64,000 nt of DNA from the NCBI RefSeq assembly GCF_019797745.1, contig NZ_VOSI01000005.1, positions 124,001 through 188,000 on the forward strand. The letters are read 5' to 3'. This document shows, in pieces, positions 1-64,000 of the stretch. The notes beneath the pieces are model-generated. The model was not told the origin of the DNA. It did no database searches and worked only from the letters and a program-made list of their open reading frames with translations. Source of the DNA: Edaphocola aurantiacus. GTDB taxonomy: Bacteria > Bacteroidota > Bacteroidia > Chitinophagales > Chitinophagaceae. A program made the translations under genes and the position numbers. Every line of letters starts with the position of its first letter. The stretch's first letter is position 1.

Positions 1-2
1 AC

Positions 3-347
3 AGTACGCAGTTTACCAAAATACCGGCAAAGGATATTCGTAAGGTATTGTATAACGAACCTTTTCCTGTTGCGGAAGTAATGAATAAGGCCACTCCTAC
101 AGCAGATGCATTAAAACAATATGAGGGAGTGTATGCCAATCCTGATGCACCGATCAAGCTTACCGTTGCTGTAAGTGGCGGTGCATTAACAGCCCAGGCT
201 ACAGGGCAGGGGGCTTTCCCGATGGATGCTTATGAAAATCATACATTCCGGTTTGATGATGCACAAATCAAAATGATCTTTGATCCGGCTGCACATACTT
301 TGCGCTTTATGCAGGGTAGTGTAGATGTGGTATTTACAAAAGAATAG
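3..347 (+). CDS. Serine hydrolase (beta-lactamase/DD-peptidase family), C-terminal fragment
   Basis: Only the last ~114 residues are present; the gene begins upstream of the window and the frame is open from base 3. The segment is the small beta domain that follows the catalytic domain in many Bacteroidota serine hydrolases. It closely resembles the end of the complete serine hydrolase at 33494-34837: both share an LxQYEGVYA motif, LTAQATGQ and a closing FTKE. The two are therefore paralogues. The catalytic SxxK, YxN and HxG motifs lie outside the window, so activity cannot be judged. A strong intrinsic terminator follows at 366-396. Confidence 0.8.
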   Translation, partial: STQFTKIPAKDIRKVLYNEPFPVAEVMNKATPTADALKQYEGVYANPDAPIKLTVAVSGGALTAQATGQGAFPMDAYENHTFRFDDAQIKMIFDPAAHTLRFMQGSVDVVFTKE

Positions 348-365
348 TCCGCAACAGATACAATA

Positions 366-396
366 TAAAAAGCATCCCTTCCGGGATGCTTTTTAT
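366..396 (+). terminator. Intrinsic terminator after the serine hydrolase
   Basis: An 11-bp perfect stem (368-378 with 383-393) closes a TTCC loop and is followed by a T-rich run. It lies 20 bases after the stop codon at 347. Confidence 0.85.
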
Positions 397-490
397 ATAT
401 GAAGACTATGTATTAATGAATGGACAGCGGTACAGCCATCTCGATATGAAAACTCATATCGACTTGATAACAGTAATCTTTAAACTACAT

Positions 491-742
491 TTATTCTCCC
501 AATAACCAGAGAGGACCGCCTTTAAAGTGCTCATCTAATAACTTTAAAGTATGCTGAGTCGCATCCTGTATCGCTGTGTCTTTATTTGAATAGCCACTGG
601 AGTCAATAGAAATGGAGTCAGTAATCGAAATATGCTTATTGAAGTTAGTACCCATAAGTAGTAGTAAAGCACATAACGTTAGTAATATTGTAGTAAGTGA
701 GATTAAACATTTTATTCTAAAAATATTTGTATTGTACTTCAC
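491..742 (-). CDS. Small single-pass membrane protein, unknown function
   Basis: The frame on the minus strand can be read from a GTG at 742 and gives about 83 residues. It has one hydrophobic segment (around residues 12-32, rich in Leu/Ile) and then a polar tail ending in GPLWLLGE. The frame extends upstream to a TTG at 823, but there is no in-frame ATG before the membrane segment. The GTG start puts the helix at a plausible distance from the N terminus. I recognise no family. It lies in an AT-rich patch with the propeller lipoprotein at 1076 and a transposase remnant, so it may be acquired accessory DNA. A 65-residue frame on the opposite strand (612-809) overlaps it and looks less protein-like. 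Confidence 0.35.
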   Translation of the reverse strand: MKYNTNIFRIKCLISLTTILLTLCALLLLMGTNFNKHISITDSISIDSSGYSNKDTAIQDATQHTLKLLDEHFKGGPLWLLGE

Positions 743-823
743 ATTATGTCTTTTGCGCGCAAAACAAGCAACTCTTTTTCTTATGAACAAAATGCTCCGT
801 ATTTGTTGAAGATAAATGCTCAA

Positions 824-1075
824 AAAACCCTTCGGCTCTGTTAATCGAAGTTGACATTAAGCAAAAACTGGATTACGCGAGAATTAAATCAAAATAACCA
901 GGTAAATTTTATTTGATCCTTTTCAATTTCATCTCTCCTTATATTCTACACATGGACGTATATGACTATAATCATTAAATGTTTCTACATGTTTCATAGC
1001 GTATATATTAAAAAGGTGTATTGCCTGACTAAAATCAGCAAATAATTACATTCTTTTGTTGTTCAAAATGACTAA
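824..1075. other. AT-rich intergenic region, no gene seen
   Basis: No convincing reading frame or RNA gene is visible. The stretch is markedly AT-rich and presumably carries the promoter of the propeller lipoprotein that starts at 1076. No exact TAnnTTTG element with a well-spaced TTG was identified. Confidence 0.4.
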
Positions 1076-2200
1076 ATGAGGAAAATGTTTACACTTAAAG
1101 CAAAAGATAATTCAGTAAAGACAATCTTTATCCCTATTGGCTTTATTGTTTTGCTATTATTATTAACATCTTGTAATGGACAATGCAACCCCAAAACAGA
1201 TTATACTAAGCAAAAATCTGATCAAAGTCCAATAGCACCTCATCGTTTTAGCGAAAATGCAGCTAACACGTTAGGAAAAAACATTCGATATATTTTCCAA
1301 GACAAAAAAGGCAATTACTGGTTTGCAACTGATTTAGAAGGCTTATACTATTTTGATCAAAAATCCTTATTTCAATTTACAGAAAAGGATGGCTTATGTG
1401 GAAATTCTGTAACAGATATTCAGGAAGACGTTAATGGATATTTGTGGTTTAATACGAATAAGGGACTTTGTAAATTTGATGGAGAGAAATTTAGCACCTA
1501 TAGTGATACCCTTAAAAATGTATCAAGAGAAAGTTTAGCTTATAGTCAAACTGACCTGTTCTTTTGTTATGATGGCTTTGTCTATCGCTACGATGGAACA
1601 TCATTTTTCAAATTCATCATTCACCCTAATACATATAACCCTTCATCAACAGATTTAGACAGACCTTATGGTGTTTATTGTATTTTAAAAGACAAGTCAG
1701 GTAATTTATGGTTTGGAACAGATCAAAAAGGTGTCTGTAGATTTGATGGAAAGGTATTTACTTACTTTACAGAACAAGGATTAAATGGGGGTGCCGTTCG
1801 AGCTATATTTCAAGACAAAAAAGGAAATATTTGGTTTGGTAATAATGGTTTTGGCTTGTTTAATTTTGATGGTAAAACAATTACAAATTTTACAAAAAAG
1901 AATGGATTAGAAAATCCTGATTTTATCAACAAGAAAACAACATCTAACAACAAGCCAAACCTTGCTAGAGTGTGGGCGATTAATGAAGACAAAGATGGAA
2001 ACCTTTGGATTGGAACTATTGACAATGGTGCCTGGAAATATGACGGCAAGCTCTTGACAAATTTCACTACAAAAGATGGACTTACAAATAACAAGATCAG
2101 TTTAATTTTTAAAGACAAACAAGACTCTATGTGGTTTATAACAGAAGGTGAAGGTATTAGCAAATTGCATGGAAAAACATTTAAAAAGCTAAATCTTTAA
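1076..2200 (+). CDS. Lipoprotein with two-component-regulator-type propeller repeats
   Basis: The 374-residue protein starts with a lipoprotein signal: a hydrophobic run, then LLTSC, with the acylated Cys at about residue 33. It then has at least six propeller repeats of the form DKxGNxWFGTxxxGLxxFDG (Reg_prop type). Examples are DKSGNLWFGTDQKGVCRFDG and DGNLWIGT. In Bacteroidota such repeats usually form the periplasmic sensor part of hybrid two-component systems. Here there is no transmembrane helix beyond the signal and no kinase or DNA-binding domain, so the protein is a free lipid-anchored propeller, probably binding a ligand or partner at the cell surface or in the periplasm. Its codons are clearly AT-richer than those of most neighbours, and the region ends in a transposase remnant, both of which suggest transfer. 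Confidence 0.8.
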   Translation: MRKMFTLKAKDNSVKTIFIPIGFIVLLLLLTSCNGQCNPKTDYTKQKSDQSPIAPHRFSENAANTLGKNIRYIFQDKKGNYWFATDLEGLYYFDQKSLFQFTEKDGLCGNSVTDIQEDVNGYLWFNTNKGLCKFDGEKFSTYSDTLKNVSRESLAYSQTDLFFCYDGFVYRYDGTSFFKFIIHPNTYNPSSTDLDRPYGVYCILKDKSGNLWFGTDQKGVCRFDGKVFTYFTEQGLNGGAVRAIFQDKKGNIWFGNNGFGLFNFDGKTITNFTKKNGLENPDFINKKTTSNNKPNLARVWAINEDKDGNLWIGTIDNGAWKYDGKLLTNFTTKDGLTNNKISLIFKDKQDSMWFITEGEGISKLHGKTFKKLNL

Positions 2201-2222
2201 CAGACAAAAGGACTATAACCTC

Positions 2223-2470
2223 CTAATGCCAAGTAGTTGAAACAGCAGCTTCCATCATGCTGTCAAACATATCCCTGGATTTGAAGTTTCTACGATTAAT
2301 TTGTATACAAACTGGTCCAAGTAATTTTGCAAATATGCTGCATTGATAGAGTGAGGTACATACTATTATTGCCTCTTGCATTAGCAATAATAGTATGTAC
2401 CCAAGGCAACTCCTTCATCGCATCTTCGGGTCTTATGACCTGTGGTCTATGTCTAATCGCAGTAGACATC
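2223..2470 (-). pseudogene. Frameshifted remnant of an IS1595-family (ISXO2-like) transposase, C-terminal part
   Basis: Read on the minus strand, three frames in succession give an ISXO2-like transposase tail. About 2470-2360 gives VIRPEDAMKELPWVHTIIANA, interrupted after RGNNSMY. About 2355-2290 gives HSINAAYLQNYLDQFVYKL. About 2288-2223 gives NRRNF, then RDMFDSMMEAA, ending TTWH and a TAG stop. Each change of frame can be explained by one lost base. The motif order (ELPWVHT, then YLQNYLDxFVYKLNRR) is what I recall of IS1595-type DDE transposases; a database search was not possible. Only the C-terminal third survives and no terminal inverted repeats were identified. It is a dead mobile-element fragment. 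Confidence 0.6.
2355..2401. repeat. Perfect 18-bp inverted repeat inside the transposase remnant
   Basis: Bases 2355-2372 are the exact reverse complement of 2384-2401, separated by 11 bases. The arms coincide with the WVHTIIA and NNSMY codons of the decayed transposase. The palindrome may therefore have arisen by templated mutation during decay and need not be an original element end. Confidence 0.75.
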
Positions 2471-2479
2471 TTCAGCCAT

Positions 2480-3649
2480 TTATTTTTCGTTTTCTGTTAC
2501 CTTAAACCTGAATTCCAGTACCAATGCCATAGCCCGGTTATTTTCCTTGGCGGGTTTCCAGAGATTCATTTTATCGATCATTTGTCGCAGTGCTGGTGTA
2601 ATGGCTTCAATATTTTCGCCACTGGCACTGACAAGGCGCATTCTTCCTTCTATACTCAGATACGTTCTTACGGTATAATTCCCTTTTAGTTCTTTTGAGC
2701 TGGTACACAGTATTCTGCTCATCTCAGTATGGAGGAATGTTTTGAAATCGCCCTGATACTCTTCTCCAATAGATACGGTTCTGAATATGGCGGGTTCGCG
2801 GAGTACATAAGCAACTGGTGGTTCCCTCACCTCCATGGGTAATTTGCCCAGAGGTGTCTTTTTAACCGTTTTGGTCGGTTTGCCCCTATAGTCATAATAC
2901 GACCATACATGGCAAGGTTTTCCATGATAAAAATAAGTTACAGATTCCGGGACTCCATTTTCATACCAGGTTGCTTTGCATTGAATAGTTCTACCGGCCA
3001 TTAATGTGTCGTATCGCTGGCTTTGCAGCTGCCCCGGAGGTTCATAGGTCGTTTCCCTCGATTTGTATTTTTCATACAACAGTTTGCCTTCCATGTTCCA
3101 TTGCTTCCGGGCATACTCGGTACCATAGTCTACCCAGATCATTTTCTGTACCTGGCCATTATCATAACGGTTTACATAAAGCGAGTCTGCACCGTAAACA
3201 GCATAGTACACCTGTGCTCCGGTACTATGATTATACGTTGTGAACAGTTGAGCACTGGTAAAATTGCCGTAATAATCATATTTGACCTTCCTGTCGGTGG
3301 TATTCAGGTCCAGTGTGTCGGTATAGGTAATCCCATCTATAAGGTAGTCGATACTGGTAGAAACAATATTCCCATAACGACTCAGAAATGTAGTAATGAA
3401 CTGATCTCCTTTGTGAACGGATACCGTGTCTACCTCACCTTTCTTTATGCTCACGGAATAGACTCCGAATTCATAAGATTCTTCAATGCGGTCTTTGCCT
3501 TCGTATATAAATGATTTATTCCGGTTGGATTTGAGCTTAGGCTTACAATTACCCTGCGCGCTTACCTGCAGGACGCTGCAGGCAAACAGCGATAGTATTG
3601 CCATAAACAACGCAAGCTTTCGTTTTCCCGTTAAAATAATGGGGCCCAT
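2480..3649 (-). CDS. Secreted YwqK/MORN-variant repeat protein with a TonB-like C-terminal region
   Basis: The 389-residue protein has a signal peptide (hydrophobic core ending VSAQG near residue 32). The middle (about residues 90-270) has repeated Tyr/Gly-rich strands such as YYDYRGKPTKTV and WYENGVPESVTYFYHGKP, the pattern of YwqK-family/MORN-variant repeats. The last ~90 residues (FKTFLHTEM to the end) resemble the degenerate TonB C-terminal domain found in many Bacteroidota periplasmic proteins. No membrane anchor is seen apart from the signal. It is the second gene of a likely two-gene operon, 12 bases after the small membrane protein at 3662-4018. Its function is unknown; binding to peptidoglycan or an envelope partner is a guess. 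Confidence 0.7.
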   Translation of the reverse strand: MGPIILTGKRKLALFMAILSLFACSVLQVSAQGNCKPKLKSNRNKSFIYEGKDRIEESYEFGVYSVSIKKGEVDTVSVHKGDQFITTFLSRYGNIVSTSIDYLIDGITYTDTLDLNTTDRKVKYDYYGNFTSAQLFTTYNHSTGAQVYYAVYGADSLYVNRYDNGQVQKMIWVDYGTEYARKQWNMEGKLLYEKYKSRETTYEPPGQLQSQRYDTLMAGRTIQCKATWYENGVPESVTYFYHGKPCHVWSYYDYRGKPTKTVKKTPLGKLPMEVREPPVAYVLREPAIFRTVSIGEEYQGDFKTFLHTEMSRILCTSSKELKGNYTVRTYLSIEGRMRLVSASGENIEAITPALRQMIDKMNLWKPAKENNRAMALVLEFRFKVTENEK

Positions 3650-3661
3650 AGATTTACAGAT

Positions 3662-4018
3662 TTATGATGACTGTTCCGGAGTCTGCGATGCAGCCGTTTT
3701 GCGTGCAGAAACAATCGCTAAGATACCCAGAACAAGGTCCGTTACAAATGCAGGAATGAACAGGTAATGCGTCAGCAACAGGGCATTTAAGCCAAACAGC
3801 AATGTGGTTGCTAAGAGGCAGATGGCAGCAGTCTTCTTATCTATAAATATAAATATGATGCTGATACCACGGATCACGATGAGCAGACCCGAAGCAATGG
3901 GCAGTGCCGCAGGAGAGTGATCGCTCAGTGAGGCTACTGTTGAGCGGACTAAAAAGATACTCAGGATCAGGGCAATTATGGCCAGTATCCTGATGGGATT
4001 TTTGTAAGGTGTATTCAT
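3662..4018 (-). CDS. Small four-helix membrane protein, unknown function
   Basis: From the ATG at 4018 this is 118 residues with four evenly spaced hydrophobic segments and a short polar tail (ARKTAASQTPEQSS). The frame can be extended upstream to 4147, but that would run through the terminator hairpin at 4125-4162, so the internal start MNTPYKN is chosen. It has no motif I recognise. It lies directly upstream of the YwqK-like gene (12-base gap, same strand), so the two are probably co-transcribed. Confidence 0.65.
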   Translation of the reverse strand: MNTPYKNPIRILAIIALILSIFLVRSTVASLSDHSPAALPIASGLLIVIRGISIIFIFIDKKTAAICLLATTLLFGLNALLLTHYLFIPAFVTDLVLGILAIVSARKTAASQTPEQSS

Positions 4019-4124
4019 ATTGAATATGCAATTATTGTATAATGATATGGATAGTATACCAACTGCGAATATACCCAGTTTTGGCCTGATTATAGCGAAG
4101 ACTACAGGTATATATCCGCAAAAT

Positions 4125-4162
4125 AAAGCCCCGATATTGCATTGCACAAGTATCGGGGCTTT
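4125..4162 (-). terminator. Intrinsic terminator of the T9SS cargo gene at 4187-6169
   Basis: A 12-bp perfect stem (4125-4136 with 4151-4162) closes a 14-base loop. On the minus strand it is followed by TTTATTTT and lies 25 bases after the stop of the upstream gene. Confidence 0.8.
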
Positions 4163-4186
4163 GGTAAATGTATTAGGACAATATAA

Positions 4187-6169
4187 TTATTGAATCACTA
4201 CCGGTACAGATTTCAGCTGTTTGCCGTTATGTTGTACACGCACCATGTATACACCTGGCGCCAGTTTCGGTAATGCGATCTGTGCCTGCATCGTACTTTG
4301 TGTGCCATCAAACAAGGTATTATTCACCCTGCCGGTCACATCATAGATCTGTACTTTGATGTTGTCTGATGGATTGACAGTGCCTTTAAAGTCAAGCTGT
4401 ATGTACTCATTGGCTGGGTTAGGCGATATGCCTACACCGGTAACGGCTGTTTTTATAGTCTTGAGGTCTTTTTTGTAGAATGTACTTCCTGTAGTACAGT
4501 CAAACAGGCCATCGGCAGGCACATCTGTAACCGCGAGGAAGGGCTGTTCTTCTCCGGTGATAACATTATGTTCCATTACAGTATTGCTTGCCGCATCTAC
4601 GTGATAGAAAAGATAACTAGGCACACAGTAATTATTGTTGCAGGAAGGATTGCCATTCATATCCGTGCGGATAAATTTCATATTCAGGCGGTTTGGTGCA
4701 GGATTCCATAACGGTGCATTCAGGATAATATCCGTCATGGGGCTGTTGTTATACCGTACCGTCGTTTTAGGGCCCCAGGCCAAATTGCTCATACCACCCC
4801 CGAGATCAGGATAGCTGTTAGGGTCAGTATTGTCTACCCCTGTTCCCATAAGCGATTCTATAGTAGACCAGTACAGCGTTCTGATAGACAGGTTGCCTGT
4901 AGTAGTTGTAAATAGCCTCATTTCTGCAAGGTATGGGTTTATATTATCTGGTGATGTGGCATTGTTTTGCCCGCCACAGTGAAAAAATGACTGGAAACCA
5001 CCGAGTATGACGGAACTCGCACTACTGGTATTCATATTGCCCGTGATGACGTTAGTCCCCCATGTATAGTCAGCTTGGTTATTCAGCCCGTTATTCAGCC
5101 CGCTTGCCGGGACAAGGGTATTGCGGTCTACGCTGGTAATGTTTACAAATAAAGGTGCTATATCAATGGAAGATGGGTGGGCGGCACAGTAGTTACTGAA
5201 GATATAGGCATTGGCCGGATCGGCCGGATCTTCCCAGATATCGAAGCTGGTCGATTTTAAATTGTTAGGCTGCAGTGGTGCTGGAATGTCTAGCGGAACA
5301 TCTACCAGGGGACTGAGGGTAACGGGATCTACAATCATGTTCATCATGGCCACCTCTGCATTACTGCTGCTGTTACACATACCACCCAGCCATAAGGTAT
5401 TGTCGCTGAGCATCTTCACCCTATGGGCCACATCATAGTCGTCCGGTCCGCCATTCCAGTCATATGTTTTCATGGCTGCTACACGGTCATTGACGAAATC
5501 ATACCGAAGCAGGAAAGCACTTTTAGTACCGGCAAAGGTTGGTTCGATGCCCGGCAGGATGGATGTGGTCATAAATCCGCAGATATATATGACGTCACCG
5601 CTGGGATCAATCTCTGTGCCCAGGGGCCGAAAATTAATGCCGATACCATTTTGGATACTGATTACCTTGTTCGTGAGGTAGTTACCGGCCGCATCGACAG
5701 TAATCAGTTGTATACCACTATTGCCTGGTGCACCGTTGATCGGGTCATAGCTCGTCACTATAACACCTTTTCCGGAGTTGAGGTAATGCATGCCTACGGT
5801 ACGTTCTGCATATTCCGGATTATTGAAGACCATGCTTACGGGAGTAGCCGAAGCGGCATCAAACATGAGCAGGTGCGCAGCATGATCGCCCGGGTTATTG
5901 TTAAAATCATACATAGTACCTGCCATGGAGTATTCATCCAGACCAGGTTGCTGCACTGTACTGTAATGTTTCATGTCATAGCTGTCATACACCTGGCTGA
6001 TCTCTTTAGGTACCTGCGCCATTACGGGCAGGGCCATAAAGCCCAGGGCACTGAGCAGGCCCAGTGGACGGAATACTCCTTTCCATCCGGAGCGGTTAGT
6101 GATAGTCGGTCGCGCGGCTAAGCGAGACACATGCGATAAGGTTTTTGGGGTAGTGTTGTGTTGCTGCAT
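4187..6169 (-). CDS. Secreted protein with C-terminal T9SS sorting domain, otherwise unknown
   Basis: The 660-residue protein has a late signal peptide: about 30 polar residues, then a hydrophobic core ending VMAQ near residue 52. A large extracellular part follows without helices or a family I recognise. From about residue 580 it has a type A T9SS sorting domain: ISPNPANEYIQLDF, then IYDVTGR, LAPGVYMVRV and a final strand KSVPVVIQ. This domain directs export through the type IX system and attachment to or release from the cell surface. The Asn/Asp/Gly-rich body may be a beta-propeller, but no repeats were proven. The initiator ATG at 6169 gives an unusually long n-region, and a later start is possible. 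Confidence 0.8.
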   Translation of the reverse strand: MQQHNTTPKTLSHVSRLAARPTITNRSGWKGVFRPLGLLSALGFMALPVMAQVPKEISQVYDSYDMKHYSTVQQPGLDEYSMAGTMYDFNNNPGDHAAHLLMFDAASATPVSMVFNNPEYAERTVGMHYLNSGKGVIVTSYDPINGAPGNSGIQLITVDAAGNYLTNKVISIQNGIGINFRPLGTEIDPSGDVIYICGFMTTSILPGIEPTFAGTKSAFLLRYDFVNDRVAAMKTYDWNGGPDDYDVAHRVKMLSDNTLWLGGMCNSSSNAEVAMMNMIVDPVTLSPLVDVPLDIPAPLQPNNLKSTSFDIWEDPADPANAYIFSNYCAAHPSSIDIAPLFVNITSVDRNTLVPASGLNNGLNNQADYTWGTNVITGNMNTSSASSVILGGFQSFFHCGGQNNATSPDNINPYLAEMRLFTTTTGNLSIRTLYWSTIESLMGTGVDNTDPNSYPDLGGGMSNLAWGPKTTVRYNNSPMTDIILNAPLWNPAPNRLNMKFIRTDMNGNPSCNNNYCVPSYLFYHVDAASNTVMEHNVITGEEQPFLAVTDVPADGLFDCTTGSTFYKKDLKTIKTAVTGVGISPNPANEYIQLDFKGTVNPSDNIKVQIYDVTGRVNNTLFDGTQSTMQAQIALPKLAPGVYMVRVQHNGKQLKSVPVVIQ

Positions 6170-6362
6170 TTCATGGGGTTTTTATAAATGAACGGCAATA
6201 TTACCGGTAAGTCGTTGAGTAATAGTGCTTTAAATTATAAATTATATTGTTGAAATACAATGTTTTATGATAGTTTAATTCACTTATATGGAAATAAAAA
6301 CAAGATAGCCGCTTTGAGATAAAGTATAATGCCCAAAAACAGCTTGTATATTTGCGGCTCTG

Positions 6363-7289
6363 ATGAAAAATATACGCTACAAGTTTACCCTGATCTTCCT
6401 GCCATTTCTCTGGGTCAGTATCATATACATGCTTAGTTTTACCTTATTCACCTGGCTATTACTGGCATACTTCCAGATAGATGTAAATGAAGATGTTGTT
6501 ATAAACATTCTTCCGATTCTGTTATCCGTAGTGCCGGTATTAATCTGGCTACGGAAAAGAATACAGTTGCTTAAATTTGATAAAGGAAGCTCTGGTATGA
6601 TTATGCTGGCATGTATGGCTATGGCGGTCCCCACAATAGTGCTACAGCATTATATGCTAAAGGCTACCGGTAAGCTGACTAAAGTGGAGCAAAGCAGTGA
6701 TATTTCGGATCATAAGCCAACAAAATACTATGCACTGAAAAAGTATTATCTGGACAAAAAGCATATAGGTATTTACCGGTATGCCGGTTTTGAAGGGAGT
6801 AAAAAAAGAACCTTCCATATGCGTATGTATATCGTAATACCGCTTTTAGACAACATTTCGGATACCGGCTGGCAGGCACATCGGTACTGGCTTGCAGTTG
6901 ATTATGATCAAACGACGCAGGGAAGATTAGAGGGGAAAGCATTAAATGATGCCTTTATTCTATTTTCTGATAAGGTGATGTGGGAGATTCACGATACTGA
7001 TTTTGAACAGTTTGAGTATCTGGAAGTGATGGGCAACAAACTAGGTCGTAATCGATTTAAGGATGCTCTGGAACATATAGGCCAGGAGACGGGCAGGCAA
7101 ATTATGATTTTTAAATCCCGTTCCGGTCCCTTTGAAGAGCGTGCACGCAGCAGCCTTAAAGGCTTCCTGTTATGCCTCTTTATATCACCAATGTTTTATT
7201 TCCTTATATTATTGATGCACCGATTCAAGAAAAAGTATCCTAATTATCCGGTCAAACGTAAGACCAGACTCTGGCGTAAACGATCTTAA
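6363..7289 (+). CDS. Membrane protein resembling the N-terminal part of Bacteroidota rhomboid-type proteins, lacking a rhomboid domain
   Basis: This 308-residue protein has two hydrophobic segments near the N terminus, one around residues 78-95, a ~150-residue soluble middle and a last helix (about 268-288) followed by a very basic tail (KRKTRLWRKRS). The pattern WVSIIYMLSFTLFTWLLL, then LPILLSVVPVLIWLRKRI, then KYYxLKKYYLDKKHIG matches my recollection of the N-terminal extension of some Bacteroidota rhomboid-family proteins. The GxSG serine and the catalytic His of rhomboid proteases are absent here. This assignment rests on memory. A TAnnTTTG -7 element overlaps 6347-6354, close to the ATG. 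Confidence 0.6.
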   Translation: MKNIRYKFTLIFLPFLWVSIIYMLSFTLFTWLLLAYFQIDVNEDVVINILPILLSVVPVLIWLRKRIQLLKFDKGSSGMIMLACMAMAVPTIVLQHYMLKATGKLTKVEQSSDISDHKPTKYYALKKYYLDKKHIGIYRYAGFEGSKKRTFHMRMYIVIPLLDNISDTGWQAHRYWLAVDYDQTTQGRLEGKALNDAFILFSDKVMWEIHDTDFEQFEYLEVMGNKLGRNRFKDALEHIGQETGRQIMIFKSRSGPFEERARSSLKGFLLCLFISPMFYFLILLMHRFKKKYPNYPVKRKTRLWRKRS

Positions 7290-7354
7290 TGTAGCCTGCA
7301 AAAGTATATTGCTGCATGAATACAGCTTTGCTAATAGCCAAATTCATAGTCTTT

Positions 7355-8683
7355 CTATTTCATTCTGTCCTTCCTGGCAAGGATCAGATACCCGGTTACA
7401 CCACCGATGATGGACGCAACAAAGATGCCTACCTTGGCCTGAGTCATATACAGCTCATCGGTAAATGCCAGTGAGGTTACAAACAGCGACATGGTAAAGC
7501 CGATTGCCGCCAGGAAACCCAACCCGAGGAGGTTACGGAAATGCATGCCTTCAGGATATGGGGCAATCCTGAGCTTAATGCACAGCAGGGTAAAGCCTAC
7601 TACACCGACAACCTTTCCGATCAGCAGTCCCAGACCTACACCCAGGCTCACGTTTGTATTGAAGAGGGTAGAGACATCCATATCCAGCGCTATGCCGGCA
7701 TTGGCCAGGGCAAAAATAGGAATGACAATAAAGGTTACAAGCGGATGCAGTGCATGTTCCAGCTTTTGCATGGGTGGGGTAGCATCATCTGTTTCTTTTC
7801 GTATATGATCCAGTGTGTGTAATTGTTCGCCGGTCAGTACAGCCTTTTCATTACTGCTGTCTGCTGCGGTAAACTGGTCCAGGTATTGTTTTACCCGACC
7901 GGTATATACCTGTTCTTTTACCTTGATGCGGGCAGGTATGGCAAAGGCAGCCAGCACTGCGGCAATGGTTGCATGCACGCCTGATAGCAGGAAGGCTGTC
8001 CATACCCCAAGTATGCCCAATATGGCATAGAACAGCACACTACGGACACCCATTTTATTGCCGATAAACATAATCAGTAAAAACAGTAAGCCGATCAGCA
8101 GGTGCATCAGGGAAATATCGGAGGTGTAGAAAAAAGCGATCACCAGCACCGCGCCGAGGTCATCGACAATAGCTAATGCGGTTAAAAATATCTTCAGCGA
8201 TAAGGGAATACGGTCGCCCAGCAGGTACAATACGCCTAATGCAAAGGCAATATCTGTAGCCATAGGTATGCCCCAGCCACTGCTTACCGCTGCACCGGGA
8301 TTCAGGGCAATGTAGATCAGTGCAGGTACAATCATTCCTCCCAGCGCTGCAACAATAGGCAGCAAGGCATTGCGGGGATTAGACAGCTCTCCGGCTACAA
8401 TCTCCCGCTTTAGCTCCAGGCCCACTACAAAGAAGAATACCGACATGAGTCCGTCATTGATCCAGTGATGCAGGCTGTACTCCAGTACGGGTGTATCATT
8501 AAAGCGGAGGCCAATGCGGTGTTCAAAAAAATGAACATAACTTTCAGCCCAGGGTGAATTGGCCAGAAACAGGGCCAGTAATACACTGATGCCCAGTACA
8601 ATGCCTCCCGACTTCTCCTGTTGTATGAATCGCTGAATCGGTTGGATGGCTTTTTCAATGGGAGAGGGCTTCTGGTAAGACAT
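7355..8683 (-). CDS. nhaA: Na+/H+ antiporter NhaA
   Basis: The 442-residue inner-membrane protein exchanges H+ for Na+ (or Li+) for pH and sodium homeostasis. It has the expected array of about 12 hydrophobic segments and family motifs: PMATDIAFALGVL, the ion-binding double aspartate in LAIVDDLGAVLVIA, and a C-terminal GFTMSLFV stretch. A hydrophilic loop (about residues 255-305) is longer than in E. coli NhaA, a common variation. The start MSYQKPSP at 8683 is chosen over an upstream one at 8740, because the longer form would begin inside the terminator of the neighbouring gene. The gene is convergent with 6363-7289 and appears monocistronic. Confidence 0.95.
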   Translation of the reverse strand: MSYQKPSPIEKAIQPIQRFIQQEKSGGIVLGISVLLALFLANSPWAESYVHFFEHRIGLRFNDTPVLEYSLHHWINDGLMSVFFFVVGLELKREIVAGELSNPRNALLPIVAALGGMIVPALIYIALNPGAAVSSGWGIPMATDIAFALGVLYLLGDRIPLSLKIFLTALAIVDDLGAVLVIAFFYTSDISLMHLLIGLLFLLIMFIGNKMGVRSVLFYAILGILGVWTAFLLSGVHATIAAVLAAFAIPARIKVKEQVYTGRVKQYLDQFTAADSSNEKAVLTGEQLHTLDHIRKETDDATPPMQKLEHALHPLVTFIVIPIFALANAGIALDMDVSTLFNTNVSLGVGLGLLIGKVVGVVGFTLLCIKLRIAPYPEGMHFRNLLGLGFLAAIGFTMSLFVTSLAFTDELYMTQAKVGIFVASIIGGVTGYLILARKDRMK

Positions 8684-8740
8684 AATCGGAACGTTGATTG
8701 GAGAAAGTATGCTAAGATACAGAAAATTGCGGGTAGACAT

Positions 8741-8783
8741 AAAAAGAGTTCCCTGCCGGCATAGCCGGCAGGGAACTCTTTTT
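8741..8783 (-). terminator. Very strong intrinsic terminator of the PNGase F-like gene
   Basis: A perfect 20-bp stem (8741-8760 with 8764-8783) closes a 3-base loop and ends in a T run on the minus strand. It lies 18 bases after the stop of the gene at 8801-12319. Confidence 0.9.
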
Positions 8784-8800
8784 GAAATAATATAAATGCT

Positions 8801-11800
8801 CTATTTAATAATGATCTTTTGTACCGCCTGGCTGTTATCACTGTTCATGCGCAGCATATACACACCGGCAGCAAGGCCTTGTGCATTGATATTATGCTCG
8901 GCTGTACCGCCATAACAGTCAAATGCATCTTTCAGTACTACCTGGCCCAATGAGTTGGTCAGTTCCAGGCTTACCGTACCACTAAAGCCGGCAGCACTTA
9001 CCGTAAAGTTACCGTTGTTCGGATTCGGGTACACGCTTACGTGTTTGCTCAGGTCTTTATCATTCAGTTTTAAAGGCCAGCCTACAGTAAAGGTATAGAA
9101 CACCTGTGCTCCGAAATCGGGCTGAAAGGTCTTCAGTGTCTGACCGTTGTTGCCATTCAGGATAGCAAAGGTTCCGCTGCCCTGGGCAGTGTTGGCCCAC
9201 CATTGTAAACCATCACCTACGCCACCGGCACCATTATCGTCCAGGGTCAGGGTATAACAATCAAATGGCAGGTTCAGCGTATCATTATACGTAGTATTTG
9301 CCGTCATACCCGTTTTAGACAGGACTACAGTACCTGCCATATTGCGGATGGTTAAGGTGTTCTCCTGCGGGCTACTGTTAGTCTTCAGTTTGAAAACAAC
9401 TTTCTGTGTCGGCAGTACATCCGGCAGGTTATACTTAGAGATGCCGGTATCATTGCCAGCATATTCATCAGTAGTATTATTTGCGCCGGAGATCCATGCC
9501 AGGAAACGGTTTGTGTTATCGCCCACCCAGAATGAAGAAGTATTTACCGGCAGGTCTACGATAGCCGTATCCAGGAATTTCAGGTTGCCGTTCCAGTTGT
9601 AGCTGGCTTCCTGTCCGCCCGATACTTTGTATTTGATCACTGCGCTGGTCAGGTTATTCTTACCGGCATTGCGGATCACTACCTGCGGATTAACGCAGAT
9701 CGGGTTCATACGGGACAGTACAAAATCATCGCTCGGTTTACGTACGGTATAGATCTCTGCATCGTTGTTACGACCAGGTGTTTTATACTCGATCAGTTGC
9801 AGGCCTACGTTGTAGTTACCGTTATAGGTCGCTTCATTACCTGCAGGTGCCGCAGCAATCTGGTAGTCCAGGTTGATCTGTCCGCCACTGATGTATTGAG
9901 ACACATTCATATCATGTGATTCGATAATGTCTCCAGGACACCATCCTTCGCGACGGTATACCCATGTACCACCCTGAGGGAAGATAGGATTTACCGAACA
10001 ATCTGTACGCTCGATACGGAAAGTTTTGATTGTCTGACCATTCGATTTATAATAGTGATTATTATACATGAATTCACAACAGCCGTTAGGGTAAGCCGGT
10101 CCTGCATTTTCTGCACCACCGTGTCCGCTCACATAGCTTCTGAATTTCACCTGGTCCGTTCCGGCTTTCAGGGTAATGTTCTTAGGAGATAATACCGTGT
10201 CAGATACAATGGCTCCATACTTATAAGACTTATAACCACTTTGCGGCCAAGGCTGTGCAATATGGTTTACTTCCGCTGCAGGCTCCCCTTTGATGAAGGC
10301 AAAGCGTACATTTTGTAACTCCTGCGTGCTGCCCACCTCCAGGTCTACTGTATCCTGCAGGAGCGGGTAGTAATCTGTTACATCATAGATGCGGGTACGG
10401 CCGGTACCCAGGTCCAGGTTGATGCCGTAAGGAGAGATGCTGCGACCGATCTCATACTGTACAGTATTGCTGTACCAGTTGATATTGTGATTGTAGATTA
10501 CGCTATCCAGTACATTCAGGGTAGAATCTGTTTTTACACCATTAGTATAGGTATATCTGTATTTCTGTGTCCATACGTTCAGTGTATCGGTACTGATACC
10601 CGGATTTACAGGTGAATTGTCACTGATGATCTGGTTAGCGCCGGGATTACCGTATATATATACAGTAGTTGGTGCTTTATATACAGTATCTGTTACCAGG
10701 ACAGAGTCTGTCGTGCTGGTATAGGTATTGCGTTCAAACTGAATCTGGGGTCTCCAGCTCAGTTTTTGTACATTGTAGTAGTAGTCTCTTGGTTTGATTT
10801 TTTGCCACCAGAGATTATTGTTGATGTTACCGGATGCCTGCGCATTGGCAGATGCATCTGTTACTACAGAACCAATACCGGTATTGATGCGGTAATCGGC
10901 TTTCAGGTGTGCAAAATCAGGGTGAGTGGCGGTAATATCTTTACCAACCCATTCTTTAATGTCAGTCTCAGAAAGCTTTTTATCCCAGATACGCAGATGC
11001 GATAATTTACCCAGGTAGTTGTAGCCACCTTCGCGTGACTCACCAATGAAGAACTCACCGCCATTAGGTTGTGTGTTGACGCCGGTTCTGCGTTTAGTGT
11101 ACACCAGCTTACCATTCATATAAAAACGGAAGGTATCTGTTGCATAGGTAACCGTCATCTGTTTCCAGGAGTTCTTTGTATTCGGACCGGAGAAGATTGG
11201 CTCCTGGCTGTTGGCACTGCTCCAGAGATTCAGACGGTAATTATTGTTCGGACTGGTCGTACGCATTGTGAAATCCGCACTGTTGCTGCCTCTGCGGCCG
11301 GCGCTGAACAATGTTCCTTCAGGGGAAATGAAGGAATCTACATTCATCCAGATCTCATAAGTACGCGGGGCATTACCACTGAACATGTTTACACTGGCAG
11401 GGAAGCGTACATTACCGCCCTGTGCCTGAGATGTGCTCAATGCATAGTTGCCGGTAGTACTGTACAGGCCCGAAGTATAGCTGGTGTTTTCGCCCAGTAA
11501 CTGGTTTGCAGTCGCCGTGCTGTTGTTGTCGAAGGAGAAATCGATCAGCAGATGAGAGGTGCCGTTCCAGTTGAATGGTGTATTGAACTGGAAGTTATTT
11601 AAACCTGCAGTAGTAATTACACGGTTGTAATTGTATACCCTGGTCAGTGTATCTACCTCCATTGCCGCTACGTCAAAATTGTCGTAAGGCACTTGTTTGA
11701 TGCGGATCTGCAGGTTGTTGAGGGTAGCATTGCTGCCCTGAAAGTTAAGCTTGATACCGGTGATGTTGCCGGCAGTCAGGCCTGCTGTCTGCAGCTCAGA

Positions 11801-12319
11801 TGCTTTCCATACAAACTGTGCTCTTTCTTTACCTGCTGCCAGGTTGAACGGATGCGGTTGTGCAACAGTTGCTGCTCCCACTGTATAGTTGCTGGTAGCA
11901 GTATTGGTTGGTACAGTATTATAGATCCATGATTTGTACAGGTCAAACTGCGGATTGATGGCATAGCGCAGGCTATCCGGGCTGGAGCCGTTATACAACT
12001 TGAAGTAGCGACCTGCTTTTGCAGTAGAGTCCAGTACTCCACGATGATCATAAATGTTATTGAAGTAGATGTAATCCCATTCTCCACATGCATAGTTACC
12101 ATCGCCCGATAAGGTTGGGTAACACTTGATTGTGAAGTACATCAGGACCTTACGATACTGCTCATTGGCAGTAGGGAAGAAGAACTTGGCTCTTCTGGTC
12201 CACAGCGAATCGTAAGTGTATGTCTGCACCCAGGTAGTATCCTGTGCCCGGCTTTCAAGCGATGGCGTGAGGGCCGATAAAACCAGTGCAGCGCATAGTG
12301 ATTGGTAAAGATTTCTCAT
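8801..12319 (-). CDS. Large T9SS-exported protein with PNGase F-like domains and a LamG domain
   Basis: The 1172-residue protein has a signal peptide ending SRAQ near residue 25. A PNGase F N-terminal-like segment (KVLMYFTIKCYP, CGEWDYIY at about 77-84) is followed by a LamG/concanavalin-like jelly roll at about 305-455 (YEIWMNVDSF, WKQMTVTY, GKLSHLRIWDKKLSE). A PNGase F C-terminal-like segment covers about 640-850 (SGHGG, CCEFMYNNHYY, GGTWVYRREGWCPGD). A T9SS sorting domain closes the protein (about 1095-1172; VYPNPNNGNF, LAAGVYMLRM). PNGase F cleaves N-glycans from asparagine in glycoproteins. The CGEWDY and GWCPGD signatures are what I recognise; whether the catalytic Asp/Glu set is complete was not tested. 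It probably acts on host or environmental glycoproteins outside the cell. Confidence 0.85.
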   Translation of the reverse strand: MRNLYQSLCAALVLSALTPSLESRAQDTTWVQTYTYDSLWTRRAKFFFPTANEQYRKVLMYFTIKCYPTLSGDGNYACGEWDYIYFNNIYDHRGVLDSTAKAGRYFKLYNGSSPDSLRYAINPQFDLYKSWIYNTVPTNTATSNYTVGAATVAQPHPFNLAAGKERAQFVWKASELQTAGLTAGNITGIKLNFQGSNATLNNLQIRIKQVPYDNFDVAAMEVDTLTRVYNYNRVITTAGLNNFQFNTPFNWNGTSHLLIDFSFDNNSTATANQLLGENTSYTSGLYSTTGNYALSTSQAQGGNVRFPASVNMFSGNAPRTYEIWMNVDSFISPEGTLFSAGRRGSNSADFTMRTTSPNNNYRLNLWSSANSQEPIFSGPNTKNSWKQMTVTYATDTFRFYMNGKLVYTKRRTGVNTQPNGGEFFIGESREGGYNYLGKLSHLRIWDKKLSETDIKEWVGKDITATHPDFAHLKADYRINTGIGSVVTDASANAQASGNINNNLWWQKIKPRDYYYNVQKLSWRPQIQFERNTYTSTTDSVLVTDTVYKAPTTVYIYGNPGANQIISDNSPVNPGISTDTLNVWTQKYRYTYTNGVKTDSTLNVLDSVIYNHNINWYSNTVQYEIGRSISPYGINLDLGTGRTRIYDVTDYYPLLQDTVDLEVGSTQELQNVRFAFIKGEPAAEVNHIAQPWPQSGYKSYKYGAIVSDTVLSPKNITLKAGTDQVKFRSYVSGHGGAENAGPAYPNGCCEFMYNNHYYKSNGQTIKTFRIERTDCSVNPIFPQGGTWVYRREGWCPGDIIESHDMNVSQYISGGQINLDYQIAAAPAGNEATYNGNYNVGLQLIEYKTPGRNNDAEIYTVRKPSDDFVLSRMNPICVNPQVVIRNAGKNNLTSAVIKYKVSGGQEASYNWNGNLKFLDTAIVDLPVNTSSFWVGDNTNRFLAWISGANNTTDEYAGNDTGISKYNLPDVLPTQKVVFKLKTNSSPQENTLTIRNMAGTVVLSKTGMTANTTYNDTLNLPFDCYTLTLDDNGAGGVGDGLQWWANTAQGSGTFAILNGNNGQTLKTFQPDFGAQVFYTFTVGWPLKLNDKDLSKHVSVYPNPNNGNFTVSAAGFSGTVSLELTNSLGQVVLKDAFDCYGGTAEHNINAQGLAAGVYMLRMNSDNSQAVQKIIIK

Positions 12320-12417
12320 ATGCTGCTATAAAATTAAAATTAGGCTTACGAAAATAATTAAAAATAGCTTAACATATCTGTATTATTTTAAACCAATTGT
12401 GGATAACAGACACGAAA

Positions 12418-12445
12418 AAAGCATACAGGATGAGCTGTATGCTTT
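12418..12445 (-). terminator. Intrinsic terminator of lon
   Basis: An 11-bp stem (12418-12428 with 12435-12445) is followed by T residues on the minus strand, 25 bases after the lon stop. Confidence 0.8.
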
Positions 12446-12469
12446 AGTAATTTATTTGAATTATTTGAG

Positions 12470-14875
12470 TTATTTCTTAACCAGTGCCAGGTCCAGCACT
12501 TCTTTCATCTGGGTAACATAGTGGAATTTCAGTCCTTTAATAAAGGCCGGTGTGATCTCCTCTACATCACTTCTGTTCTGGGCACAGAGAATAATCTCTT
12601 TGGCACCGGAACGTTTGGCTGCCAGTATTTTTTCCTTAATGCCTCCTACCGGTAATACCTGTCCTCTGAGGGTAATCTCGCCGGTCATTGCCAGGCGATT
12701 ACGTACTTTACGACCAGTAAATGCCGATGCAAGAGAGGTCAGCATGGTAATACCCGCACTAGGTCCGTCTTTGGGTTGTGCCCCTTCCGGAACATGTACG
12801 TGAATATTGGTCTCATCGAAACGGCCAATAGGAATATTATAAGTATCGCTGTGGGCTTTCAGGTAAGACAGGGCAGTGGTGGCGCTTTCTTTCATTACAT
12901 TACCCAGGTTACCGGTCAGGGTAAGTATGCCTTTGCCTTTGCTCAATATGGTTTCAATAAAAAGGATATCGCCGCCCACGTAGGTCCAGGCCAGGCCCAT
13001 CACAATGCCCGGTATATTTACACTGGCATATTCATCATTCATATACACCGGTCTGCCCAGGGCTGTACGCACCACTTCTGCTTTTACAGTAGGAGAGATG
13101 GCTTTTTCCAGGGCTACATCCATAGCCAGGTGTCTCATTACTCCGGCTACTTTACGATCCAGTTCACGCACACCCGACTCGCGGGTATAACTCTCAATCA
13201 GTTGCTGGAGAACGGTATTGCTGAAGTTCAGTTTATAATCTGCAAGGCCATGGGCCTCTTTTTGTTTCGGGATCAGATGCTTTTTGGCAATCTCGATCTT
13301 CTCCTCAATCGCATAACCACTCAGGTTAATGATCTCAAGACGATCTCTCAAGGCATGCGGTATCGCACTCAGGTTATTGGCTGTAGCGATGAACAATACT
13401 TTAGACAGATCGTATTCTGTCTCCAGGTAGTTGTCATAGAAAGAGTGGTTCTGCTCCGGATCCAGGATCTCCAGCATAGCAGAGCTCGGGTCTCCTTTAA
13501 AATCTTTGCCCAGCTTATCGATCTCATCCAGGATAAATACCGGGTTAGATGATTTGGCTTTTTTCAAAGACTGGATAATACGGCCCGGCATCGCACCGAT
13601 ATAGGTTTTACGATGGCCGCGCAGTTCGCTCTCATCGCTTACTCCGCCCAGGCTCAGGCGCACAAATGTGCGGTTGATGGCTTTGGCGATAGAGTGCGCC
13701 AGCGATGTTTTACCAATACCCGGAGGCCCTACAAAACACAGGATCGGCGATTTCATATCGCCTTTCAGTTTCAGTACAGCCAGGTATTCCAGTATGCGCT
13801 CCTTGATCTTTTCCATACCGAAATGATCGGCATCCATTACTTTCATCACCTTTTTAAGGTCATACTTATCTGTAGTATATTCGTTCCAGGGCAGGTCCAG
13901 CATCAGTTCTGCGTGATTATACACTATAGAATAGTCGGGCGTGCTCGGATGCATACGCTCCAGCTTCTCAATATCTTTATAGAACACCTCTTCTGTTTTG
14001 GTATTCCATTTTTTAGCTTCTCCTTTTTTGCGTAAGTCGCTAATTTCCTTTTCATTACCCTCGTTTAGCTCATCTTTGATGGACTTCAGTTGCTGCTGCA
14101 GGAAGTATTCTCTCTGCTGCTTGTCCATTTCACCGCGGGCCTTATTGGTGATCTCATTTTTTAGTTCTGCCATTTGCAGGTCAGCCTGTAACAAAGTCAG
14201 CAACTGGCTGGTACGCTCACGGATGTCGCTCATTTCCAGCAATTGCTGTTTCTCCGACAGTTTAGCATCCAGGTTAGTGGCAATAAAGTGGATCAGGAAA
14301 GAATGGCTTTCAATATTCTTCAGCATCATACCCGTTTCCAGCTGGATGTTCGGGGAGAGTTGAATAATACGCTCTGCAATATCCTTCATCGAAGAGATCA
14401 TGGCATCGTATTCCTTATCGGCTTTGGGGAATTTATCGTCGAGATATTTTACCTCAGCTTTCAGATAAGGATTGCTTTGAGTGTATTTTTTTACTTCGAA
14501 GCGCATACGGCCCATGATGAACAGGGTAGTGTTACCATCCGGCAGTTTGATGTGCTTGATGATCTTGGCTACGGTACCTACAGAATATATCTCATCGGTA
14601 TCGGGGTGTTCATTATTAGCATCTTTCTGCGCCAGTACACCGATCAGGCCATCACCTTTCTGTACGGCTTCTATAGCCTGCAGCGATTTGTCGCGGGCTA
14701 CCGTGATCGGTAATACTACATTCGGAAACAGTACGGTATTGCGTAAAGCGATTATAGGCAGTTCTTTAGGTAATTTCTTTTTATCTTCTTCCTGTATTTC
14801 GGTCTCACCCAACGGAACGATCGGCAGAAACTCCAGATCGTTTGTGTTGTTATTTATTAAATCCTTAAGGTTCAT
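12470..14875 (-). CDS. lon: ATP-dependent protease La (Lon)
   Basis: The 801-residue cytoplasmic AAA+ protease degrades misfolded and regulatory proteins as a hexamer. In order it has the Lon substrate-binding domain (from LPIIALRNTVLFPNVVLPI), a coiled middle region (QREYFLQQQLKSIKDEL), Walker A GPPGIGKTS at about 383-391 and Walker B VFILDEIDKL. The C-terminal peptidase domain has the catalytic Ser in PKDGPSAG (about S706) and Lys in GGIKEK (about K749). The start MNLKDLINN at 14875 is preferred to an ATG 13 codons upstream. The length is typical. It is transcribed alone, divergent from the outer-membrane protein gene at 15054. Confidence 0.97.
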   Translation of the reverse strand: MNLKDLINNNTNDLEFLPIVPLGETEIQEEDKKKLPKELPIIALRNTVLFPNVVLPITVARDKSLQAIEAVQKGDGLIGVLAQKDANNEHPDTDEIYSVGTVAKIIKHIKLPDGNTTLFIMGRMRFEVKKYTQSNPYLKAEVKYLDDKFPKADKEYDAMISSMKDIAERIIQLSPNIQLETGMMLKNIESHSFLIHFIATNLDAKLSEKQQLLEMSDIRERTSQLLTLLQADLQMAELKNEITNKARGEMDKQQREYFLQQQLKSIKDELNEGNEKEISDLRKKGEAKKWNTKTEEVFYKDIEKLERMHPSTPDYSIVYNHAELMLDLPWNEYTTDKYDLKKVMKVMDADHFGMEKIKERILEYLAVLKLKGDMKSPILCFVGPPGIGKTSLAHSIAKAINRTFVRLSLGGVSDESELRGHRKTYIGAMPGRIIQSLKKAKSSNPVFILDEIDKLGKDFKGDPSSAMLEILDPEQNHSFYDNYLETEYDLSKVLFIATANNLSAIPHALRDRLEIINLSGYAIEEKIEIAKKHLIPKQKEAHGLADYKLNFSNTVLQQLIESYTRESGVRELDRKVAGVMRHLAMDVALEKAISPTVKAEVVRTALGRPVYMNDEYASVNIPGIVMGLAWTYVGGDILFIETILSKGKGILTLTGNLGNVMKESATTALSYLKAHSDTYNIPIGRFDETNIHVHVPEGAQPKDGPSAGITMLTSLASAFTGRKVRNRLAMTGEITLRGQVLPVGGIKEKILAAKRSGAKEIILCAQNRSDVEEITPAFIKGLKFHYVTQMKEVLDLALVKK

Positions 14876-15027
14876 CAATATTGTTTTTCGTGTATGGTTA
14901 CGAATAAGTGACAAGTTGGCAATGTTGCAGACAAAAAAGGTGCAATACTACCTGACACTATATAAGGTTCAATTAATATGCCAGAAATATTATGCTGAAA
15001 TAATTTCAGTATTTTGCCAGGCAGACC

Positions 15028-15035
15028 TATATTTG
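15028..15035 (+). promoter_or_regulatory. TAnnTTTG -7 element before the barrel protein gene
   Basis: TATATTTG matches the Bacteroidota -7 consensus. No TTG lies at the usual distance, so only half of the promoter is supported. Transcription would begin near 15042, favouring the ATG at 15054 as the start codon. Confidence 0.45.
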
Positions 15036-15053
15036 TGAAAAATGACAAACTAT

Positions 15054-15764
15054 ATGAAAAAACTCATTACCTCTTCATTAGCAATGCTTTGCATATATGG
15101 TGCCCAGGCTCAGGAAAACCCTGGTGGGCATATGACTAAATCTACCCCTAAAACAAAAGTCGGTTCTGTTTACTTCTCTACCCAGATGGATGGCTATATC
15201 CTGTCTACAGCTATGTATAATGGTACAAAAGTGGCTAACAGCAATATCGGTACACCGCGTTTTACGGCGTTCCTGCATATTGGTACTACTGCACATTATA
15301 ACTTCAACAGCCATGTAGGTCTGTTCAGTGGTCTGGGTATCAAGAATATCGGTTTCATTGAGAAATTTGATAATTCTGACTCTACTGTAAAACGCCGCGT
15401 TTACACGATCGGTTTACCACTGGGCCTGAAAGTAGGTAATATGTTTGGTACCTATGGTATGATTGGTGGTGGTGTAGACTTCCCGTTCAACTTCAGAGAA
15501 AAAGGTTTTGTAAAAAGAAGTAACAAGCAAAAATTCAATGAATGGTTTGGCCAGCAGACACCTGCTGTAATGCCTTACGTATTTATTGGTGCACACTTTA
15601 AGCCGGGCCTGAATGTGAAACTGCAGTACTATCCGACCAACTTCCTGAATCCGGATTATGTAAAGACTGTAAATAATGTATCTACAAAACCTTATGCCGG
15701 TTATAATGTGAACCTGGCGATGGTAACCCTGGGTATCGATATTCCTTACCGTCCTAAAAGTTAA
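15054..15764 (+). CDS. Small outer-membrane beta-barrel protein, unknown function
   Basis: From the ATG at 15054 it is 236 residues with a clear signal peptide (KKLITSSLAMLCIYGAQAQ). The rest has alternating hydrophobic/aromatic strands with glycine turns (GLFSGLGIKNIGF, VYTIGLPLGLKVG, LNVKLQYYPTNF, AYAGYNVNL-like ends), typical of eight- to ten-stranded outer-membrane barrels. An ATG four codons upstream at 15042 is possible, but the -7 element at 15028-15035 would place the transcript start there. A perfect terminator follows at 15797-15838, so it is a single-gene unit. Its ligand or role cannot be told. Confidence 0.75.
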   Translation: MKKLITSSLAMLCIYGAQAQENPGGHMTKSTPKTKVGSVYFSTQMDGYILSTAMYNGTKVANSNIGTPRFTAFLHIGTTAHYNFNSHVGLFSGLGIKNIGFIEKFDNSDSTVKRRVYTIGLPLGLKVGNMFGTYGMIGGGVDFPFNFREKGFVKRSNKQKFNEWFGQQTPAVMPYVFIGAHFKPGLNVKLQYYPTNFLNPDYVKTVNNVSTKPYAGYNVNLAMVTLGIDIPYRPKS

Positions 15765-15796
15765 TTATACAGGCATATTTTAAGGATATGCCTCAG

Positions 15797-15838
15797 GTGA
15801 TTTGTATGGCATAACCATGCCATACAAATCACTTTTTT
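15797..15838 (+). terminator. Perfect 16-bp intrinsic terminator
   Basis: Bases 15797-15812 pair exactly with 15817-15832 around an AACC loop, followed by seven T residues. It ends the barrel-protein transcript just before the def promoter. Confidence 0.92.
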
Positions 15839-15841
15839 TAT

Positions 15842-15849
15842 TATCTTTG
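15842..15849 (+). promoter_or_regulatory. -7 element of the def operon
   Basis: TATCTTTG matches TAnnTTTG and lies 29 bases before the def ATG, directly after the preceding terminator. A TTG at -33 is not apparent, because that region is the terminator stem. Confidence 0.55.
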
Positions 15850-15877
15850 CCCACTTATTATTAGAGCAATTTTTTAG

Positions 15878-16456
15878 ATGATTTTACCAATAGTAGCATA
15901 CGGACATCCGGTACTGAGAAAAATTAGTGCAGACATAAATGCGGATTACCCTGAACTGAAAAAATTGATTGCAGATATGTGGGAAACTATGTATCATAGC
16001 AATGGAGTAGGTATTGCCGCTCCGCAAATCAATAAAGCTATACGTTTATTCGTAGTAGATACTGACCAGATCGTAGAAGGATTTGATGATGAGGATAAAA
16101 AAGAATATCCTAATGAAAAATCGATCAAAAGTGTATTTATCAATGCACATGTAGTGCGTATGGAGGGTGATGAATGGGCTTATAATGAAGGCTGCCTGAG
16201 CATACCTAAAGTGCGTGAAGACGTAATGCGTCCATCGTCTATTACCCTGGCTTACCTGGATGAAAATTTTGAACCGCAGGAAAAAACATTCGATGGTATT
16301 ACTGCCCGTGTAATCATGCATGAGTATGATCATATCGATGGTAAATTATTTATCGATTATCTTGCGCCTATCAAAAAAAGACTGATCAAGAAGAAGTTAG
16401 ATGATATATCTAAAGGTAAGGTAAACATGGGCTACAGAATGATCTATCCTAAATAA
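15878..16456 (+). CDS. def: Peptide deformylase
   Basis: This 192-residue metalloenzyme removes the formyl group from the N-terminal Met of new proteins. All three family motifs are present: GVGIAAPQ (motif I), EGCLSIP with the metal-binding Cys (motif II) and HEYDHIDG with the two metal-binding His and the catalytic Glu (motif III). A short insertion rich in Asp/Glu/Lys (FDDEDKKEYPNEKS) between motifs I and II is usual in Bacteroidota. It is the first gene of a likely three-gene operon: 21 bases separate it from the membrane protein at 16478, which overlaps the next gene. Confidence 0.97.
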   Translation: MILPIVAYGHPVLRKISADINADYPELKKLIADMWETMYHSNGVGIAAPQINKAIRLFVVDTDQIVEGFDDEDKKEYPNEKSIKSVFINAHVVRMEGDEWAYNEGCLSIPKVREDVMRPSSITLAYLDENFEPQEKTFDGITARVIMHEYDHIDGKLFIDYLAPIKKRLIKKKLDDISKGKVNMGYRMIYPK

Positions 16457-16477
16457 CCGTATACCTGACACAAGATT

Positions 16478-16867
16478 ATGAAACAATTCATAAATAGATT
16501 TTTCAGCAGGCCACCAGTAATTTTTCCTTTGGTGGCTTGTTTTTTGCTCTTCATGGCAGTGAATGAGGTACAGCTGTTCCTGACGAATGGCGACACCGAT
16601 TTTATATATAAGATAAGACCCGCCATCATGATTCTGATGACCATATTCTGGATCGGCGCTACCTTATTCCAGAAGTGGGGTGCACTGGGCTTCCTGCTGC
16701 TGACGGCATTGACTGTATCGGTCTTTTACTTTGCCACCGGCATGGAGTATAAGCGTCTGCTGGATATCTTAATGTTATATATCCCATATGAAGGCAAGGT
16801 ATTGCCAGTGCCGGTAAATATCCTGTTCTCTTTTGCCATCCTGTACTATTACCGCAGAATGGAATGA
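16478..16867 (+). CDS. Small membrane protein in the def operon, unknown function
   Basis: The 129-residue protein has four hydrophobic segments (about 13-33, 47-62, 67-87 and 108-124) and basic ends (KQFINRFFSRPP, YYYRRME). I recognise no family. Its stop overlaps the start of the BtuF-like gene (ATGA at 16864-16867), indicating translational coupling, and it follows def by 21 bases. A role next to deformylation is not evident. Confidence 0.75.
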   Translation: MKQFINRFFSRPPVIFPLVACFLLFMAVNEVQLFLTNGDTDFIYKIRPAIMILMTIFWIGATLFQKWGALGFLLLTALTVSVFYFATGMEYKRLLDILMLYIPYEGKVLPVPVNILFSFAILYYYRRME

Positions 16868-17646
16868 GTTATCCGGTACAAGATATGATGGGGCAGGAGC
16901 TGCGACTGGAAGGTATTCCCAGTCGTATTGTATCTCTAGTTCCTTCACAGACAGAACTGTTATATGATCTTGGCCTGGAGGAGGAAGTGGTGGGGATCAC
17001 CAAATTCTGCATTCACCCCGAAGCCTGGTTTCGTTCTAAAGCGAGAGTTGGCGGTACCAAGACCGTACATTTCGACAGGGTGCAGGCACTGCAACCCGAT
17101 CTCATTATTGCCAATAAGGAAGAGAATGTGCAGGATCAGGTAGAAGCCCTGCGTACCATTGCCCCGGTATGGGTAAGTGATATCCGCAGCCCGGAAGATA
17201 ACCTGGAGATGATACGCCAGATTGGCCTTTTAACCGGAACCAGTCCTAAAGCGGAGGTGATCATACAACAGTTGCAGTCCGACTTTGCTACTTTGCCCTT
17301 AGCTAATTGCCTGGGCCGGAAAGTGGCTTATCTGATCTGGTATAATCCTATTATGGCAGCCGGGAACGATACCTTTATTCATGAAGTATTATCCCGCATT
17401 GGTTTTGAAAATGTACTTAAGAATGCACCGCGTTATCCCGAGCTGGATATGGAGGCATTACAGCAGCTACAGCCGGAATTATTATTGCTGAGTTCAGAGC
17501 CTTTTCCATTTGCCGAAAAACATATTAAAATATTTCAGGAACACCTGCCGGAAACAACAATCATGCTGGTAGACGGGGAGCTGTTCAGCTGGTATGGCAG
17601 TCGTATGCTCCATGCTGTGACATATTTTAACGAGTTATTTATTTAA
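16864..17646 (+). CDS. BtuF/FhuD-type metal-chelate binding protein without a signal peptide
   Basis: The 260-residue protein has the helical-backbone metal receptor fold (periplasmic binding protein class III). RIVSLVPSQTELLYDLGLEEEVVGIT opens the first lobe, VGGTKTVHFDRVQALQPDLIIANKEEN is the signature of the BtuF/cobalamin-binding group, and a long linker helix precedes the second lobe. Such proteins normally deliver vitamin B12 or siderophores to an ABC permease in the periplasm. No signal peptide or lipobox is visible and no ABC permease gene is nearby, so it may act in the cytoplasm or bind something else. Its start overlaps the previous gene by four bases, which fixes the N terminus. 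Confidence 0.8.
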   Translation: MSYPVQDMMGQELRLEGIPSRIVSLVPSQTELLYDLGLEEEVVGITKFCIHPEAWFRSKARVGGTKTVHFDRVQALQPDLIIANKEENVQDQVEALRTIAPVWVSDIRSPEDNLEMIRQIGLLTGTSPKAEVIIQQLQSDFATLPLANCLGRKVAYLIWYNPIMAAGNDTFIHEVLSRIGFENVLKNAPRYPELDMEALQQLQPELLLLSSEPFPFAEKHIKIFQEHLPETTIMLVDGELFSWYGSRMLHAVTYFNELFI

Positions 17647-17804
17647 TTGGCGAAAAAATATTTTATTTGCGACTTTTTGGCACGTACCTTATTGTAGCAC
17701 AGAATTTGAGATTGTAAAATTATACTTTAACTTCGCAACACCTTATTTTAACCGCAGGGGTGTTTCGCAACATAAATGCGGCAACCATAACAAACACAGC
17801 AAAG

Positions 17805-20800
17805 ATGTTAGGATTTTTATCAAAGCTACTTGGTGGCAGTAAGTCTGAGAAAGATATTAAGAAACTTCAGCCAATCGTTAAACAAGTTAATGAGCACTTC
17901 GAAAGTTACCGTTCATTATCTAACGATGAGCTTAGACATAAAACACAGGAATTCCGTGCAAGAATCAGTGAATATTTAACGGATATAGATGCACAGATTG
18001 CTGCCCGCAAAACAGATGCTGAAGCGATTGAAGACCTGCATACACGCGAAGCGGTACTGAACGAAGTTGATAAGCTGGGTAAAACAAGAAACGAGAAGTT
18101 AGAGGAAGTTCTGGAGCAGATTCTGCCGGAAGCGTTTGCTGTAATGAAAGAGACTGCACGTCGCTTTGCTGAAGGCCAGCCGCTGGTATCTACTGCAACT
18201 GAACTGGATAAAGAAATGGTTGCCCAGGGACGTACAAATTTACGTCTGGAAGGAGACCAATCAATATATAATACAAGCTGGCAGGCTGCCGGTGTAGATG
18301 TAACCTGGAACATGGTACACTATGATGTGCAGCTGATCGGTGGTACGGTACTGCATCAGGGTAAGATCTCTGAGATGGCTACCGGTGAGGGTAAAACCCT
18401 GGTATCCACACTGCCTACTTACCTGAATGCACTTGCCGGCCTTGGTGTGCACCTGGTTACGGTAAATGATTACCTCGCCCGTCGTGACTCTGAGTGGAAC
18501 GGTCCTGTGTTTGAATGGTTAGGATTAAAAGTAGACTGTATCGACAAGCATCAGCCAAACTCTGCTGCACGTCGTAATGCATATAACGCAGATATCACTT
18601 ACGGTACCAATAACGAATTTGGTTTTGACTACCTGCGTGATAACATGGTACATCGTCCGGAAGAGATGGTGCAGCGTAAACACCACTTTGCCGTTGTGGA
18701 TGAGGTGGATAGCGTACTGATCGATGATGCACGTACTCCGTTGATCATTTCCGGTCCGGTACCTAAAGGTGATGATCAGCAATTCCAGTTCCTGAAACCA
18801 AGAATTGAGAAAATCGTGGAAGTGCAGAGACGCGTGGTGAACCAGGCCCTGAACGAAGCGAAGAAACTGATTAAAGAAGGTAAAGCGGATAAAGATACCG
18901 GCGGTCTGCAATTATACCGTGCCTTTAAAGGTATGCCTAAGAATAGTGCGATTATCAAATTCCTGAGTGAAGAAGGTAACCGCCAGATCATGCAGAAGGC
19001 AGAAAACCATTATATCGCAGAACAACAGCGTAATATGCCTAAGGTATATGAAGAGCTGTATTTCTATATAGATGAAAAACAAAATAGTGTAGACCTTACC
19101 GAAAAAGGTCTGGCAATGATTACCGGTGATGCAGAAGATACCAGCTTCTTTATCTTACCGGATATCAGCACAGGTCTGGCTGCAATTGAACGCAACAACG
19201 AGAGCGAAGAGGTTAAAGCACAACAGAAAGACCTGCTGTTACAGGACTACGCTGCAAAAGCAGACCGTATCCACTCTGTACAACAATTACTGAAAGCGTA
19301 TACTTTATTTGAAAAAGATGTAGAGTATGTCGTGATCGATGATAAAGTGAAGATCGTAGATGAGCAGACCGGCCGTATTATGGAAGGTCGTCGTTATTCT
19401 GATGGTTTACACCAGGCGATCGAAGCAAAAGAAAATGTACACATCGAAGCAGCTACGCAAACCTTTGCGACGGTAACCTTACAGAACTACTTCCGTATGT
19501 ACCACAAATTAGGTGGTATGACCGGTACTGCCGAAACAGAAGCAGGTGAGTTCTGGGAGATCTACAAACTGGACGTGGTAAACATTCCTACCAATCGTTC
19601 TATCCAGCGTAAAGATCAGCAGGATCTGGTGTACAAAACCAAACGTGAAAAGTATAAAGCTGTAATCGACGAAGTAGAAGCACTGCGTGCTATCGGCCGC
19701 CCAATCCTGGTAGGTACTACTTCTGTAGAGGTTTCTGAGTTGCTGAGCCGTATGATGCAGCAACGCAAAATTCCACATAATGTATTGAATGCCAAGCAAC
19801 ATGCCCGTGAAGCTCAAGTAGTAAGTGAGGCTGGTTTGCCAGGTGCTGTGACCATCGCTACCAACATGGCGGGTCGTGGTACGGATATTAAACTGGGTGA
19901 AGGTGTGAAAGAAGCTGGTGGTCTGGCCATTATCGGTACAGAACGCCATGAGAGCCGTCGCGTAGACCGTCAGTTACGTGGTCGTGCAGGTCGTCAGGGA
20001 GATCCGGGTAGCTCACAGTTCTTTGTGTCACTGGAAGATGAACTGATGCGTTTATTTGGTTCTGAGCGTATTGCTGCCCTGATGGACAGAATGGGCCATA
20101 AAGAAGGTGAGGTACTGCAACACAGCATGATCTCCAAATCTATCGAACGTGCACAGAAAAAAGTAGAAGAAAATAACTTTGGTATACGTAAACGTTTGCT
20201 GGAATACGATGATGTAATGAATGCACAGCGTAACCAGATTTACAAACGCCGTCATAATGCCCTGTTCGGAGACCGCGTAGCGATCGATATCGACAATGCA
20301 ATGTATGATGTAGCCAGCGACCTGATCGCTCAGTTCCAGGAAGGCATGAAATATGAAGCCTGGACGCTGGAAGTAATCAAACACCTGGCCTTCGAACCAC
20401 AACTGACTGCAGAGCAGGCTGGCAGCAATAATGCCGCTGAACTGTTATACGATGAGGCGAAAGCTTTCTATCAGCACAAATCCAACACTATGCGTGAGAT
20501 TATGCTGCCACAGTTCATCAACATTAAAGAGCAAAGCCAGGGTCAGATCCAGTATGTGATGATTCCGTTCTCTGATGGTGTGAAAGGTATGCAGGTGCAG
20601 GTAACTCTGGACGAGGCAATTGAAAAAGAGATCAAACCGGTAGTGGAAAGCCTGGAGAAATCTATTACCCTTGCCCTGATCGACGAAGCATGGAAAGATC
20701 ACCTGAGAGCAATGGACGATCTGAGAACATCTGTACAGATGGCCTCTTACGAGCAGAAAGATCCTTTACTGATCTATAAATTCGAAGCATTCGAACTGTT

Positions 20801-21125
20801 CAAGAAAATGCTGATGGAGACAAATAAAAGCATTATGTCTTTCTTATTCCGCGCCGGTGTACCGGTTCAGGAAGAACCACAGGAGCACGTACAGCAGATC
20901 CCGCAAGAATATGCAGATTTTGAAGAGCTGTTTGATAACAGCCAGGAAATCGATCGTCGTGGTGAAGCATATGCTGCTGATGAAAATGATTACTATACCG
21001 AAGATCATGTTGAACCTAAGCAACAACCGGTTTCGGTTGAGCCTAAGATCGGTCGCAATGATCTGTGCCCTTGCGGTAGCGGTAAAAAATACAAACAATG
21101 CCACGGTGCACATGCTCCTGAGTAA
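17805..21125 (+). CDS. secA: Preprotein translocase ATPase SecA
   Basis: The 1106-residue motor drives unfolded preproteins through SecYEG. Walker A is TGEGKT at about 193-198 and the helicase-type motif is AVVDEVDSVLIDDARTPL. Later come TNMAGRGTDI, QLRGRAGRQGDPGSS and the C-terminal zinc/SecB-binding motif CPCGSGKKYKQCHG. It is about 200 residues longer than E. coli SecA because of an insertion around residues 325-450 (VNQALNEAKKLIKEGKAD onward), which is usual in this phylum. The start MLGFLSKLLGG at 17805 is chosen; the GTG at 17760 would add an unusual polar extension. A strong terminator follows, so it is monocistronic. Confidence 0.97.
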   Translation: MLGFLSKLLGGSKSEKDIKKLQPIVKQVNEHFESYRSLSNDELRHKTQEFRARISEYLTDIDAQIAARKTDAEAIEDLHTREAVLNEVDKLGKTRNEKLEEVLEQILPEAFAVMKETARRFAEGQPLVSTATELDKEMVAQGRTNLRLEGDQSIYNTSWQAAGVDVTWNMVHYDVQLIGGTVLHQGKISEMATGEGKTLVSTLPTYLNALAGLGVHLVTVNDYLARRDSEWNGPVFEWLGLKVDCIDKHQPNSAARRNAYNADITYGTNNEFGFDYLRDNMVHRPEEMVQRKHHFAVVDEVDSVLIDDARTPLIISGPVPKGDDQQFQFLKPRIEKIVEVQRRVVNQALNEAKKLIKEGKADKDTGGLQLYRAFKGMPKNSAIIKFLSEEGNRQIMQKAENHYIAEQQRNMPKVYEELYFYIDEKQNSVDLTEKGLAMITGDAEDTSFFILPDISTGLAAIERNNESEEVKAQQKDLLLQDYAAKADRIHSVQQLLKAYTLFEKDVEYVVIDDKVKIVDEQTGRIMEGRRYSDGLHQAIEAKENVHIEAATQTFATVTLQNYFRMYHKLGGMTGTAETEAGEFWEIYKLDVVNIPTNRSIQRKDQQDLVYKTKREKYKAVIDEVEALRAIGRPILVGTTSVEVSELLSRMMQQRKIPHNVLNAKQHAREAQVVSEAGLPGAVTIATNMAGRGTDIKLGEGVKEAGGLAIIGTERHESRRVDRQLRGRAGRQGDPGSSQFFVSLEDELMRLFGSERIAALMDRMGHKEGEVLQHSMISKSIERAQKKVEENNFGIRKRLLEYDDVMNAQRNQIYKRRHNALFGDRVAIDIDNAMYDVASDLIAQFQEGMKYEAWTLEVIKHLAFEPQLTAEQAGSNNAAELLYDEAKAFYQHKSNTMREIMLPQFINIKEQSQGQIQYVMIPFSDGVKGMQVQVTLDEAIEKEIKPVVESLEKSITLALIDEAWKDHLRAMDDLRTSVQMASYEQKDPLLIYKFEAFELFKKMLMETNKSIMSFLFRAGVPVQEEPQEHVQQIPQEYADFEELFDNSQEIDRRGEAYAADENDYYTEDHVEPKQQPVSVEPKIGRNDLCPCGSGKKYKQCHGAHAPE

Positions 21126-21144
21126 GTAGCACCCGGTTTTTATG

Positions 21145-21183
21145 AAAGAGGCGGTAAGCATTATGCTTACCGCCTCTTTTTTG
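21145..21183 (+). terminator. Intrinsic terminator of secA
   Basis: A 16-bp stem (21145-21160 with 21164-21179) is followed by a run of T residues, 20 bases after the secA stop. Confidence 0.92.
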
Positions 21184-21395
21184 CTTTTAAACTAAACAAA
21201 AGTATTGTGGTTAATAGGTGTAGTTATAAAAAGTAACAGATAGAGGAAATAAACAGTACAAAAGTTAGGAGCAAAGAAAAGTGCAGCAATGAAACTGTGT
21301 ATAGGTTTGTATCTGTAATCAGGTTGCAATCTTTACCGGGAGTAATAAGTCCTCTGAAAGCCTGTATGAAGTGGAAGGGGCGAAAAAAAATCTAT

Positions 21396-21881
21396 ATGAA
21401 AATTATAAAATTGTTTTGTGCTTTAATGTTTTGTTTCCTTGTAGGATCCTCTTGTGCAATTGCACAAAAGAAGATTGGTGCTATTGAAAATGGCCTGCCG
21501 GTACTTAGAACAGATGAAAGCAGGATAAAAAATTTTCTGGTTACTTCTGGATATGCTGCTGTAGAATCTATCAATATAGCCACAGATAACAAAGTGTATG
21601 TATTGCAGATTATCGTTGTGTCCAAAGATGGAACGAGAGCATTATTAGCAAAAAAACTACTTAATGAAGGAGGCTCTTTGATTATTGATAATGAAAGTGT
21701 TGGCAACGACCTTATGTACAAACATACCTGTTCCGGCAACCCCTGTAGCAATTGTGATTTTACCGGAACTTTTGATATAGGTTGTAAATGTGGTAAAGAA
21801 ACAAATGGCCGATGCAATCACACCGTTTCATCAGAACTTTCTTTCCCATATCCGGAGTTTTATGCGGCAATAGCTAATTGA
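21396..21881 (+). CDS. Small secreted cysteine-rich protein, unknown function
   Basis: From the ATG at 21396 it is 161 residues with a signal peptide (KIIKLFCALMFCFLVGSSCAIAQ). A mixed alpha/beta middle and a Cys-rich segment around residues 109-135 follow, with seven Cys in a pattern C-x5-C-x2-C-x8-C-x-C-x7-C near the end of the chain. That segment could hold disulfides or a metal. The signal sequence contains GSSC, so lipid attachment at that Cys is an alternative to cleavage after AIAQ. The frame extends upstream to 21297, but without any signal-like start. No family is recognised. It lies in an AT-rich stretch with the next gene. Confidence 0.6.
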   Translation: MKIIKLFCALMFCFLVGSSCAIAQKKIGAIENGLPVLRTDESRIKNFLVTSGYAAVESINIATDNKVYVLQIIVVSKDGTRALLAKKLLNEGGSLIIDNESVGNDLMYKHTCSGNPCSNCDFTGTFDIGCKCGKETNGRCNHTVSSELSFPYPEFYAAIAN

Positions 21882-21989
21882 TCATGTTAAACGTTTGTTT
21901 AGGTTGTTTCACATTGAACAAAATAGGAACTGCCTTGTCTATAAGGTAGTTCCTATTTAAATATGCTCCTTTGTAATGCAAATTTTGAG

Positions 21990-22577
21990 ATGATGCACTA
22001 TATACACCAACTACTAACTGCCACTGTAATTTGCGTTTTGAGTTTGTCTATGAGTTCCTGTAGCTTTTTACAAGCACAGATTCCAGATAACAAATACACA
22101 ATTACTTCCGAAAAATTAGATGCTATCATTTCAAATAATGATACTAATGTTATTGTGTTATACGCTACATGGTGCGATGGTGCTAAAGAAACAATAGATC
22201 AGTTTTATAAAGAAGCACAAGACAGTATTAACAACAAGAAGCTGCATAAGAAAATAGTATTGTTATTAGCTGATGATAAAGTGGATACAGCAGTTTTAGA
22301 AAGGCACAGAAGCTGGGGTATGGAGTCGTATTATATTCCATCATCTGGTACGTCTGCAATTGAGCATAGAAGCAGTATAAAACAATTTATAAATCAATGT
22401 TTCCCAAAGAACAAAATTGAGTGGTTAGGTATGGGGTTTAAGGTTCCAGCCGAAATTATTGTTGCCCCAAATAAAGTAATTCTAAATAAGAAAGATGATA
22501 TGCAAGCTACTCGATTTGTTATTGAAAGAATTTTAGGTTTTCCTGTAGGTAAAATAGAAGTGGTGAATGCAAAATGA
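21990..22577 (+). CDS. Thioredoxin-fold lipoprotein with a degenerate active site
   Basis: It has about 195 residues from the ATG at 21990 (another ATG follows directly). A lipoprotein signal is clear: hydrophobic core, then SMSSC. NVIVLYATWCDGAKETIDQFYKEA follows the pattern of thioredoxin strand 1 and the active-site helix, but the CxxC reads CDGA, so the resolving Cys is missing. VPAEIIVAPNKVIL matches the cis-Pro region. It cannot be a normal thiol-disulfide oxidoreductase; a holdase or structural role, or use of a single Cys, is possible. It lies in the AT-rich accessory stretch after secA. Confidence 0.65.
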   Translation: MMHYIHQLLTATVICVLSLSMSSCSFLQAQIPDNKYTITSEKLDAIISNNDTNVIVLYATWCDGAKETIDQFYKEAQDSINNKKLHKKIVLLLADDKVDTAVLERHRSWGMESYYIPSSGTSAIEHRSSIKQFINQCFPKNKIEWLGMGFKVPAEIIVAPNKVILNKKDDMQATRFVIERILGFPVGKIEVVNAK

Positions 22578-22644
22578 TTAAATAGCAATATCATCCCGTC
22601 ATAAAAAATAGAATGCCCATTACGGCTTTCTCCGGGGGCAGGAG

Positions 22645-22749
22645 ATGAGTTTTGATTCTTTACGGCATCATTATGAACAGCACTCGGTTGAGGCGCAAAA
22701 CAGATGGTCAGACAGTCTGGAATCGGCAAACGAAAAACAATTGAAATGA
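22645..22749 (+). CDS. Candidate 34-residue protein with overlapping terminator
   Basis: An ATG at 22645, preceded by GGAG, opens a 34-codon frame ending in TGA at 22747-22749. The peptide is polar and helix-prone, beginning MSFDSLRHHYEQHS and ending SANEKQLK. A perfect 12-bp hairpin (22744-22755 with 22760-22771) followed by T residues overlaps the stop codon, as expected of a short gene ending in its own terminator. No homology is known to me. It could also be the tail of a decayed gene, since an in-frame stop lies a few codons upstream. Confidence 0.35.
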   Translation: MSFDSLRHHYEQHSVEAQNRWSDSLESANEKQLK

Positions 22750-22773
22750 TATACCATGCGGTATATCATTTTC
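22744..22773 (+). terminator. Intrinsic terminator-like hairpin
   Basis: A perfect 12-bp stem around an ATGC loop, then TTTT. It would end transcripts from the thioredoxin-like gene or the small frame at 22645 before the receptor gene. The rest of 22578-22959 holds no other gene that I can support. Confidence 0.65.
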
Positions 22774-22933
22774 TGTTTACGGGCAGCAATTGCAACACTT
22801 CGTTTTTGTTTACCGAGCGGTTAACAACATTCACCGAAGTGCTGTTGATGATAAGCTCATGATGCCGATACCTTTGTGCAACAAAAGAACAAAATCCCCC
22901 AGATGGGGGTACAAAAAAGAAAATACATCAACC

Positions 22934-22941
22934 TAATTTTG
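22934..22941 (+). promoter_or_regulatory. -7 element of the outer-membrane barrel gene
   Basis: TAATTTTG matches TAnnTTTG, 19 bases before the ATG at 22960. A TTG at the proper distance is not present, so only half of the promoter is supported. Confidence 0.45.
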
Positions 22942-22959
22942 TACCGTAAATTCCTAATT

Positions 22960-25491
22960 ATGAAGACTCTTCCACTGTTAATGACCGTTGCCGGCAGCCT
23001 TAGCATATCCCTGGCTCAGGCACAAACTACTGCACCTCAGATCACCGTTCCGACTGTAGAAGCGGCCGATGTGAGTGCCGTAACGGTTACCGGTACTGTA
23101 CTGGATGCCAATACAAAACAACCGGTAGAAATGGCCAACGTCGTATTGACAGGCGCCAATAAAAAGCAGTACTTTGCCTATACCGATGAAAGCGGAAAAT
23201 TTGCTATCGAAAGCGTGCCGAATGGTGCTTATAAATTCTCTGCATATTTTGTAAACTATAAAAACTTTGAACAGGATGTAACCATCAGTTCCGGTACTTC
23301 CGATGTAGGTACCGTTAACATGACTACTTCAACTACACTTAAAGAAGTAACGGTTACTGATTTCAAAAAGATAATTGAACAACGCCCGGATGGTATCAAC
23401 TACAACGTAGAAAATGATAAATCCAATCAGGGTACTTCTGCTACTGATGTACTGCGTAAAGTACCGATGGTAACCGTAGATATGGAAGGTAATGTACAGC
23501 TGAGAGGTAATAGTAATATCAAAGTACTGATCGACGGTAAGCCTTCTGAGCTGATGGCCTCTTCTGTAAAAGATGTACTGCGCCAGATTCCTGCAGATAA
23601 TATCAAAAGTATTGAAGTACTGACCAGCCCTGGTGCCAAATATGATGGTGAAGGTGCTTCCGGTGTCATCAATATCATTACCAAACGTAAATTGGTTAAA
23701 GGTTTGAGCGGTACCGTATTTGGTGCACCAAGCTATAATATAGACCGCGATCTGCTGATGGGCCATGTTGGTGCCAACATCAATTACCGTCAGGGTAAAT
23801 GGGGGGTAAATACCAGTTTCGGTTTCAGCCGCTGGGCTATGGTACTGGACAGCAAAGGTGGTCGTACTGATGCACCTGGAACTGCAAATGAAGCGCGCCT
23901 GGAGCAGACGCAGCATATGCTGGGTTATGGTAATTTCGGCTGGAGTAAATTAGGTGCCGATTACCAGATTGACTCCCTGCAGTCTATCCAGGCCAGTGTA
24001 AACTATAACCCGGGTACCTGGAACCAGGAAATGCAGACAACAATGTTCTACCCTGCACCGAATAGAACTAACATTTTGCGTGATATTAATCAGAAGAACC
24101 CGAGAAATACAGTAGGAGTAAATGCTGCTTATTCTAAAAAATTCAAGAATAATCCTAAACGTACTTTAGATGTACTGGTGGCGTATTCTGCACAATCGAT
24201 GAACGCTGGATATACGCTTAACAGTACTGATCTGGACAGTAATAAAGTTACGTACAAGGAAATCAATGATAATAAGACTAAAAATAATGAAGCAACCCTG
24301 CAGGTAGATTATGTTGAACCATTAAAAGGCAAAAATCAGAAACTGGAGTTCGGGGTTAAAGCGATCAATCGTGAAATCTCCAGTGATTACAGTCTTCAAA
24401 ATTGGTTTAAGTCTAATGGACAAGCAGATTATGTGGTTGATCCAAGAAGAACAAACTTTTTGAAATATAATCAGCTGGTAGGTGCAGCTTACGGGCAATT
24501 GACTACGCCTTTGAGTAAAAAAATAAGCATGGTTGCTGGTGCCCGTTACGAGATTACCCATATTAACGGTAATATCCGTGATAATAATGGTGGTGATTTT
24601 ACCCTGCCGGTATTCAACAACTTCCTGCCGAATGTGGTATTCATGTACGATCTGAAGAACTTCAATAAACTGAAGCTGAGCTATAACAAACGTATCGAGC
24701 GCCCTTCAATCGAATTTGTAAATCCTTATATTGACTACAGTGATCCGCTGAACTGGAAACAAGGTAATGAAAGACTGGTGCCGGAAAGAACGCATAATAT
24801 TGAACTGGGCTATAGTACTTTTATCGGTCGTTCGAGTATTAACCTGACTGCTTTCCACCGTTATACTGACAATGCTATTGAAGCAACTACAATTGTAGAT
24901 ACGAGTAATGGGATAAGTATGACAAACTACGGCAATATCGCGAAATCTAATATTACTGGTGTTGACCTGTTTGCAAGCAGCACTTTCTTTGGTAAACTGA
25001 TGATCAACCTGAATGGTAGTGCTTATTACAAACAACTGAACGGTACTATTACAGATAATAAGAACAATCTGATAAAGATTAAAAATACCGGTTGGGAGGT
25101 AAGAGGTAATGCTTATGCCAACTATACGATCAATGATAAATTCAGCCTGAACGGTTTCGGTATGCTGAATGGTAATCAGGTACAACTGCAAGGTAATCAA
25201 GGCGGATGGTACTACTACTTCATCGGTGCGCAGATGAACATCCTGAAAGGTAAAGGTACAATCGGTGTTGCTGCAGAAAACTTCCTGACGGCTAAGATCG
25301 ATATCCCGACTACCTACCGTTACCAGAATGCTACTTATGATATGATGACTACCTATGTAGGTCGTGGCGTAAGACTGAGCTTCAACTATAACTTTGGTAA
25401 AATGCAGTACGGTAAAGAAAAGGCCGTTAACAACGATGACCTGAAGAAAAACAACTCCGGACAAATGGGCGGAGGAATGGGCGGAAATTAA
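22960..25491 (+). CDS. TonB-dependent-receptor-like outer-membrane beta-barrel protein
   Basis: The 843-residue protein has a signal peptide (KTLPLLMTVAGSLSISLAQAQ) and a carboxypeptidase-regulatory-like domain at about 35-125 (VTGTVLDANTKQPVEMANVVL, FAIESVPNGAYKF). A plug domain covers about 140-240 (VLRKVPMVTVDMEGNVQLRGN, IKSIEVLTSPGAKYDGEGASGVINI), followed by a long beta-barrel (outer-membrane beta-barrel family of TonB receptors). The Gly/Met-rich tail (GQMGGGMGGN) replaces the usual terminal aromatic residue. No TonB box was identified and no SusD partner is adjacent, so it is unlikely to be a classic polysaccharide importer. Uptake of a metal chelate or peptide, or adhesion, is possible. 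A terminator follows. Confidence 0.88.
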   Translation: MKTLPLLMTVAGSLSISLAQAQTTAPQITVPTVEAADVSAVTVTGTVLDANTKQPVEMANVVLTGANKKQYFAYTDESGKFAIESVPNGAYKFSAYFVNYKNFEQDVTISSGTSDVGTVNMTTSTTLKEVTVTDFKKIIEQRPDGINYNVENDKSNQGTSATDVLRKVPMVTVDMEGNVQLRGNSNIKVLIDGKPSELMASSVKDVLRQIPADNIKSIEVLTSPGAKYDGEGASGVINIITKRKLVKGLSGTVFGAPSYNIDRDLLMGHVGANINYRQGKWGVNTSFGFSRWAMVLDSKGGRTDAPGTANEARLEQTQHMLGYGNFGWSKLGADYQIDSLQSIQASVNYNPGTWNQEMQTTMFYPAPNRTNILRDINQKNPRNTVGVNAAYSKKFKNNPKRTLDVLVAYSAQSMNAGYTLNSTDLDSNKVTYKEINDNKTKNNEATLQVDYVEPLKGKNQKLEFGVKAINREISSDYSLQNWFKSNGQADYVVDPRRTNFLKYNQLVGAAYGQLTTPLSKKISMVAGARYEITHINGNIRDNNGGDFTLPVFNNFLPNVVFMYDLKNFNKLKLSYNKRIERPSIEFVNPYIDYSDPLNWKQGNERLVPERTHNIELGYSTFIGRSSINLTAFHRYTDNAIEATTIVDTSNGISMTNYGNIAKSNITGVDLFASSTFFGKLMINLNGSAYYKQLNGTITDNKNNLIKIKNTGWEVRGNAYANYTINDKFSLNGFGMLNGNQVQLQGNQGGWYYYFIGAQMNILKGKGTIGVAAENFLTAKIDIPTTYRYQNATYDMMTTYVGRGVRLSFNYNFGKMQYGKEKAVNNDDLKKNNSGQMGGGMGGN

Positions 25492-25548
25492 TCTTCCCTG
25501 ATACAAAAAGAATCATACCTTTTTTTCATACAATCCCTTTTATTTTCT

Positions 25549-25583
25549 AGGCTGTCTCAATTCTTTGAGACGGCCTTTATTTT
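25549..25583 (+). terminator. Intrinsic terminator of the barrel gene
   Basis: A 12-bp stem with one G-T pair (25549-25560 with 25565-25576) around TTCT, then a T-rich run. Confidence 0.8.
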
Positions 25584-25620
25584 TTAGCTTACATCCAAAA
25601 CCGCATTAGAAATGCATGAA

Positions 25621-25657
25621 ATTTTAAGGCGCAAGTTTCAAACTTGCGCCTTAAAAT
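25621..25657. repeat. Perfect 18-bp palindrome with one-base centre
   Basis: Bases 25621-25638 are the exact reverse complement of 25640-25657. The core is GGCGCAAGTTT/AAACTTGCGCC. It lacks a T-tract in either direction beyond its own stem ends and is one of several palindromes in this convergent gap. It resembles a REP-type intergenic repeat. Confidence 0.75.
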
Positions 25658-25681
25658 AGCCGGATGATAAGACCATAAACC

Positions 25682-25730
25682 AATAGCTCCATTTCACAAT
25701 GCTCAGTTAGCATAACGAAATGGAGCTATT
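25682..25730. repeat. 14-bp stem-loop with inner stem
   Basis: Bases 25682-25695 pair exactly with 25717-25730. The 21-base loop contains a second short stem (ATGC with GCAT), and TTTAC follows on the + strand. It may act as a terminator for either convergent gene, or be a repeat unit. Confidence 0.65.
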
Positions 25731-25799
25731 TTTACACTCAGACTTTTTACTTTTGAATTTCTTAAACTGACTATCCACATTTAGTCAACTATTTTACTT

Positions 25800-26190
25800 G
25801 TCCTTTTGTCCGGCAACAAAAGGACCAAAAATGCCTTTGTTTTCATCAAAGCGATTGCATAGCACTGCCATTTTGTACCGTTGCGTGCCCTGATCGTTTG
25901 AGCTTAACGTGTGATCCGCTCGCTGCTCAACGATCGCATCTCCACTCCAAAATGGCTATCGCTGTGATGAAAACAACAAGCGATCCGTACAGTACAGATC
26001 GCTCGAAAGGCCTTATAAATCCGGCGTTAATAAAATCATTGGCTCGGTCGATAAAGTCGGAAACCACTGTCTGAGCGCAGCGAGTCTGGTTTGCGACCGA
26101 CCGACACATTGATTTTTAGCCAGGGATTTATACAGCCTTGATTTTTTGGCGCTACCTTTTGCATCAAGGCAAAAGGTAGCCATAGAAATT
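25800..26190. repeat. Highly palindromic intergenic element bounded by two related hairpins
   Basis: The left edge is a 10-bp hairpin (25800-25809 with 25816-25825, core CCTTTTGT). The right edge is a 12-bp hairpin (26151-26162 with 26169-26180, core ACCTTTTGC). Between them lie a long imperfect palindrome (25836-25874 against 25948-25980), nested inside it GATCGTT/AACGATC arms near 25892 and 25935, and an AGCGATC/GATCGCT palindrome at 25979-26003. A minus-strand frame inside it (25927-26109) begins with TTG or ATG-less context and is probably not a gene. Together with the neighbouring palindromes it fills the 750-base gap between two convergent genes. It is probably a dispersed non-autonomous repeat, or a structured RNA. 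Confidence 0.55.
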
Positions 26191-26243
26191 AACGCGAGGA
26201 AAAAGGCAAATCTTTGTTTCCTGTATGCGGATAATCAATTTTC

Positions 26244-28016
26244 TTAATTTACCTGGTATTGGTACAGGTCGTAGTAAAAACCTTTCCGCTGCATGAGTTC
26301 CTCATGCGTACCTTGCTCTGAAATTTTGCCATCTTCCAGTACCACGATCTGGTCAAAATCCCAGTTCTTAAATATCCGGTGGGTAATGATGATCACCGTC
26401 TGGTCTTTTAATTCCTGTTTCAGGTTACGCAGTATAGCCTGTTCCGTGGTGGTATCTACTGCCGAAATAGAATCGTCCAGGATCAGTATCTGGTGCGACT
26501 TCAGCAGAGCACGGGCAATACTTACCCTTTGTTTCTGACCACCGGAGAGCATTACTCCTCTTTCGCCTACTACCGTATCATATTGATCCTTAAGACCCAG
26601 AATGTCCTTATCTACATGTGCCAGCTGAGCAGCATGTTTGATCTGCCCCTCGGAAATATGATCTTGCGCAAAGGCAATATTATTAGAGATGGTATCTGAA
26701 AACAGGAATACCTCCTGAGGTACATAGCTGATCTGCTGGCGCAGAGATTCCAGGTTCCATTCCTTCACATTTACATGGTCGATGCTTATCGTTCCTGCTG
26801 CCGGATCGTACATGCGCAACAGCAAATGAGCCAGGGTAGACTTGCCCGATCCTGTTTTGCCCAGAACAGCCACCTTTTGCCCGCGTTTAATGTTCAGCGA
26901 GAAATCAGACAATGCTTTAATGCCGGTATGCGGATAAACAAAATCGACATGCTGGAAACTGATATCACCCGCCATTGCTGCCTCACGGCCATCTTCAGGG
27001 CTAATGATATCCGGCTGCAATTGCAGGAATTCATTAATGCGTTTTTGAGATGCTGCTGCACGTTGTACCATAGAACTGGTCCAGCCCAGGGTCGATACCG
27101 GGAAGGTAAGCATTGTAATGTAGAAGATAAACTCTGCAATATTACCTACCGTAATGGTGCCGTCAATTACTTTCATACCACCCATCAGGATGGTGATGAG
27201 CAAGCTGATACCAATAAAGAAGCTCATTAAAGGTACATACCAGGCTTCCGTTTTGGCCAGGCCAATCGTGCTTTTACGATATGATTGTGAGGCATTTTCG
27301 AAATTCTGTTGGATATCCTTTTCCTGTACAAATGATTTTACGACACGGATACCGGAAAACGATTCCTGTGCCAGCGAAGTGAGCTGCCCCAGCTCGGCCT
27401 GTATCTTGCTGCTTTTTTTATTGATCACAGAATTGATACGGATCATACTGAACGCCAGCAGGGGTAAGGGCAGGAGAGAACAGGCTGCCAGCATAGCATC
27501 TACGCGGAACATACCCCAGATAGACAGCGCTGTCAGTACAATAAAGTTCATCGTGTACATAATCGCCGGTCCGGTGTACATGCGTACCCGGCTCACATCT
27601 TCCGACATGCGGCTCATAAGGTCGCCCGTGCTGTGCGATTTAAAGAAGGCTGTGCTCAGCTTCTGATACTGGTTATAAATCTCACTCTTCTGATCATATT
27701 CTATATGACGGGACATCACGATAATGGTCTGCCGCATGAAGAACATGAAAATGCCGCGGATCAATGCAAAGGAGATCAGCAGTAAACCGCTCACCATAAC
27801 CATTTTCATAATGAGGGTCACATAATCCTGGCTCAGGGCGGTATCCTTTACCAGTCTGTAGAGATTGATATTGCTGTACACCTGGTCGATGACCGTCCGG
27901 ATAACTACCGGTGGCAGTACCGCAAAGAGATTGGATATAGTTACGAACAGAATGCCTAAACCGAAACGGAGTCTGTATTTGAAAAAATATTTATTGAGCG
28001 CCTTAAGTTCTTTCAT
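26244..28016 (-). CDS. ABC exporter, fused permease and ATPase (MsbA/lipid-drug type)
   Basis: The 590-residue half-transporter has six membrane helices in residues 15-310, then an ATPase domain: Walker A GKTGSGKST at about 388-396, Q-loop ISYVPQEVFLF, signature LSGGQKQRVSIARALL, Walker B ILILDDSISAVD and H-loop ITHR. It would work as a dimer exporting lipid, drug or peptide; the substrate cannot be read from the sequence. The Walker B catalytic residue is D-D-S, with Ser replacing the usual Glu after the double Asp, as seen in some heterodimer-forming half-transporters. It is divergent from the lipoprotein at 28127, and no partner gene is adjacent. Confidence 0.92.
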   Translation of the reverse strand: MKELKALNKYFFKYRLRFGLGILFVTISNLFAVLPPVVIRTVIDQVYSNINLYRLVKDTALSQDYVTLIMKMVMVSGLLLISFALIRGIFMFFMRQTIIVMSRHIEYDQKSEIYNQYQKLSTAFFKSHSTGDLMSRMSEDVSRVRMYTGPAIMYTMNFIVLTALSIWGMFRVDAMLAACSLLPLPLLAFSMIRINSVINKKSSKIQAELGQLTSLAQESFSGIRVVKSFVQEKDIQQNFENASQSYRKSTIGLAKTEAWYVPLMSFFIGISLLITILMGGMKVIDGTITVGNIAEFIFYITMLTFPVSTLGWTSSMVQRAAASQKRINEFLQLQPDIISPEDGREAAMAGDISFQHVDFVYPHTGIKALSDFSLNIKRGQKVAVLGKTGSGKSTLAHLLLRMYDPAAGTISIDHVNVKEWNLESLRQQISYVPQEVFLFSDTISNNIAFAQDHISEGQIKHAAQLAHVDKDILGLKDQYDTVVGERGVMLSGGQKQRVSIARALLKSHQILILDDSISAVDTTTEQAILRNLKQELKDQTVIIITHRIFKNWDFDQIVVLEDGKISEQGTHEELMQRKGFYYDLYQYQVN

Positions 28017-28071
28017 CTTGTGTTTAATAATACTTTCACAAAGGTACGTTCCTAAAGTCTTTTGGTTTTGC

Positions 28072-28079
28072 TAATTTTG
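28072..28079 (+). promoter_or_regulatory. -7 element before the small lipoprotein
   Basis: TAATTTTG matches TAnnTTTG, 48 bases before the ATG at 28127. No correctly spaced TTG is visible. Confidence 0.4.
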
Positions 28080-28126
28080 TATCATCATTCTATATCAGAT
28101 AAATCAATATTCCCGTTAAGTAAAAT

Positions 28127-28357
28127 ATGAAAAAGAGTATAAGCCTGATCCTGGGCGTACTTATCTGGAGCAGTTGTTCCAAAACATCAGAAGATAAAAT
28201 GTATACCCCGGAAGAGGCAAAGCACGTACTGGATTCTGCCAAGGCAGAGCGGATAAAATCGATACAGAAAGAGTCGGAGAAAGATCTGGCCATCCGCAGA
28301 GAAATTGAATTAAAGCCGATGATCGATTCGCTGAAAAAGCAACAGCATAAAAAGTAG
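28127..28357 (+). CDS. Small lipoprotein, unknown function
   Basis: The 76-residue protein has a lipoprotein signal (KKSISLILGVLIWSSC, acylated Cys at 17). The remaining ~60 residues are highly charged, rich in Lys, Glu and Ala, and predicted to be helical (EEAKHVLDSAKAERIKSIQKE). The form is that of a small envelope lipoprotein with a coiled helix, perhaps binding peptidoglycan or a membrane complex. No family is recognised. It stands alone between divergent and tandem genes. Confidence 0.7.
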   Translation: MKKSISLILGVLIWSSCSKTSEDKMYTPEEAKHVLDSAKAERIKSIQKESEKDLAIRREIELKPMIDSLKKQQHKK

Positions 28358-28438
28358 TTTAATCATTTTCTAAATAGCCCATAGCAATTCCTGCCGGGCT
28401 ATTTTTGTATCTAATCAACTCATTAAAAAACGCTACAC

Positions 28439-28975
28439 ATGGACACCGGTAATCAGTTGAAGAAAATTGAGTTTAAGCAGAATGATCTGAAAAGAGGTAT
28501 ACCTCTGGCTGTGGTTTATTTTGTTACCGTATTTACGATTTGCTACCTGATATTTGGCGGCATAATAGGCATGGCAGATGCTGTGAACAATTTCGGTAGT
28601 GCAAAGGGAGTAGGGCTTCTGGTTGGATTGGGGTTTCTGGCACCGTTCTTTGTGCTGCGGCATTTTGTAATGCCTAAAAATACAATCGAATTTTATCCGG
28701 ATAAAATAGCCATATATAAAAACAATAAAGAGGAAACAGTAATCTATTATAGCAACATCGCCGCAATGCAGCTGAATGTAAGCAATATGAACCAGTTGGA
28801 TATAATGGATGGACAGCAAAATATACTGTATCATATTCAGCCCCAGAACAAACTGCAGGTTTTGAAGGAGACCGTTTCGGAAATTTCAAAATATATTGAC
28901 CTGCAAAAACAAAAAGGCAGTAAACGTTATTTTGGAAAGAGCATAGAAACCAGTACGTATATAAGAAGAAGGTAA
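28439..28975 (+). CDS. Two-helix membrane protein with a PH-like C-terminal part
   Basis: The 178-residue protein starts with a polar segment, then two hydrophobic helices (about residues 21-44 and 58-78). A soluble beta-rich part follows (NTIEFYPDKIAIYKNNKEETVIYYSNI), whose strand pattern resembles bacterial PH/YcxB-like domains, and a Lys/Arg-rich tail. The assignment is structural guesswork and no function is known. A bidirectional terminator lies just downstream. Confidence 0.65.
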   Translation: MDTGNQLKKIEFKQNDLKRGIPLAVVYFVTVFTICYLIFGGIIGMADAVNNFGSAKGVGLLVGLGFLAPFFVLRHFVMPKNTIEFYPDKIAIYKNNKEETVIYYSNIAAMQLNVSNMNQLDIMDGQQNILYHIQPQNKLQVLKETVSEISKYIDLQKQKGSKRYFGKSIETSTYIRRR

Positions 28976-28997
28976 GACTGTTTTTACAACAACATAT

Positions 28998-29032
28998 AAA
29001 TAAAGGAGTCCGTATACAGGACTCCTTTATTT
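28998..29032. terminator. Bidirectional terminator between convergent genes
   Basis: A 14-bp perfect stem (28998-29011 with 29019-29032) with A/T-rich ends on both sides serves the genes at 28439 (+) and 29059 (-). Confidence 0.88.
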
Positions 29033-29058
29033 ATACTCTTAATTTATATCCATTCGGC

Positions 29059-29844
29059 TTAAGCCAGGTTTTTCTTTTTTGCCAGTTCGGCATATGCACC
29101 ATCCCATAAACGGATGCGGCTTTTCAGCGATTCAATGGTTGCCAGTTCTGCTTCTGCCCATTGTTGCTCATCAGTACCGCACAGGTTGCTGGTCATCTGC
29201 AGGGCCAGGTGGCTATGATGGTCGCCATCCACTTCTATGTGGCGCTCCAGGTAATATTTAAAGATAGAGATACTCTCCGGCAGGCTGCGGTACATATCTT
29301 CGATAATTGCATGAAACATGCCCGGGATCAGGTCTTCACGACCAAAGGTAAAGATTGCAGATTGCAGATAAGCCTTATTGCTGTTGATAGTATCAAAGGT
29401 AAAATTAACGAAGTCTCTGGCTTCCTGTGGAGTATGAGCTGTATCGAAAGCGGTGGTAAAATCTTTTCCGGCTTTCAGTGCATCCAGGAAGGTATGTATT
29501 TCTTTGGTATCAGCACCACATTGTTCCATCGCGTCCAGGTACAGTTCAAAATGGCTTTTCTTATTACCATCCTGGTCTATATCCGATTCTTCTCCGGCCA
29601 CAATTTCATTAATCAGCTGACGGGTTTCACCATCGCCCACCGGGAACCATGGAATGCTGGTACAGGTCAGGTTGTTCTGTAATGCTTTCAGTAAAGACAT
29701 GAAGTCCCATACCGCATAGATATGGTAGCGCATAAATACGCTGAGGTCTTCAATATTTTCAATCACAGAGTATACCTTATGATTGATGATCTGATCGCGA
29801 TAGGGCGCAGAAGCCTCCTGGATTTTCTGGATATGTTGATGCAT
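29059..29844 (-). CDS. DUF3050 family protein (haem-oxygenase-like fold)
   Basis: From the ATG at 29844 it is 261 residues, nearly all helical. It matches what I know of DUF3050: SVFMRYHIYAVWDFMSLLKALQ near the N terminus, then TSIPWFPVGD, and ERHIEVDGDHHSHLAL near residue 215. His, Glu and Asp residues in FMRYHIYAVWDF, HAIIEDMY and YLERHIEVDGDHHSH could form a metal site like that of haem-oxygenase-like diiron enzymes. This is inference; no substrate is known. The frame extends upstream by 18 codons with a hydrophobic run that does not fit the family, so the internal Met is chosen. Confidence 0.85.
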   Translation of the reverse strand: MHQHIQKIQEASAPYRDQIINHKVYSVIENIEDLSVFMRYHIYAVWDFMSLLKALQNNLTCTSIPWFPVGDGETRQLINEIVAGEESDIDQDGNKKSHFELYLDAMEQCGADTKEIHTFLDALKAGKDFTTAFDTAHTPQEARDFVNFTFDTINSNKAYLQSAIFTFGREDLIPGMFHAIIEDMYRSLPESISIFKYYLERHIEVDGDHHSHLALQMTSNLCGTDEQQWAEAELATIESLKSRIRLWDGAYAELAKKKNLA

Positions 29845-29916
29845 TATAAAAGCCCATTTTAGCAGGCGCGGCAAAATTAAGTGTAAAAACATTGCCACAC
29901 GTTTTTTTTAATGAAA

Positions 29917-29941
29917 AAAGGATGACCATCGGCCATCCTTT
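29917..29941 (-). terminator. Intrinsic terminator of porX
   Basis: An 8-bp stem (29917-29924 with 29934-29941) with further partial pairing in the loop is followed by a T run on the minus strand (bases 29901-29919 are A/T-rich). Confidence 0.7.
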
Positions 29942-29963
29942 AAATATAGAAATGAAATATTGT

Positions 29964-31517
29964 CTATCTGCTGCTCATGCGCACAATCGGCACAATCACT
30001 TCTTCCAGGCTTACCCCGCCATGTTGGAAGGTATTCTTGTAATAGTTTACAAAGTGATTATAATTGTTCGGATAACAAAGGAATACATCTCCCTTAGCAA
30101 AGATATATTTAGAATTTACATTCGGTTGCGGCAGACCGGCCTGTTTAGGATTGGTGATGTCAAATACATCACGGCTTTCGTACTGCAGGTTTCTGCCATG
30201 CTTGTATCGCAGGTTGGTCGTTGTGGTACGGTCACCCACCACTTTACTAGGCGATTTAACCCTTGTTGTTCCGTGATCTGTAGTGATGAAAAGCTGAATA
30301 TTTTTATCAGCAATTTTCTTCAGTGCGCGATACAGGGGAGAGTGTTCAAACCAGCTGGTAGTAAGGGAGCGGTAAGAAACCTCATCGCTGGCCAGCTCTT
30401 TAAGTACCTCCATTTCCGTACGGGCATGAGAGAGCATATCTACGAAGTTATACACGATTACCGTCAGGTCATTCTGCAGGTAGTTATGGATGTTATCTTC
30501 CATAGATTTACCATCATCATTATTCGTGATTTTCAGGTAATCCCACTTAAGGTTGTCTAATCTCAGTTTCTGTAACTGACCTTTTAAGAATGTTTTTTCA
30601 TGCAGATTTTTGCCACCATCTTCATCGTCGTTCTTCCACTCATTAGGATATTTTTTCTCAATCTCCAGCGGCATCATACCCGCAAAGATTGCATTACGGC
30701 TATATTGCGTAGAGGTAGGCAGTATGCTGAAAAACATATCTTCATCTTCAGTGCGGAATTGCTCATTAATGATTGGGGCAATTGTTCTCCACTGATCAAA
30801 ACGAAGGTTATCAATCAATACCACGAAGGTAGGGCGATCTTTGGTCAGGTATGGAGCGATCTTGTCGGCAAATACATTGTGCGACATGATCGGGATATCC
30901 TTAGTCGTTTTATTGATCCAGTCCAGGTAATTGCGGGATACGAATTTGAAAAATTCGGTGTTGGCTTCCACTTTCTGACTGTTGAATACCTCCAGCATTT
31001 CCGGACTGTCACTTTTGCTCATTTCCAGCTCCCAGTATACCAGTTTTTTATACAGGTCCTTCCATTCACCCAGATCGGGGTTAGAGTTTAGGGTCATAAA
31101 CAGGTTACGGAAATCTTTCTGGTATTCCGTAGTTGTCTTTTCAGAAACAAGTCGTTTGCCGTCAAATATTTTCTTTAAAGAAAGTAATACCTGGTTTGGA
31201 TTTACCGGTTTGATCAGGTAATCAGAAATCTGGCCGCCGATGGCCTCTTCCATAATATTCTCTGCCTCGTTTTTGGTTACCATAATAACCGGCAGGCTGG
31301 GGTAGAGCGTTTTGATCTGGCTCAGGGTCTCCAGGCCGGTCATACCGGGCATACTTTCGTCCAGGATGACCACTTCTGCCTGATGGCTTCTCAGGTGTTC
31401 CAGGGCATCGTAACCATTCGTAAACGGGGTAACTTCGTAACCTTTATTTTTCAGGAATAATATCTGCGATTTCAGTGATTCGATTTCATCATCGACCCAA
31501 AGAATATTTGAATTCAT
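29964..31517 (-). CDS. porX: PorX: T9SS response regulator with PglZ/alkaline-phosphatase effector domain
   Basis: The 517-residue protein has a receiver domain (1-120) with the acidic pocket D9/D10, phospho-acceptor Asp in VVILDESMPG (about D53) and Lys in YLIKPVNP (about 103). Next come a helical linker and a PglZ-type phosphatase domain from about 200 (PTFVVLIDNLRFDQW, LFITTDHGTTR, KHGRNL). Length and architecture match PorX of Porphyromonas and Flavobacterium, where it acts with the kinase PorY and the ECF factor SigP to control type IX secretion; its effector domain acts on nucleotides. No porY or T9SS structural gene is adjacent, which is usual. It fits the two T9SS cargo proteins in this window. 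Confidence 0.93.
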   Translation of the reverse strand: MNSNILWVDDEIESLKSQILFLKNKGYEVTPFTNGYDALEHLRSHQAEVVILDESMPGMTGLETLSQIKTLYPSLPVIMVTKNEAENIMEEAIGGQISDYLIKPVNPNQVLLSLKKIFDGKRLVSEKTTTEYQKDFRNLFMTLNSNPDLGEWKDLYKKLVYWELEMSKSDSPEMLEVFNSQKVEANTEFFKFVSRNYLDWINKTTKDIPIMSHNVFADKIAPYLTKDRPTFVVLIDNLRFDQWRTIAPIINEQFRTEDEDMFFSILPTSTQYSRNAIFAGMMPLEIEKKYPNEWKNDDEDGGKNLHEKTFLKGQLQKLRLDNLKWDYLKITNNDDGKSMEDNIHNYLQNDLTVIVYNFVDMLSHARTEMEVLKELASDEVSYRSLTTSWFEHSPLYRALKKIADKNIQLFITTDHGTTRVKSPSKVVGDRTTTTNLRYKHGRNLQYESRDVFDITNPKQAGLPQPNVNSKYIFAKGDVFLCYPNNYNHFVNYYKNTFQHGGVSLEEVIVPIVRMSSR

Positions 31518-31643
31518 ATAGTTGTGGATTGTTTTCTTGTTTATAGCTTATAGACGTTAAATATCAAACATTTATTTTACTTTAAGTACTAATAAAAATA
31601 CAAAATGCCAGTATTTACCTATATTTTACAAGCCTGTAACGAA

Positions 31644-31669
31644 AAAAGCCATTCCGGAGAATGGCTTTT
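31644..31669 (-). terminator. Intrinsic terminator of the PhaE-like gene
   Basis: An 11-bp perfect stem (31644-31654 with 31659-31669) around CGGA, 28 bases after the stop, with T residues following on the minus strand. Confidence 0.85.
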
Positions 31670-31696
31670 CTGCTATATGTATAAAATCTGTAAAGA

Positions 31697-33166
31697 CTAT
31701 TTTTTGGTTACTTTCTTAGCGGCTTTACCTTCCACTTCAGCACCTTCTTCTTCCGTTTCAGGAATCTCATCGCTTACTTCCAGCATTTTTTCCAGCTGGC
31801 GTACTTCTTTCTTCAGATCATAGATTGTTTTATATAACTCATCCAGTTCTGATTTAGTCGCAACCGGCATACCAGCCAGCATTTTTTCTGACTGCATATC
31901 CATTTCTTTACGGATCTTAAGTTGCAGTGAGCTTACTTCAGCCATCAGCTGGCTATACTCATCGCTTTCGAACAGAGATACATATACCTGATCGCCAATG
32001 TTTAACCACTCTTGATATAAAGCAGCAATATTGTTGATCTCAACACCGTTTTCGATCTTTCCGGTAATATTATCAGCCAGAGACTCGATTACTTTCTGAC
32101 CTTGCTGATATACCATGAACTGCAGTTCTGCATTTTTAATATTGTAGATAGCAGTCTTATCCAGGATAGAAGACCATTCGCTTGCCGCTTTGGTAAACTG
32201 GTTAGGGGTAGCCATTTTAGTGAACGGAGCAGCAGACTCGCTCAGGTTTTGTTGCATCGCCTGGTACATATTCGTCATAGCAGAAAATACATTCTGACCG
32301 CCAAATGGATTCATACCATTCATCGCTTCAGTAGCCTGCTGATAAAAACTACGACCCTGACCTGCAGCATCTTTTACATACTGGCTCATCATTTCAGTAG
32401 CCTGTTGCATGTAATTGCGGCTTTCGTCTGTATTGAAACCGAAATAGTTGTTCATCAGTTCTTTGTATGCTTCAAAGTTGAATGCTTTTTTGAACTGCTC
32501 AGCGTTGAAAGATTTGTCCTGGATAGATTTCCAGAAAGGAAGCCACATTTCGTAAAATTTGCTGAAGCCAGATGTTACATTCATCATATTAGAGAATGCA
32601 TCTTTGCTGTTGTTATGCTGAAAGTTCTGAGAGAACTGAGAGAAAGATTGTTTCAGCAGATCGTTGTATTGACCGAAGATGCCGTTCCAGTCAGACTGAC
32701 CGTTAAAGCTGTTCATTGGGCTGAACGACTGCATCAGGTTCATCCAGTTATTTGCAGTCTGGTATTTTTGAAACCAGCCATTCCAGTTGTTCATCATTTC
32801 CATTGGGTTGAACTGGAACATTTTGTCAGCTGATGGAGTATGTTGTTTCATAAAAGACTGGTTTGTTTCCCAGGCTTTTTTAGCCATTTCTACCTGGTTG
32901 TTTAACCAGTTTTGATAAAAGGTACCTGCTTTTTCCATTTGTTCTTTAGCGTTATTGGTAACCTGCTCTACTTTTTCTGCAGAACCGGAGAATGCTTTTT
33001 TCTGCTGCTCCAGCCAGTTTTTGTAGAACTCTTTACCCTTTTCCATGTTGTCGTTTACAAACGCATTGTTCTGGGTAGCCTGTTTAGTTGTTTCTACCAT
33101 ATTGTCCACCATTTTCTGTTGTGCTTCCAATACGGTTTCTACAAAGTTTTTGTTTTCTGAAGCCAT
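31697..33166 (-). CDS. PhaE/phasin-like coiled-coil protein
   Basis: The 489-residue protein has no signal or membrane helix. The N-terminal third has phasin-like repeats (KEFYKNWLEQQKKAF, GTFYQNWLNNQVEMAKKAW); the middle is rich in Asn, Met, Phe and Gln. Residues about 340-460 resemble the conserved C-terminal region of PhaE, the second subunit of class III polyhydroxyalkanoate synthase (YQQGQKVIESLAD, NNIAALYQEWLNIGDQVYVSLF, MPVATKSELDELYKTIYDLKKEVRQLEK). A coiled coil and an acidic then Lys-rich tail (AAKKVTKK) end it. No phaC synthase is next to it. It could coat PHA granules, be a scaffold for a distant PhaC, or do something unrelated. It has a well-formed promoter and is monocistronic. 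Confidence 0.7.
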   Translation of the reverse strand: MASENKNFVETVLEAQQKMVDNMVETTKQATQNNAFVNDNMEKGKEFYKNWLEQQKKAFSGSAEKVEQVTNNAKEQMEKAGTFYQNWLNNQVEMAKKAWETNQSFMKQHTPSADKMFQFNPMEMMNNWNGWFQKYQTANNWMNLMQSFSPMNSFNGQSDWNGIFGQYNDLLKQSFSQFSQNFQHNNSKDAFSNMMNVTSGFSKFYEMWLPFWKSIQDKSFNAEQFKKAFNFEAYKELMNNYFGFNTDESRNYMQQATEMMSQYVKDAAGQGRSFYQQATEAMNGMNPFGGQNVFSAMTNMYQAMQQNLSESAAPFTKMATPNQFTKAASEWSSILDKTAIYNIKNAELQFMVYQQGQKVIESLADNITGKIENGVEINNIAALYQEWLNIGDQVYVSLFESDEYSQLMAEVSSLQLKIRKEMDMQSEKMLAGMPVATKSELDELYKTIYDLKKEVRQLEKMLEVSDEIPETEEEGAEVEGKAAKKVTKK

Positions 33167-33220
33167 AGCTAATAAGTTTTTTAATATGAATAAATGTGGT
33201 TAAATACTAAATGAATGAGG

Positions 33221-33251
33221 CAAAAGTATTATGGTTTTTTTTAATAGGCAA
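33221..33251 (-). promoter_or_regulatory. Promoter of the PhaE-like gene
   Basis: On the minus strand, TTG (33251-33249) and TACTTTTG (33228-33221) are separated by 20 bases, matching the Bacteroidota -33/-7 consensus, about 55 bases before the ATG. The rest of 33252-33493 is very AT-rich and contains no gene that I can support. Confidence 0.7.
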
Positions 33252-33493
33252 GTAGATCTGCGTTAAATCTATATTTCTTTTTAATTTATTTATTAGTGTA
33301 ATATGTAAATGCATTTATACTAATTGTTATCAAATTATATAAATATATAATAAATAAATTATAAGCTAAATGGCTTATAATTTTTATCAAAATTTAATAT
33401 TCCCTTCATTTGCAGCAAGATATGTGCATTATGAAGAAAATCTTAACAGTTAAAATATCCCCATAACGGGGAACTTTTATACCTTCGGAAGCT

Positions 33494-34837
33494 ATGAATC
33501 CTTTACTCCCTGACCCAATTAAAATTTCAGTACTGGCCGGTTTATTGTTCGGCACTACCATTACTCAAACACATGCACAAAACCTGGACACGGCAAAGCT
33601 GAACCAGTATTTTGCCACCCTGGAAACAAATAATAAGTTCATGGGATCTGTTGCCATAGCTAAAGATGGCAAAGTCTTGTATACCAGATCCGTTGGGTAT
33701 TCCGACGTAGATCAGAAAGTACCATTGCAGCAAAGACCTCATCTGCATATCGGTTCCATTTCCAAAATGTTTACGGCAACGATGATCATGCAGGCGGTGG
33801 AAGAAAGAAAGCTCAGCCTGGACACTAAACTGTCCGCATATTTCCCTAAAGTAAAGAATGCAGATCAGATCAGTATAGACCAATTGCTACGCCACCAGAG
33901 CGGTATACACAACTTCACCAGCGACGATGACTACCAGAAATGGTATACACAGCCTCAGGCTCCTGGCGCTATGCAACAGCGCATAGAGGCTATGGACAGT
34001 GATTTTGCACCAGGCGAAACAACCAAATACAGCAATACCAATTATGTATTGCTCAGCCTGATCCTGGAGAAAATATATAAAAAGCCTTATGCCGACTTGC
34101 TGAAGCAGAAGATTGTTACTCCGCTGGGACTGAAAGACACTTACTATGGCGGCAAAATAGATACAAAGAAAGGAGAAGCATACTCTTATAATTATACCAG
34201 TCGCTGGGAAAAAGAAGCCGAGACAGACCCTTCTGTACCCTTAGGTGCAGGTGGGGTAGTATCGACACCAGCCGACCTGATCCGTTTTGAGGAAGGGATA
34301 TTCAGCACAAAGCTGGTGAAGCCGGAAACGCTGGAACAGATGAAGACCAAAAAAGATGTATTTGGTATCGGGATGTTTGCATTTCCTTTCAATGAAAAGC
34401 AAGGCTATGGCCATGATGGCGCAATTGATGGCTTTTCCTCAATGGTGGGTTACTTCCCGGACGATAAGGTCTCTTTCTCCTTTATATCCAACGGTAGTAA
34501 TTATGTCAATAATAATATCACTATCGTATTGTGTCAGGCTGCCTTTCAGCAACCTTTCGAAATACCTGTTTTCACTACCTATGCCGTTACCGAAGCAGAG
34601 CTTGCACAATATGAGGGCGTATATGCCGTAGAAGGGGCACCGATGAAGATTACGTTCAAAAGGGACAAAGATGTACTGACCGCACAGGCTACCGGCCAGC
34701 CGGCCATGCCGCTGACCGCTACTGCTAAGAATCAGTTCAGCTTCGAGCAGGCGGCTGCTGTATTCGAGTTTGATCCCGCAGCAAAAACCATGACGCTGAA
34801 GCAGGGCGGTGGCAGCTTTACCTTTACTAAAGAGTAA
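33494..34837 (+). CDS. Serine hydrolase of the beta-lactamase/DD-peptidase family
   Basis: The 447-residue protein has a signal peptide ending THAQ near residue 29. Its class C beta-lactamase-like catalytic motifs are SISK (nucleophile S88, K91), YSN at about 180 (KYSNTNYVLL) and HDG in GYGHDGAIDGF at about 308. The C-terminal ~90 residues form the small beta domain that also ends the partial gene at 3-347, so the two are paralogues. Members hydrolyse peptides, esters or cell-wall peptides in the periplasm; the substrate is unknown. It is followed 32 bases later by a thioredoxin-like gene on the same strand, and the two may be co-transcribed. Confidence 0.9.
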   Translation: MNPLLPDPIKISVLAGLLFGTTITQTHAQNLDTAKLNQYFATLETNNKFMGSVAIAKDGKVLYTRSVGYSDVDQKVPLQQRPHLHIGSISKMFTATMIMQAVEERKLSLDTKLSAYFPKVKNADQISIDQLLRHQSGIHNFTSDDDYQKWYTQPQAPGAMQQRIEAMDSDFAPGETTKYSNTNYVLLSLILEKIYKKPYADLLKQKIVTPLGLKDTYYGGKIDTKKGEAYSYNYTSRWEKEAETDPSVPLGAGGVVSTPADLIRFEEGIFSTKLVKPETLEQMKTKKDVFGIGMFAFPFNEKQGYGHDGAIDGFSSMVGYFPDDKVSFSFISNGSNYVNNNITIVLCQAAFQQPFEIPVFTTYAVTEAELAQYEGVYAVEGAPMKITFKRDKDVLTAQATGQPAMPLTATAKNQFSFEQAAAVFEFDPAAKTMTLKQGGGSFTFTKE

Positions 34838-34869
34838 ACTATTTTATACAACAGGAATTAATTATATAA

Positions 34870-35388
34870 ATGAAGAAGATTTTTGGTCTGGGCATCTTAA
34901 TGGCCACTGCAGCGAGCCTGCAGGCACAGAAAAAGCCCGAAGTGATGAAAACAGGTTTCAGCAAAGAAGCCCTGACGCAATATGTATATACACCTGGTGG
35001 TGATTCCCTCACCATGGGCGATGTATTGAAGAAGCATAAGAAGGAAACAGTAGTACTCGATCTCTGGGCCGGATGGTGCAAAGATTGTATTGCTGTAATG
35101 GAGGAAAGCAAGGCTTTGTCTCAGAAATATCCCAAAGTAGCTTTTGTCTATTTGTCACTGGACCGTTCCGATAGCGCCTGGAAATCCAGTATGGCGAAGC
35201 ATGGACTGGCAGGAAAAGAGAATTATTGGTTTAAAGCCGGCTGGAAAAATAAGTTCAATAATTACATAGACCTGAACTGGATTCCAAGATATATGGTCTT
35301 GACTACCAAGGGGAAAATAGGAGCATACTACATTGTAAAACCCGATGAGCCACAGCTGATCGAACTGCTGGAGCAGAGCAATAAGTAA
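34870..35388 (+). CDS. Secreted TlpA-like thioredoxin-fold protein
   Basis: The 172-residue protein has a signal peptide (KKIFGLGILMATAASLQAQ) and a thioredoxin-like domain with an intact CxxC in DLWAGWCKDCIAVMEE (C70, C73) and a cis-Pro candidate in NWIPRYMVL. It is probably a periplasmic thiol-disulfide reductase or resilience protein. It lies between a serine hydrolase and dsbD on the same strand; DsbD would supply electrons to such a protein, so a functional link is likely. Confidence 0.85.
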   Translation: MKKIFGLGILMATAASLQAQKKPEVMKTGFSKEALTQYVYTPGGDSLTMGDVLKKHKKETVVLDLWAGWCKDCIAVMEESKALSQKYPKVAFVYLSLDRSDSAWKSSMAKHGLAGKENYWFKAGWKNKFNNYIDLNWIPRYMVLTTKGKIGAYYIVKPDEPQLIELLEQSNK

Positions 35389-35464
35389 AATGGCATGACC
35401 AAGTATTAAATTTATTTTACTAAATTGCAAAACCAAAAAATTACATACCGTTTATTTTACATTA

Positions 35465-37603
35465 ATGAAAAGAATTCTATTCTTGTTCGCGGCACTCTTG
35501 TTCACCGTCGCAACTCAGGCCCAGATCGTTAAAGACCCTACTAACTGGTCTTTCGAAGTAAAAAAGAAAGGTGATAATAAATATGACCTTGTCTTTAAAC
35601 TGAAGCTGGCTGAACACTGGCATATCTGGTCCTTCAATCCTGGTGGTGATGGCATGCTGATTCCGCCACGTTTTAAATTCAATCCGAATAAGGATGTGAA
35701 AATAGTAGGAAAGACTTCTGAAAACGGTAACAAGATCAGCAAAGATTTTGACGGAGAAGAAGGTCTGGAACACTATTTCGAACATAATGTAAACTATATA
35801 CAGTCTGTAGAGGTTAAAGGCAATACGAAAATCACCGGTACCTATTCATACCAGGTATGTGATGAATCGCAATGTCTGCCTCAAAAGTCAAAATCATTCT
35901 CTTTTGATATCACAGATGCTGTTGCCGTAAACGATACGACCAAAACCGATGCAGACACCGCGGGTAGCGCTATGGCTGCTGCCGGTAACGACAGCATACA
36001 GGACCAGCCGGTAACTACCGTTGCACAAGCGGCTGCACCTGCATACAAAGATGCGGATAAAGATAAATCCAAGTCTGATGGTAATGGTGACAATAAAGTG
36101 ATTCCGGAATCGCTGTGGATGATCTTCCTGGCAGGTCTGGGAGCCGGTCTGGCAGCAGTAGTTACACCATGTATCTACTCTATGATTCCGATTACGGTAA
36201 GCTTCTTTACCAAGAAAGTATCCAGCCGTTCTCAGGGTCTGAAATATGCATTGGTATATTCTCTTTCTATCATTATCATCTTCGCAATACTGGGTATGGC
36301 TATTACGGCTATTTTCGGGGGCAATGCGCTGAACAACCTGTCGACCAACTGGATCGCCAACCTGTTCTTCTTCGCTGTATTCCTGATCTTTGCCTTCTCC
36401 TTCCTGGGTGCTTTCGAACTGACTTTACCTTCTTCATGGACCAATAAGATCGGCTCTAAATCAAATGCCAACAGTTATGGTGGTATCTTCTTTATGGCAC
36501 TGACACTGGTTATCGTGTCTTTCTCCTGTACTTCTGCCTTCATTGGTGGTATTGCCGTACTGGCGAGCAAGGGTGGTCGTGTAGGTCCGCTTGTGGGCTT
36601 CTCCAGCTTCGGTCTGGGTATTGCTTTACCATTTGCCTTATTTGCGATGTTCCCTTCTTACCTGAAGAACCTGGAAAAACCAGGCGGATGGCAGAATGCG
36701 GTAAAAGTAACTTTAGGTTTTGTGGAGTTAGGTCTTGCCCTGAAATTCTTATCTAATGCCGATTTGTCCAGAGGGTGGCGTTTACTGGACCGCGAGATAT
36801 TTATCGCGATCTGGGTGATCCTGGCTATTTTACTGGGTATCTACCTGTTAGGTAAGCTACGCTTCAAACATGATTCAGAACTGCCTAAAAATCACTTTGG
36901 TGTAGAATATTTGGGTGTGCCGAGATTATTACTGGCCTTATCCGCACTGGCTTTTGCCGTATACCTGCTCCCTGGTATGTGGGGTGCTCCGCTGAAAGCA
37001 GTGAGCTCTTTTGTACCGCCAATGGGTACACAGGATTTCATCATCGGTAGTGGTGGTAGTACCACTGCATCCGGCGGACATGATGGTCTGGATGGTATAA
37101 AACCGGTAAAATTTGTAGACAAACTGGCGATTTATGAGCCGGAAGTTGCTAAGAAATATGGTCTGGTTACTTTCTTCGATCTGGAAGAGGCAAAAGCCGC
37201 AGCGAAGAAACTGAACAAGCCGCTGATGCTGGACTTTACAGGCATCAACTGTATCAATTGCCGTAAGATGGAAGGGCAGGTATGGTCCGATCCGCAGGTA
37301 ATGAAGATGCTGAAAGAAGATTTCGTGATTGTTTCTTTATACTGCGATTTTGACGGAGAAGTATTACCGGAAGCAGAACAATATGATTCTAAAATATTAG
37401 GTGCAAGAGTTGTAACAGTAGGCGATAAGAACGAAGATTTCCAGGCTACCCGTTTCAACTCCAATACACAGCCTTACTATTTCTTCATAGATGAGAACGA
37501 TGTACAGCTGCATCCTAAAGGATACCAATACGATCCTTCTGTATCAAAATTCATACAACACTTAAATGAAGTGAAGGCCAAATACAAAAGCCTGCATCCT
37601 TAA
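35465..37603 (+). CDS. dsbD: Thiol:disulfide interchange protein DsbD
   Basis: The 712-residue inner-membrane protein passes electrons from cytoplasmic thioredoxin to periplasmic thiol proteins. It has a signal peptide ending ATQAQ, then an N-terminal immunoglobulin-like domain (about 25-150) with the paired Cys in QVCDESQCLP. After an Ala/Asp-rich linker there are eight membrane helices (about 215-520) with the two redox Cys in VVTPCIYSM (C236) and FSCTSAF (C355). The C-terminal thioredoxin domain has NCINC (C596, C599). All three relay cysteine pairs are present. It lies after the thioredoxin-like gene at 34870, a likely recipient, and ends with a terminator. Confidence 0.93.
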   Translation: MKRILFLFAALLFTVATQAQIVKDPTNWSFEVKKKGDNKYDLVFKLKLAEHWHIWSFNPGGDGMLIPPRFKFNPNKDVKIVGKTSENGNKISKDFDGEEGLEHYFEHNVNYIQSVEVKGNTKITGTYSYQVCDESQCLPQKSKSFSFDITDAVAVNDTTKTDADTAGSAMAAAGNDSIQDQPVTTVAQAAAPAYKDADKDKSKSDGNGDNKVIPESLWMIFLAGLGAGLAAVVTPCIYSMIPITVSFFTKKVSSRSQGLKYALVYSLSIIIIFAILGMAITAIFGGNALNNLSTNWIANLFFFAVFLIFAFSFLGAFELTLPSSWTNKIGSKSNANSYGGIFFMALTLVIVSFSCTSAFIGGIAVLASKGGRVGPLVGFSSFGLGIALPFALFAMFPSYLKNLEKPGGWQNAVKVTLGFVELGLALKFLSNADLSRGWRLLDREIFIAIWVILAILLGIYLLGKLRFKHDSELPKNHFGVEYLGVPRLLLALSALAFAVYLLPGMWGAPLKAVSSFVPPMGTQDFIIGSGGSTTASGGHDGLDGIKPVKFVDKLAIYEPEVAKKYGLVTFFDLEEAKAAAKKLNKPLMLDFTGINCINCRKMEGQVWSDPQVMKMLKEDFVIVSLYCDFDGEVLPEAEQYDSKILGARVVTVGDKNEDFQATRFNSNTQPYYFFIDENDVQLHPKGYQYDPSVSKFIQHLNEVKAKYKSLHP

Positions 37604-37623
37604 TACAAACTGATTACATAATG

Positions 37624-37670
37624 ATGTTGCCTGTCTGCCGGTCCCGATCGGAAAGCAGGCAACATTTTTA
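37624..37670 (+). terminator. Intrinsic terminator of dsbD
   Basis: A 10-bp outer stem (37624-37633 with 37656-37665) with an inner stem, followed by TTTTT. Confidence 0.82.
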
Positions 37671-37693
37671 GTCTTACTTGTCCCGCATTGTTT

Positions 37694-39655
37694 ATGTCTT
37701 ATTTCCGTCTTACCCTGCGTTCCATCCTGTTGCATGTTTTATTGCTGCTCCTGGCCTATGCTATATTCCGTGGGCTGTTTTATGCATTTAACTATGACGA
37801 GATCGGTGCAGTAAGTAGGGCAGAATGGGGGCAGGTATTGAAGGGAGGTCTCAGATTCGATCTGTCGGCCATTGCTTTCCTCAATAGCCTGTGGATACTG
37901 CTGATGCTGATCTTTTCCGGGCATAAGCCTGGCAGGCTATGGCGCCGGGTGATCGAATGGGCTTTCTGGCTGCCCAATATCGTGGCTATTTTGTTTGAAG
38001 TAAGCGACTGGGTGTACTTCCGTTTTAACCGCAAGCGCGCTACCATAGAGATCTTCGACCTGATCTTCACCAAAGGCGATTTTGTCAGCATACTGCCGGG
38101 CTATATTGTATCTTACTGGTATGTGCCCTTATTGGCTATTGTATTGATCGGCCTTCTCTGGTACGGTCACCGCAGGGTCAACAGGGTTATTGGCGCGCGA
38201 TATGACTTATTTGAACAATTAAGATTCCCTAAGCTAAAGGGCAAAAAATACTTTGGGACCAAGCTCGTCATGATTGCACTTACTGCCGGACTGGTAGTAC
38301 TGGCCATGCGTGGTGGTACTCAGCTGGTACCTGTAAATGCACGTAATGCCATCAGTTACCTGCCGGTAGAAAAAATAGGGCTGGTGCTGAATACACCTTT
38401 CAGTATTATTACTTCTGTAGAGAGCAGCCGCCTGAAAGAGTATGAATTTATGTCCGCCGAAGAGGCTGATAAACTCATTCACCCGGTTAAGCAATATGCA
38501 ACAGATCAGGCCTTTCAGCGTAAGAATGTAGTGGTGATCATCCTGGAAAGTTTTTCCCGTGTATTTACCGGGTTGGGTGATGCCCAAAGTTACACACCCT
38601 TCCTGGACAGCCTGAGCCGGAACAGCATTGCCTATACCAATGCTTATGCAAACGGACTGCGTTCCAATGAGGGTATTCCCGGTATCCTTTCCGGTATACC
38701 TGCCATGATGCAGGGACCGATCATTACCTCTGTGTACAGCAATAATAAGTTTACTTCTATTGCCGGCCTGTTACAGGAAGAAGGCTATAAAACCGCATTC
38801 TTTCATGGAGGTACCAATGGCAGTATGGGCTTTGATACCTATGCAGCCAATGCAGGTTTTGAACAGTACTTTGGTCGATATGAGTATCATAACGAAAAAG
38901 ACTATGATGGCACCTGGGGTATCTATGATGAGCCCTTCCTGCAATTTGTTTCAAAGCAGTTGAGTGCTATGCCGCAGCCATTTATGGGAGCCGTGTTTAC
39001 ACTATCCTCTCATCCGCCCTTTAGCATTCCGGCACAGTATGCCGGTAAGTTTCCGCAAGGACGTTTGGGTATAGAGGCCAGTATCGGCTATACCGATTAT
39101 GCCCTGCGTCGCTTTTTTGAAACCGCATCCCGCCAATCCTGGTATAGCAATACGGTTTTTGTCATTACGGCAGACCATTGTTCACCATTTGCGCCGGATC
39201 GTTTTTATACCGATTTTCTGGGCCGTTACCAGGTGCCGGTCATCCTGTTCGATCCGCAACAGCGTACACAGGCCAGGAGAGATAGTACCCTTATACAACA
39301 GATTGATATTCTGCCTACTATTATGGATTACCTGCATTACCACAAGCCGTTTTTTGCCTTTGGTAACAGTGCGCTGGATACAGCTGCACCGCGCTATTTC
39401 ATTACCAATCTCAGTGGCAATTACAATACAATTATCGGCGACTGGCATATGAAAACGCAGGAGACAGATATTAAAGAAGTATACCGTTTCCCGGCCGATA
39501 TAAAAGACCAGCAGAACATCTTTACACAGGTGCAGTCTACAGATACCTTTTACAACCGCCAGCGATACCTGCAGGCCTTATTGCAGTTATTCAACCATAG
39601 TGTGATCCATAACCAGATGCACAGCGAAACCTATCCAATAAATATCTCCCGATAA
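37694..39655 (+). CDS. LTA-synthase-like membrane sulfatase/phosphoglycerol transferase
   Basis: The 653-residue protein has five N-terminal membrane helices (to about residue 215) and a large periplasmic alkaline-phosphatase-superfamily domain. Metal and active-site motifs are VVVIILESFSR (Glu), a nucleophile region NGLRSNEGIPGILSGIP (Ser or nearby residue, in place of the Thr of LtaS), FTLSSHPPFSIP (His) and VFVITADHCSPF (Asp, His). In Bacteroidota such proteins are thought to add phosphoglycerol or phosphoethanolamine groups to envelope glycans or lipids; the substrate is not known. ATG at 37694 is preferred to a TTG two codons upstream. Confidence 0.9.
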   Translation: MSYFRLTLRSILLHVLLLLLAYAIFRGLFYAFNYDEIGAVSRAEWGQVLKGGLRFDLSAIAFLNSLWILLMLIFSGHKPGRLWRRVIEWAFWLPNIVAILFEVSDWVYFRFNRKRATIEIFDLIFTKGDFVSILPGYIVSYWYVPLLAIVLIGLLWYGHRRVNRVIGARYDLFEQLRFPKLKGKKYFGTKLVMIALTAGLVVLAMRGGTQLVPVNARNAISYLPVEKIGLVLNTPFSIITSVESSRLKEYEFMSAEEADKLIHPVKQYATDQAFQRKNVVVIILESFSRVFTGLGDAQSYTPFLDSLSRNSIAYTNAYANGLRSNEGIPGILSGIPAMMQGPIITSVYSNNKFTSIAGLLQEEGYKTAFFHGGTNGSMGFDTYAANAGFEQYFGRYEYHNEKDYDGTWGIYDEPFLQFVSKQLSAMPQPFMGAVFTLSSHPPFSIPAQYAGKFPQGRLGIEASIGYTDYALRRFFETASRQSWYSNTVFVITADHCSPFAPDRFYTDFLGRYQVPVILFDPQQRTQARRDSTLIQQIDILPTIMDYLHYHKPFFAFGNSALDTAAPRYFITNLSGNYNTIIGDWHMKTQETDIKEVYRFPADIKDQQNIFTQVQSTDTFYNRQRYLQALLQLFNHSVIHNQMHSETYPINISR

Positions 39656-39707
39656 GCCGTATTTATTCTATTTTTGTAGATAAAGCAACAAAACGATTCA
39701 TCAAACA

Positions 39708-40199
39708 ATGGAAATACCTATTTTATCCGTAACACAGATCGAGCATAAGTTGAAGAGAATGGCTTATGAAATATGGGAACAAAACAGTGGAGAGAAAGAG
39801 ATTGTGATGTTAGGTATTGAGAGCGGTGGTGCCGTAGTGGCAGCTAACCTGAAGCGTATCCTGGAAGAGATCAGTCCGCTGAAGATACAGTTCGAAACAC
39901 TGGAGATTGATAAGAAAAAAGTGTATGATTTTACACCGCAGCTGCAATCTGATCTGAAGAACAGAACAGTGATTGTTGTAGACGATGTAGCCATGAGTGG
40001 CAAGACCCTTCTATATGCAATCAGGCCTTTACTGGATCACAAGCCTAAAAAGGTGCAAATTGCTGTATTAGTGGATCGTAAGCATAAAAATTTTCCTGTT
40101 ACGGCAGACATTATTGGTTACTCCATTGCTTCTACAATACAGGAGCATATTATTGTCACCTGCGAAGAAGAAAAAGTTACCGGAGCCTTTCTGAAATAA
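39708..40199 (+). CDS. Phosphoribosyltransferase family protein
   Basis: The 163-residue cytoplasmic protein has the PRPP-binding loop VIVVDDVAMSGKTLLYAI (around residues 86-103) and the type I PRTase fold, with an N-terminal segment similar to PyrR/uracil PRTase (ESGGAVVAANLKRIL). It could act as a nucleobase PRTase or as a PyrR-like regulator. No pyrimidine genes are adjacent, so the substrate is open. It stands between the LTA-synthase-like gene and clpC. Confidence 0.85.
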   Translation: MEIPILSVTQIEHKLKRMAYEIWEQNSGEKEIVMLGIESGGAVVAANLKRILEEISPLKIQFETLEIDKKKVYDFTPQLQSDLKNRTVIVVDDVAMSGKTLLYAIRPLLDHKPKKVQIAVLVDRKHKNFPVTADIIGYSIASTIQEHIIVTCEEEKVTGAFLK

Positions 40200-40328
40200 G
40201 CCAAAATGACGCTAAATTTACTTTAGTATGATTTTTGAGTTGTTTATATCGTTATCTTAGCAATAGCGAATTTGGTTCAAGATTTGTGAAGCTTGGATAT
40301 TGTTTTAACGATTTAAATATTTTATCTG

Positions 40329-42884
40329 ATGGATTCTAATTTCTCGCCGAAAGTAAAGGATATCATCTCTTACAGCAGAGAAGAAGCTTTACGTTTAGGC
40401 AATCAGTTTATAGGCACAGAGCATTTATTGTTAGGTATTTTCCGCGAGGGTGCAGGAGCACCGATACAGGTCTTGTCGCTGATGCATGCAGACCTGCCCG
40501 CTATCAAGAGCGAAGTGGAAAATGCAATTAAAGATAAAGGAGACGGACCTGCAAGTCGTGCCAACACCTTACCACTTACCCGTCAGGCAGAAAAAGTGAT
40601 TCGTTTTACCGTACTGGAGGCAAAAGCCATGAAAAGCCAGACGGTAGAGCCAGAACACCTTATGCTGTCTATTCTCAAAAACAAAGAAAACGTGGCGACG
40701 CAGATACTGAACAGCCACCAGGTAACATACGAGCGTTTTGTAGAAGAGTTGTCCCACATACTCGGAGACTGGACTAAATCCGATTTCTCTGAAAGTGGTG
40801 ATGATTATGATGCAGACGAACCGCAAAAGCCTAAATCGCCTGCTGGTGGTACCGCTAATGCCAAGTCTAAAACGCCTGTTCTGGACAATTTCGGTCGCGA
40901 CGTAACCCGTCTGGCAGAAATGGGCAGCCTGGACCCGATCGTAGGTCGTGAAAAAGAAATTGAAAGGGTATCTCAGATCCTTTCCCGCAGGAAGAAAAAC
41001 AACCCGATCCTGATCGGTGAGCCTGGTGTCGGTAAAACCGCTATCGTGGAAGGTCTGGCCCTGCGCATTGTACAGCGTAAAGTAAGCCGTGTACTGTTCG
41101 ATAAACGCGTGATTTCCCTGGATCTGGCTGCACTGGTAGCCGGTACCAAATACCGCGGACAGTTTGAAGAGCGTATGAAAGCCATCATGAATGAACTGGA
41201 GAAAAACAGAGATGTAATCCTCTTCATTGATGAGATCCATACCATTGTTGGTGCCGGTGGTGCCAGCGGTTCACTGGATGCTTCCAATATCTTCAAACCA
41301 GCCCTGGCGCGCGGAGAACTGCAATGTATCGGTGCATCTACTTTAGATGAGTATCGTACCAATATTGAAAAAGACGGCGCATTAGACCGTCGTTTCCAGA
41401 AGGTACTGATTGAGCCACCTAGCATTGATGAGGCTATTACGATCCTGAATAACATCAGACCGAAATACGAAGACTTCCATAATGTAAGTTATGATCAGGA
41501 TGCAATAGAAGCTTGTGTGAAACTGAGCGAACGCTATATGACGGATCGCCTGCTTCCGGACAAGGCTATTGATGTACTGGATGAGGTAGGAGCCCGTGTG
41601 CACCTGAAAAACATTGATGTACCTCAGAATGTTCTGGATCTGGAGAAAAAGATCGAGGAGATTAAAGTAGAAAAAAATAAAGTAGTAAAAAGCCAGAAGT
41701 TTGAAGAAGCTGCTGCGCTGCGCGATACGGAAAAGAAACTCGGCGATGAGCTGGAAAAAGCCAAAGCAGAGTGGGAAGAGGAAGTGAAAAACAAACGCTA
41801 TCCGATTCACGAAGAAGATATCGCAGAGGTGATCAGTATGATGACCGGTATTCCGGTAATGCGTATGGTGGAAGCCGAAAGCGAGAAGCTGCGCCGTATG
41901 GCCGATGACCTGCAAAGCGTGGTAGTAGGACAGGACGAAGCGGTGGGCAAAGTGGTGAAAGCCATTCAGCGTAACCGTGTAGGCCTGAAAGATCCTAAGA
42001 AGCCAATCGGTTCCTTCATCTTCCTGGGGCCAACCGGTGTGGGTAAGACAGAATTAGCCCGCTCACTGGCCAGATACCTCTTTGATAGTGAAGATTCGCT
42101 GGTGCGTGTCGATATGAGTGAGTACATGGAGAAATTCTCCCTGAGCCGCCTGATCGGTGCTCCTCCGGGTTATGTAGGCTATGAAGAAGGTGGACAGCTG
42201 ACGGAAAAAATCCGTCGCAAACCATACTCTGTAGTATTGCTCGATGAGATTGAAAAAGCACACCCGGATATCTTTAATATCCTGCTGCAGGTACTGGACG
42301 ATGGTCAGCTGACCGATGGTCTGGGACGTAAAGTGGACTTTAAAAATACGATCATCATTATGACCTCTAACATTGGTGTACGCCAGTTGAAAGAGTTCGG
42401 AGATGGAGTAGGTTTTGCTACCTCTACCAAAGTGTCTAACTCAGAAGATAATAACCGTGCAGTGATCGAAAAAGCACTGAAACGTACCTTCAGTCCAGAG
42501 TTCCTGAACCGTATCGATGATGTGATCGTGTTCAACTCTCTGAGCGAAGAACATATCAATGTGATCATTGACATCATTATGAAAAACGTGCTGAAACGTA
42601 TGAAAGACCTGGGCTTCTCGCTCAGCCTGACAGAAAGCGCACGCAAGTTTCTGGTGGAAAAAGGTTACGATCAGCAGTTTGGCGCAAGACCGTTACACCG
42701 TGCCATCCAGAAATACCTGGAAGATCCGCTGGCAGAAGAGATCCTCAACAGAACACTGGGAGAGGGAGATCAGGCACTTGCAGATTATGATGATGAAGCG
42801 GGTAAAATTGTATTCAAGATTACCAAAGCTAAAAAACCAAAGAGCAGCAGTAAGAACGAAGACAAAACCAAAGACGGAGAATAA
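40329..42884 (+). CDS. clpC: ClpC, ATPase subunit of the Clp protease
   Basis: The 851-residue Hsp100 unfoldase feeds proteins to ClpP. Its domains, in order, are: a double Clp-N repeat (1-150), an acidic linker, NBD1 with GEPGVGKT and an IHTIVGAGG loop, a coiled middle domain with UVR-like sequence ([20 protein letters not shown]), NBD2 with GPTGVGKT and [11 protein letters not shown], and a D2-small domain ([23 protein letters not shown]). A charged Lys/Ser tail ends it. The UVR-like middle domain separates ClpC from ClpB and ClpA. Activation in Firmicutes needs McsB or MecA adaptors, of which none is visible here. It is transcribed alone. Confidence 0.96.
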
Positions 42885-42895
42885 TACATCCTTAT

Positions 42896-42935
42896 AAAAC
42901 AATAAAGCCCTGCAATTGCAGGGCTTTATTGTTTT
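42896..42935. terminator. Perfect 40-bp palindromic bidirectional terminator
   Basis: Two 20-base arms (42896-42915 and 42916-42935) are exact reverse complements, with a T run on each strand. It serves clpC (+) and the Lgt-like gene (-). Confidence 0.93.
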
Positions 42936-42951
42936 ATATAAACTGTTCTTT

Positions 42952-43761
42952 TTAAACACTTATAGACTCCTCGTCTAAGACTGTAACCGGCGGTGCTAAT
43001 TCCGGCAGCGGTATTTTGCTGAACACAAGTTTCAGGCTTCTGCTTAGTGCTGGGAGAAAATATATACAGCAGCCTATACACAGCCATTGAACACTGCTCA
43101 GCCCATATACGAAAAACACATTTGGTTTGAGGTATTCAATACAGAACCGGAACCCGAAATAGCTCATCATAAAAATAGTAAACATCAGTTCGGGGATCTG
43201 CCATAATGCATGACGGTTGCGGTGCATGCCGATGAACAGCAGTGCCAGGAATACGAGTTCGTATAGCGCAATAGGGTGCCGGTATAGCCCGTCGCCCAGG
43301 TCCATTGCCATAAAGAAATCGGTTTCCGTACCATAGGTAAAGTCTTTGGTGCCGTTTAAGAAACAGCCGACCCTCCCGATAAAAATACTCAGTATTAAGG
43401 GCAGGATAAACAGGTCAAAAGAAAGGTGCTCCTCCTTTACCAGTTTTCTGACAAGCTTGATTCCGAGCATAGCCCCGAAAAGGCCGCCCATAATAGAGCG
43501 GGCATTAAACTGGATCAATACCTGCCTTAACTGGTGTATGCCATAAGGATTTTCTAGAAAGCCCATAATGCGGGTCCCCAGGAAAGTGCCCAGGATGGCA
43601 CCCCAGATGATTACCTGGCGATAGTTGCCGGAGACATTTCCGTCATAGTACTTCTTGGATACAACATAATAGCGGAAGCCAACCGAAAACGCCAGGCATT
43701 CTGAAATTACCTGCACATTAAGCGGGATACGGAACAGGTAAGGTTCAAAAGGTATGGTCAA
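42952..43761 (-). CDS. Prolipoprotein diacylglyceryl transferase (Lgt) family protein, divergent paralogue
   Basis: The 269-residue protein has about seven membrane helices and the Lgt signature in GRVGCFLNGTKDFTYG (Arg and Asn kept) and RHPIALYE. In Lgt the catalytic His lies in a HGGL motif; here the matching stretch is RSIMGGLFG, with Met in place of His. It therefore probably lacks standard prolipoprotein acylation activity or acts on another substrate. Bacteroidota often carry such an extra Lgt-like gene beside the true lgt, which is not in this window. It is convergent with clpC; the N terminus MTIPFEPYLFRI fits the family. Confidence 0.8.
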   Translation of the reverse strand: MTIPFEPYLFRIPLNVQVISECLAFSVGFRYYVVSKKYYDGNVSGNYRQVIIWGAILGTFLGTRIMGFLENPYGIHQLRQVLIQFNARSIMGGLFGAMLGIKLVRKLVKEEHLSFDLFILPLILSIFIGRVGCFLNGTKDFTYGTETDFFMAMDLGDGLYRHPIALYELVFLALLFIGMHRNRHALWQIPELMFTIFMMSYFGFRFCIEYLKPNVFFVYGLSSVQWLCIGCCIYFLPALSRSLKLVFSKIPLPELAPPVTVLDEESISV

Positions 43762-43880
43762 GTTGCTATTGTTGGTTATTTGCCTGCAAAATTAACATTT
43801 CTTTTTCGGAATCGGATTAGTCAGATTGTAGTATTTAAGTAACCTGAATGCATATTTTTCGGCTATTTTTCCAAAAATCG

Positions 43881-43888
43881 TACCTTTG
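43881..43888 (+). promoter_or_regulatory. -7 element of trhO
   Basis: TACCTTTG matches TAnnTTTG and lies 46 bases before the ATG at 43934. No clear TTG is at the usual spacing. Confidence 0.5.
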
Positions 43889-43933
43889 CAGTCATTTTTA
43901 TAATCTAATCATTAAAAACAAGGAACGTTCACC

Positions 43934-44998
43934 ATGCCAGTGTTACACAACCGAGTATCTAATGAAGAACTGAAGGCACGCATGCTGGCCGAAACAGAGC
44001 CACGCGTAACAGTTTCTTTCTACAAGTATTTTCCAATTACCAATCCGCAGGCTTTCCGTGATGATCTGTATGTAAAATTTGAACAGATCAAGGTTTTCGG
44101 CCGCATTTACATTGCCGAAGAGGGCATCAACGCGCAGGTCAGCGTACCGCAAAGTAATTTCGAATCCTTTAAAACCATTCTGTACAGTCAGGCTGCTGAG
44201 CTGGATGGCATCCGCCTGAATATTGCGGTGGATGATGACGGTAAATCGTTTTGGGTACTGCGCCTGAAAGTGCGCAATAAGATCGTTGCCGATGGAATCG
44301 ATGACCCTACCTTCAACCTGTCCCGTGTGGGTAAATACCTGAAGGCAGATGAGGTAAACCAGATGATTGATGATAAGGAAACCATCTTTGTAGATATGCG
44401 TAACCACTACGAGTATGAAGTGGGGCATTTTGAAAGAGCTATAGAAGTACCTTCCGATACCTTCAGAGAGCAGTTGCCTATGGCAGCAGAGATGTTGAAA
44501 GACCAGAAGGATAAGAATATTGTAATGTATTGTACCGGCGGTATCCGCTGTGAGAAAGCCAGTGCCTATATGATGCACCAGGGTTTTGAAAATATCTTCC
44601 ATGTAGAAGGCGGTATTATTGAATATGCCCGTAAGGCAAAAGAACAGGGCTTGCCGGTAAAGTTTATCGGGAAAAACTTTGTGTTTGACGAACGCCTGGG
44701 CGAGCGCATTACAGAAGACATTATTTCGGAATGCCATCAGTGCGGTGCCCCTTGCGATACCCATACCAACTGTAATAATGATGGCTGCCATTTGTTGTTT
44801 ATCCAGTGTGAGCAATGTAAAGCCACATATGATGGCTGTTGCAGTGCCGAATGTACCGACGAGTATCACCTGCCGGTAGAAGAGCAGCGCGAACGCCGTG
44901 CCGGTCGCGAGAATGGCGTTAAAATCTTTAATAAATCCAAAGATCATCCTTTACGCAAACACCGCTCAGAATGGGCGCAGGAGCGTAAAGACGCATAA
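43934..44998 (+). CDS. trhO: Oxygen-dependent tRNA uridine-34 hydroxylase TrhO (YceA-type)
   Basis: The 354-residue cytoplasmic protein hydroxylates U34 of tRNA to 5-hydroxyuridine. It has an N-terminal ferredoxin-like domain ([24 protein letters not shown]), a rhodanese domain with the catalytic Cys in [13 protein letters not shown] (C200), and a Cys-rich tail with several CxxC pairs ([18 protein letters not shown]) that may bind zinc. The closing segment is strongly basic. Length and motif order match the family. It is monocistronic, with a terminator at 45016. Confidence 0.95.
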
Positions 44999-45015
44999 GT
45001 CAAATCTGAAAATGC

Positions 45016-45053
45016 AAAAGTCAAAAATCCGGATACGGTTTTTGACTTTTTTG
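45016..45053 (+). terminator. Intrinsic terminator of trhO
   Basis: A 12-bp stem (45016-45027 with 45039-45050) followed by T residues. Confidence 0.82.
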
Positions 45054-45158
45054 TTTGGACTAATATCTCTTAAAGAAAAGCATAATTTTTTGCATACTGA
45101 CGGTTGAATTTTTGATTTCTTCATCATTTATTGCGAAACTCGTCTTAACTTTAAGCCC

Positions 45159-46058
45159 ATGCAACTGAACCAGCCTTTTGATACCGGAAACCTGGAGTTA
45201 CTGGCCCGACAAGTGGTCGAAGGGTTTATTATAGGCCTGCATAAAAGCCCCTTTCATGGCTTTTCTGTCGAGTTTGCCGAGCACCGGTTATATAATCCTG
45301 GCGATAACCTGCGGTACATAGATTGGAAGGTTTATGGCAAGAGTGACAAAATGTTCGTAAAGAAGTTTGAAGAAGAGACCAATCTGAAATGTTGTATTGC
45401 CTTAGATACCTCTGCATCCATGCGTTTCCCGGCCGAGGGGATGAATAAACTGTATTTTTCCTGTCTCGCCGCAGCTGCCCTGATGCAGTTATTGCGCAAA
45501 CAGCTGGATGCTACGGGCCTTAAATTGTTTGCCGACCAGGTATACTGGTCTTCTCCGATAAAGTCCAGTGAGCGGCATTATAAGATGCTGATTACTGAAA
45601 TGGAAAAGTTGCTCATCGCTCCGTCGATAGAAGGGCAGACCAACCTCCCTGAGGTGCTGCATCATATAGCAGAAACGATGCCCAAGCGATCACTGATTAT
45701 GGTGTTCAGTGACTTTATGGATGACCTCTCGAGGGAAGAAGCATTTTACGATTCCCTGCAGCACCTGAAACATCAGCAGAATGAAGTGATCGTATTTCAT
45801 GTGGGAGAGGGGAGAAAAGAATGGGATTTTGCTTTTGAAAACCGTCCTTATGAATTTGTAGATATGGAGACCGGTCAAAAAATAAAGTTGAAACCGGAGC
45901 AGGTAAGGGACGAGTATCTGTCGCAGCTAAAAGCTTACCACGAGCGGCTTTACGAGCGTTGCGCACAATATAATATCGACCTCGTAGCCTGCGATATCAA
46001 TACCTCGATGGATGTAATTTTACAACAATATCTGAGGAAAAGAAATAAATTGATGTAA
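45159..46058 (+). CDS. DUF58 domain protein
   Basis: The 299-residue soluble protein has the DUF58 signature near the N terminus (HKSPFHGFSVEFAEHRLYNPGD, DNLRYIDWKVYGKSDKMFVKKFEEE) and a von Willebrand factor A-like core (CCIALDTSASMRFP, a MIDAS-type DxSxS). Such proteins usually work with a MoxR AAA+ ATPase in assembling or controlling membrane complexes. No moxR lies beside it in the window. Its last codons overlap the -33 element of the next operon. Confidence 0.9.
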   Translation: MQLNQPFDTGNLELLARQVVEGFIIGLHKSPFHGFSVEFAEHRLYNPGDNLRYIDWKVYGKSDKMFVKKFEEETNLKCCIALDTSASMRFPAEGMNKLYFSCLAAAALMQLLRKQLDATGLKLFADQVYWSSPIKSSERHYKMLITEMEKLLIAPSIEGQTNLPEVLHHIAETMPKRSLIMVFSDFMDDLSREEAFYDSLQHLKHQQNEVIVFHVGEGRKEWDFAFENRPYEFVDMETGQKIKLKPEQVRDEYLSQLKAYHERLYERCAQYNIDLVACDINTSMDVILQQYLRKRNKLM

Positions 46059-46082
46059 TATCGAAAAAAATATTTACCTTTG
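46050..46082 (+). promoter_or_regulatory. Promoter of the yceD-rpmF-plsX genes
   Basis: TTG (46050-46052) and TACCTTTG (46075-46082) are separated by 22 bases, matching the Bacteroidota -33/-7 pattern. Transcription would begin at about 46089, some 20 bases before the ATG at 46111. Confidence 0.7.
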
Positions 46083-46110
46083 CAAACCTAATTTTAGTGT
46101 AGTATTGTGT

Positions 46111-46698
46111 ATGAGGTACCACAGAGAGTTTGAAATAGCATATGTAGGTTTAAAAAATGGCGTTCATACCTATAATTACGAGATTGGGAAACCGTTTTTT
46201 GAACTGATCGGAGCGGAAGCAGAAGATCTGGAAGCCGTAAATGTACAGGTAACTGTCACATTGGATAAGCATCCTAACTTTTTTGCCTTAAAGTTCGATA
46301 TTAATGGCAGCGTTGATGTAGCCTGTGATCGTTGCGGTGAGATTTTCACCCTGCCTTTATGGGACGAATTTGACCTGATCGTGAAGTTGAGGGACCATAC
46401 AATGGAAGACGAGGATGAAACAGAAGATGATGGTGATATTGTATTCCTCTCCAAAAATGAAACGGTTATAGATCTTTCAGAATGGATTTATGAATTCATC
46501 TTGCTGAGTATTCCGATGCAGCGCATTCACCCGGATGATGCAGAAGGTAATACAACCTGCAACAAAGACAATCTGGCCCTTTTGGATAAGATGAGTCAGC
46601 AGCAGGCAGAGGAAGATGAAGAAGCCGCTAAAGAACAACAAAAAAATAATATTTGGAAGGGCCTTGATGCCTTTAAAAATAATAATAATCAGAATTAA
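46111..46698 (+). CDS. YceD family protein (DUF177)
   Basis: The 195-residue protein has the DUF177 pattern: a beta-rich N-terminal half, CDRCGE in the middle, and an acidic loop (MEDEDETEDDGDI) followed by IDLSEWIYEFILLSIPM. YceD is linked to 23S rRNA accumulation and is usually found directly upstream of rpmF, as here. A Gln/Glu-rich tail ends in Asn repeats. The ATG at 46111 is chosen over a TTG two codons upstream. The usual partner CxxC is partly kept (CDRC, then one more Cys in NTTCNKDN). Confidence 0.88.
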   Translation: MRYHREFEIAYVGLKNGVHTYNYEIGKPFFELIGAEAEDLEAVNVQVTVTLDKHPNFFALKFDINGSVDVACDRCGEIFTLPLWDEFDLIVKLRDHTMEDEDETEDDGDIVFLSKNETVIDLSEWIYEFILLSIPMQRIHPDDAEGNTTCNKDNLALLDKMSQQQAEEDEEAAKEQQKNNIWKGLDAFKNNNNQN

Positions 46699-46721
46699 TC
46701 AATAAGTAAAATCTAGAAATC

Positions 46722-46931
46722 ATGCCAAATCCTAAACGTCGTCATTCTGCACAAAGAGGAGCTAAGCGTCGTACGCATTACAAAGCTGTAGCAGCTACAA
46801 TCAGTACAGATGCAACTACTGGAGAATCACATTTACGCCACCGCGCTCACTGGAGCGAAGGTAAAATGTACTACCGTGGTAAAGTAGTTATTGATAACGC
46901 TACCACAGAGACTGCAGAAACTGCTGAATAA
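46722..46931 (+). CDS. rpmF: 50S ribosomal protein L32
   Basis: This is a 69-residue basic ribosomal protein with the typical start [19 protein letters not shown]. The four zinc-binding Cys of the C+ form are absent, so it is the Cys-minus form and needs no zinc. A Thr/Glu-rich tail follows. It lies 23 bases after yceD, the standard order. Confidence 0.97.
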
Positions 46932-46936
46932 TATAT

Positions 46937-46975
46937 AAAAATGTTGGTAAGGGAAATTTTACCAACATTTTTATT
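46937..46975 (+). terminator. Terminator between rpmF and plsX
   Basis: A 14-bp stem (46937-46950 with 46959-46972) around an 8-base loop, followed by TTATTTTA. It can lower transcription into plsX, so ribosomal protein and lipid genes may be expressed at different levels. Confidence 0.85.
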
Positions 46976-47010
46976 TTATATCATACTAAATATTGCACAC
47001 CAATTATATT

Positions 47011-47967
47011 ATGATGAATATAGGGCTCGATTTGATGGGTGGCGATTTAGCCCCTAAAGAAGCGGTACTGGGAGCATTGGCTTATTTCCAGGAATTTGCC
47101 GATAGTCATTTAGTGTTGATAGGAAATGAAGATGCATGCAAGGAATACCTGTCCTCTCTGGACGCGTATTCCGGCAGATACACATTTGTGCATGCTCCTC
47201 AGGTGATTGAAATGAATGAACATCCGACCAAAGCGCTGAAGGAGAAACAACAATCCAGCATTGCTATGGGATTCGGTATGTTGAAAGCAGGTAAAATTGA
47301 TGCATTCTTAAGCGCTGGTAACACCGGTGCTATGCTGGTAGGTGCTATGTATACCGTAGCCCCGATCGAAGGCGTATTGCGTCCTACAATTGCTTCTCTG
47401 GTACCCAGAGAAGATGAAGGATATAATTTACTGCTCGACGTTGGTGCCAATGCTGATTGCAAACCGGAACACCTGAATCAGTTTGCCGTATTAGGCGCAC
47501 TGTATGCAGAGTATGTACTGGGCATTAAGCAACCGGAAGTGGGTCTGCTGAACCTGGGAGAGGAAGAAGGTAAGGGAAATATCCTGTGCCAGGCTACCTA
47601 TCCTTTGCTGAAAGAAAATACGGCCATTAATTTTATTGGCAATATCGAAGGCAGAGACATCTTTGGCGAAAGAGCAAGAGTAGCCGTTTGTGAAGGATTT
47701 ACCGGTAATATCGTACTCAAAATGGCAGAGTCTGTATATGACTTGTTCAAGAAGCGCGATAAGATCCATGATCCTTTGCTGGAGCGCTTTAACTATGAGC
47801 AATATGGTGGTGTACCTATTCTGGGTATCAATGCACCGGTTATGATTGGTCATGGTATCTCTAATGCCATTGCATTCAAAGCAATGATCCGCAGCGCGGA
47901 GAAAGTGATTTCTACCGGCCTGATCGATGCGATGAAAAAGCACTTCCAGGTAGTAAAAGAAGCTTAA
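47011..47967 (+). CDS. plsX: Phosphate acyltransferase PlsX
   Basis: The 318-residue enzyme makes acyl-phosphate from acyl-ACP for phospholipid synthesis. Family motifs: NIGLDLMGGDLAPKEAVLGA at the start, ALKEKQQSSIAMG, LSAGNTGAMLVGA, LLDVGANADCKPEHLNQFA and GFTGNIVLKMAES. Two adjacent ATGs (47011 and 47014) are possible. In many bacteria fabH follows plsX; here a terminator and convergent genes follow instead, so fabH must be elsewhere. Confidence 0.95.
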   Translation: MMNIGLDLMGGDLAPKEAVLGALAYFQEFADSHLVLIGNEDACKEYLSSLDAYSGRYTFVHAPQVIEMNEHPTKALKEKQQSSIAMGFGMLKAGKIDAFLSAGNTGAMLVGAMYTVAPIEGVLRPTIASLVPREDEGYNLLLDVGANADCKPEHLNQFAVLGALYAEYVLGIKQPEVGLLNLGEEEGKGNILCQATYPLLKENTAINFIGNIEGRDIFGERARVAVCEGFTGNIVLKMAESVYDLFKKRDKIHDPLLERFNYEQYGGVPILGINAPVMIGHGISNAIAFKAMIRSAEKVISTGLIDAMKKHFQVVKEA

Positions 47968-47990
47968 TCTGTTAAGACAAATAATTATGT

Positions 47991-48027
47991 ATAAAGCAGC
48001 CGTATCAAACGGCTGCTTTATTATTTT
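47991..48027 (+). terminator. Intrinsic terminator of plsX
   Basis: A 13-bp stem (47991-48003 with 48009-48021) followed by T/A-rich sequence. It can also act on the minus-strand gene at 48163. Confidence 0.85.
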
Positions 48028-48169
48028 ATAATGACCTGCAAGGGAATTGCAGCCATTCTGGACTATTATACGCGTTGATCGGGTTATCTCCCTTCGAGCC
48101 CATAAGGGCGCTAAATTTCCGGTTGTTGAGCCCCCCATAAGTACACTTCTGATGGCTATTGGCTAAAAG
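48026..48169 (-). other. Short conserved-looking reading frame, probable relic or repeat
   Basis: After the stop of the barrel gene, the minus strand holds an open frame of 47 codons that ends in TAA at 48026-48028. It has no start codon near its beginning and overlaps the end of the upstream gene by a few bases. The sequence (for instance NRKFSALMGSKGDNP and EWLQFPC) reads like the end of a real protein. It may be the tail of a lost gene, or a dispersed intergenic repeat that happens to be open. Confidence 0.3.
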
Positions 48170-48816
48170 CTATAGCTCAATCCGAAAGTAGCCATATTGT
48201 ATACATCCTTGTTTTTGTTGGACGTCAGATCAGGATCGTACCCATCTATTTTATCACTCATGCAGTAATTGATCTGGTATTTGAAATTAAGGCTAAGTCC
48301 TTTCTGCTGAAAAGCCTTACGCAATGGGATTTCGATACCGAAAGAAACAGGTATCACACTGTTTACACCACTATAATTACCCTGGTAGCGGAAATTGCCA
48401 TTGGGTATTTCATGTATGGTAGTTGTGCTGCCCATAAGCCCGAATCCACCTGCTGCATAAATCCCCGAAAGATAGTACAGGACACGGCTGGAGTCACTTT
48501 TGCCAAAGGTGCGTAAAGGGTACACTTTCAGCTGCAGATCACCCTGGTTATACTTATTGCTGTAATACAGATCATTGGCCGTCTCCTTATTGCCTCCGCT
48601 TAAAGTACCGGCATTCCAGCTGATGGCAAGAGACAGAAACCTGAAACCGGATTGCCACTCACCATAAACGCCATAATGATTATTAGTCCCGTTTGGTGTC
48701 ACATCGGTCCGGGAGAAGGTAAGGCCGTATTGTGCACCCACGGTAAATTGTGCCTGTGCGGTAGTACAAGCAGCGAGCAGGGCCATAGCCAGCAAGCTTT
48801 GTTTGATCATAGTCAT
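48163..48816 (-). CDS. Outer-membrane beta-barrel protein, unknown function
   Basis: The 217-residue protein has a signal peptide ending TAQAQ near residue 22. The rest consists of alternating hydrophobic strands with Gly/Ser turns (FLSLAISWNAGTLSG, YLSGIYAAGGFGLMGS, VIPVSFGIEIPL) and a C-terminal aromatic strand (MATFGLSYSF), as in eight-stranded barrels. No family or ligand is recognised. It stands alone between plsX and gcvP. Confidence 0.75.
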   Translation of the reverse strand: MTMIKQSLLAMALLAACTTAQAQFTVGAQYGLTFSRTDVTPNGTNNHYGVYGEWQSGFRFLSLAISWNAGTLSGGNKETANDLYYSNKYNQGDLQLKVYPLRTFGKSDSSRVLYYLSGIYAAGGFGLMGSTTTIHEIPNGNFRYQGNYSGVNSVIPVSFGIEIPLRKAFQQKGLSLNFKYQINYCMSDKIDGYDPDLTSNKNKDVYNMATFGLSYSF

Positions 48817-48864
48817 TTTAATTAAATAGAAGTAAATGTTTCAGGATGTAATATACCATAAATG

Positions 48865-48896
48865 ACAAATACTACCCAATGATGAGTAGTATTTGT
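48865..48896 (-). terminator. Hairpin downstream of gcvP
   Basis: An 11-bp stem (48865-48875 with 48886-48896). The T-tract on the minus strand is weak, so termination here is uncertain. Confidence 0.5.
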
Positions 48897-48924
48897 TATA
48901 TTATGATATTTAATTGAAAACTGA

Positions 48925-51807
48925 TTAAGCTTCCATATAGCTTTCGATCGGCTCACAGGTACAGATCAGGTTACGATCTCCATGTGTATTGTTTACACGA
49001 CCCACAGTAGGCCAGAATTTAGCCTCTTTGATATATGGTAAAGGATAAACCGCTTCTTCTCTTGTATAGGCATGGTTCCACTCGCTGCTGATGACAACAT
49101 GCTGTGTATGCGGTGCATTTTTCAGCGGGTTGTCTGTAGTATCCATACGACCTTCTTCGATAGCTTTGATCTCTGCTCTGATCGATAACATTGCGTCACA
49201 GAAACGGTCCAGCTCACCTTTATCTTCACTTTCTGTAGGCTCGATCATGATCGTGCCCGGTACAGGGAAGCTCATAGTAGGTGCGTGGAAACCATAGTCC
49301 ATCAGACGTTTAGCTACATCTTCCGCTTCGATACCAGCCGTTTTCTTGAATGGTCTCAGGTCTACGATAAACTCGTGTGCACAAGTACCGTTAGAACCGG
49401 TATACAGGATCTCATATGCATCTTTCAGGCGTGCTTTCATGTAGTTCGCATTCAGGATGGCATATTGAGTAGCTGCTTTAGCACCGGTAGCACCCAGCAT
49501 ACGGATGTATGCATAAGAGATCAGCAGGATAGAAGCAGAACCGAATGGTGCAGCAGATACTGCATAGCTAGGCTTACCTTTCAGTTCGTTTTCGTTGATC
49601 ACATGGCTAGGCAGGAATGGGATCAGGTGTGCTGCCACACAGATCGGGCCTACACCCGGACCACCACCACCGTGAGGGATAGCGAAGGTTTTGTGCAGGT
49701 TAAGGTGACAAACGTCTGCTCCGATGAAGCCAGGAGCCGTCAGGCCAACCTGTGCATTCATATTCGCACCATCCATATATACTTGTCCGCCATTCTCGTG
49801 AATGATGCGGGTAATATCTTTAATACTTTCTTCGAAAATACCGTAAGTAGAAGGGTAGGTAATCATGATACCCGCCAGGTCATTCTTGTATTGTTCAGCC
49901 TTAGCTTTCAGGTCTTCTACATCGATATAACCGTTTTCATGTGCTTTTACCACAACCACTTTGTAGCCCGCCATTACTGCAGATGCAGGGTTGGTACCGT
50001 GTGCAGAGATCGGGATCAGCATGATGTTTCTGTTGCCTTCACCTCTGCTTTCGTGGTATGCGCGGATACACAGCAGACCTGCGTATTCACCATTCGCACC
50101 ACTGTTTGGCTGTACGCTGCAACCGGCAAATCCGGTGATTGTAGCCAGGTATGCTTCCAGTTCTTTAATGATGTGCAGGTAGCCCTGTGTTTGCTCTTTT
50201 GGCGCAAACGGGTGCATTTTGCTCCAGTGAGACCAGCTCAGAGGAATCATTTCAGTAGCAGCATTCAGCTTCATGGTACAGCTACCCAGAGAGATCATGC
50301 TCGTATTCAGGCTCAGATCTTTATTTTCCAGAGACTTGATATAACGCATCATCAGGGTTTCGCTGTGGTGGCTGTTAAAGTTAGTATGGGTCAGGTAGTC
50401 AGAAGTACGTACCAGGTTAGCAGGAATGTTTTCCATTAACTGATCGTCACTTGCATCGTAGCTTACCGCTTCTACAACATCGTTCAGGATGTTGATGATA
50501 TCAGCCAGGTCTTCAAATGAAGTTGTTTCATCTAAAGCAATGCTCACCATATGGTCGCCGATATAACGGAAGTTGATACCTGCTTTTTCTGCCTGGCTCT
50601 GGATGATCGCACCTTTGTTGGTTACAATAGTAACGGTATCAAAGAATGAATCAGATACCAGCTCGTGTCCGTTCTCTTTCAGTGCTTTAGCTAAAGTCTG
50701 AGCTAAGATGTGTACACGGGAAGCAATCGCTTTCAGGCCTTTAGGGCCGTGGAATACTGCATACATTGCAGCCATATTGGCCAGTAATGCCTGTGCAGTA
50801 CAAATATTAGAAGTTGCTTTTTCGCGTTTGATGTGCTGCTCACGGGTTTGTAAAGCCATACGTAAAGCACGGCCACCTTGTGCATCGATACTTACACCGA
50901 TGATACGACCCGGAATGCTGCGTTTGAACTCATCCTTACAAGAGAAGAATGCCGCGTGCGGACCACCGAATCCCAGGGGTACACCGAAACGCTGTGCAGA
51001 ACCTAAGGCTACATCAGCACCCAGCTCACCCGGAGGGGTTAATAAAGTCAGGGCCAGCAAATCCGTTGCGAAAGCAACATAACCGCCTGCACCATGTACT
51101 TTCTCAACGAAAGCAGTATAATCCTCAACAGAACCCAAACCATTAGGATACTGAACAATAGCTCCGAAGAACGTATCGTCGATCGCTACGGTTTTGTAAT
51201 CGCCGAATACCAGTTCGATACCAAGTGGAGTCGCTCTGGTGGTGATTACATCTTTCGTCTGAGGGAACGTATGTTTGTCAACGAAGAATTTTGGTTTTTC
51301 TGGATTGCTGACAGATTTGTTTGCCGCATGGAAAAACATAGACATTGCCTCTGCAGCAGCAGTAGACTCGTCCAGCAGGGAAGCGTTGGCAATAGGTAAT
51401 GCCGTCAGGTCGCTCACCATAGTCTGGTAGTTCAGTAAGCTCTCCAGGCGACCCTGAGAGATCTCAGCCTGGTATGGAGTATACTGTGTATACCAACCTG
51501 GATTTTCAAAAACGTTTCTTAAAATAACGGAAGGCGTTACGGTGTCGTAATATCCTTGTCCGATGTACGTTCTGAAGACTTTGTTTTTCAGGGAAACACT
51601 CTTCAGCATTCTTAAGTAATCTTGTTCGCTCAGCGCCGGCGGCAGGTTGAGATCCGTCGTCATGCGGATAGCAGAAGGGATGGTTTTGTCAATCAAAGCA
51701 TCTATGCTATCAATACCGATAGTAGCAAGCATTTCCTTAGTCTGAGCTGCATCAGGCCCAATATGACGGCCTTGAAACTCGTGCTGTAATTGCGAAAATA
51801 GATTCAT
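48925..51807 (-). CDS. gcvP: Glycine dehydrogenase (decarboxylating), P protein
   Basis: This is the 960-residue single-chain P protein of the glycine cleavage system, which decarboxylates glycine with PLP and transfers the aminomethyl group to the H protein. The N-terminal half ([14 protein letters not shown] onward) is the regulatory copy; the C-terminal half carries the PLP lysine in [17 protein letters not shown] (K706). The single-chain form is usual in Bacteroidota. gcvT and gcvH are not adjacent. The N terminus [17 protein letters not shown] fits the family. Confidence 0.97.
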
Positions 51808-51915
51808 TATAAAACGAAATGATTTGTGAATGAGGCTGCAAATTTACGGTTTATTATTCAGCATATGAAATTCCGTTTATCAATAGCTGTATAGGATATT
51901 ATCTATCTGTTGCCA

Positions 51916-51949
51916 TTGATGAAATTATACTTAAAATTATATATATTTG
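51916..51949 (+). promoter_or_regulatory. Promoter of the zinc-ribbon/HTH gene
   Basis: TTG (51916-51918) and TATATTTG (51942-51949) are 23 bases apart. A second -7-like element, TAGTTTTG, lies at 51961-51968. Either would serve the gene starting at 51983. The divergent gcvP start is at 51807. Confidence 0.55.
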
Positions 51950-51982
51950 CTAATTAGGTATAGTTTTGCTAAAATAGTATAT

Positions 51983-52402
51983 ATGAATCTCAAAAAGTGT
52001 CCCAAATGTGCCGGACAGCATATTGTCAAGAGTGGAATTGTGAAAGACCGGCAGCGGTTTTATTGTAAAGAATGCGCCTACTATTTTACCGTAGATAAGC
52101 TGGGTAAGAAGATCGATGATTATTATGTTACAAAGGCATTACAGCTGTATCTGGAGGGCCTGAGTTTCCGGGAGATTGAGCGTATTATAGGCGTGTCTCA
52201 TACCGCCATCAGCGGCTGGGTAAAAGAGTATGGCATTTCCCGTCCGGGACAGGCGCAATATCATCCCAGTTACAAGGTATTCAGCCAGGAAGAATTGGTG
52301 GAATTCGTACAGAATAATGAAAATCTTAAGGGAGCAGGCTTTATCATCACCGAGTTCGGAGATAAGTTTATGCTGATCAAATGGGAGCGGTTTAAGAAAT
52401 AA
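51983..52402 (+). CDS. Zinc-ribbon plus helix-turn-helix protein resembling IS1-type InsA; probable domesticated regulator
   Basis: The 139-residue protein has an N-terminal zinc ribbon (CPKC, then FYCKEC about 20 residues later) and a helix-turn-helix region (LSFREIERIIGVSHTAISGWVKEYGIS), the layout of InsA and of IS1/IS1595-type N-terminal domains. No DDE catalytic domain follows: the tail (about residues 95-139) is a short alpha/beta segment ending KWERFKK. There are no terminal repeats and no second transposase frame. Directly downstream on the same strand lie a porin, an MFS transporter, a two-component pair and two acyl-CoA synthetases, so it may be a domesticated DNA-binding regulator of that block. 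ATG at 51983 is chosen; the upstream extension lacks family features. Confidence 0.75.
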   Translation: MNLKKCPKCAGQHIVKSGIVKDRQRFYCKECAYYFTVDKLGKKIDDYYVTKALQLYLEGLSFREIERIIGVSHTAISGWVKEYGISRPGQAQYHPSYKVFSQEELVEFVQNNENLKGAGFIITEFGDKFMLIKWERFKK

Positions 52403-52499
52403 CTATACTTCTTTACAGAAATATATATCATTTTTCACTTTGTTGGATATTGTTTACAAATTCGTATTGCAATCGTATAACAATTTTAAACATAGAAAA

Positions 52500-53879
52500 A
52501 TGAAGAAAATAGCGCTCGCAATTTCCGGTTTGCTTCTGTCCCAAACCCTCTTTGCACAAGGATTTTCGGATTATGGCTCTGGTATCAAACTCAATGTAAA
52601 CCAGGACGGCTCTAAATATATCCGCTTCATTACCTGGAACCAGATCTGGCTCCGGAATACCCAGAACAACCCGGGTAGTGCCGTAGCCGGTGTGCCGGAA
52701 GATAATAGCTGGAGCATCGGCAACCGCCGCCTGCGCTTCCTTGCTATGGCACAGATCTCCAAACGGTTTACTATCGTTACCCATTTCGGGATCAATAACC
52801 AGACCTTCATCAATGGAGGCGCCAGCGGGACCTCCGGTACCGGTGGCTACGGACAGGGCAAAAAGCCGGGTATGTTCTTTCACGATGCCTGGAATGAATA
52901 CGCAGTAGTACAGCCCACCGAAAAATCAAAATTCAGTTTATCTATAGGGGCAGGTTTGCATTACTATACCGGTTTGTCCCGCGCGACAATGGCCTCTACA
53001 CTCAACTTCCTGCTTGTCGATGCGCAGATATTCAACTGGCCATTGATCGACAATTCAGACCAGTTTGCCCGCCAGATGGGTATCTTCGCTAAAGGTAAAT
53101 GGGATCGGATGGAGTACCGTTTCAGCGTCAATAAACCATTTGCCACCAACCTCAGCCCCGTAAATGCCACCAGCGATGCGACTGCTATTGCTGTAGATAA
53201 TAATGGGAAATCGAAATGGTCTCAGGCCGGTTATGTAGAATACCAGTTCTGCGATATCGAATCCAATGCACTGCCGTATAAAGTAGGCACTTATTTAGGG
53301 ACAAAGAAAATCTTCAATATAGGTGCCGGCTTTTACCGTCAGCCCGAAGGTACCCGCTCTATGGTGAATGGGGTAACGGCCAAACATGATATTACCTTGT
53401 TGTCTGTCGATGTATTTGCCGAATTGCCGGTAGGAGATAAGGCAAAGAATATGGCTATTAATGTATACGGTGTATATTATCATTACGATTTCGGTCCTAA
53501 TTACCTGCGCAACCTGGGTATTATGAATATAGCCGGAAATGATACGACCTATACAGGCAGCCGTGCCATAGCCGGTGCCGGCAACCTGCAGCCCACCATC
53601 GGAACCGGAAGCATTGCCCATGTACAGGCCGGATTTATGCTGCCTTGTAAGAACCCTGCAGCCAAACTGCGCATCCAGCCCTTCGGTGCCGTAACACATA
53701 AGCAGTTCGAAGCCCTGGAGCATGCCTCCACCCAGTTTGATATAGGTGCCAACTGGCTGATCAGCGGTCATCATGCCAAAATCTCTACCCAGTACAGCAC
53801 CCGTCCGGTATATACCTCTACTACCGCCAAACCTACGGCCAAAGGAGAGCTCACCGTTCAATTCCAAGTTTATCTATAA
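52500..53879 (+). CDS. Outer-membrane porin
   Basis: From the ATG at 52500 it is 459 residues: a signal peptide (KKIALAISGLLLSQTLFAQ) and then barrel strands with aromatic girdle residues (YIRFITWNQIWLRN, RRLRFLAMAQISKRFTIVTHFG, LTVQFQVYL at the end). Overall it resembles Bacteroidota porins of the OprP/phosphate-selective type, although the substrate cannot be read. It is followed 16 bases later by the MFS transporter, so porin and transporter form an outer- and inner-membrane pair. Position suggests uptake of a small carboxylate. Confidence 0.82.
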   Translation: MKKIALAISGLLLSQTLFAQGFSDYGSGIKLNVNQDGSKYIRFITWNQIWLRNTQNNPGSAVAGVPEDNSWSIGNRRLRFLAMAQISKRFTIVTHFGINNQTFINGGASGTSGTGGYGQGKKPGMFFHDAWNEYAVVQPTEKSKFSLSIGAGLHYYTGLSRATMASTLNFLLVDAQIFNWPLIDNSDQFARQMGIFAKGKWDRMEYRFSVNKPFATNLSPVNATSDATAIAVDNNGKSKWSQAGYVEYQFCDIESNALPYKVGTYLGTKKIFNIGAGFYRQPEGTRSMVNGVTAKHDITLLSVDVFAELPVGDKAKNMAINVYGVYYHYDFGPNYLRNLGIMNIAGNDTTYTGSRAIAGAGNLQPTIGTGSIAHVQAGFMLPCKNPAAKLRIQPFGAVTHKQFEALEHASTQFDIGANWLISGHHAKISTQYSTRPVYTSTTAKPTAKGELTVQFQVYL

Positions 53880-53895
53880 CCCCCCAACAGATTAT

Positions 53896-55452
53896 ATGAG
53901 TCAGCAATATTCCAAGGCGGAGACCCGCCAGCAAAATAAAACGATCTGGAGCGTGATCACCGCTTCCTCTTTAGGTACCCTCATTGAATGGTATGACTTC
54001 TATATATTTGGAAGTCTTGCAGTGGTACTGGCCGATAAGTTTTTCCCTTCTGCCAATCCTACTGCTGCCTTCCTGTCTACACTGGCCACTTTTGCTGCCG
54101 GTTTTGTTGTAAGACCTTTCGGTGCCTTATTCTTTGGCCGCCTGGGCGATATCATCGGTCGTAAATACACCTTCCTGGTTACCCTGCTCATTATGGGCGG
54201 CGCTACCTTCCTGATCGGCTGTATACCCAGTTATGAAACGATTGGTTTCCTGGCACCGGTACTGGTATTACTATTGCGCCTCTTACAGGGACTGGCCCTG
54301 GGCGGAGAGTATGGCGGTGCAGCAACTTATGTAGCCGAATATGCACAACCCAACCGTCGCGGTTACTGGACCTCCTGGATACAGACCACGGCTACGATCG
54401 GACTTTTTGTGTCGCTGATCGTGATCCTCATTACCAAGAAAACCTTATCTGCCGAGGCTTTTGATAGCTGGGGCTGGCGCGTTCCGTTCTGGATCTCTAT
54501 TTTAATGGTTGGGGTATCTTACATCATCCGTAAGAATATGAAGGAGTCTCCATTGTTTGCGAAAGCCAAGGAAGAAGGAAAGACTTCCAAGAACCCGCTG
54601 AAAGAAAGTTTCGGTAACCGCTTTAACTTCAAATTTGTGCTGCTGGCTTTGTTTGGTGCGGCTATGGGGCAGGGCGTGGTATGGTATACCGGCCAGTTCT
54701 ATGCCATGAGCTTCCTGCAGAAAGTAATGAACATAAACAGTGCCCAGGTAGATTCGCTGATGGCAATTGCCTTACTGATGGGTACGCCACTCTTCGTAGT
54801 GTTTGGTGCTTTATCGGACCGTTACGGACGCAAGGTGATTATGATGCTGGGTATGGCTATAGCCATTGTAAGCTACCGGCCTATATACAGTAAAATGTTT
54901 GCCACTACAGATATTACACAAAAGACACTGACCGAAAACGGGATTAGCCAAAAGGTTACAACAAAGGCCGATCCTAAACATGAGGGAGACCAGCTGATTA
55001 CCTGTAGCAGCGTCAGTACTTATACCGATGGCACCGAGTTGAAAAAGGATAGCGTGGTGCACATTCAGGCCGATCCTGCTGCCAAGCCTGTCGCGGCCAA
55101 AGTGACGAAATCTATTTCGGTTAATGATTCGGACAAATGGACACTGATCTTCCTGGTATTTATACAGGTAGTATTCGTAACCATGGTGTACGGCCCTATT
55201 GCAGCCTTCCTGGTAGAGATGTTCCCGATCCGCATCCGCTACACGTCCATGTCATTACCGTACCATATCGGCAATGGGGTATTCGGTGGATTGCTGCCTT
55301 TCGTAGCCACCTATTTTGTAAGCAGTGCACAGAAGGCGGGCAACCCGGACTGGTACCTGCAGGGTTTATGGTATCCGATCATTATTGCAGCCATCAGCCT
55401 GGTCATAGGGGTGCTGTATATTAATGGCAAGGATAAAAGTGTCAAAGATTAA
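53896..55452 (+). CDS. MHS-family MFS transporter with a periplasmic insertion
   Basis: The 518-residue inner-membrane symporter has the metabolite:H+ symporter (MHS) signatures: SSLGTLIEWYDFYIFGSLAVV at the first helix, GRLGDIIGRKYTF in loop 2-3, LLQGLALGGEYGGAATYVAEYA, and ALSDRYGRKV in loop 8-9. An extra ~85 residues (about 326-412, Thr/Lys/Asp-rich, with ITCSSVSTYTDGTELKKDS) interrupt it between helices 9 and 10, on the periplasmic face. MHS proteins carry organic acids such as alpha-ketoglutarate, citrate or shikimate. With the porin upstream and acyl-CoA synthetases downstream, a carboxylate substrate is likely. Confidence 0.9.
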   Translation: MSQQYSKAETRQQNKTIWSVITASSLGTLIEWYDFYIFGSLAVVLADKFFPSANPTAAFLSTLATFAAGFVVRPFGALFFGRLGDIIGRKYTFLVTLLIMGGATFLIGCIPSYETIGFLAPVLVLLLRLLQGLALGGEYGGAATYVAEYAQPNRRGYWTSWIQTTATIGLFVSLIVILITKKTLSAEAFDSWGWRVPFWISILMVGVSYIIRKNMKESPLFAKAKEEGKTSKNPLKESFGNRFNFKFVLLALFGAAMGQGVVWYTGQFYAMSFLQKVMNINSAQVDSLMAIALLMGTPLFVVFGALSDRYGRKVIMMLGMAIAIVSYRPIYSKMFATTDITQKTLTENGISQKVTTKADPKHEGDQLITCSSVSTYTDGTELKKDSVVHIQADPAAKPVAAKVTKSISVNDSDKWTLIFLVFIQVVFVTMVYGPIAAFLVEMFPIRIRYTSMSLPYHIGNGVFGGLLPFVATYFVSSAQKAGNPDWYLQGLWYPIIIAAISLVIGVLYINGKDKSVKD

Positions 55453-55485
55453 ACTACTCATTCATCATTCTAAAAATATTATATT

Positions 55486-55710
55486 ATGAACGCCATCAGA
55501 AAAGCATTCGGCATTGTATGGATATTACTGGCCTTAGCCGCAGGATACTTCTGTATTTTCCAGTTCGGACTGCCTAAGATCAGTTCCGGTAGCCAGGACG
55601 ACCTGGTATTCGGGATCATTATTTTATCCCTGCTTACCCCCATTATTGTAGGTGGTTTACTCATCTTCGGATACTATGCCCTGCAGGGTGAATATTCGCT
55701 GGAAAAGTAA
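55486..55710 (+). CDS. Small two-helix membrane protein (DUF6814-like) paired with the MFS transporter
   Basis: The 74-residue protein has two hydrophobic helices (about 8-28 and 42-65), a short loop with ISSGSQDD, and an end GYYALQGEYSLEK. It resembles the small proteins I recall as DUF6814, often found next to MFS transporters in this phylum; the name is from memory. It starts 33 bases after the transporter stop. It may be an accessory subunit of the transporter. A terminator hairpin follows at 55728. Confidence 0.7.
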   Translation: MNAIRKAFGIVWILLALAAGYFCIFQFGLPKISSGSQDDLVFGIIILSLLTPIIVGGLLIFGYYALQGEYSLEK

Positions 55711-55727
55711 ACCGGTAAATAAAAGAA

Positions 55728-55768
55728 AAAGCCGGGGAGTTCTAAAGATTTTTTCCCCGGCTTTCCCT
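55728..55768 (+). terminator. Hairpin between the transporter and sensor genes
   Basis: An 11-bp GC-rich stem (55728-55738 with 55754-55764); the T-tract after it is short (CTTTCCCTTGATTTTTG). It probably terminates partly, separating the uptake genes from the sensor genes. Confidence 0.65.
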
Positions 55769-55826
55769 TGATTTTTGTACATTTAAGAATTGAATCCGAA
55801 ACTGCCCGGATGGACTTTCCCAAAGG

Positions 55827-56021
55827 ATGAAAAAGAGACATGAACAGAAGCTGGTATTGGTGAGCATCATTATTTTTATACTGCTCAATGTACCCATCAT
55901 ACTGCTGTTTGATAAAGCGGATAAGGTTATCGGCATCCCCATGATCTATGCATATATTTTCATGGTATGGATAGCTTCTATAGCGATCACTTTTTTTGTT
56001 GTTAAAAGATATAATGAATAG
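55827..56021 (+). CDS. Small two-helix membrane protein overlapping the SSS-kinase gene
   Basis: The 64-residue protein has two helices (about 8-28 and 38-58) and basic ends (KKRHEQK, VKRYNE). The pattern IPMIYAYIFMVWIAS resembles small membrane proteins encoded just before sodium:solute symporters. Its last 8 bases overlap the start of the SSS-kinase gene (56014-56021), so the two are translationally coupled. It is probably a small subunit of the symporter-like sensor. Confidence 0.75.
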   Translation: MKKRHEQKLVLVSIIIFILLNVPIILLFDKADKVIGIPMIYAYIFMVWIASIAITFFVVKRYNE

Positions 56022-58680
56022 CGTCGGATTATTTATATTAGTATTACTGTATCTGGTATTGCTGTTTTTTATAGCCAGTGTAGCAGAGAAAAGCCGGAAG
56101 CCATTCTGGGTAAATAATCCGTATATCTACTCCTTGTCCATTGCGGTGTATTGCTCTGCCTGGACCTATTACGGCAGTATAGGTGTTGCCGCCACAAGAG
56201 GACTGGAATACCTGACGATCTATATTGGCCCCATCATTATCATACCTGCATGGATATTAATTAATGCCAAGATCATACGCATCTCCAGGGTGAATAAGAT
56301 CAGTAGTATTGCCGATTTTATCTCTCTGCGCTATGGCAACAGCCGTTCGCTGGGCGCATTGATCACCCTTATTTGTGCTGCTGCAATTGTGCCTTATATC
56401 GGCTTGCAGATCAAGGCTATATCAGATACCTTTCACCTGGTTTCGCATACGGCCAACAGTAATAATATATTCACCGATTCGGCTACTTATGTTGTTGCGC
56501 TGATCACGGTTTTCTCCTCTTATTACGGTACGAAATATGTCGATGCTTCTGAAAAGAGAGTGGGTGTCATCGCTGCCGTTGCTGCAGAATCTATCTTAAA
56601 GCTGATCTTCTTTTTAGTGCTTGGTATTTATGTTACCTATGGTGTCTTCAATGGCTGGGATGACCTGTACGCGCAGGCTTCAACCTTTTCCGACTTTGCC
56701 CATAAGAATAGTATAGGCGGCCTTACCGGTGCGCTGAACTGGTGCCTGATGAGTCTTTTGTCCATGTCAGCCATCTTCCTGCTGCCAAGACAGTTTCATA
56801 CTACTATTGTAGAAAACAGGAGAGAGAAGCACCTGCGTACGGCCTTATGGCTGGTGCCCTTGTACCTGTTGCTGATCAATATTTTTGTCTTCCCTGTTGC
56901 CTGGGGTGGCAATATTTTGTTCAAGGGTGCATCGGTCAATGCAGAGATGTATTCCATCCTGATCCCGCAAAAATTCGGACAGCATATCATTACCGTAATC
57001 GTGTTCTTAGGCGGACTCAGTGCCAGTGTATCTATGATCATCATCTCCAGCATAGCCCTGTCGATCATGATGTCTAATAACCTGATCATTCCTTACGGGA
57101 TACTGAACAAGATTAGTGAAAGCAATGTAAAAGATAATACGAAACTGATTGTTACGGTGCGCAAAATCGGCATTGCATTACTGATTGTCTGCGCTTACCT
57201 GTTTTATAAATTTTATATCAATGAGAATTCATTGTTCTCCGTAGGACTGATGTCTTTCGTGATTATTGCACAACTGGCACCATCTTTTTTCTCGGCCATC
57301 TTCTGGAAGCGTGGTTCCTACTGGGGTGCAGTCAGCGGCCTGGTCGCCGGGGTATTTATGTGTTACAAAATGCTCATTCTACCGGAGATGAGCGGGGCCA
57401 GGGTATCGCAATCCTTTTTTACGATCGATTATTTCGATCCTATGACCAATGCATTTTTCTGGAGCCTATTTGTGAATACCGTAATCTTTGCCCTTGTGTC
57501 TATATTCGGCAAAGGCAATTATACAGAGCGCAACTATGCCGAAATGTATGTCGATATTGATAAATACCTGAAGTACCAGGACAGTGCATTTGTATGGAAA
57601 GGCACTGCTGAAACAGAAGATATACGCCGCATCCTGATCCGCTTCCTGGGCGAGGAGAAGACAAAACAGGCATTACATATTTTTAATCAGAAATATAATA
57701 TCACTGATGAAGAAGATACCGCAGATGCCCGACTGATCAAGTTTTCGGAGAACCTGCTGGCGGGCCGTATCGGTACCGCATCGGCCAAGATCCTGATCGA
57801 GAGTGTGACGAAAGAAGATAAGATCAGCCTGCCGGAAGTGCTGGGTATTCTTGAAGAGTCGAAGCAGAATATATTACTGAACAAGCAGCTGACAGAGCAG
57901 TCGCAGAAACTGAAACAGCTATCGGCACAGTTGCAGCATGCCAATGCTTCGCTGCTGGAAAAGGACAAACAGAAAGATGAGTTCCTGGATGCAGTAGCAC
58001 ATGAGCTGCGTACACCGATTACGGCTATACGCGCGGCCGGAGAGCTGTTGCAGGATGATGAAGATATGCCGGAAGGCATACGCAGTCAGTTTCTCTACAA
58101 CATTATTTCAGAATCGGACCGGCTGAATGAACTGATCAATGATATCCTGTACCTTGATAAACTGGAGCATACCGAACAGGTATTGGAGATCGCGCAGTAT
58201 AACATCAAGAATACGATCAAGAAAGTTATACAGCCTATAGAACACCTGGTAGAGAAAGAGGAGATAAAGCTGGATGTGCGCCTGAACCTGACCAGGGAGT
58301 TCTTTTACTATGATGAAAAACGGATGATCCAGGTGATCAATAATCTGCTGGCAAATGCGATCAAATTCACTAAAGACAAGCATGGTGAAATCTTGTTGAG
58401 TGTATGCAACCCGCAGGAAAACCTGGAACTGAAAATATATAATTCGGGGAAACAGATACCGGATGATGAACTGGAAATGATCTTTGAGAAATTTTATCAG
58501 TCGCGCAACCAGAACCTTAAGAAGCCATTGGGCAGCGGGCTGGGCCTGTCGATCAGTAAAAAGATCATAGAAGCACACCATGGGTATATTTATGCTAAAA
58601 ATATACTGGATGGGGTGCAGTTCACTTTATCTGTTCCTCAAAACTACGACAAGTATGAAAAAAATAATTATTGCCGATGA
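56014..58680 (+). CDS. Sensor histidine kinase with sodium:solute symporter domain (CbrA/CrbS-like)
   Basis: The 888-residue protein fuses an SSS transporter domain (about residues 1-510, some 13 membrane helices, starting SVGLFILVLLYLVLL) to a STAC-type linker (about 555-610; DARLIKFSENLLAGRIGTASAKI). A coiled coil, a HisKA domain with the phospho-acceptor in DEFLDAVAHELRTP (H663) and a HATPase domain (NNLLANAIKFT near 776, GSGLGLSISKK near 840) follow. The layout is that of CbrA and CrbS; CrbS-CrbR governs acetyl-CoA synthetase expression in Vibrio and Pseudomonas. No PAS domain is seen. It overlaps its receiver gene by 26 bases. acs and prpE-like genes follow, which fits a carboxylate sensor. 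Confidence 0.93.
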   Translation: MNSVGLFILVLLYLVLLFFIASVAEKSRKPFWVNNPYIYSLSIAVYCSAWTYYGSIGVAATRGLEYLTIYIGPIIIIPAWILINAKIIRISRVNKISSIADFISLRYGNSRSLGALITLICAAAIVPYIGLQIKAISDTFHLVSHTANSNNIFTDSATYVVALITVFSSYYGTKYVDASEKRVGVIAAVAAESILKLIFFLVLGIYVTYGVFNGWDDLYAQASTFSDFAHKNSIGGLTGALNWCLMSLLSMSAIFLLPRQFHTTIVENRREKHLRTALWLVPLYLLLINIFVFPVAWGGNILFKGASVNAEMYSILIPQKFGQHIITVIVFLGGLSASVSMIIISSIALSIMMSNNLIIPYGILNKISESNVKDNTKLIVTVRKIGIALLIVCAYLFYKFYINENSLFSVGLMSFVIIAQLAPSFFSAIFWKRGSYWGAVSGLVAGVFMCYKMLILPEMSGARVSQSFFTIDYFDPMTNAFFWSLFVNTVIFALVSIFGKGNYTERNYAEMYVDIDKYLKYQDSAFVWKGTAETEDIRRILIRFLGEEKTKQALHIFNQKYNITDEEDTADARLIKFSENLLAGRIGTASAKILIESVTKEDKISLPEVLGILEESKQNILLNKQLTEQSQKLKQLSAQLQHANASLLEKDKQKDEFLDAVAHELRTPITAIRAAGELLQDDEDMPEGIRSQFLYNIISESDRLNELINDILYLDKLEHTEQVLEIAQYNIKNTIKKVIQPIEHLVEKEEIKLDVRLNLTREFFYYDEKRMIQVINNLLANAIKFTKDKHGEILLSVCNPQENLELKIYNSGKQIPDDELEMIFEKFYQSRNQNLKKPLGSGLGLSISKKIIEAHHGYIYAKNILDGVQFTLSVPQNYDKYEKNNYCR

Positions 58681-59017
58681 CGAACATAAAATACTCATGT
58701 CGCTGGAATATTCTTTCCGGAAGAGCGGCTATGAAGTGTTCATTGCACGTGATGGTAGTGAAGTAATGGATTTGCTGAAAACAGAAATACCGGCAGCCAT
58801 ACTGCTCGATATTATGATGCCTAACCTGGACGGCTATGAGACCCTGCAGCAGATCCGTGCAGAAGAGCAGCTGAAAGACTGTAAGATCGTAATTGTAAGT
58901 GCCAAGAATAACCCGGCCGATATACAGAAAGCCTATGACCTGGGCGCAGATGCTTATGTGACCAAACCATACTCCATTAAGAAATTATTACAGCAGGTGG
59001 ATGAACTGATTACCTGA
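58655..59017 (+). CDS. Single-domain response regulator (receiver only)
   Basis: The 120-residue protein consists of one receiver domain: acidic pocket in IIIADDEHKIL, phospho-acceptor in AILLDIMMPNLDGYE (D52), and conserved Lys in AYVTKPYS (K104). There is no output domain, unlike CrbR, which has a LuxR-type DNA-binding part. It overlaps the kinase gene by 26 bases, so they form a cognate pair. Output must run through another protein by phosphotransfer or binding. The zinc-ribbon protein at 51983 is one candidate, without direct evidence. Confidence 0.93.
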   Translation: MKKIIIADDEHKILMSLEYSFRKSGYEVFIARDGSEVMDLLKTEIPAAILLDIMMPNLDGYETLQQIRAEEQLKDCKIVIVSAKNNPADIQKAYDLGADAYVTKPYSIKKLLQQVDELIT

Positions 59018-59051
59018 GATAGATGATATAAACTATTAAATGTGAACGTAT

Positions 59052-60929
59052 ATGAATGCAGACCAACTATACAGAGACAGCATCGCAGATAAGGAATTGT
59101 TCTGGCAGCAACAGGCCGGGCAGCTGGACTGGTATACCTTTCCGGAGATCATATTGGGCAGCGATGAAACGGGCTACCCGCAATGGTTTCCCGATGGAAT
59201 GCTGAATATGTGTTACCTCGCGGTAGACCGGCATGTAGCAGAGGGTTACGGAGCGCAGGTTGCCGTCATATACGATTCACCGGTTACCGGACAACAACAA
59301 AAATATACATATGCCCAGGTGCAGCACGAGGTTGCGAAACTGGCCGGAGGCTTGCGGGGACTGGGTTTGAAGGAGGGCGATACAGCTATTATATACATGC
59401 CTATGATACCGCAATCCATGTTTGCCATGCTGGCCTGTGCCCGCATTGGTGTCATTCATTCTGTGGTATTTGGTGGTTTTGCACCGCATGAGCTATCGGT
59501 ACGCATAGATGATTGTAAGCCTAAAGTAATATTAACGGCCAGTGTAGGTATAGAAGGAAAGAAAACTATTCCGTACATGCCTATGGTTACAGAGGCTATA
59601 GCACTATCTGCTCATAAACCGGAACATATTGTTCATGTGGACCGTAAGCTTGCAGATATAAAGCCGGCAAAAGGGGTGATCGATTATGCCGCGCTGGTAG
59701 CGGCTTTCGCACCGGTGCCCTGCGTTCCGCTGCCTTCCACACATCCCTTGTATGTATTATATACTTCCGGTACAACAGGTAAGCCTAAAGGTATTATTCG
59801 TGACACCGGTGGTTATGCAACAGCATTACAGTTCTCCATGACGCATATCTATGGAGCGCAGCCAGGAGAGGTCTTCTGGGCCGCTTCGGATGTAGGCTGG
59901 GTAGTGGGGCATAGCTATATTGTATACGGACCATTGCTCAACCGCAATACCACTGTGGTCTTTGAGGGGAAGCCTATTATGACACCCGATGCTGGAACGT
60001 TCTGGCGCATCATCTCTGAACACCAGGTAAAGATCATGTTTACCGCACCCACAGCCATACGGGCGATTAAGAAAGAAGACCCTGAAGGCCTGCTGGTAAA
60101 GCAATATAACCTGTCCTGCCTGCGTACCCAATTTCTTGCAGGAGAGCGCTGCGATGTGGCCACTCTGGACTGGTATGAGCAACATGTAGGTGTGCCGGCT
60201 ATAGATCATTTCTGGCAGACAGAAAGTGGATGGCCGGTTTTAGGCCTGCAACGTGGTGTGGAGCAAGAGCCCATCATCAGGGCCGCTGCAGGTAAGCCTA
60301 TACCGGGTTACGACATCAGGGTATTTAACGATAATGGCTATGAGCTTGATGCACATCATGAAGGCTACCTGGTCATTAAACTACCATTGCCACCGGGTAC
60401 CTTAACTGGTTTGTGGAATGATCCTGAACGATTTAAGAGAGGATACCTGGAGCAGTTCCCCGGATATTATTTCTCCGGCGATGGGGTGATCCGTAATGAA
60501 GATGGTTATATGTTCATTACGGGCAGGGTGGACGATGTGATTAATGTGGCCGGCCACCGGATGTCTACTGCGGAGATGGAAGAAGTAGTAGCCGGTCAGC
60601 CGGAAGTTGCAGAATGTGCAGTAGTAGGTATAGAAGATACTTTAAAAGGACAGGTGCCTATGGCGCTTGTGGTCTTAAAACAAGGCGTAGCTGATCCTGG
60701 ACAAGTGCCTGCTGCTGTAGTACAATTGGTACGGGAAAAAATAGGTGCCGTGGCCTGTCTTAAAGAAGTGCTGGTCGTACAGCGCCTGCCCAAAACCAGG
60801 AGCGGTAAGATCCTGCGTAAACTGATCCGTACTATGATCGACGGAAAGGCATACCAGGTGCCCAGTACCATAGATGATCCTGCAATCATTGAAGAGCTGC
60901 AGGAGCAGTTTGCCCTGATCAAAAAGTAA
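59052..60929 (+). CDS. Acyl-CoA synthetase, PrpE-like (propionyl-CoA synthetase)
   Basis: The 625-residue AMP-forming ligase activates a short carboxylate with ATP and CoA. Motifs: N-terminal ACS domain (RDSIADKELFWQQQAGQLDWY), YTSGTTGKPKG (about 237-247), DHFWQTESGWPVLGL and the C-terminal catalytic Lys in RSGKILRK (K586), the usual site of acetylation. The QTESGWPV form of the A5 motif is the PrpE type, while acetyl-CoA synthetase has QTETGG. It begins 34 bases after the response regulator and is followed by acs after 30 bases. Acetate or propionate preference cannot be proven from sequence alone. Confidence 0.88.
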   Translation: MNADQLYRDSIADKELFWQQQAGQLDWYTFPEIILGSDETGYPQWFPDGMLNMCYLAVDRHVAEGYGAQVAVIYDSPVTGQQQKYTYAQVQHEVAKLAGGLRGLGLKEGDTAIIYMPMIPQSMFAMLACARIGVIHSVVFGGFAPHELSVRIDDCKPKVILTASVGIEGKKTIPYMPMVTEAIALSAHKPEHIVHVDRKLADIKPAKGVIDYAALVAAFAPVPCVPLPSTHPLYVLYTSGTTGKPKGIIRDTGGYATALQFSMTHIYGAQPGEVFWAASDVGWVVGHSYIVYGPLLNRNTTVVFEGKPIMTPDAGTFWRIISEHQVKIMFTAPTAIRAIKKEDPEGLLVKQYNLSCLRTQFLAGERCDVATLDWYEQHVGVPAIDHFWQTESGWPVLGLQRGVEQEPIIRAAAGKPIPGYDIRVFNDNGYELDAHHEGYLVIKLPLPPGTLTGLWNDPERFKRGYLEQFPGYYFSGDGVIRNEDGYMFITGRVDDVINVAGHRMSTAEMEEVVAGQPEVAECAVVGIEDTLKGQVPMALVVLKQGVADPGQVPAAVVQLVREKIGAVACLKEVLVVQRLPKTRSGKILRKLIRTMIDGKAYQVPSTIDDPAIIEELQEQFALIKK

Positions 60930-60959
60930 ATATTAAAACATTAAAATAAATAAGTAAAG

Positions 60960-62867
60960 ATGAAAAATTATGTAATCGAGAGCTTGCCGGACTATTTCAA
61001 ACAGTACAAGAAGTCAATCAAGAATCCGAAGAAATTCTGGGATAAGATTGCGGATGAAAACTTTGTCTGGTACCAGCGCTGGGAGAAGGTACTGAAGCAT
61101 GATATGAGTGAAGCAAAGATAGAATGGTTCCTGAATGCCAAGCTGAATATTACGAAGAACTGCATAGACCGGCACCTGAGCAGTCGCGGTAGTAAACATG
61201 CCATCATCTTTGAACCGAATAATCCTGAAGAGGCCACACAATATATCACGTACCAGGACTTGTACGACCGTGTAGGTAAAATGGCTAATGTACTGCGTGC
61301 CCAGGGGATAGGCAAAGGCGATCGTGTCTGTATTTACCTGCCTATGATTCCGGAACTGGCAGTGGCTATGCTGGCTTGTGCCCGCATCGGTGCCATACAT
61401 ACCGTGGTGTTTGCAGGTTTCTCTGCATCTGCCGTGGCTGCGCGCATTACCGATTGCGATTGTAAACTGGTCATCACTTCAGATGGCAGTTACCGCGGAG
61501 ATAAAAAGATAGACTTAAAAGGGATCGTAGATGAGGCATTAAAAACCTGTCCTTCGATAGGTAAAGTGCTGGTGGTAAAACGCACCGGTTCTGCGGTAAC
61601 GATGCAGGAAGGCCGTGATGAATGGATCGCTCCCTTGCTGGATGCGGCACCGGTAGATAATATACCCGAGATTATGGATTCTGAAGATCCGCTGTTTATC
61701 CTGTATACCTCCGGCTCTACCGGTAAGCCTAAGGGTATGATGCACAGCTGTGCGGGTTATATGGTGTATACCGCATATACGTTCAAGAATGTATTTAACT
61801 ATAAAGAAAATGACATCTACTGGTGTACGGCAGATATCGGCTGGATCACCGGTCACTCCTATATCGTATACGGACCTCTGCTGAATGGAGCCACGACTGT
61901 TATCTTTGAAGGGGTACCTTCTTATCCGCAGCCGGACCGCTTCTGGGAGGTGATTGAAAAGCATAAAGTAACACAGTTCTATACTGCACCGACCGCTATC
62001 CGCGCCCTGGCTAAGGAAAGCACGGAATGGGTAGAGAAGCATGACCTGTCTTCACTGAAAGTTATCGGATCAGTAGGTGAGCCGATCAATGACGAAGCAT
62101 GGCACTGGTATAATGATCATGTGGGCAGAAAGACCAGTCCGATTGTAGATACCTGGTGGCAGACCGAAACCGGTGGTATCCTTATTTCTCCTTTACCCTA
62201 TATTACCCCAACCAAGCCAACCTATGCCACATTGCCGCTGCCTGGTGTGCAACCGGTACTGATGGATGATAAACGTAATGAGATCACGGGTAACCAGGTA
62301 ACGGGCAATCTTTGTATCCGTTTTCCATGGCCGGGTATAGCCCGTACAATATGGGGCGATCATCAGCGTTATAAAGAAACTTATTTTACAGCCTTTCCGG
62401 GCAAATACTTTACCGGTGATGGTGCCTTACGTGATGAGGTAGGGTATTACCGCATTACCGGCAGGGTAGATGATGTGATCATTGTATCGGGTCATAACCT
62501 GGGTACGGCACCGATCGAAGACAGCATTAATGAGCATCCGGCAGTAGCAGAAAGCGCTATTGTAGGCTATCCGCACGATATTAAAGGTAATGCACTGTAT
62601 GGCTTTGTGATCCTGAAAGAAAGTGGTGAGGGACGCGATCGCGATAACCTCCGCAAAGAGATCAACCAGCTGATTTCAGAACAGATAGGGCCTATAGCTA
62701 AACTGGATAAAATACAGTTTGTATCCGGTCTGCCTAAGACCCGTTCCGGTAAGATCATGCGTCGTATCCTGCGCAAAATTGCCGAAGGTGATTTCAGTAA
62801 TTTCGGAGATATCTCTACCTTACTGAACCCTGAAATAGTGGAGGAGATTAAGAATGAGAAGCTGTAA
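60960..62867 (+). CDS. acs: Acetyl-CoA synthetase
   Basis: The 635-residue AMP-forming enzyme makes acetyl-CoA from acetate. N-terminal ACS segment, YTSGSTGKPKG at about 249-259, WWQTETGGILISPLP (the acetyl-CoA synthetase form of motif A5), GRVDDVIIVSGHNLGTAPIED, and the catalytic, acetylatable Lys in RSGKIMRR (K598). It is the last gene of the carboxylate block and ends at a perfect bidirectional terminator. Confidence 0.95.
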   Translation: MKNYVIESLPDYFKQYKKSIKNPKKFWDKIADENFVWYQRWEKVLKHDMSEAKIEWFLNAKLNITKNCIDRHLSSRGSKHAIIFEPNNPEEATQYITYQDLYDRVGKMANVLRAQGIGKGDRVCIYLPMIPELAVAMLACARIGAIHTVVFAGFSASAVAARITDCDCKLVITSDGSYRGDKKIDLKGIVDEALKTCPSIGKVLVVKRTGSAVTMQEGRDEWIAPLLDAAPVDNIPEIMDSEDPLFILYTSGSTGKPKGMMHSCAGYMVYTAYTFKNVFNYKENDIYWCTADIGWITGHSYIVYGPLLNGATTVIFEGVPSYPQPDRFWEVIEKHKVTQFYTAPTAIRALAKESTEWVEKHDLSSLKVIGSVGEPINDEAWHWYNDHVGRKTSPIVDTWWQTETGGILISPLPYITPTKPTYATLPLPGVQPVLMDDKRNEITGNQVTGNLCIRFPWPGIARTIWGDHQRYKETYFTAFPGKYFTGDGALRDEVGYYRITGRVDDVIIVSGHNLGTAPIEDSINEHPAVAESAIVGYPHDIKGNALYGFVILKESGEGRDRDNLRKEINQLISEQIGPIAKLDKIQFVSGLPKTRSGKIMRRILRKIAEGDFSNFGDISTLLNPEIVEEIKNEKL

Positions 62868-62908
62868 TCAGTTGAGAGTCTCTGCTTTCAGGAGCCGACG
62901 GTTTCTTG

Positions 62909-62927
62909 CCCTGAGGTTCTCGAAGGG
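62909..62927. repeat. Inverted repeat of the common CCCTGA...TCGAAGGG type
   Basis: The 19-base sequence opens CCCTGAGG and closes TCGAAGGG. It resembles the short motif CCCTGAGCCTGTCGAAGGG that I recall from intergenic regions of many bacteria, differing at a few central positions. It lies in the gap after acs. Confidence 0.5.
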
Positions 62928-62970
62928 TAATGATTAATTGAGGATCAGCCAAAGTCAGAGCAATAAAATA

Positions 62971-63003
62971 CAAAAGAGCGGAACCTCAGGTTCCGCTCTT
63001 TTG
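62971..63003. terminator. Perfect bidirectional terminator after acs
   Basis: Two 16-base arms (62971-62986 and 62988-63003) are exact reverse complements, with T runs on both strands. It serves acs (+) and the lipoprotein gene at 63010 (-). Confidence 0.9.
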
Positions 63004-63009
63004 TATGTA

Positions 63010-63423
63010 TCAGTGTTCCTTTTTTCGGTAACATAAATTAGCTGTCCGCCTTTTTTCATTGCTTTTAAAAACAACAGCTTTGTGTAAATGACCTTTACGG
63101 GTGATGCCCAGTTTTTTGGGAATACTAGAAGGTTCCTTTACTGATACGGAATCTTTACCCTTGCTGTCAAAATAAGTAAATGTTTTATGATACAGTAAAA
63201 TGCTGTCACCTGCTACTGACCAGGTGCCTTTCCAGCAACCATTGCAAAAGGTGGAACGAAAAGTGGAATCCGTATTTAAATATAATTTCTCCGTTATAAG
63301 TGCTCTATTATACTCAATATACTTATATTGATAAGCATCATACGCACCCGCAAGTTTACTTTTGCTGAATGACTGACAACTACATAAACATAATAGCATA
63401 AACAAAGCGATAGAATATCTCAT
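63010..63423 (-). CDS. Small lipoprotein, unknown function
   Basis: The 137-residue protein has a lipoprotein signal (RYSIALFMLLCLCSC, acylated Cys at 16). The rest is beta-rich with a repeated sheet pattern (TFRSTFCNGCWKGTWSVAGDSILLY), as in lipocalin-like Bacteroidota lipoproteins that measure or bind small ligands. Two Cys in FCNGC may bond. It has a basic C terminus (RKKEH). The region is AT-rich and differs from the acs block. Confidence 0.7.
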   Translation of the reverse strand: MRYSIALFMLLCLCSCQSFSKSKLAGAYDAYQYKYIEYNRALITEKLYLNTDSTFRSTFCNGCWKGTWSVAGDSILLYHKTFTYFDSKGKDSVSVKEPSSIPKKLGITRKGHLHKAVVFKSNEKRRTANLCYRKKEH

Positions 63424-63448
63424 AATTAGTTGTTTTTAATGTAACTCT

Positions 63449-63674
63449 TTACATCAATTGCGGATAATTAATAAAATCGTAAGGTTGGTCAAATAATGTC
63501 ACATTCAATAATGCTCCTTCTTCAGTTATACAATTCTGGCATGTATCATTTACTTTCTTGAAGGGAAATAAATCTCCTTTTTCGTGGTTACATGAATAAT
63601 GAACAACAATGAAGACAAGGTAATACGCCAGCAAAAAACTTAGGAGTTATTAGTGTTTTAAAATAGCTTTTCAT
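63449..63674 (-). pseudogene. Lipoprotein-like gene with an apparent frameshift at a six-base homopolymer
   Basis: On the minus strand an ATG at 63674 reads KSYFKTLITPKF and then meets a run of six T (63638-63633). In that frame it soon stops. One base fewer in the run would continue in the open frame LLAYYLVFIVVHYSCNHEK and on to the stop at 63449, giving a lipoprotein-like protein of about 74 residues with a CxxC (CQNC). As it stands the downstream frame has only a TTG start (63634). The gap could be a true mutation, a phase-variable tract or a sequencing error. Confidence 0.45.
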
Positions 63675-64000
63675 TGTGTTTAAATTTTAGTTAGGCAACA
63701 ATAATAGCTTACCTGCCCAATAAAAAAGAATATTTGATTGCTCGATGCATATGCAATTAATTAATATAAAATTATCTAATTACTGTTGCAACAGTAATTA
63801 TTGTTAATAAAGACATATTCTGTAATTGGTTCGCGTATGCTAGTTTAAAGGTGATGATTGTATATTGGGTTAAGGGTGGGAAAGCGGTTCTGGATGGTAA
63901 TTACTTGTTGCAGCTGATATATAGCAATGCTTATGTCTGCTTATGTTATATAGCTATTGAATTATTATGATATATAACAATTGTATAATTATAATTTAAT
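63675..64000. other. AT-rich non-coding end of the window
   Basis: No gene can be supported here. A 38-codon + strand frame from an ATG at 63854 or so is short and has no family features. The region contains the palindrome at 63777-63800 and TGCATATGCA at 63746-63755, and is likely a regulatory or intergenic stretch for a gene beyond the window. Confidence 0.4.
63777..63800. promoter_or_regulatory. Perfect 24-bp palindrome, possible operator
   Basis: Bases 63777-63788 are the exact reverse complement of 63789-63800 (core TGTTGCAACA). Having no loop and AT-rich outer parts, it is more like a dimeric regulator site than a terminator. The regulated gene, if any, lies beyond the window. Confidence 0.45.

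Follow-up and report, generated by a model that had tools for sequence, protein, structure and literature searches.

SLC5-STAC kinases are transporter and sensor in one. As far as the accessible parts of the literature go, the studied examples that we found come from Proteobacteria and act with response regulators that have their own DNA-binding domain. The nine-gene block of Edaphocola aurantiacus analyzed here, part of a 64-kb stretch of DNA (hereafter the window), pairs a kinase of this kind with a receiver-only response regulator, and raises the question of how such a protein could reach DNA. A literature search that covered few subscription papers found no paper on the locus or its InsA-like regulator. 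New in the present analysis is the proposal that the InsA-like protein at the head of the block is probably the DNA-binding output of a carboxylate locus.

Gene content and layout of the block

All nine open reading frames lie on the plus strand of the window (Table 1), and the genes, order and single strand listed in a preliminary description of this DNA were found as placed. The intergenic gaps measure, in gene order, 97, 16, 33, 116, -8, -26, 34 and 30 nt; the earlier statement that most gaps are below 40 bases holds for six of the eight, but not for those of 97 and 116 nt. The 116-nt gap, between the DUF6814 gene and the DUF3311-like gene, contains a hairpin, and a hairpin of such kind occurs in 59 of 74 loci (0.5 expected). 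It looks like a terminator that divides the block into an uptake unit and a sensing and activation unit, so the block probably has more than one transcript. Folding of only the sequence around this hairpin gave a z of -2.0, with 5 of 200 shuffles equally good. A terminator scan of the block found 12 against 8.7 expected, under a loop limit of 8 that misses this hairpin, whose loop has 13 nt, and a sigma-70 promoter scan of the block gave no excess (25 found, 24.5 expected).

Table 1. Features of the block and its flanks, with coordinates counted from the first base of the window.
Feature	Coordinates	Strand	Basis or remark
-7-like box TATATTTG	51942-51949		overlapped by direct repeat copy 1
Direct repeat copy 1, TTTGCTAATTAGGTATA, candidate operator	51946..51962	+	conserved in relatives
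Direct repeat copy 2, TTTGCTAAAATAGTATA	51965..51981	+	19 nt after copy 1
InsA-like protein, candidate regulator	51983..52402	+	four-Cys zinc ribbon and helix-turn-helix, with a conserved C-terminal part
Degenerate motif copy, TATACTTCTTTACAGAAATATATA	52404..52427	.	before porin, just past insA stop codon
Outer-membrane porin-like protein	52500..53879	+	weak porin_ExtI profile match
MHS-type metabolite/H+ symporter	53896..55452	+	TIGR00883, E 1e-106, 357 bits
DUF6814 small membrane protein	55486..55710	+	found with the MHS gene in 56 of 56 loci
Hairpin, 12 bp stem, terminator-like	55728..55764	+	between uptake unit and sensor unit
DUF3311-like small membrane protein, placed like CbrX	55827..56021	+	match below Pfam cut-off
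SLC5-STAC sensor histidine kinase	56014..58680	+	HisKA, HATPase_c, profile match to PDB 10ED
Receiver-only response regulator	58655..59017	+	Response_reg over residues 4-115 of 120
PrpE-like acyl-CoA synthetase	59052..60929	+	best model propionate--CoA ligase
Acetyl-CoA synthetase (Acs)	60960..62867	+	TIGR02188
Hairpin, 18-bp palindromic, terminator-like	62968..63006	.	3' end of block

A Pfam search of the porin-like protein gave no match, and the score of the MHS-type symporter lies under the TIGR00883 cut-off of 443 bits. Kinase alignment A2, which holds 14 of the 21 kinases, matched the SLC5-STAC structure of CbrA (PDB 10ED) across profile positions 5-619, with E = 1.9e-105. The kinase had no Pfam SSF match, and an SSF profile search of its own genome returned three matches, the kinase not among them. 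The earlier assignment as an SSS-STAC-histidine kinase thus stands as SLC5-STAC by the profile match, but not by Pfam SSF; the protein has the SLC5 symporter domain, STAC and histidine kinase parts that define the class. The DUF3311-like gene and the start of the kinase gene share 8 nt in 74 of 74 loci, and the DUF3311-like product has two hydrophobic stretches, judged by eye. Alignment A3 holds 12 of the 18 DUF3311-like proteins; against PDB chains these proteins gave no match at E 10, and they are too short for this to be a firm negative on sequence homology to CbrX. The receiver protein, previously said to lack a DNA-binding domain, indeed consists of a receiver domain alone.

Conservation across Bacteroidota

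Eighty named relatives (L084-L163), out of at least 550 candidate relatives, were examined. The next matched gene after insA was the porin gene in 79 of the 80 loci, and wherever the flank reached 9 kb or more (71 loci) the DUF3311-like, kinase and receiver genes all stood behind insA. Kaistella haifensis (L105) seemed to break the pattern, but a remnant of the kinase ATPase domain between InsA and receiver suggests a deletion. The set was also found, with some parts replaced, in families f1, f4, f5 and f9 of a phylum sample. Synteny beyond close relatives, which the preliminary description had proposed as a test, is therefore present. Outside the class, one locus (L042) combines kinase, receiver and acs genes and has DUF4212, SSF and perhaps a porin in its vicinity.

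The transporter is exchanged in place: of the 71 loci with 9 kb or more of flanking sequence, 56 have an MHS gene, accompanied by DUF6814 in 56 of 56, and 15 have an SSF symporter with DUF4212. Such a swap at the same position supports a common function and, together with the synteny, lends weight to the earlier claim that the block is one functional system.

An InsA-like protein as candidate regulator

The first gene of the block had been listed before without being put to use, and in our view its product is the strongest candidate for the DNA-binding role missing from the receiver. It scored 39.9 bits with NF050000 (cut-off 28), which assigns it an IS1 zinc ribbon and helix-turn-helix, and 76.1 bits over residues 6-126 with the IS1 transposase model NF033558, under the cut-off of 100. 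No transposase catalytic (DDE) part was found in or after the gene; the porin gene follows, and there is no insB frame. Across families the proteins are 58-72% identical to the window's copy, with 56 of 140 columns invariant (alignment A1, 9 of 10 InsA proteins), so the protein is no decaying fragment. Among 121 Flavobacterium-like genomes, 46 have the InsA-like protein, 46 the kinase and 45 both; copies at E 1e-20 or better number one per genome, in the kinase locus, in 46 of 46. A structure model of the protein (pLDDT 77) found nothing in the PDB at E 0.001 or better; its best hits were Lrp-like, at E 8e-3 with a TM of about 0.26, and were not used. Taken with the motif described below, the InsA-like protein is probably the DNA-binding output of the block.

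A candidate operator motif

Two direct repeats stand ahead of insA in the window. Copy 1 is one of only two sites genome-wide with zero or one mismatch, and copy 2 ends one base ahead of the insA start codon. The copy before the porin gene was read by eye and lies under the score threshold in the window, where the motif was not found before the kinase, receiver, prpE or acs genes. The window motif is confined to the uptake unit: insA, plus the porin gene in degenerate form.

The double repeat is conserved ahead of insA in 79 upstreams. The period is 19 in 73 of these, none of the 79 shows a different period from 17 to 21, and a locus with 60% GC also has the repeat at insA. Only 30 of the 79 have a -7-like box close to repeat 1, so the position of the insA promoter is a guess. 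Single motif copies in relatives lie before the porin gene, and before prpE or acs where these stand apart; in two genomes (G354, G370) prpE and acs have other genes between them, and both carry a site of their own. At prpE and acs, some 30 nt separate the site from a -7-like box downstream of it, a position suited to an activator.

Combined with the -7 box, the motif returned 21 sites, against 0 for the control, in the genus of G057 (the 121 Flavobacterium-like genomes), a set that may share species with the loci L084-L163 from which the motif was derived and is thus not an independent test. All 21 sites directly precede acs or prpE. The pattern was present in 15 of 46 genomes with InsA and 0 of 75 without, a comparison whose Fisher values ignore shared ancestry and are descriptive only, and in which the co-occurrence of InsA and kinase is too tight for presence or absence inside the genus to tell which protein reads the motif. 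Among the retrieved kinase loci, the motif core was found in 6 of 9 with InsA, being absent in the other 3, versus 0 of 11 without. Long-gap genes without the motif numbered 12 of 38 for acs and 11 of 34 for prpE; the short-gap class of these genes has less room for a site. Across 198 class genomes the motif with the -7 box occurred once, in a genome with InsA, and the control also once. By itself the single-site motif is too weak, with site/control counts of 5/6 (G017), 2/2 (G072), 2/1 (G314), 11/15 (G012), 7/5 (G095) and 1/7 (G053), at or below the control in four of these six other genomes. Our conclusions are drawn from the insA double repeat, the motif with the -7 box (21 versus 0) and the site locations.

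With an exact pattern built after sites of a high-GC genus had been seen, nine sites were found in that genus. Four of them, in four genomes, precede a lactate/monocarboxylate (SfMCT) transporter gene, and three lie near unrelated genes, between holB-like and hemC-like ones; InsA was looked for in two of the seven genomes with a site. The block had been called possibly self-contained, a term to be qualified, as in this genus the motif is also found before an unlinked transporter gene.

In relatives, insA, porin, prpE and acs share the motif, which as far as sequence can tell supports their co-regulation, and the InsA-like protein may well be what binds it. It seems unlikely that, in a carboxylate unit of the kind described, an unlinked regulator (of the LuxR or CRP type, for instance) reads the motif and the InsA-like protein has another role. 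Such a regulator would suit the three high-GC sites near holB/hemC-like genes and the LuxR-type CrbR of Pseudomonas, according to the available part of its description (PMC5715377), and binding of the motif by InsA is something that we infer. It fits poorly with an InsA-like protein well conserved across families, with the presence of InsA in 15 of 15 genomes that have the motif and -7 pattern, and with a double motif adjoining the insA start codon.

Substrate and unity of the block

The PrpE-like protein scored 722.7 bits with the propionate--CoA ligase model (cut-off 955) and 685.3 with TIGR02316 (cut-off 827.4), and is therefore called PrpE-like only; Acs reached 952.6 bits with TIGR02188, over the cut-off of 724.95. 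Matches to methylmalonyl-CoA mutase are present in the genome and are compatible with propionate use. Isocitrate lyase had no match in the genome, which makes it doubtful that acetate alone supports growth. The substrate would be a short-chain carboxylate: acetate, probably also propionate. A different monocarboxylate as the main substrate, for instance lactate or pyruvate, while Acs and PrpE handle overflow acids, is in our view improbable. Related SLC5-STAC kinases do act in histidine (CbrA) and pyruvate (RpuS) use, in the portions of these reports at hand (PMC13022988, PMC9100948), and both the motif copies before the SfMCT lactate-type transporter gene and the missing isocitrate lyase match would agree with it; the only enzymes of the block are nonetheless Acs and the PrpE-like synthetase, and the methylmalonyl-CoA mutase matches suit propionate. 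That the block is a cluster of convenience, whose kinase and receiver regulate other targets beside housekeeping synthetases, is very improbable: the hairpin does part uptake from sensor genes, and kinase loci outside the class (L047-L053) have no matched acs in the fetched stretch, but 71 of 71 loci with enough flank keep the set, and the in-place transporter swap and shared motif speak for a joint function.

Discussion

Gene content, synteny, the transporter swap, motif positions and co-occurrence were observed directly, and we consider it rather likely that they reflect a conserved Bacteroidota short-chain carboxylate locus with an InsA-like DNA-binding output. We propose that the acid enters through the porin and symporter, that the SLC5-STAC kinase with its CbrX-like small subunit senses the acid or its transport, and that the kinase phosphorylates the receiver-only protein; the PrpE-like and Acs enzymes would produce acyl-CoA. 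The InsA-like protein would bind the two direct repeats at its own start, autoregulating as InsA of IS1 does, as well as single copies ahead of the porin gene and, in relatives where these stand apart, before prpE and acs. Whether it would activate or repress is conjecture, and an action of the phosphorylated receiver on it is the least supported step.

It is possible, if somewhat doubtful, that receiver and InsA-like protein form a split response regulator, two halves as two proteins, the DNA-binding one recruited from an IS1-type InsA. The phosphorylated receiver could then bind the InsA-like protein, perhaps via its conserved C-terminal part, so that what was an autorepressor would activate acs, prpE and porin. 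If so, a transporter-fused kinase would control carboxylate use via a tamed transposon repressor. One locus unites, in many Bacteroidota, the full set with two interchangeable transporters, an output-less receiver, a candidate transposon-derived output protein and a mapped candidate operator. This makes testable the route of a receiver-only protein to DNA, the passage from transposase repressor to metabolic regulator, and the signal sensed by the kinase's transporter domain.

In the accessible parts of the literature, several known systems resemble the block. The acetate two-component system CrbS/CrbR (MxtR/ErdR) of Vibrio and Pseudomonas likewise ties an SLC5-STAC kinase to acs and an acetate-type transporter, with a conserved motif ahead of the acs promoter, a feature seen here in relatives; in P. 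fluorescens this ACTU motif lies at -52 to -36 (PMC5715377). The motif of the present loci is a different one: a pattern made from the printed ACTU sites matched none of 59 acs upstreams and none of 62 prpE upstreams. Unlike CrbS/CrbR, the block's kinase ends after HATPase_c, without a C-terminal receiver, the receiver being a separate gene; the locus has no LuxR-type regulator beside the kinase, and it groups porin, transporter, prpE and acs behind an InsA-like gene. The overlap of a small membrane protein gene with the kinase start, found here, recalls CbrX-CbrA of Pseudomonas putida (PMC6591292, PMC13022988), whose partner CbrB is, by contrast, a sigma-54 type activator with its own DNA-binding domain (PMC13022988). 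As seen in part of the source, RpuS/RpuR of Sinorhizobium fredii also has an SLC5-STAC kinase adjoining a symporter operon with a DUF3311 protein, and an imperfect direct repeat, required there for activation (PMC9100948). Unlike in the block, RpuR is LuxR-type, the DUF3311 gene belongs to the symporter operon rather than preceding the kinase, and that part of the source mentions no synthetases (PMC9100948).

The InsA-like protein differs from InsA of IS1 in its extra conserved C-terminal part, the lack of an InsB frame, and sites that are direct repeats and single copies rather than element ends. The two share the zinc ribbon, helix-turn-helix and IS1 model match. InsA of IS1 represses its own promoter, according to the portion of the report available (PMC12428005), and the repeat at the start of the block's insA would be consistent with autoregulation.

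Organization of the gene block

The preliminary description had placed nine genes on one strand, in the order InsA-like protein, porin, MHS transporter, two small membrane proteins, kinase, receiver, PrpE-like synthetase and Acs. This arrangement was borne out, the small proteins being a DUF6814 and a DUF3311-like protein, with all nine on the + strand and successive intergenic gaps of 97, 16, 33, 116, -8, -26, 34 and 30 nt. The kinase ATG lies within an 8-nt overlap with the 3' end of the DUF3311-like gene, and the kinase end is in turn overlapped by the receiver start. Pfam detected HisKA and HATPase_c in the kinase and gave no match there for an SSF domain. The kinase alignment (14 of 21 sequences) matched PDB 10ED, the CbrX-CbrA SLC5-STAC structure (PMC13022988), over positions 5-619 at E 1.9e-105. 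The regulator had been said to lack a DNA-binding domain, and a receiver domain is indeed its sole content. A 960-aa gene that by inspection of its sequence reads like glycine dehydrogenase is transcribed away from insA, the two having a common upstream region.

Coordinates of features in the window and in fetched loci
Feature	Sequence	Position	Strand
Gene block	window	51983-62867	+
Glycine dehydrogenase-like gene	window	48925-51807	-
Direct-repeat motif copies before insA	window	51946-51962; 51965-51981	
Hairpin with T-rich stretch (window copy of the conserved hairpin)	window	55728-55764	
Kinase ATG	window	56014	+
Receiver start	window	58655	+
Reduced locus of Kaistella haifensis	L105	10405-11401	
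PrpE-like and Acs single open frame	L041	13076-16936	
PAS protein gene	L042	5910-6857	
SfMCT-type transporter gene	L200	3043-4512	
Exact motif copy between holB-like and hemC-like genes	L201, L202, L206	1501-1517 in each	

Conservation across Bacteroidota

In a phylum sample of 148 genomes, a search with kinase residues 1-621 found matches at E 0.001 or better in 38, near full-length in 21 of them (the window's own counted) and weak in the remainder. In the neighbourhoods fetched around the other 20 kinases (20 kb each, one at 13.7 kb) and in the window, an InsA-like gene accompanies the kinase in 10/10 same-class genomes and in none of the 11 outside the class. The InsA-like protein itself was matched at E 0.001 or better in 16/148 genomes; only the 10 same-class ones fell below 1e-50, the weaker matches being partial and to transposase-like ribbons. 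The remaining genera sampled from the window's family (G007, G033, G091, G115 and G126) have neither kinase nor InsA, and the locus is therefore patchy.

Full gene order is conserved in loci L034-L038, and L046 carries the complete set except for a DUF6814 match. The porin-like protein of L040 scores 27.6 bits for DcaP (cut-off 27) and was not matched by the window's porin. DUF4212 and a symporter replace MHS and DUF6814 in L039 and L041 (Pfam was run on the L039 pair). L041 also joins PrpE-like and Acs in a single open frame of 1286 aa, in which AMP-binding stretches occur twice, possibly through a sequencing slip. Outside the class, L042 reads DUF3311, kinase, receiver, PAS protein, Acs, a 409-aa protein (a porin candidate without a Pfam match), DUF4212 and SSF; a similar set thus exists without InsA, differently arranged. 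Its 315-aa PAS protein, between receiver and Acs, has no DNA-binding domain according to Pfam. L047-L053 all retain the kinase and, except for L053, the receiver, with no acs match within the fetched stretch.

Searching genome contigs with an InsA alignment of 9 of 10 proteins gave at least 595 stretches, at least 550 of them relatives, of which the best 80, from Flavobacterium, Kaistella, Chryseobacterium, Cloacibacterium and similar genera, were examined. The porin is the next matched gene after insA in 79 of these 80. The sole exception, from Kaistella haifensis (L105), has apparently undergone deletion from porin to most of the kinase; it keeps InsA, receiver, PrpE and Acs, lacks the transporter as well, and contains a leftover fragment resembling the kinase ATPase domain. 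Synteny extends across these relatives: DUF3311-like gene, kinase and receiver occur in 71/71 loci whose flank reaches 9 kb or more. The transporter is MHS with DUF6814 in 56 and SSF with DUF4212 in 15; one such SSF symporter, from L195, reaches 873 bits with the VC_2705 model, for which the cut-off is 321. Both synthetases were matched in 47 loci, Acs alone in 10, neither in 1, and PrpE alone in 13, where the 10-kb flank often stops at that gene. Among 121 genomes of the Flavobacterium-like genus of G057, 46 have the InsA-like protein (E 1e-20), 46 the kinase (E 1e-60) and 45 both; both discordant genomes are fragmented assemblies, G336 having InsA alone and G353 a partial kinase alone.

In 59/74 loci, the interval from the last transporter gene (small subunit or symporter) to the DUF3311-like gene contains a stem of 9 bp or more with a T-rich stretch behind it, vs 0.5/74 expected from shuffles. 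Taking the ATG nearest the DUF3311-like stop as the kinase start, the overlap is exactly 8 nt in 74/74 loci, window counted.

A repeated motif before insA, prpE and acs

Across 79 insA upstreams, conservation over positions -36 to -1 exceeds that of the preceding sequence; TATATTT (-24 to -18) hardly varies, each of its positions being shared by 75 to 79 of 79. The element forms a direct repeat with a six-base core, which has a period of 19 in 73/79 upstreams; none of the other periods from 17 to 21 occurs. A weight matrix based on this element located additional copies upstream of prpE and acs, most of them in reverse orientation. With a gap of at least 75 nt before the gene, the core is present in 26/38 acs and 23/34 prpE upstreams; with shorter gaps, in 1/21 and 0/28. 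The motif is followed by a TAnnTTTAC box, at a distance of 30 nt for 22 acs and 21 prpE genes; three acs genes have it at 31 nt, and distances of 24 and 58 nt occur once each. If this box is a variant of the flavobacterial -7 consensus, reported as TAnnTTTG at -12 to -5 (PMC9723704), the motif would lie near -58 to -43.

Among fetched kinase loci, the core is found in 6/9 with InsA and 0/11 without, several of the latter being GC-rich. The InsA-positive loci lacking it (L035, L037, L041) have repeats that deviate from the core. L046 (GC 0.60) keeps an altered double repeat before insA, about 32 nt farther from the start codon, and has a copy in reverse orientation upstream of the porin. In the window and in many other loci, a related block directly follows the insA stop.

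Across the window's whole genome (3.69 Mb), TTTGCTAAWTWRGTATA with 0 or 1 mismatch occurs only at the two sites before insA; two mismatches give 7 further sites vs 12 control matches. A combined pattern (motif, 28-33 nt, TAnnTTTAC) was found in one of 198 class genomes, the InsA-positive G057, with the control also giving 1. In the genus of G057 it marks 21 sites in 15/121 genomes (control 0), all 15 among the 46 InsA-positive genomes and none among the 75 others. Every site precedes acs (10) or prpE (11); in L185 the first start codon of the open frame lies upstream of the site. In G354 and G370, prpE and acs are separated by other genes, on different contigs in G354, and each has its own site.

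G072, a high-GC genome, has 2 sites with no more than one mismatch to the motif vs 2 in the control, one at insA and one before an MFS gene whose score with SfMCT, an L-lactate transporter model, is 326 bits, over the cut-off of 320. An exact pattern, devised after seeing sites in this genus and applied to 61 of its genomes, matched at 9 sites spread over 7 genomes, with no match for the control; 2 lie before insA, 4 before SfMCT-like genes and 3 between genes we read as holB-like and hemC-like. Of the 7 site-bearing genomes, the InsA search covered the two other than G442, G448, G469, G495 and G500. The SfMCT-type lactate/monocarboxylate transporter gene, with its upstream copy in L200 and three more genomes of the genus, is a candidate unlinked target. 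The holB-like/hemC-like sites (L201, L202, L206) are unrelated to carboxylates.

Proposed mechanism and relation to known systems

Beyond the observed content, gene order, overlap, hairpin, motif positions and co-occurrence, we infer that the InsA-like protein reads the motif, since it is the block's sole candidate for DNA binding and is strongly conserved, with 56 of 140 alignment columns invariant, and since InsA of IS1 is described as an autorepressor (PMC12428005). The AlphaFold model of the InsA-like protein (pLDDT 77) shows a ribbon and three helices, with an alpha/beta part at the C-terminus. The least supported step is that the receiver would signal to this protein, for which their co-inheritance and the lack of another output in the block are the indications. 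Autorepression is suggested by the sites adjoining the start of insA, and activation by those some 30 nt before the -7-like box. In the window, the PrpE-like and Acs genes, located 3' of kinase and receiver, have no separate motif, and InsA would therefore act here on the uptake unit, the genes 5' of the hairpin; alternatively, it would affect the remaining genes only through read-through past the hairpin.

One synthetase is, by sequence, clearly predicted to be Acs; the second is PrpE-like and falls below both propionate cut-offs. Because the window's genome has methylmalonyl-CoA mutase matches and none for isocitrate lyase, acetate oxidation together with propionate use fits better than growth on acetate alone.

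The association of an SLC5-STAC kinase with carboxylate genes is of a kind already known. In the literature searched, we found no separate receiver, InsA-like candidate output or candidate operator of this sort. CrbR's ACTU motif is reported at -52 to -36 (PMC5715377); an ACTU-like pattern occurs in 0/59 acs and 0/62 prpE upstreams. The overlap of DUF3311-like gene and kinase resembles the arrangement of CbrX-CbrA, where translational coupling between the small upstream gene and the kinase is reported and the small protein remains bound to the kinase in the structure (PMC6591292, PMC13022988).
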